Assembly: GCA_018398765.1 (NCBI GenBank)
Contig: JAHBMJ010002130.1
Span: 1-22,353 of the forward strand
Reading direction: 5' to 3'
DNA: 22,353 nucleotides
Source: Chromera velia
Lineage: Eukaryota; Sar; Chromeraceae
The translations under genes were made by a program, and so were the position numbers. Shown here piece by piece: positions 1 through 22,353 of this stretch (positions are counted from its first letter, which is position 1; every line of letters starts with the position of its first letter). The notes beneath the pieces were generated by a model. That model was not told where the DNA came from. It saw nothing but the letters and a program-made list of their open reading frames with translations, and made no database searches.

Positions 1-915
1 AAGCCGAGCCTCATCGGCACCACTTCTTCTGATGGAGACGGAACCGGAAAATCAAATGTCGTGTGGGGCGTCTCCTTCCACGTGCCTCCCTCTTCCATCA
101 CATCAACACCGCCCTCTTCCATCAACTCATCTCCATCCATCCCGCCAAAATCGAATTCTCCATCAACTGCCTGTCCAGACACAACGCCTGCCTCCGTCTC
201 AAAGCCAGGGGACACACTCCCCCATCTGGCTCTCACAGTGTTCTCACCCGCCAGGCCATCGTGCGGTGAGCCACGCAACCGCATACTGTCACCTCGGCCG
301 TTCAAAATATCATGCGGCTCAAATCCTGCCTGTCTCGTGGCGACAGCGCTCGGAACATTCATACGAGAGCCTTGGATGCTGTTCCCAAACCCCCGCCCTT
401 CTGACTGCAGTCGCCCTCCTCCTTCTCCCAATCGCGCGACCGCACTGCGACTCTTACCCTCTGACCTTACTGGTAAACGGCGCCATGAAATGCGCCCTTC
501 CTGCTTTCTCCTCCCTCTCCCTTTCTCTTTCCCCACAGAAGCGGCTTTTTGATCTCCAGGTGACTGCTGTGATGGCTGCTGTGATGCCATTGGCTTCTCT
601 GCCGCTTGCTTGTTGGCCCAAGCTGCTGCCGTCAATCTTCGACTCCTGCGTGCTTTCGGCTTCTTTCCGGTCAGACGTTGTTTTGCTTCATCGCCCTTCC
701 CTTCCTCTTCAAGGGTGGGCGCGGCCGGTTGGCAGCCCCCTACCACCTCTGAAAGCTTCTCCACCAGTTGTTGACTCTCGTGCAAGAAGGCCTCACCGTT
801 CTTCCGCACCTCCTTGAGGGACACGTTCGCATACTTCTCCGAAAAGTCTTCAACAAGCGAAACAAAATGACTGAAACGATCCGTCACAGACATCACGACC
901 ATCCGATTGGACATT
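1..915 (-). CDS. Partial hypothetical protein, minus strand, runs off left edge
   Basis: An uninterrupted frame of at least 304 codons runs from an ATG at 914-912 to the left edge, so its 3' end lies outside the window. An in-frame TGA lies just upstream (920-918). The stretch before position 915 is a pyrimidine tract ending in AAG, a good splice acceptor, so this may be an internal exon rather than one starting at that ATG. The protein has a hydrophilic, probably helical N-terminal third. Next comes a basic Ala/Gln/Lys/Arg-rich part (about residues 85-140, with the Q-Q-P-S-Q-Q repeat). The visible end is Gly- and acid-rich, with a repeated M-E-E-G-G motif near residues 264-280. All glutamines are CAA or CAG. 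I recognise no family. Coding status rests on the length of the open frame and its amino-acid makeup. Confidence 0.6.
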
Positions 916-1106
916 CTTCAAAGAAAAGGAAACTGCAAGGAGCCTGTCACGGGGAAATAAGTCCCTGTGAATGTTTTCGGGTAGCTGTGTGCGTCGCTCT
1001 TCAGGGAATCACCAACTGAGAACGATGCGACAACACCTTCATTCGACCAGTCAAAGACGGTCAACGAATCTACCTTATCTGAGCGGGTCGACCACTCTGC
1101 TACCAC
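916..1106 (-). other. Open frame upstream of the left-edge gene, possible exon
   Basis: The same minus-strand frame as the left-edge gene is open here for about 60 codons and ends in TGA at 920-918. Its makeup (V-A-E-W-S-T-R, then T-V-F-D-W-S-N-E-G) looks like protein rather than noise. It could be an upstream exon, with a donor before the TGA and the acceptor at 916, or chance. No donor stands out. Confidence 0.25.
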
Positions 1107-1610
1107 GTTGGAGAGTGGCAGTTAGTTGGCTAGCATAACGGAGCTCATAGGTCGTAAGTTCAAGTTCTGTCATGCAAGGTTCGTACTTCTCTCTAAAGCA
1201 ATGCTCTATTGCTTTCAGACTGACTGACCTGCATAGACTTGCATTGCATATGTATTGACTCATAGACAGCGCGACGCCATGCACGCGGCTAGGCTCGGCA
1301 TGCGCGAGGCTCATTCCATTCTGACACATGGAACCACTTATTGTCACTCAGACGCTCACATCGTTACGGTGCGTATATCATTTCCACTATAATTAATCGG
1401 GTATTCTTACATGCATCGATCGATTATATACTTCACTCTTCATGATACGTGCCCCTCAAGTAACTCGCACAGAGTTAATTGCATATATGTTCATGGCAAC
1501 TTCATGCGCAGTCCTGAAAAGCATCTGATGCAAGCAAGCTTGCAAACGGCCCCGGAAAGCAAGAAAAATGAGAACTGCACGATTGAAGCACGCCGGCCAG
1601 CCTCGCGCCG

Positions 1611-1672
1611 ACCTCCCCCCCCCGCGGAAAAAAAACATACGCGGAACCCCCCCCTCCCCCGGGAAAAAAACT
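1611..1672. repeat. Duplicated C-run plus A-run block
   Basis: Two neighbouring copies of a run of C followed by a run of A (about 1612-1637 and 1648-1671) are separated by a short GC-rich linker. The minus strand therefore has four closely spaced G-runs and could form a G-quadruplex. Confidence 0.5.
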
Positions 1673-1952
1673 ATCTGACGTGCGGGTAAGTGGAGATCTG
1701 AAACCCATTTGACGCACGCATCTCACAAATTCAGCCCTTCGGGGCCGGGTTTTTGGTGAAAGACACTGCATGCGTATACGCGTGGGCTGGGGTATTTCTG
1801 TTTTATAAGTGCCCCCCGCTTTGCTTTCCGGGGCTATATTTTGCGTACGTTGCTGTGGCCCCCGCCATTTGCTCATGCATGCATTGCAGATAAGACATAC
1901 CCAACATGCAATCAAATTATAGCCGACCCCCTAAATGGCCCCCCGAGGCACT

Positions 1953-1970
1953 CACCCAACTGGTTGGGTG
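1953..1970. repeat. Perfect short hairpin
   Basis: CACCCAAC and GTTGGGTG are perfect inverted arms separated by two bases. There is no poly-T after it and no known role. Confidence 0.5.
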
Positions 1971-2312
1971 TATCCCATATATATATGCTGGGACGTACTA
2001 TGCATCCACGAACCCTTGTTTAAGCTCTTTTTTAGCAGCCCGCGTAACACGTGCATGCCGCTTGTTGCGCGTCTGTGGTAACAGGCTGGCATCAGTCTAT
2101 ATGCATAGAGGGTGCAATCGTTCAGTTTTTTTAGCAGTAAACATCATCATAAGCAACTTGATCAAAGTTTGCTGAGATATACGTACGAAGTTGCTGCGAA
2201 ACTTTTTCTTTCTGTTTGTCTTCCCTGGCTTGTTGGGTGTAAGCAGGAAGCAAGTCTTTGACGCTCCCCCCTGGTTTTTTGTTCCGTCTCCTTGTCTTGG
2301 CCTCACCTACAG

Positions 2313-2500
2313 CTGTCGCGTCTCTCGCGTTTCTGTGTCTTTTCGTTGGGGAGCTCGTGCCTTGCTATGGTGTTTTCACCTACACGGACGCGTCTTCGTC
2401 TGCGAAGAAGACAACCCACACGCGGAAAGGAAGAGCACAACGGGGGGATCTGAGGGACTCACAGCGGGAACAGGCACTGGTCAGCCTTGCAGACGCCGAT
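2313..2500 (+). CDS. Gene A, first visible exon (candidate)
   Basis: The acceptor is CCTACAG ending at 2312 and the donor is GTAGTA at 2501. The frame is open and ends in phase 0, matching the next exon. It encodes a hydrophobic segment, then a Ser/Thr/Lys/Arg-rich stretch, then S-L-A-D-A-D. The weak donor makes the 3' boundary uncertain. Confidence 0.35.
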
Positions 2501-3319
2501 GTAGTAGTCTCTCGTGGCTCTGTGTGCGATTGCAGGCCCTTCTCCTCCACTCTACTTTGATCATTTTGTGACTGCAGATCGTTGAAGAAGGCAACAAGAC
2601 GTACGCAAAGAGGGAGTGTTACACCAACTCGTCAGTCACTCTCACTTGCCTCTTTGTTGGATGCTCCTTTCTTTCTGGCTCTTTCCAATGATCCTCATGT
2701 GCTCGCTGCAGATTCCGTTTCAGAGAAGGGAAGACAAACAGAAGTACAGATTATGTATATATTCCTAAGAATGTCGAGAGAAAGGTACAAGAAAAAAGAA
2801 ACGTGGGGCTGTCAGTCGTGAAATCAAAGGAGGAGGAGATTCATGAGCACCGCTCTCTGACTGGATTCGCTTATTCTTCTTCCTTCTCCTATCGTTTCGA
2901 GTTTTCAAGTCTGCCTCTGTCTGGTTGCCGTGTGTCATTGCCGTCTCTGTTTATCTACTTGATAGGTTAAACAGTATATATGTGTGTGTGTGTGTGTGTG
3001 TCTGTGTGTGTGTATGTGTGTTTGTGTGTGTGTGTGTATATGTGCAGGAACATCCCTTTTTACGTTGAGTCAGTCATTCAGAGAGAGAAAGAGAGAGAGA
3101 GAGACGCTTGAATCGTCTGTCTGCTACCCCTTCGTTTATGTCAATTCACCCTTGTCGAGTGATTTCTTTGTGGTCACTCCTTTTTAACCTTCCTTAGTGA
3201 GTAGGCCTCTAAATGTGTCTGTCTGTCTGTCTGTCTGTCTCTCTGTCTGTCTGCCTCTCTTTCTCTCTCTCTCTCTCTCTCTGTCTATCTGTCTGTCTGT
3301 CTGTCAGTCTGTCTGTCTG

Positions 3320-3358
<39 letters not shown>

Positions 3359-5648
3359 GTCTGTCTGTCTCTCTGTTTGCACACTCTTGAATCGAATCGA
3401 AGCCTCCTCGTGTTTTCACGTTTGAATGCATATCTACCTATTCACTTCATTCCTGCTGCTGAAATCAGTAGCGGCTCGTTCGAGGGTTTCATCTCAGAGT
3501 GGCGCTTTCAGCTCAAATTGGAGCACAAAGATTTCCTTCAAATCTGACCCACTGCGCTTCTTTTTTTTCGTTCCATCCCACCCTGCCTGCTTTCTCTGCT
3601 TGAGCAAAGGAAAGAGAAAAAGAGAGACTGTGTGCCCGCTTTTTGTTCTGTTGCCCTTGAAAGCTGAGAGAGATTTCTTGATTATCATCTTTTCTGAATG
3701 CGGTGCCGAGCCCAAGGATCTCAACTTCGACACCTTCTCTCGAAAACAGCGGCTGTGAGTTGATCCCCTCTCTATCTGCCTTAATCATCCTCTCTCTGTC
3801 TTGACTCTGTGATACGTCTTTTGATTTTGCGCACCCCGTCTCTCTCCTTTTCCTTTCTACTCTCTCTTGCTCTTTCTCCCTCCATCCCTCTCTCCATCGT
3901 GTCTCGCCCATTCTTGCATCTCTTTCACTTTCTGTATTTCCCCTTCGCTCTCTCTCTGCGACTCATCCGTCCTCTCTTTTTCGTCTCTTTGTCTTGCTGC
4001 CGTATGCGCACATGTATATAGCTGTACGCTTGATTGTCGGGCTCTCTGTCAATCTTTTTGCAGAGGCGACTTCATCTCCTCCGTTGCTGATCTTGATGCT
4101 GCCACGCTCACCGCAAACGACGACAAGACAGTGTTAGCTGAGGCGTGACAGAGAACTTTTTCTGTGCCAGAAAAACAACATCCTAACATGTTCCTGCTTA
4201 CGTGCGCGCTTGCTCTATATTTGAGTGAGTGTGCATGTGTATGTTTATGGGTGTGTTTGTGATGTGTGTGACTGTTTCATTGCGTCATTCCTGCCATTCT
4301 CAAACAGCTGCGCATCGGAACGTTTCAGTACCTGTGACTACTCTGGAGGAATAAAGTTCAGAAACAATCCTGCGATCCGCTCTCATAAATGAGTGAGCAG
4401 AAGTGATCACAGTTCGATGCTCTGCTTTTGGAAGCTCAGTCAAAGATTCTGACTGGCTCTTTCAATTTAAATGTGAAAACGAAATTCTCTCACACAATTT
4501 GCCTATCAAGCCTCATATGTCCATCAGGACCAGCTTGATTCCGTTGGTATGCTTCGTTGTTCGTGCACGAATGTTTGTTATTCTCACGACTAACAAGAGC
4601 ATGCACTCATTTTTATTTTTCTCTGTATGAGATCCCCTCGTGTGTCCATACTCGTGCAGACCCGTCAACCTGATCGGATGAGCAGCCCCCAATCGGAATC
4701 TGGATGTTGTTGTTGCTGAATGCACAAGAATGAAGTTCCATCTCCTCCTGAAGGCCGCGTCTGGAGTAGTCAGAGCTCATGCCCTCCTTTCATGCCGTTT
4801 TTAATAGAGCAGCAATTTTCGGACTTAAAATGTTGGAAGCTGCTTGTGCGTCTATATTTTCCTGAAAGGACTTCGCACTATTAAGAGATGTACTCTTTGC
4901 ATCTGCTTTGCAGTCCTCCCTCGCATTTAAATTTCCTGTAAATATACCTTGACACACTTCATCGTGGAAAATGAAAGAAAGAGAAAAAAAACATCACGTC
5001 CTTTCAAACTCGCACACGTCCTCTCTTTTTTCATCTCCTTTCTGATTCACTGTTTTTTTGCTACTTTACAATGCATGGTCGGTCTGTACCCATCTTGGCC
5101 TTGCTTGCAGAAAGAAGAGAGAGAAACATGCTGCTAGATATTCATGTACTTTAAATGGCGTTTACAAAAGCAACAGTGACTTCAAGATTGCATGCATGTG
5201 CATGTCTATTTTTTTCCCCGCATTCATTTTCTTTCATACAGAATGCTGTACGAATACTGAAAAAGAATTCTGTATGAAAGAAAATGCAAGATTGCATGTA
5301 TGTATGAGTCTATTTCTTTCCCTTCCCCGCATTCATTCATGCTGCAGCCAAGTGGTTGCCCAAATTGAGGCAGACGGAGACTCGTTGATGGACCAGGCGG
5401 CATACCCCCGACTCATCAAAGAGATCCAACCCCACAACGATGTTCCAAAGGGGGCGGCGGAAGCAGACAAAAAACTACTCCATGGTGAAGACTCGAGCGA
5501 CGCAGGTGCGGACGCTCCAGGCTCGAATCCGCTCCCCCAGAATGAAAGTGATCGTGCCTCGGCCACCGAAGACATGATCAAGGTAAACCCGGCAGAGAAA
5601 GACGGCCAAATTAGCTGGATGTCATCGGGTCTTCCAAACAGCCACTGA
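2313..5648 (+). CDS. Six-exon hypothetical protein gene (gene A)
   Basis: Proposed exons are 2313-2500, 2578-2630, 2712-2784, 3669-3754, 4064-4144 and 5348-5648. The last ends in TGA (5646-5648). Acceptors mostly have pyrimidine tracts and CAG (2577, 2711, 4063, 5347). The 3668 acceptor is weaker. The best donor is GTGAGT at 3755; the others are GTAGTA, GTCAGT, GTACAA and GTGACA. Splice phase agrees at every junction (0, 2, 0, 2, 2), which chance would rarely give. The first visible exon has a hydrophobic stretch (V-A-S-L-A-F-L-C-L-F-V-G) that could be a signal peptide or membrane segment, but no ATG in frame, so a 5' exon is missing. The middle exons encode motifs such as Y-A-K-R-E-C-Y-T-N and D-Y-V-Y-I-P-K-N-V-E. 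The last 100 residues are acidic and Ala/Ser-rich, probably disordered. No family is recognised. If the 4145 donor is not used, the gene ends at TGA 4146-4148. Confidence 0.5.
2578..2630 (+). CDS. Gene A exon, 53 nt
   Basis: It follows TTTTGTGACTGCAG and ends before GTCAGT. It encodes I-V-E-E-G-N-K-T-Y-A-K-R-E-C-Y-T-N plus two bases of a Ser codon. Confidence 0.55.
2712..2784 (+). CDS. Gene A exon, 73 nt
   Basis: It follows GCTCGCTGCAG. Its first base completes the TCA Ser codon left by the previous exon. It encodes F-R-F-R-E-G-K-T-N-R-S-T and Y-I-P-K-N-V-E-R-K, and ends in phase 0 at AAG|GTACAA. Confidence 0.55.
2981..3044. repeat. (GT)n microsatellite in gene A intron
   Basis: About 64 bases of near-pure GT, broken by single C, A and T substitutions. 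Confidence 0.9.
3080..3104. repeat. (GA)n microsatellite
   Basis: A short GA run with one AAA interruption, in the same intron as the GT and CTGT repeats. Confidence 0.85.
3215..3376. repeat. (CTGT)n/(CT)n compound microsatellite
   Basis: About 160 bases of alternating CTGT and CT blocks in two similar halves. All frames through it translate to Ser/Leu/Cys/Val simple repeats, so ORFs here are not genes. Confidence 0.9.
3669..3754 (+). CDS. Gene A exon, 86 nt
   Basis: It has a clean GTGAGT donor at 3755. The acceptor chosen is the AG at 3667-3668, because it alone gives phase 0 after the previous exon; an alternative AG lies at 3662-3663. It encodes R-D-F-L-I-I-I-F-S-E-C-G, then L-N-F-D-T-F-S-R-K-Q-R. 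Confidence 0.55.
4064..4144 (+). CDS. Gene A exon, 81 nt
   Basis: The acceptor is CTTTTTGCAG at 4063. Its first base completes a Leu codon (CT|A). It encodes G-D-F-I-S-S-V-A-D-L-D-A-A. It ends in phase 2 before GTGACA at 4145; read on without splicing it stops at TGA 4146-4148. Confidence 0.55.
4145..5347 (+). other. Long gene A intron, no further exon seen
   Basis: About 1.2 kb, AT-richer than the exons. No frame with convincing splice sites was found inside. The last 160 bases carry a local direct duplication (about 5186-5222 resembles 5289-5340) and a 20-bp perfect hairpin. Confidence 0.4.
5225..5286. repeat. 20-bp perfect inverted repeat, 22-nt loop
   Basis: The arm CATTTTCTTTCATACAGAAT (5225-5244) has an exact reverse complement at 5267-5286. 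It ends about 60 nt before the acceptor of the last gene A exon. Only the structure is visible; no function is claimed. Confidence 0.85.
5348..5648 (+). CDS. Gene A terminal exon
   Basis: It follows TTCATGCTGCAG and its first base completes an Ala codon (GC|C) from the previous exon. It has 100 codons and ends at TGA. The protein is hydrophilic, acidic and rich in Ala, Asp, Glu and Ser (for example E-D-S-S-D-A-G-A-D-A-P-G), typical of a disordered tail. All its Gln codons are CAA or CAG. Confidence 0.6.
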
Positions 5649-5969
5649 CTTGGCAGAATGCTCTACGCATTGATGCAGAAAATATCATAACCGCTTGTAA
5701 AAACCGCCCACTTTTGCTATATTAGTCAATCGACTCTATTTCCGTAAAGACAACTTCAAAAGATTTGAAGGCTAAATTGGAGCCATCAATACATGAAGAG
5801 GTCTAAACCTTTATATTCTAAGAAACAAATTACTAAACGAAGTGCAAATGTTGTACCATTATTTTTATGTTGCCAAATATTGCTGAGTGAGGGTCCATCT
5901 TTAACAATCTGCCTTGCATGTCGATCCTGACTTGCCGAACGCTCAAAACCTATTATCATAGTTGCATAA

Positions 5970-6053
5970 GTACACTGTACTACACTGTACTACACTGTAC
6001 TATACTGTACTACTGTACTATGACATCTATACTGTACTGTACTACTGTACTAG
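5970..6053. repeat. GTACT/ACTGTACT minisatellite
   Basis: About eight imperfect copies of (AC)ACTGTACT. A shorter related tract lies at 6769-6817. Confidence 0.9.
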
Positions 6054-6203
6054 ACTTTTAAAAAAAAATTCTTCTATTTCTAGCATCCTAAGGGGTCTCT
6101 TAACGTACGTTAATGCTCTATCAACGTGTACTACGTTATAATATGGTAATGATGAATTACAGTAACTTAGAGAAAGCGTCCAAAAGAATTGAAACTATAT
6201 GTT

Positions 6204-6206
<3 letters not shown>

Positions 6207-6237
<31 letters not shown>
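6207..6237. repeat. (TA)n tract with inverted flanks
   Basis: About 15 TA units, flanked by ATGTTATACAT on the left and ATGTAACAT on the right, so the whole tract is near-palindromic. Confidence 0.9.
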
Positions 6238-6240
<3 letters not shown>

Positions 6241-6386
6241 ACATAAATTCACATAGCATCATTACCCAAAATCTGTGTTTCTCTTCTGTGGTGCCCGGCG
6301 TTCCTCTAATGATTCACAGAACCCTCTGGAGGTAGAAGTTGGGGGAGGTTGGCATGTATGGTGACCAGTAAGTTCTAGTGCGGCTA

Positions 6387-6560
6387 GGTGAGACGGTTTC
6401 TCTTTTCAGAGTAAACCTGGTCATAGAGAGAGAACTCCTGCTCCGAAACCCCCGCCGCGTTGGCGGCCTGAAAGACCTCCGTGGCGAGGGCGGCGTTCTT
6501 AGGGGCTGCTTCTACAAGGGCGTCCCGGCGCTACCAGGAGAGGTTGTCCACCTTGTCGTC
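6387..6560 (-). CDS. Candidate minus-strand exon, unknown protein
   Basis: The minus strand reads D-D-K-V-D-N-L-S-W, then TAG (6533-6531), then 48 codons with motifs A-L-V-E-A-A-P-K-N-A-A-L and A-G-V-S-E-Q-E-F-S-L-Y-D-Q. It ends at TAG 6386-6384. The makeup is strongly protein-like, while the overlapping plus-strand frame has no ATG. The TAG may be the end of an intron (CCTCTCCTGGTAG is acceptor-like), so the exon could be 6530-6387 or shorter, with a donor at CAG|GTTTAC. No family is recognised, and it may be a relic. The neighbouring mobile region starts about 320 bases away. Confidence 0.4.
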
Positions 6561-6589
6561 TGATGATATACAGTTAAGCTAAAGAGGGG

Positions 6590-6666
6590 GCGTCACAGCC
6601 TGTACTGCTTTGCACCATTCCGACGTCATCTACAAGGACATCATTGCTCTGGATTTCCTCCGCCCC
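6590..6666 (-). CDS. Candidate upstream exon of the 6.4 kb minus-strand gene
   Basis: The minus strand reads E-E-I-Q-S-N-D-V-L-V-D-D-V-G-M-V-Q-S-S. A branch-point-like CTTAAC and a CATCAG acceptor lie between it and the 6560 block, and the two blocks are in different frames, so an intron is needed to join them. The boundaries are guesses. Confidence 0.3.
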
Positions 6667-6721
6667 TCAACTTTAAAACTTAGCTTAAAAGCTTATAAAA
6701 AGGTAGTGGGACGAGTAGTGG

Positions 6722-6763
6722 GCGGCCCTGCCTAACTTAATGAGGCAGGGTGGGGCGGGCCGC
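6722..6763. repeat. GC-rich hairpin
   Basis: GCGGCCCTGCCT and a right arm containing AGGCAGGG and GGGCCGC can pair around the loop AACTTAATG, with a small bulge. There is no poly-T run after it. Confidence 0.55.
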
Positions 6764-6768
6764 TCGAA

Positions 6769-6817
6769 TTGTACTGTACTGTACTAGTTTTGCTTCTACA
6801 CTGTATTGTACTAGTGC
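6769..6817. repeat. Second GTACT minisatellite tract
   Basis: Copies of TGTACT related to the tract at 5970-6053. Confidence 0.75.
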
Positions 6818-7152
6818 AACTATGCCTATTATCGGCCGATGCCGAGGGCATATGATAATGATGATCTCGTACTTACTGCCAAGGCTGTATAATCAAAATT
6901 GATTAAATATAATCACTTTTCTCAGAAGTTGATTGATTATGATTAAATATTTTGATTATTTTTCTATTCTAAAAATATGATTCTTAGTAGTCTTTAATAT
7001 GTGTTTTGAAGACAATTGATACAAATTACAAAGCGATTTTGTGTTGAAGTCATAATTATTGGTCTATACAAGTACCTAGTTTCAGTAGAGAAGAGGGGGC
7101 AGGGAAAGGTAATCAGAAGAAGCAGAGGGATACCACTCCCCTCCCCCCGTCT

Positions 7153-7989
7153 ATGCGAGTCCCTCTTCAGTGCCCCGTCTCTCGCCGCTGGTCCTCCGTC
7201 GCCCATCTCCGTCCGCCAGTCCCCCCTCCCTCACAAGAACGTCCCGCACACCTTGAGACCAACGCGTTGCAACGCTCATTTTTGTGGATGAGTAAAAAGA
7301 TTGGACACCGTGCCCCCAACACAAAAAAGCAGGAAAAAGCGAAGAGGGCACAGTCCAGGTGCGTCGGTCACCCCATGAACAGGCATTTTTCCTCTTCTCC
7401 TTCTCGCCATGAGTGTGTGAATCTTCTCGGCAAGACAGCTCCACTCTTTGACCCCTTTAACATGCCAATCCCTTCAGCCCCTCCTCTTTCCTCCCTTTTG
7501 CATCACTCCCTTTCTTCATAATCTCCTGACGCTTGCTTTTCCGCCTTGACTCCTTCGAAAACCCCTCCGCTCACTTTTTCCTCCCTCACTTTCTCTGATA
7601 ACCTGACCACTCATACGTTTGCTCCCTGTGTTGGGCTTGCGGCCCCTTTACTCCCTTCGCTTGCATGCGCATCTCTGCCCACTGGGGTGGTGTGCAGAAA
7701 TAGATGGTCTGTGCTGGGGGAGGAAGAAGAGGAAGATAAGAGTACCAACGTGAGTAGCCAGTCTATTCAGTCTTCTCCTCACGTTTTTCTCCATCCATCG
7801 TCTCTCCCCCCACTTAGCTCCTACCCCCCCGCATGGGGCTCTCGTCCGGTTTGGCATGGTTTACCTTCTCTCCTTTCCTCTCCTCTTCCTCATTCTCCAG
7901 TCAAAGAATGCATTCTGCTCTCCTCTGTGATTCCTCCCTCTGGCTTCATCCCGATAAGTGGTTAGGACGGTCTGGGGTTCAAAAGTGAG
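7153..7989 (+). other. 5' region of the LINE, open in the ORF1 frame except for TAA and TAG
   Basis: This Pro/Ser-rich stretch is in the same frame as ORF1 and has only two stops, TAA at 7519-7521 and TAG at 7963-7965, and no TGA. It could be 5' UTR or, if those stops are decayed Gln codons, an N-terminal extension of ORF1 starting at ATG 7153. Confidence 0.45.
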
Positions 7990-9264
7990 ATGACAAGGAA
8001 AAAGGCAGCGAGGAGGAACAGATGGGCAAAAGATAGAAAAAAAGAAGCAAGAAGAGAATTAAGAAGGGCAAAGGGACAGGTGATTTCTGATAGTGCACTG
8101 AATACAGAATGTTTGGCTTCCCCCTCCCCTTCTTCCTCTCCTTCTCTCTCTCAATCTAGCCCGGGTCCTTTCCCTACCATCTCTTGTTTGTCTTCAGATT
8201 CATGTTCTTTTCCTTCCCCCACCATACCCTCTCCAGCTCACTCTCTCTCGCTTCTTCTCCCCCCCCCTATGAACCGTACGTATTTGCTGAATAATACATC
8301 CTTTCCATGTGTTCCTCCGTGCCTCTCTCTCCCTGTTGCCTCTCAGTCCGATTTTGCTATTCCTGCTCCTCCTCTACCTGCCTCACTTCCATTTCCCCTC
8401 ACTCCACCTCCAGTGGCACCCTCTCCTTTTTGCTTGTCCCTGTCCTCTCTGCCTATTGTTCAAGCGGCCTGCGGACCAAGCTACGGTGTTCCTCTTGGTG
8501 CTTCTTTCTTCTCCTCAGCTTCCCCTCTCCCTCTCCCTCCGCCCATCTGTTCTCGTTCTGTTTTTTCTTTCCTACCCCCCCCGCAGAGAGAATGTGGAAA
8601 GGGGGAGCAGCAGTTGAACAGTCAGGCCTCAGGTAGCAAATTGGGGGATGGGGAGAAAAGTAAACAAAGAAAGAGATATGATGCAAAGGAGAGAAATGAA
8701 AAGAAAGAGAAAGGCAAGGAAAAGCCCAACAAGCAGGGCCGCAACAGAAAGGGGGGGAATGAAGGGAGATGTTGTAACTGCAAGGCCTCTGTAGGCGGAT
8801 GTCACTTGTCATCCAGATGCTCATGCGCTAGAGGGTCAGAATCTCTCCCAGCAAGACCCTGTGTCAATTGCGACTGTCTCAAAAAGGGGTGCTGCAATAA
8901 CCCCCTAAATGGAAAGAGTCTCAAATCTGCCCCTCGACGGGAGCTGCGTGAAGACAGACAATAAGAAAGAGAACGCCGTAGGAGGAGACATGAGCATGAT
9001 TTTCTGTCCTCGCCTTCCCCCTCTTCTTCTTCTTCTGTCTCTGATTCTTCCTTCTCTTCTTCTAGATCTTTTGATGACAGGGACGAGGAGGACCGAGCCC
9101 TCATTCATGGAGGCTCATGCTCTTCTACAAGAATTCGTGCAGTGAGGGACGGAAAGGGAAAGAGAAGAGAATATGATTTTTGGAGGAGGGGCGCTTCCGA
9201 CTTCGCATGGATAAGCGCAGATCAACTAAAAAAAGACGAGAAGCGTCTGGTGTATGCTTTCTAG
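7990..9264 (+). CDS. LINE ORF1 protein, basic N-terminus and CXC-like Cys cluster
   Basis: It probably binds element RNA, as ORF1 proteins do. The ATG at 7990 is followed by a strongly basic segment (residues 2-35). Next come a long Ser/Pro/Leu-rich low-complexity middle (about 40-210), a Lys/Glu-rich charged part (about 215-255), and 11 Cys at residues 261-302 spaced as C-x-C-K...G-C...R-C-S-C...P-C-x2-C-x-C...C-C-N-N. That layout resembles the CXC module of tesmin/TSO1-type proteins and of some transposon proteins. A TAA at 8962-8964 closes the frame after 324 codons. The same frame then stays open and protein-like for 99 more codons (Arg-rich, Ser-rich, then F-A-W-I-S-A-D-Q-L-K-K) to TAG at 9262-9264. 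So either the protein ends at 8964, or the TAA is a mutated or recoded Gln codon. Confidence 0.7.
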
Positions 9265-9347
9265 GCCGGTCGCAGGGAAGCATGCAGACTCAGAAAGTGT
9301 AAAGACATGCAGGTTCTCCTTCCCACCTTCCTCTCCCTCCAGTTGCA

Positions 9348-9500
9348 GTGTCGTCGTCCTCCTCCTCCTCCTCTTCTCCTTCTTCCTCATCCTCCTCCTC
9401 CTCCTCCTCTTCTTCTTCTTCTTCTTCTTCTTCTTCTGTTTCTTTTTCTTCTTCCTCTTCTGCTTCGGCTTCTGCATGTGCTTCTGCTTCTGCCCCACCG
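9348..9500. repeat. (TCC/TTC)n microsatellite inside ORF2
   Basis: Pyrimidine trinucleotide repeats. In the ORF2 frame they encode a run of about 45 Ser with a few Pro, Val, Phe, Ala and Cys, just before the endonuclease domain. The other frames give poly-Pro/Leu or poly-Phe, and the minus strand gives poly-Glu or Lys/Arg. Confidence 0.85.
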
Positions 9501-11792
9501 GTGCGCCTCTCCACAACCTCTTCAATCCCTCAATGGGTCTTTCAGCCGTCCCCCCCCTCCCTTCTCTTTCCTTCTGCATCCTCATCCTCCCACAATGTTT
9601 TCTCTCCTTCTTACGACATGAGGTCTGGTCTCATGGCTTCAGGAAGAAGGAAATTCACAATAAAAACGGTAAATGTGGGGGGGCTGGGGTCACGCATACG
9701 AAGCAAGGCTCTCGAGCGGTGGCTGGCCGCTTGCCAGGCAGACATTGTGGTGTTGACTGAAACGAAGTGCCCCTCCATGCCCGTAAGAACATCCACTCAT
9801 ACAGGGCATAATTTCGATCACTTTGAGTGGTTAAGAAGGAAAATTAAAGCGGAAGGGTCGAGAAAAAAAGCCACAACTATTGGGGAAGCAAGGATAGGGG
9901 GTGTAGGCATCCTAGTCAAGAATTCTTTAGTTCATAAACTGTAGCCAAGGTGGGAGCTGGTGGGTCAAAATCTGGTCCATCTGTCAGTGAATGTGCCTTC
10001 TCCCTCAGAAGGAGGGGAGTCAGCCATGAGAGTCCTCAATGTTTTCGGTGTGTACTTTCTACCTAGAGGGTCTGACTTAAGAGAGAGAGACAGGGAGCTA
10101 AGAGCCAGAGAGAGAGAGGGCATGATCGATGCACTATGTCAGGTACTTCTCGAGGATCTGCGTATCCTGGTTGGGGACATGAACGGCAAGCTGGGGACTC
10201 AGGTGCCGGAAGGGCTGACTTGGGAAAGAATGCTATGTCCCACTGATGAAAGCAGAAAAGAGAACGAAGTTGATGCTTGCAAGCCCTCTCGATTGTCAGC
10301 CTGCAGCCATAGCAGTCAACCTGATGAGCAAGGGAATTGGCTGATCCGTCTTTGTGAACGCTCTGACTTAATTCCTTTCCACGGCCTATCCTTAAAATGT
10401 GAGAGGCTGGGTGTTGATGTCTCCTTTCTGGGCCCGTGCGACTTTTTTAAAGCAGGAGAAGAAACAATAGCAATTGATCACTTTTTTGTAGGTCTTTTTT
10501 TTTTAACAGCCTAGTCCTCTGCCACTTCAAACCTGGAAGCTGACTTTGCCCCTCAATATGTTGTTCTTTCTCTTTCTTTTTTTCTTGATTCATCTCCTCT
10601 CCCTATGTCTTCTGATCCTCCGCATGCCCCCATGGGTAAAACGAATTTTTCTTTTCTCCCCCCTCTTCTCACTATTAATAGAACTTCCCCGGTGACTGAT
10701 GACGAAATAATTCCTCTCACCAGAGCGGTCCTACCATTTTCTGAGACGGTTTTTCCCAGCCTGTTCGACAGAAAGGTAAACGAACTGCGTGAAAGAGGTC
10801 AAGTTGTTCCCCCTATCCTACCTCCCCCTGACCCTCCACCCCTTCCCCCACAACCACCTCCCCCTCAGAATGCCCCCCCCCCCAACTCTCTTAGCAAGGC
10901 TTCTTATCTTGACCAATTGGAACAGTTGGGTCTTTCCTGGGAAGAAAGGCTGGCAGATAGCAAAGTGGGTGCAGTAGTAGACGGGGGAAAGGCATCCAAG
11001 AAGAGAAGACAGTCTGGGAGAAAGCAGAGCACCCGTTAGGCTTGGTGGGACCCACAATGCCGCCTGATTCATTTGAAGGTGAAGGAGGCAGAGGAAAAGG
11101 CAAGACATGTCCCGAACCCTTCTCACCCTTTGCAAAAAGAATGTATCAAACAGAGAAGAGAAAGAGCTCGACTGTTCGCAGCAAAAAGGAGTAAGCTCGA
11201 GCAACAGACAGCAGAGAGACTAGCTAGAGAAGCAGCAGTTGACCCCTTGAAAGTTTGGTAATGGAACAGGAAAATCAAAACACAGAGGGGAGGGGATAAT
11301 AAACCTGCTGCATCTTCCTTCACTCAGTTCTGGGCTAGGGTCTTCGACGGTCCTGGTCTTCCGCCTGCACCTGTTGGTCTGGCCTTCCCCCCTCCTTCTT
11401 AGCCCGCCTTCTCTATACACATGATTGAGGAAACACTGAAAAAAATTGACCCAAAGAAAGCGTTAAGTTTAGATGGGGTTGGCCCCTGTCACCTCTCGTT
11501 ATGTTTTGGTTTTTCTCCTCTCTCCCACTTGCTGTTCTTTGTCTTTTTCAATTTGTTTCACCTTTTTTCTTTTTGGCCTGAACGCTGGAATGTGTTGCGC
11601 ATTGCTCCCGTCTTCAAGGGCCCGCCGAGTCTCGACTGTAATAAATGGCGCCCGATCCACATTGTGGGGCTTCTGGGTAAGATTTTTGCTTTATTGATGG
11701 ACTCAAAGATCAGGAAAGAGGTGAAAATTGACGAAAGACAGCTCGGCTTCAGATAAAAGGTAGGGACAAGGGAGGCCTTCGCTGCTCTGTCT

Positions 11793-13499
11793 TTGTTAAT
11801 TTTCAGCTCCAAAAAGAAGAAGAGCCCTCTGATTGCCACGTTTGTTGATTTTAGCAAGGCGTTTGATACACTTCCTCGGGTCAAAATGTCAGAGAGGCTC
11901 AGGGAGGAAGAAGTAAGCCAAGCCGATGTTTGGATGATTCATTCGATGTATAGTCAGGTGAAGGCTCGGGTGGATGGGGCAACAGAATGCTTTCCAGAAG
12001 GCGGAGGAATAAAACAAGGCGATCCTCTCTCTCCTCTCCTCTTTCTTCTTTTCATTAACAATCTGCATAAATCTGTCAGCTCCGATAGTGAAAACAGGAA
12101 TCAAAGCTCGGCTGGGGATACTGATAGAGAGACTCCTGTCAGACTGTCTGACGTTTTAATCGAAAGCATCGGGTATGCTGATGACCTTGTTCTGTTTGCC
12201 CACTGTGCTTCAGACTTACAGAAACGTCTGTCTCGCCTCGAGGACTATTGTAAGGAGCACGGCCTGAAGTTGAATTTAAAAAAGATAAAAGTTATGCGTC
12301 TCTCCTCCCCCCACCCCAACCTAGTGCCCCGGACCCCTTTTCTTTATGAAGGCAGACCAGTGAAAGCGGTGAGTAAATATAAATATTTGGGCAACTGGGT
12401 TTTTAAGGGCGGGGACCTTAGTAAGACAGTCGAAGCCCGCATTGAGGCGGCAGAGAAGGCACTGAGGGCTGTGTTTGGTACTCTCTCTTCTTTGGGCTTT
12501 GTTTCTTCCTTTTTTAAAATTACTTTGTTCAAGGCCCTCTGGCTGCCAATTGTGCTGTATGGACTGGAAACGATCCCACTGAGAAAGACAGATGTTGCCT
12601 GCCTCGATGCTTTACAGTTGTGTTTTGTTCAATATTGTTTTGGTCTCTGTTATCACTCCTTTGTTTCGCCTTCCCTTCTTTCTCTCTCTCTTGAGCCATT
12701 CAGTTCTCTACTTAGTAAGTTGAGTGGGGGCTTCATCCAATGCATCAAATCGATCGACCGTGCTCTACCCTGGGCAGTGTGGAATGAGTGCTTGGCTAGT
12801 TTGTGCGAACCCTTCGTTAAAACAGTAAAATGGCTGGCCGTTCCATTAGATTGCTGCCTTTTGTGGCCTCCATTGCCAAGCATGGTGGGGGATAAGTTTA
12901 AAAGGAAGGGCAAGGGCAGAAGGAAAAGGGCGGTGAAAAAGATTGTGAAGGGTGCCTGGCTGTCCAACTGGTTGAAAGAAGAAACTAGAAACCTTAGAGA
13001 CAGAGACGGAATTTTCCCCCGCCTTACGAATCTCTCCCCTTTCCAGTCAGAGAATCCGACCAGACAGCGTTTGGCCATGCACCTTCTGTATGAAAGGAAA
13101 TGGCGTCCGAGAAGTGAAATAATAGAGTGCAGTATTGAACCTTTGCCAAAGAGTCTGCTGCAGTTGTCTGCAGGCTTCCATACACTTTTCAGGGCTCTCA
13201 CAGGGGGGGATATAGATAGAACCCAACCAGAACGGCTGTGCAATAAATGTTTGTCCCCCTCGCGTATGATCAAAGATGAGGTTCATGTCCTGACGGAGTG
13301 TAAGGACACAGAAAAGGAATGGAACAGACTGAAAGAACTGTACGAAATTGCGAAGCAGAGAGCGCCCATTGACATAAGAATACAGATTGCACAACGCGTT
13401 GCAGGTACAACCGGGAAGGGCACTTCTGATAATGAGAAGAAAATGAAGGATATGGTGTTGCTGTTGTGCACAATCCTAGAAGCGGTTCCAAAGCTATAG
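11793..13499 (+). CDS. Intact reverse transcriptase segment of ORF2
   Basis: The longest stop-free piece of ORF2. Motif A starts about 18 codons in. Motif B, Y-A-D-D, the thumb and the C-terminal CCHC finger (L-C-N-K-C...D-E-V-H-V-L-T-E-C) follow in order and are all complete. The fingers (motifs 0-2, W-R-P-I-H-I-V) lie upstream, across TAA 11754-11756. The codon that TAA replaces sits between G-F-R and K-V-G-T-R-E-A; related elements have exactly one residue there, so the frame and length are conserved. Confidence 0.8.
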   Translation: MLIFSSKKKKSPLIATFVDFSKAFDTLPRVKMSERLREEEVSQADVWMIHSMYSQVKARVDGATECFPEGGGIKQGDPLSPLLFLLFINNLHKSVSSDSENRNQSSAGDTDRETPVRLSDVLIESIGYADDLVLFAHCASDLQKRLSRLEDYCKEHGLKLNLKKIKVMRLSSPHPNLVPRTPFLYEGRPVKAVSKYKYLGNWVFKGGDLSKTVEARIEAAEKALRAVFGTLSSLGFVSSFFKITLFKALWLPIVLYGLETIPLRKTDVACLDALQLCFVQYCFGLCYHSFVSPSLLSLSLEPFSSLLSKLSGGFIQCIKSIDRALPWAVWNECLASLCEPFVKTVKWLAVPLDCCLLWPPLPSMVGDKFKRKGKGRRKRAVKKIVKGAWLSNWLKEETRNLRDRDGIFPRLTNLSPFQSENPTRQRLAMHLLYERKWRPRSEIIECSIEPLPKSLLQLSAGFHTLFRALTGGDIDRTQPERLCNKCLSPSRMIKDEVHVLTECKDTEKEWNRLKELYEIAKQRAPIDIRIQIAQRVAGTTGKGTSDNEKKMKDMVLLLCTILEAVPKL

Positions 13500-13689
13500 C
13501 CGACTGTCTCAAGAAGGTCCATTCTGTCGATAAGGCAAGTTGAGGCGAATCAATCCGACTGGCATGCAGGCTTCCTCAACCCCCCCCCCATGAATGTGTG
13601 CTCTGGGTTGTCCTCAAAGCCTTGTTAGTGGCTTGGGATTTAGTGTTGCTAAATCTAGGATTTAACCCTCAATCATCATCATCATCATA

Positions 13690-13988
13690 TCAGTGCGATA
13701 ACTCAATAATAATTATTTTTAATTATCCAAAACTAGTAATAAATAACAATAATTATGGAAAACCTCAACTTTATGGTCTTTACTATAAGATTTTATCAGA
13801 TTTATGAGGTGTTTTTATATGAAAAACGAATCAAAGTTCTTAAAATAATGTGTTTTAAAACTTTGATGAACCTCTCTGGGGCTTGTGAAACGTATTTTTG
13901 TTTATGATCCAAATAATTATTATTTTTTAAATAGTGAATATATAAATCAATAATTATTATTGAAATAGGGTTTGAGTTATCTCACTGA
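13690..13988. mobile_element. Tc1/mariner-like MITE, 299 bp
   Basis: Terminal inverted repeats TCAGTGCGATAACTCAA (13690-13706) and the reverse complement of TTGAGTTATCTCACTGA (13972-13988) differ at one position. TA flanks both ends (13688-13689 and 13989-13990), the target duplication of the Tc1/mariner superfamily. It has no coding capacity, and the interior is AT-rich with a second hairpin (13830-13845 with 13853-13867). It lies directly against the (ATC)n tail of the LINE. Confidence 0.7.
13830..13867. repeat. Internal hairpin of the MITE
   Basis: ATCAAAGTTCTTAAAA pairs with TTTTAAAACTTTGAT except near one position, around a 7-base loop. Confidence 0.65.
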
Positions 13989-14278
13989 TATAATTTCATA
14001 ACTTTCACTGGTACATAATTTTGTACTTATACGTACATCTTGTTTATCTTTACTCAAACCTAGAGTTACTTTATCCAAACTTCTATATTGCTTTCACTGA
14101 GTGTTCTAGCGAATTCAACCTTGTTTTCATCACTGAAAACAAACTTCTATAGGGTCTATTTCCTTTTAGCATAGCACTCAATATATTTAGTGATTATATC
14201 GTGATTATGGGACTTTGAAAGTGATTAATTATGAATAAATATATTTTTTGATTATACAGACTGAGCGTGCTGCGGAGT

Positions 14279-15010
14279 CTTATTCGTAGAAGACGTGACT
14301 GACATCGCAGCTTCTACTTGTATAAGCTGATAACATCTTCAGAGCCTGACTACCTCACATGATTAACATATATTTGTATTGCTTGCTGGCTAGTATATAG
14401 TATAACTAGCATATTCAGATATACCATCCACATATATTAGTTGCCAATCTTCCTAACTAGTGTACTTGACCTCTACCAATCGATGCTAGAATTGACTGCT
14501 AACTTCTATAACCCTAGCTAGGTTAACACCTTATAAAAGTCTTGCTTGTAGATCTAGTTAGCTTCTCCTTACCGCGAGGCTATATATGGGTGTTAACCTT
14601 ACTGACCGATGCTAGGATTGATTGTTAACCTCTATTAGCCTAGGTTAACACCTTATGAAAGTTTTGCTTGCAGATCTAGCTAGCTCTTCCTTACCGTGAG
14701 GCTATGTACGGGTGTTAACCTTACCAACCGATGCAAAGATTGATCGCTAACCTCTACCAGCTAAAGACGCCATATACAGAGGCCCTGGGTTGGAGGTATA
14801 CTTGCCTGACAATGTCTAAGATACATGACACGTCATTTGGTGATTCTGAAGAGATGCAGGAGTGTCAGTGAGTTGATCCTCAGCTATCACTACGTATATT
14901 GAGGGAGTTGCGAAGTTTTACTGGAAGACTTAGTGGAAAAAAGACATGACTGAGTCAAACTGACATCGTAACTTCTACCTGCATAGGCTAATAACATCTT
15001 GACAGCATCA
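14279..15010. repeat. Two dispersed direct repeats, about 65 bp
   Basis: The segment near 14279-14342 (GACTGACATCGCAGCTTCTA, then AACATCTTC) recurs near 14923-15002 with about 80 percent similarity and small gaps. The 125-bp tandem repeat lies between them. There is no coding. Confidence 0.6.
14481..14760. repeat. Tandem repeat, unit 122-126 bp, about 2.3 copies
   Basis: Copies start at 14481, 14607 and 14729 with CGATGC and share TTAACACCTTAT, GCTTG, AGATCTAG and GGTGTTAACCTTAC. They differ mostly by transitions. GGTTAACACC and GGTGTTAACC also make each unit internally inverted. Confidence 0.8.
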
Positions 15011-15300
15011 ACACGTAGAAGCTAACACTACATGTTAGCATAAACACATAGAAGCTAGCATTAAATGCTGATATAGACGCGTAGAAGCTAGTATTAAGTG
15101 CTGACATAGACGTGTATTAGCTGGTACTAAGTGTTGGCATAGAGATGATAGTTAGAGATGTCAGTTGCTAGTCACGTAGTAGCAGCACCAAGTGTTGGCA
15201 TAGACATGTCAGTTACATGTCAATTGCTAGCATTAAATGCTAATATAAACGTACGTGTAAAAGCTAGCACTAAGTGCTGACATAGACATGTAGAAGCTAT
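15010..15300. repeat. Diverged tandem repeat, unit about 33 bp
   Basis: Five to eight decayed copies of TAGAAGCTAGCATTAAGTGC followed by TGACATAGAC. The first copy contains GCTAACA...TGTTAGC, an inverted pair. There is no coding. Confidence 0.75.
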
Positions 15301-16110
15301 ACCTGAAAAAAAAATTTATATTACTAATACAACGAACTTCTTCACTTCAAAACAGATAGTTAATTCACTAAAAGTCAACAACGCGGCAGAAAGAACTTTT
15401 GAGCACCAGACGCAGAGGTAAAAAGAATAAAAACGGGAACAGGGGGGGTACCATGAGAGAGACGGTGAATTATTGCACACTAATTGTTATACACTTTTGT
15501 GTGTAACAAGGGGGGGTCAGGGGTAATTGTTACATATTTAACTTTATATAACATGGTATTAACATCACAGAATTGGTGTAGGCACTGTAGTTCACTTCCT
15601 TTGAATGCTATTAGATACTATTGGATACACGATCTGCGCGTGACGGCACGCCCTGGCATTCTAAATAGACTTAGATCTGCATGCATAAAGGGCCTATGCG
15701 GGCCTGGCCTATGCCTCCCTTTATGCTTTAAGACCTAGTTCAACAAGCCAACCGCTCTCTACAGACTACAGCTCTTTCTCCCCCATTTTTTTCTTTATAA
15801 AAGCCTATAAATACTTTAAAATTTGGTCGGTATCGAAAGCATCGAAACGGTATATCAAAAATCTTGGTTTGGTCCGATTTTTGCGGTCGATTCCAATACG
15901 GCGATACCTGATACCTCTTAAATACCAATACTTAACAACTCTGGAATGTTGATAATGAATGCATTCTACTATCATAATTCTAGTTTAGTCCGATGCAATA
16001 CACTAGCCTAGACACTGGCATGATTTGGTACAGTGAACACAAATTGAAGTTATTTAGTGAAAATCTATTGTAAGACCATTCTTTTAGTACGGATTGTACT
16101 AGGGATTGTA
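15301..16110. other. Intergenic, no gene seen
   Basis: AT-rich with two hairpins: 15486-15511 (arms TTGTTATACAC and GTGTGTAACAA, one mismatch) and 15683-15726 (arms GCATAAAGGG and CCCTTTATGC, perfect). Small frames here lack splice support. Confidence 0.45.
15683..15726. repeat. Perfect 10-bp hairpin
   Basis: GCATAAAGGG and CCCTTTATGC flank a 24-base loop that itself contains two GGCCTATGC-like words. Confidence 0.6.
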
Positions 16111-16367
16111 TCGATCATTTGGATTCATTCAAGTTCTTACTAATTCTTAGGTTCAGAGCTGGAGCTATAAGAAGTGGAAACACTTCCGGATCCACTTTCA
16201 TGTCATTGATAGTAGCCGCCGGCAGACGTGTCAGACATGCACCTTGTCACCCTGACTCCGATTCTGCTGAGAAATTCTTTCGTTCGAATCGACGCTTCAA
16301 TCTTGAATGGATACCAGTGCTACAGCATCTACTCCTTCTTCTTCTTTTTCTTGATCTTTCCCTGCAG

Positions 16368-16422
16368 GGAAGGCAGACAAAAAAACGGAGGAGAATTCAG
16401 AGGCACGACGACCGGGGCCCCA
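16368..16422 (+). CDS. Candidate short exon, plus strand
   Basis: A long pyrimidine tract and CCCTGCAG precede 16368, and GTGAGC follows 16422: both are good splice sites. One frame reads K-A-D-K-K-T-E-E-N-S-E-A-R-R-P-G-P. No neighbouring exon could be tied to it with confidence. Confidence 0.3.
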
Positions 16423-16824
16423 GTGAGCACAGAAAAAAACGAAAACGAAAAAAGTCACACATGCAGACAGAAGGAGTGCCATGGCTGAATAACCACTGAG
16501 CTACCTCTCCGTCACACAGGAAAAGTCAAAGTGGTGTGGGTTGGAAACACAGTTTCTTTTGGCACACGGAAACGTGCACAGAGACACCCACCTAGAGAAA
16601 AATAGAGAGGAGAGAGAATCCCTCATCGATCATTGTGCTCTGCCGACCTCCCTCCCACGTTGGCATGCGAAATTCATACAGTCTGCATGTCATTGAAAGC
16701 TAGGCAGACAAGAAGGAGAAAAGAGAAGAACCGTCCGAACATGCTGCGACTAGAGCTCGTTCACGACGAATGATAAACACACCTTTTTGGTTGCCACACT
16801 GAATGGTCCTCCTTGCTCGTCCCT

Positions 16825-16960
16825 GCAACCAATCAGAAGGTTGGGGTCAGATGAAACGAGGAGACTGCATGCGCAACCAGAAGGGTTGGGACAAGAAGGA
16901 AACAAGGAGACTGCGCAACCAGAAGGGTTCGGACAAGAAAGAAACAAGAAGACTGCCCTA
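16825..16960. repeat. 42-bp tandem repeat, about three copies
   Basis: Copies begin at 16825 (diverged, 6 bases longer), 16873 and 16915, and share GCAACCAGAAGGGTT...GGACAAG...GAAACAAG...GACTG. The unit is a multiple of three, so both strands show 14-residue repeats, but no splice sites or start support a gene. Confidence 0.75.
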
Positions 16961-17420
16961 CTAAGAGAGCTGATGTCAGAGTGAAACGCAGACAATGCAC
17001 AAAGTCACCCAGCATATCCGTGCGCAAATTAAGCTATGTAAAGCTGCAACAGATTCTACGGCATCGAATCTGCACCAGAAATTGCTCGGAAAGTGACACG
17101 CTCACGAACGTTCTTCGCTGGCAAAGTTTGCACGACTGCGACTCAAGTGCCGATCCGCCAACCCAGAGGGCCGCGACCATAGGAAGGGGATCTTCACGAA
17201 AGCACGACAGTCAACAGACTCGACACCGTTCTGTCTTCTCAAATCCAGGCTCAGAAATATTTATGCCTGACGAATCAACGCATCAGATCCCAAACAAGCC
17301 TGTAGTGTTGCATGCTCTTCTTAACCATACAACACACCCTGTTCGAAGAAATGTGCGCGCAATTCGCTCCGGAGAACCGTTGAAAAGAGCTTACTAACTC
17401 AATGAGCTGACTTATTATCA
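16961..17420. other. Spacer with no supported gene
   Basis: A plus-strand frame is open here from about 16981 to 17397 but has no ATG near its start, no splice support and a bland makeup. Confidence 0.35.
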
Positions 17421-17433
17421 ACCCAGTTCGCGT

Positions 17434-18162
17434 TCAGACCCCCACGACGCTTCTTTCAACGGAAGATCTGATGCGAGAGGCCTTCTTTGCCAGAGGCGTC
17501 GCTAAGTACGCACTGATTACAACTAAAACAGGTCCTCTCTAAAGAGCAGAAACAAACCTGATGCAGCCTTTACATGCTCGCTTTTGAGTGTATGTGCACT
17601 GCCAAGCAGTTCTAAGTCTCTCAAACATCTGACCGACCTTTTCGTCTCGGTAGTGCTCCTCTGTGACTTGGAGAACCTGCTTTCTCCCCTCATCCCTTCA
17701 AGAGGAATGCAGAGATCCGCTGTCACTGTTGCCCCGGAGTCCGTCCTTTTTTCGTAGACCCAGGCAGGGAAGGCCCCGACAGCATTTGAAGATCCAGAGC
17801 TGCTGGAGGCCATTGCAGAGGATTGGATGGGTTTATAGCCCAGAAAGATCAGGGGACTGGCCTTCGCTAGGGGGGCGCCTGAAAAGCCGAGGTCCTTCAG
17901 GATGGCTGCGGTCAAGCCCCCACTTGTCTCACCTGCAACAGAAGGAGATTGAGGGAGGAGAAAAGAAAGACGCGTTTCCTCCTTCCTTCCTTTGTTCATA
18001 CCGAAATCAAACCACCCAGCCCATCACAACAGTTACACAACTCCCGATCTTTCATTCTCAAAAGGCCGCAGAACGAAAGCATAGATTGATCAACCAGCAT
18101 ACCTGCCTGCCTGAATGCTAAAAAGGCTGGCCAGATCCGTGCACCCTCCCACGAAAAGACAT

Positions 18163-18196
<34 letters not shown>

Positions 18197-19325
18197 CAGA
18201 TCCGTATACTACTATCGCGACGATAGACCTTTCAGGCACCTCTTCTGCTAAAGAAGCTCCCAAGCTGGCCCAACCGGCGTCGGATTCCGAATCCTCAAAG
18301 TAGCTGTAGCGATAGTAAAGAGAAACAAGGAGGAGGGGGGGTTGCAATAGAGAGGACTTTTCTGTTGACAATGCCATTGCATGCATTCGGATCGATGATA
18401 GTCCCTTCTCTTATCCCCTGAGATGGAAGTGAAGATTTTCATTCTTTCGTTTGTGTCCGAATTTACTTTCGAATGAATTTCCTTGCCTGGATGTCGAGTT
18501 CCCAGGTGAGGTGCAGAAGGAAGCTAGAGGCAGACAGAACATGAAAGTAAGTAGGAGGCTTAGCGGAAAAGGCCACATTCAACCACAAGAGATGCTGTAC
18601 AGAAAACAGGAGAAACTTCCGAGGAGATCTTCGCTGCAACTGACAGGGGGTCATCACAGTCATCCTCTTCCTCTTCTTCCTCTTCTTGATCGATCGAGAA
18701 AGCGCTGCAGGGGAAGATGGGAGGAATCATTTGATGCGAAAGAGAAATGGCACGTGTTCATGACCCTCCAGGGGCCCCGTAAAACACAATGCAGCAATCG
18801 GGCATGTCCGAAGAGACGAATACGTCCAGCAGGAAAGAGGGCTCACTCACTCACACAGCACATGCAGGAAAGGAGCTTTCCAGCGCCTCCAGTCCTGTCT
18901 CCCTATCCAATCCATAGACACGACCCTGGGCCCACTTTCCTCGTGTGAAGAAACGGCGACCTCAGAACCCGGTCATCTTAGCAAGAAAGATGAGCAGGCA
19001 AAGACACAAAGAGAGGGGGGGGAAAGAAAGAAAACTGGCCGACGGACGGAAAGGGAGTCGTCCGGAAAGACTGCCTGGCAGTCACCACACCTGTGCGTCC
19101 GTCGATGCACACCACCCGGTGCCCTCTGCCCCCCAAGTCCTCCCTTCTTCCCCGCACGCAGATGGAAGAGGTCCGCCCCTTTGAAGAACTCGAGACCAGC
19201 TCAACGGACAGATCCTGCGTGCATCAATGCAGGGAGCGAGAATCAGATGGACAGTAACGTCAGAACGCGAACAAAAAAATCAGCAGTTTGACCCACAGCG
19301 GAAATCCTCATCTTCACGCACGCCG

Positions 19326-19357
<32 letters not shown>

Positions 19358-20795
19358 AGAGAGAGACTCACTTTCACACTCCCCAATCAAAAGCCACTCC
19401 CAACTCCTTCAATCCTTCCACCCACCTATCTTGGCTCAGCAAAGACACAAAGGGAGACCCATACCCACTTGACAGACAAATGGATTCAATACACACTGTC
19501 ACACACACCAGACAGAGACCCTAATTTGGAAGCTGGTTCGCTCACCTTCTCTCTTTCCATTTCCCTCCGAGCGAGCCTTTTGGTCTCTTCAATCCAAAAT
19601 CGTCTCGTGAAGGTGGTTTCCCTGATTTCATGTGCCTTTCTTCTCTTTCCCTTGTTCATTTCCAGGTCTTCGTTTTCCAGCACCACAAGCCCCCCCCCGT
19701 CCAAATCAAACAACAACGTCGTGTCATCGCATGGATCCCCAAGTTTGACTTCCCTCTCGGAGCCTGGTGCTGCTCCCATAGCGTCAAACAGGGTCTGCAG
19801 ATATGCTGCCCTTTGCCTGTGCTCTGGGCTCCAGGTTTCCCAGACCGCACGGGAGTCTTCATTTGCGGTTTTCGCGAGCTTCAGGAGTTCGGTTGTTGTT
19901 AGCACCTGCAAGCGGGAAGGGTACGAATGGCAGGCAAAAAGGGACACACACACTGTGAGATATCATGGAGGATGGATAAGTGCAAACAGACAAACAAGAA
20001 TTGACGAAAGGCTCGAGAAAAGGGCACCATTGCAAGGGGGAAAAATAGCGGGAAAAAAAAAAGAGAGAGAAAAGAGAGCGAGAGACCCACCTTTGACGAT
20101 GGCGCAGACGGAGGAAGAAGCGGGCTGTCTCTTTTCACTCCACCTCCTGTTGCCCGGGCATACAACCCTCGCTTGACACCCCTCGGATCGTCGTCCACCA
20201 AACTATCCGTCCCGTCCTCTCCGTCCGCCCCAATCTCATCCTCGTCCCGCCCCTCTCCCTCTTCGTTCAGATCGACAGCGGCCTTCTCGCCTGTGGTGTC
20301 AGCTTCTTCGACCGCCTCAACGTCGAGACCGCTCTCTCGATTCTCACTGGCTGCAGGCTTCTGCTTCTTCTGCCGGTCCTGGGGGGACTCTGCCGTCGGG
20401 GCCGTGCACTGTCTGTCGGAATCTCTCGGCGGCCTTGGCGAATACTCCCACTGCATTGCAGCAGAGTCACTCCCTTCCATGGATCGGAACCCCTCCCTTC
20501 CCTCTGTTCCCTCCTCCCCTCCCTCCAATTCCATGTCGTCCCCCGCATGACGCGTGGATGGGAATACCTCCACCTTTCCAGACTTGAGGTGAGTGATCTG
20601 CTAGACTGCCTGCGGTTTGTGGATACCGTTGTTGATCCCTCTTGGGACCGCAGCGCCCGCACCCCCTCCCCCCTCGGTGCTGTCCCGCTCAATGGACAGA
20701 CCCAGACCGGTCGACACGAAGGAGGAAGCTAGAGGGGCATCTACAGAGAGGAACAGAACAGCAGCGAGAGAGGCAAGGAGGAATGTGTGTGCCAT
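17434..20795 (-). CDS. Multi-exon gene B: signal peptide, acidic region, helical region
   Basis: The ATG at 20795-20793 begins a signal peptide (hydrophobic core L-L-A-S-L-A-A-V-L-F-L, then A-P-L-A-S-S-F), so the product enters the secretory route; the A-S-S-F end recalls complex-plastid transit proteins. The frame reads on through TAG 20603-20601 into a long acidic, Gly/Glu/Asp-rich, probably disordered region that ends at 20091 before GTGGGT. Further exons: 19905-19546 (TTGCAG acceptor, AAG|GTGAGC donor, 120 codons) and 19214-19091 (phase 0 in, phase 1 out). Less certain are pieces near 18704, 18515 and 18303, then 17932-17558 and a terminal piece from 17501 to TGA 17436-17434. Phases agree over the first three exons. 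No family is recognised. If TAG 20601 is a real stop, the signal-peptide part is a separate 64-residue product. Confidence 0.5.
17558..17932 (-). CDS. Gene B candidate exon, Ser/Ala-rich
   Basis: The strong acceptor CCTTCTGTTGCAG ends at 17933, with a second AG five bases on. It encodes G-L-T-A-A-I-L-K-D-L-G-F-S-G, a Ser run, and T-V-T-A-D-L-C-I-P-L-E-G. The likely donor is CAG|GTTTGT at 17557. Unspliced, the frame stops at TAG 17525-17523. A 56-nt intron ending at GTACTTAG (17502) would lead to a last piece ending in TGA 17436-17434. Confidence 0.5.
18163..18197. repeat. (ACTG)n microsatellite
   Basis: Eight ACTG units with one ACTT, between two gene B exons. Confidence 0.9.
18240..18303 (-). 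CDS. Gene B candidate exon
   Basis: The acceptor is TTACTATCGCTACAG. It encodes Y-F-E-D-S-E-S-D-A-G-W-A-S-L-G-A-S-L-A-E, with donors possible at GTGCCT or GTCTAT near 18240-18228. Confidence 0.4.
18600..18704 (-). CDS. Gene B candidate exon with acidic run
   Basis: The strong acceptor CCATCTTCCCCTGCAG ends at 18705. One frame gives F-S-I-D-Q then seven Glu and D-D-C-D-D, another gives a Lys/Arg run. The exon before it would need phase 2 for the acidic reading, and no exon supplying that was found. The 3' boundary (GTTTCT) is weak. Confidence 0.35.
19091..19214 (-). CDS. Gene B exon, 41 codons
   Basis: The acceptor is GATGCACGCAG and the donor is ACAG|GTGTGG. The phase-0 reading gives D-L-S-V-E-L-V-S-S-S-S-K and H-R-V-V-C-I-D-G-R-T. 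The other two frames are also open over part of it, so the frame rests on phase continuity. Confidence 0.45.
19326..19366. repeat. (CA)n then (GA)n microsatellite
   Basis: About 14 CA units run straight into about 6 GA units, inside a gene B intron. Confidence 0.9.
19546..19905 (-). CDS. Gene B exon, 120 codons, helical
   Basis: The acceptor is CCCGCTTGCAG and the donor is AAG|GTGAGC, a near-consensus site. It encodes a helical stretch (T-E-L-L-K-L-A-K-T-A-N-E-D), an acidic L-L-F-D-L-D-G-G-G-L-V-V-L-E-N motif, and a Lys/Arg/Glu-rich helix ending E-R-E-K. No family is recognised. Confidence 0.65.
20091..20600 (-). CDS. Gene B acidic region exon
   Basis: About 170 codons rich in Glu, Asp, Gly and Ser, with a K-K-Q-K-P basic patch and E-E-G-E-G-R-D-E-D-E. 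It ends at S-S-K, phase 0, before GTGGGT (20090-20085). Beyond that donor the frame turns into hydrophobic intron-like translation. Confidence 0.6.
20604..20795 (-). CDS. Gene B first exon, signal peptide
   Basis: M-A-H-T-F-L-L-A-S-L-A-A-V-L-F-L-S-V-D gives a textbook signal peptide: short n-region, 12-residue hydrophobic core, then A-P-L-A-S-S-F. A Gly/Ala-rich stretch follows. The frame meets TAG at 20603-20601 and continues in the same frame as the acidic block. A GTATCC donor at 20626 is possible but its phase does not fit the next block. Confidence 0.5.
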
Positions 20796-20997
20796 GGGGG
20801 GCAGTTTGAAGTAATGCATGAGAAGCCAAGACAGTACGTACACACATGTGCCTTTTGGGACCGGTACGTCAATGAATCCCGGCACTACCCGCACTTCAGC
20901 AAGGGAATTCGTTCGCAGAAATGAAATGAGAAGGGTACGTCAAGACAGGCTCGACGTAAACACTTTTCGATCATGTATCTGGCTCTAGACCTGCATG

Positions 20998-21035
20998 TGA
21001 ATGAATGAATGAATGAATGAATGAATGAATGAATG
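20998..21035. repeat. (GAAT)n microsatellite
   Basis: About nine perfect copies in the gap between gene B and the next minus-strand gene. Confidence 0.9.
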
Positions 21036-21143
21036 AGTTGAATGGATCCATGTATTCATCTGTCACTGTTGTTGCACACCTTCAGAGTTGTCGGATGGTT
21101 TCGGTAAGATGCGATTGTGGATTCGGTTCTGCTTGTCCTCCTG

Positions 21144-21488
21144 CTACAGTTCCCTGCCCATTCCTCCCGCAATACCTCCTCCACGACGCCCTCTCCCTCC
21201 ATTCATGTTTATACAGTTTCTAGGAACCCCTCCTCGTTCTGAACGGCAAACGATCGGGGCGCTCTCTTCTGGTTGAGGGTGGAACACGTCAGATTCGAGG
21301 TCGTCGGGGTCTGGCATGGCATCAGGGGGATCGATTGGCTGCAAGAAACAGGCAAATGGCAATTGGTGGGAAGCAAAGAAGCACTGACGATACACAGATT
21401 GACCAAGTGTTACGCACGAACCGTTTCTGCTACTGGCTGATCTGGTAACCCAAAACCCTTCCACTTTCTCACCCCCATTCTCGCTCAT
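21144..21488 (-). CDS. Two-exon small hypothetical protein (gene C)
   Basis: Exon 1 is 21488-21414 (ATG, 25 codons, M-S-E-N-G-G-E-K-V-E-G-F-W). The intron runs from GTAACA to TTTCTTGCAG (21413-21339, 75 nt). Exon 2 is 21338-21144. Phase 0 on both sides. The product has an acidic Pro/Asp part (P-I-D-P-P-D-A-M-P-D-P-D-D) and an Arg/Gly-rich end (G-G-R-G-R-R-G-G-G), which often marks RNA-binding or disordered tails. The frame stops at TAG 21146-21144 but then continues hydrophilic for 26 codons to TGA 21065-21063. No family is recognised. The frame is also open upstream of the ATG, so an earlier start or exon is possible. Confidence 0.45.
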   Translation of the reverse strand: MSENGGEKVEGFWVTRSASSRNGSCVTLGQSVYRQCFFASHQLPFACFLQPIDPPDAMPDPDDLESDVFHPQPEESAPIVCRSERGGVPRNCINMNGGRGRRGGGIAGGMGREL

Positions 21489-21719
21489 CGCTTTGTCAAC
21501 CAGGATTCTGTGAGGTTGTGCCCGTTTTCCCTGGAGTTTGTCGGAACGTACCAACAACGACAACAACACCGACACGGACTTCGGCTGTTGTTTGTATCCA
21601 AGGAGTATATATACAGAGCACTCGTACTGAAATTGAGCGAAAGTCAACAAATGAAGACACAAATGAAGTGCTTTACCAGATTACCCACTGATCTGATCGA
21701 TTTCCGCCTCTGCATCTGA

Positions 21720-21984
21720 GAGGGAAACTGTTTGCAACCCTTCTATATATATACCCATTACTCAGGTTGGTATATATATACCCCTGCCCTTGAATTTTGC
21801 TATGGGAAAATTTTTAAATGAAATTTTTATTTAATGTAGGTTGTGTAGCGTTAAGTTTAACATATAAAAACACTAACATTACTCTTATAAGTTAACAAAC
21901 ACAATTAATCATTTTTCTGCCTAAGAATCATTACTGTGAGAAATAATATTTTGAGGGATGATTCATGACTAAGAGGCATACGGG
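21720..21984. other. AT-rich spacer
   Basis: No gene is seen. TATATATATACCC occurs twice (about 21745 and 21771). It may hold the 3' UTR of the Cys-rich gene at the right edge. Confidence 0.5.
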
Positions 21985-22353
21985 TCATAACTGATGAGCA
22001 GCAGCTGCATCTGGGGACTGCACTAAATCTTTTGGACAAACACACTTCTTCTTTGATCGACCTTCTTTGCAGCCACAATTCTTTGCAATCGGCCCCCGTC
22101 TCTTTTTTGGATTTGCAAGGGCCTCAAGACAATCTGTATTTAGCTGATGGCAACGGACATGGGCGGCTCGACATTCCGGATGCATGCCTGCGTGCAAGGG
22201 CCGACCACCCTTTGAAGGCACGTTCAGTAGAGTGACCTCTTTAGACTCACTTTCCTTTTCCCAATCGATTGCTTTTGCTATATATTCTGTCCACCCCCCA
22301 CACCTCCAATACTCCCCCCCACAACGGAAACAAAGGCGGCAAATGTGAAACCA
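21985..22353 (-). CDS. Partial Cys-rich protein with CXC-like motif, enters from right edge
   Basis: The minus strand is open from the right edge to TGA 21987-21985, 122 codons, so the 5' part is missing. Numbering from the edge, residues 5-18 hold C-x2-C-x2-C-x6-C (C-R-L-C-F-R-C-G-G...C). An acidic segment with E-Y-I-A-K-A-I-D-W follows, then C-R-A-A-H-V-R-C-H-Q-L-N-T-D-C. The end is a lone CXC-like half, N-C-G-C-K then K-K-K-C-V-C-P-K. The order Cys motif, N-x-x-C linker with E-A-L and N-P-K-K-R-R, then C-x-C-K...C-x-C is like the linker and second half of a CRC (tesmin/TSO1) DNA-binding domain, but the match is loose. It could be a host zinc protein or part of another mobile element. Confidence 0.6.
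   Translation of the reverse strand, partial: WFHICRLCFRCGGEYWRCGGWTEYIAKAIDWEKESESKEVTLLNVPSKGGRPLHAGMHPECRAAHVRCHQLNTDCLEALANPKKRRGPIAKNCGCKEGRSKKKCVCPKDLVQSPDAAAAHQL

Follow-up and report, generated by a model that had tools for sequence, protein, structure and literature searches.

Does the nuclear genome of Chromera velia read TAA and TAG as glutamine, or are the stop codons that suggested so merely scars in a decaying retrotransposon? The question was raised by a 22,353-nt stretch of forward-strand DNA (hereafter the window), in which an initial annotation based on the letters alone described LINE coding frames broken by TAA and TAG, never by TGA, and weighed glutamine recoding against C-to-T decay and chance. 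Comparison with other copies of the element answers it with high confidence: the code is standard, and the window holds one defunct member of a multicopy LINE-like family whose copies are decaying with no hint of selection, chiefly through C>T changes on either strand and in all contexts.

Alignment to sister copies, together with profile and similarity searches, delimited the element and its parts as follows.

7103–13692 (+): the window's copy of a multicopy non-LTR, LINE-like retrotransposon with an (ATC)n-like 3′ tail; span aligned to sister copies
7153–9306 (+): N-terminal portion of the one long frame shared by the family (frame 1 of the window copy, formerly "ORF1"); no family-fixed stop; joined to the next part by 13–25 nt in 39/39 sisters
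9307–13474 (+): endonuclease and reverse transcriptase (RT) part of the same family frame (frame 3 of the window copy, formerly "ORF2"); PF03372, E 1.3e-06, and PF00078, E 8.3e-21; no family-fixed stop

The order of an AP-type endonuclease (Exo_endo_phos) followed by RT (RVT_1), the short-unit 3′ tail, the multicopy state and the 5′ truncation among copies are those of LINEs with this type of endonuclease. The RT piece is nonetheless closer to R2 proteins (4.5e-13) than to LINE-1 (1.6e-05), and the single long frame sets the family apart from two-ORF LINEs. A further apparent difference from LINEs is that no long target-site duplication was found around the window copy, although short ones would escape such a search, which covered the ends (up to 530 nt) of this copy and eight sisters. 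Neither the window copy nor six sisters gave a match, one of the six (L023) having an upstream flank of only 19 nt; L015, which lacks an upstream flank, gave only short A/G-rich matches, and the 189-nt direct repeat at L032 takes in the element tail and is thus not a clean target-site duplication.

The sister set comprises 39 copies from this same genome, all distinct places besides the window (best 40 of 136 candidates, ranked by likeness to a 598-nt piece); left out were L001, the window itself, and L002–L008, which duplicate the entries L009–L015. Because candidates were scored by likeness to that piece, older copies are under-represented. A second similarity search, with the RT piece as query, returned 354 candidates, of which 40 were scored, and those copies stand outside the alignment.

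Against these sisters, the reading frame of the window copy proved to be broken in two places, with consequences for where its apparent frames begin and end:

9303–9306 (+): private, frame-shifting deletion in the window copy; sisters carry 13 (19 copies), 19 (19) or 25 (1) extra bases
13474–13475 (+): private, frame-shifting 4-nt deletion in the window copy near the C-terminus; 4–5 extra nt exactly there in 23/25 covering sisters
13541–13543 (+): natural stop of the family, which the window copy's shifted frame bypasses; covering sisters TGA 24/25, TAA 1
13497–13499 (+): TAG closing the shifted frame of the window copy; present in 25/25 covering sisters, out of the family frame
9300–9302 (+): TAA outside the coding frame; TGA in 38/39 sisters, with many family-fixed stops upstream in its frame

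The predicted coding region of the family is one long frame in which "ORF1" and "ORF2" are joined, and the window copy has two apparent ORFs and an apparent final stop because 13 nt and 4 nt were lost from it. The initial annotation had reported two ORFs, no frameshift, an internal ORF2 stop at TAA 9300 and a natural stop at TAG 13497, none of which survives the comparison. We rejected the two-ORF layout on the extra bases near 9306, which unite both parts in every sister, and a start of ORF2 at ATG 9254 in another frame on the finding that this codon is GTG in 29/39 sisters and ATG in 8. The family frame continues to 13541 in 24 of the 25 covering sisters, closing there with TGA in 23 and TAA in 1, one of the 24 having an earlier private TGA; the exception, L033, has an extra indel.

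All eleven stop codons listed initially are present where they had been placed; the list had missed TAG 9262 and included two codons, 9300 and 13497, that lie out of the family frame. Ten true nonsense codons, none of them TGA, interrupt the window copy at sites where sisters mostly have CAA, CAG or TGG:

7519–7521 (+): nonsense TAA; sisters CAA 8/9, TAA 1
7963–7965 (+): nonsense TAG; sisters TGG 11/12, TAG 1
8962–8964 (+): nonsense TAA; sisters CAA 33/38, TAA 4, AAA 1
9262–9264 (+): nonsense TAG, absent from the initial list; sisters TGG 34/39, TAG 3, TGA 2
9942–9944 (+): nonsense TAG; sisters CAG 32/36, TAG 3, TGG 1
10512–10514 (+): nonsense TAG; sisters TGG 31/35, TAG 4
11037–11039 (+): nonsense TAG; sisters CAG 30/31, CAA 1
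11259–11261 (+): nonsense TAA; sisters CAA 31/31
11400–11402 (+): nonsense TAG; sisters CAG 27/30, TAG 2, gapped 1
11754–11756 (+): nonsense TAA; sisters CAG 22/29, TAG 3, CAA 2, gapped 2

The absence of TGA from the ORF2 frame was confirmed from 9300 to 13497 in frame 3 of the window copy. For a TAA/TAG-only set the initial annotation had given a probability of about 0.04–0.02, assuming equal stop chances; under the mutation spectrum measured below, ten stops without TGA have a probability of about 0.09, so the lack of TGA in this set does not clearly go beyond chance.

That absence is also the sole likeness to codes in which TAR is glutamine (NCBI table 6 and relatives), since the window copy alone has TAA and TAG, and no TGA, in its two frames; its sisters, the matched rows from host genes and eRF1 all agree with the standard code. 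At three of the ten nonsense sites the codon in most sisters is TGG, a tryptophan rather than a glutamine codon. The 63 glutamine columns of the family are all CAA or CAG, no column among 2106 has a majority stop, and sisters carry in-frame TGA and frameshifting indels as well. Most host exons read open, and such stops as do occur inside them are not skewed towards TAA or TAG: 115 matched rows from five families contain 5 TAG, 1 TAA and 10 TGA internally. Two host methyltransferase-like genes terminate in TAG and TGA, respectively, the TAG, in a DNMT2-like gene, lying shortly past what we take to be the last conserved motif of that family. The codon-recognition motif of eRF1, EYGTASNIKSRVNRL (TASNIKS), is intact in L053 and has the standard-code form. 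The initial annotation had named CAA or CAG in other copies and host genes ending at TAA or TAG as signs against recoding, and eRF1 changes as a sign for it; the first two were found (with TGG at three of the ten sites, and one host gene ending in TAG), and the third was not, at the TASNIKS motif. Reading TAA and TAG as glutamine in the nuclear genome is thus practically untenable, and we rejected it.

Decay by C-to-T change, the other explanation put forward initially, is strongly supported, both by the CAA, CAG and TGG codons of the sisters and by the spectrum across all 40 copies, in which 4986 of 5959 substitutions from the leave-one-out majority are C>T or G>A, each copy examined being affected. 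For this and for the context, stop-mix, load and clock counts below, columns with <6 other copies or <75% agreement were dropped. The rate of C>T depends on the following base (CpG 9.5%, CpA 7.3%, CpT 3.7%, CpC 3.1%) and is nearly level across codon positions 1, 2 and 3 (4.99, 5.00 and 5.53%) and downstream of the frame (5.09%). Since the changes are C>T, they could recall APOBEC-kind deaminase editing of single-stranded cDNA during retrotransposition, and the two types do alternate along the copies slightly less often than expected (2287 switches vs 2413, z −3.7), although local runs rich in C or in G could be the source of this 5% shortage. The counts of C>T and G>A, however, balance (2482 and 2504), as they also do within each of the longer copies, and the preceding base has little effect on the rate (4.7–5.5%); on these two grounds we judged such editing very improbable.

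Acting on either strand in the order CpG > CpA > CpT > CpC, C>T change makes TAA and TAG out of CAA, CAG and TGG codons and, more rarely, TGA out of CGA and TGG. The changes CAA/CAG>TAR and TGG>TAG fall in the fast CpA context; CGA, by contrast, occupies only 9 of 2106 codon columns in the family frame, and a TGG codon becomes TGA through a change at slow CpC. The initial objection to decay, that CGA and TGG should also have given TGA, is met by the sisters, in which both do: nonsense codons over the 40 copies number 132 TAG, 63 TAA and 56 TGA (251 in total, a tally that also takes in codons of ambiguous ancestry), and in 27/40 copies one or more TGA codons lie in frame. In-frame TGA and frameshifts in sisters had been named in advance as support for decay. 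Between 9303 and 13497, context rates predict 111.2 TAG, 39.9 TAA and 35.2 TGA, and 101, 41 and 35 were observed; as the rates were drawn from the same alignment, this compares the split between codons and not the total. The fit is poorer upstream, with 12 TAG vs 20.4 expected at 7966–9261 and 6 TAA vs 1.6 expected at 7153–7965.

What drives the excess? We lean towards cytosine methylation of the element, at CpG and non-CpG sites, followed by deamination and directed at transposons, not at the genome in general. Known decay of transposons through 5mC shares with these copies C>T on both strands, CpG as the fastest site and codon positions that behave alike; here CpA comes near CpG, and CpT and CpC stand far above other changes. 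The initial description of a methylated, fairly young element is plausible.

A genome-wide bias towards C:G>T:A mutation, not aimed at transposons, would explain why a tandem repeat in the window shows 22 transitions vs 3 transversions, why a diverged 188-nt repeat shows 24 vs 5, and why copies of a host light-harvesting gene differ by transitions only. Yet the measured context rates imply, by arithmetic and assuming equilibrium, a GC content of ~9%, against 47% in the window, and because of this discrepancy the spectrum is unlikely to be genome-wide; the two large host parts of the window stand at 47 and 51%, and its AT-rich stretches at 30–42%. Other non-LINE repeat pairs, several of them imperfect palindromes, are mixed (transitions vs transversions, for example, 12:22, 17:9, 13:13, 17:23 and 19:6), and we regard a general bias as improbable.

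An active repeat-directed process like fungal RIP, striking duplicated sequences with bursts of C>T but here in an alveolate alga, we hold to be unlikely, while granting it several points. As in RIP, repeated DNA shows a C>T excess on both strands and in all contexts, CpA is favoured among non-CG sites, and TpA-rich stretches lie nearby: TpA/ApT is 1.20–1.24 in AT-rich 1-kb intervals at 6001, 14001 and 15001, and 0.24–0.88 in other host intervals. The transition-rich tandem repeat would fit as well. The C>T load also varies strongly among copies (2.8–8.7% in the 30 longer ones) and is less clock-like than predicted, correlating with other substitutions at rho 0.45 where one clock would give 0.76 (95% range 0.60–0.88), and at rho 0.32 (p 0.09) when only changes confined to one copy are counted. 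The mismatch also counts against the favoured reading, but this test, which excludes the 10/40 copies with ≤3500 usable columns, is weakened by subfamily differences. The microsatellite at 9300–9500 was left out of the load and clock analyses.

The classic Neurospora RIP pattern puts CpA over CpG, but in this element CpG is struck more than CpA, loads stay below 10%, and several of the other non-LINE repeat pairs lack a surplus of transitions. Nor is a duplicated host gene visibly struck: in the one compared, three light-harvesting copies of 459 bp that are 97.6–99.1% alike, all three pairs differ mainly at third positions, without excess at positions 1 and 2. Fungal RIP differs in its host too, as a genome with light-harvesting and alveolin-like (IMCp) families is hardly that of a fungus, although few matches alone prove little, the searches for IMCp and light-harvesting proteins each matching 1 of 14 control bacteria and archaea (Caulobacter vibrioides; Synechococcus elongatus). 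The two families make a chromerid alga the probable host; a primer pattern for 18S found no match.

A search with PF00145 gave four rows, three of which represent two DNMT2-like genes and the fourth a short hit (C675). Neither a RID/DNMT4-type gene, on which RIP depends and whose lack would speak against a RIP-like process, nor DNMT1, DNMT3 or DNMT5 was recognised in the two genes examined, which account for three of the four rows. The DNMT2 type is described as a tRNA methyltransferase (PMC9998398), and such a set of hits weighs against the favoured methylation reading. It is a tentative and rather doubtful idea that a photosynthetic alveolate deaminates cytosines of its transposons in every context by a repeat-directed process, a RIP-like defence outside fungi, possibly via DNMT2-type enzymes, which are proposed because the PF00145 hits examined revealed no cytosine methyltransferase of another type. 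A search of one literature collection pairing Chromera with repeat-induced point mutation returned no paper.

The claim of a new genetic code therefore does not stand, and saying so averts a false lead. The lasting result, drawn from 40 copies, is a C>T spectrum that is clear, covers all contexts and looks neutral, of the kind that might be expected from non-CG methylation or from a RIP-like process. The decay pattern hints that transposons in this alga are chemically marked or mutated by their host, and a genome in which one element has left numerous young copies offers a place for testing such decay.

A 598-nt piece of the LINE-like element in the window had at least 45 matches in the assembly (40 of 136 candidates scored), and its reverse-transcriptase piece at least 41 (40 of 354 scored). 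Exo_endo_phos and RVT_1 domains were found in two of seven pieces scanned, with no domain match in the remaining five, and among proteins of known structure the reverse-transcriptase piece matched R2 best (4.5e-13) and LINE-1 more weakly (1.6e-05). We retrieved 39 sister copies from the same genome for pairwise alignment with the window copy (7103..13692, forward strand). Fourteen sisters (loci L024, L025, L027, L028, L030, L031, L033, L034, L038, L039, L040, L042, L043 and L045) carry a different, mutually similar 5′ stretch of at least ~570 nt and share their 3′ part with the window copy from window position 8353 on; the alternative stretch is shorter in L018, L036, L041 and L044. These represent two 5′ types of one element. 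Individual copies are broken up or rearranged, with insertions (L014, ~1.1 kb; L037, 0.8 kb; L036, 0.47 kb), an inverted piece (L040) or scattered pieces (L041), and a 170-189 nt direct repeat, ~98.9% alike and taking in the element's own tail, lies on both sides of the copy in L032 (92-261 and 6569-6738), a pattern that nested or tandem insertion would give.

The eleven stop codons listed in the initial annotation were correctly positioned. At all ten true nonsense sites of the window copy, most sisters carry CAA/CAG or TGG, as C-to-T decay predicts:

Nonsense sites of the window copy (forward strand) and codons in covering sisters
7519: CAA in 8/9
7963: TGG in 11/12
8962: CAA in 33/38
9262: TGG in 34/39
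9942: CAG in 32/36, TAG in 3/36
10512: TGG in 31/35, TAG in 4/35
11037: CAG in 30/31
11259: CAA in 31/31
11400: CAG in 27/30
11754: CAG in 22/29

Stops common to a few sisters occur at a frequency near that of the recurrent 7% rate at CpA sites, or may instead reflect shared descent.

The alignment also defined the family's reading frame, with no family-fixed stop as far as 9306 in window frame 1, nor between 9306 and 13474 in window frame 3. Around 9306, all 39 sisters have 13, 19 or 25 extra bases relative to the window copy; because each length is 1 modulo 3, the two frames are joined, and the joined stretch (9253-9347) is stop-free in 30 of 39 sisters. At 13474, 4-5 extra bases are present in 23 of 25 covering sisters, and the frame runs on to 13541 in 24 of the 25, ending in TGA in 23 and TAA in one; one of these 24 has an earlier private TGA, and the twenty-fifth has a further indel. 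The window copy, initially described as free of frameshifts, is therefore frameshifted twice, near 9306 and at 13474. Neither TAA 9300, counted as an ORF2 stop, nor TAG 13497, taken for the natural stop, is a codon of the family frame, whose terminator is TGA at 13541. Further private frameshifting indels, an anticipated sign of plain decay, are present in sisters.

Comparing each of the 40 copies with the leave-one-out majority at resolved columns yielded 5959 substitutions, comprising 2482 C>T, 2504 G>A, 220 T>C, 162 A>G and 591 transversions. With both strands pooled, C>T affected 1056/11117 CpG (9.5%), 1649/22684 CpA (7.3%), 1076/28789 CpT (3.7%) and 839/27022 CpC sites (3.1%). The preceding base had a small effect (4.7-5.5%), and rates were similar between CHG (4.24%) and CHH (4.62%) and across codon positions 1, 2, 3 and sequence past the end of the frame.

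This context dependence lies at the core of the TGA shortage, because TGG>TAG arises by C>T at CpA on the opposite strand and TGG>TGA by C>T at CpC. The window copy indeed has no TGA in frame 3 from 9300 to 13497, as initially reported. Expected stops were computed from context rates in the same alignment, so that the split between codons is tested and not the total:

Stops expected and observed in 40 copies
9303-13497: TAG 111.2 and 101; TAA 39.9 and 41; TGA 35.2 and 35
7966-9261: TAG 20.4 and 12; TAA 12.0 and 13; TGA 9.8 and 9
7153-7965: TAG 8.3 and 11; TAA 1.6 and 6; TGA 2.7 and 2

The fit is looser upstream of 9303. With TGA expected to make up 21% of new stops, ten stops without one have a probability of ~0.09. 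Over the whole single frame, the 40 copies contain 132 TAG, 63 TAA and 56 TGA (codons of unresolved ancestry included), and 27 of the 40 have at least one TGA, again as plain decay anticipates.

The alternative that TAA/TAG are read as glutamine was examined in host genes, using an assembly of 177.8 Mb in 4040 contigs (published sizes, 193.66 Mb for Chromera and 72.7 Mb for Vitrella; PMC4501334).

Host gene families: matching rows and internal stops
Chaperonin: 37 rows, 3 with a stop (1 TAG, 2 TGA)
Light-harvesting: 58 rows, 11 with stops (4 TAG, 8 TGA, 0 TAA)
eRF1_1: 5 rows, 1 with TAA
IMCp (alveolin): 11 rows, 0 with a stop
Methyltransferase: 4 rows, 0 with a stop

The IMCp and light-harvesting searches each also hit one of the 14 genomes used as controls (Caulobacter vibrioides; Synechococcus elongatus), and chaperonin matches were fragmentary, as from intron-bearing genes. 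This gene content would suit a chromerid alga, probably Chromera velia. Across these five families (115 rows; 5 TAG, 1 TAA, 10 TGA) TAA/TAG are not favoured, and the stops may reflect introns or pseudogenes. Recoding gained no support from gene ends, one DNMT2-like gene ending in TAG and another in TGA, or from the eRF1 gene, which carries EYGTASNIKSRVNRL.

What drives the C>T excess? A general C>T bias is hard to square with base composition, since the measured rates give by arithmetic an equilibrium GC of ~9%, versus 47% in the window. Among the 30 longer copies, C>T load ranged from 2.8 to 8.7% and correlated with other substitutions at rho 0.45, where one clock predicts 0.76 (0.60-0.88), a departure that subfamily differences inflate; the C>T/other ratio was heterogeneous (chi-square 74 on 29 df), and single-copy changes alone gave rho 0.32 (p 0.09). 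Beyond the LINE, transitions outnumbered transversions in a tandem repeat in the window (22 versus 3) and a 188-nt repeat piece elsewhere (24 versus 5), while other non-LINE repeat pairs within the retrieved sequences were mixed (12:22, 17:9, 13:13, 12:13, 17:23, 19:6, 12:7, 9:4, 1:1), several being imperfect palindromes. AT-rich stretches of the window (6001-7000 and 14001-16000) differ from other host DNA in TpA/ApT (1.20-1.24) and in their CpA+TpG index, which is low (0.91-1.02). They resemble repeats in an older state of decay, and partial, diverged copies of 14466-15200 (735 nt) occur on five further contigs.

Three copies of a host light-harvesting gene show differences at 4-11 of 459 sites, every one a transition; because 18 of 22 pairwise differences fall at third positions, these copies are not visibly attacked. 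A process resembling repeat-induced point mutation is a bold alternative, and a limited literature search found no paper connecting it with Chromera. A C5-methyltransferase search, which works exon by exon so that divergent enzymes may escape, returned four rows; the two genes read (three of the rows) are both closest to DNMT2. They are diverged from each other (L049:94-1974 and L048:306-2737), and the former, one uninterrupted reading frame, has 626 codons, against 327-348 residues in the matched DNMT2 chains. Taken together, cytosine methylation of transposons, in both CpG and non-CpG contexts, is probably the cause of the C>T excess.
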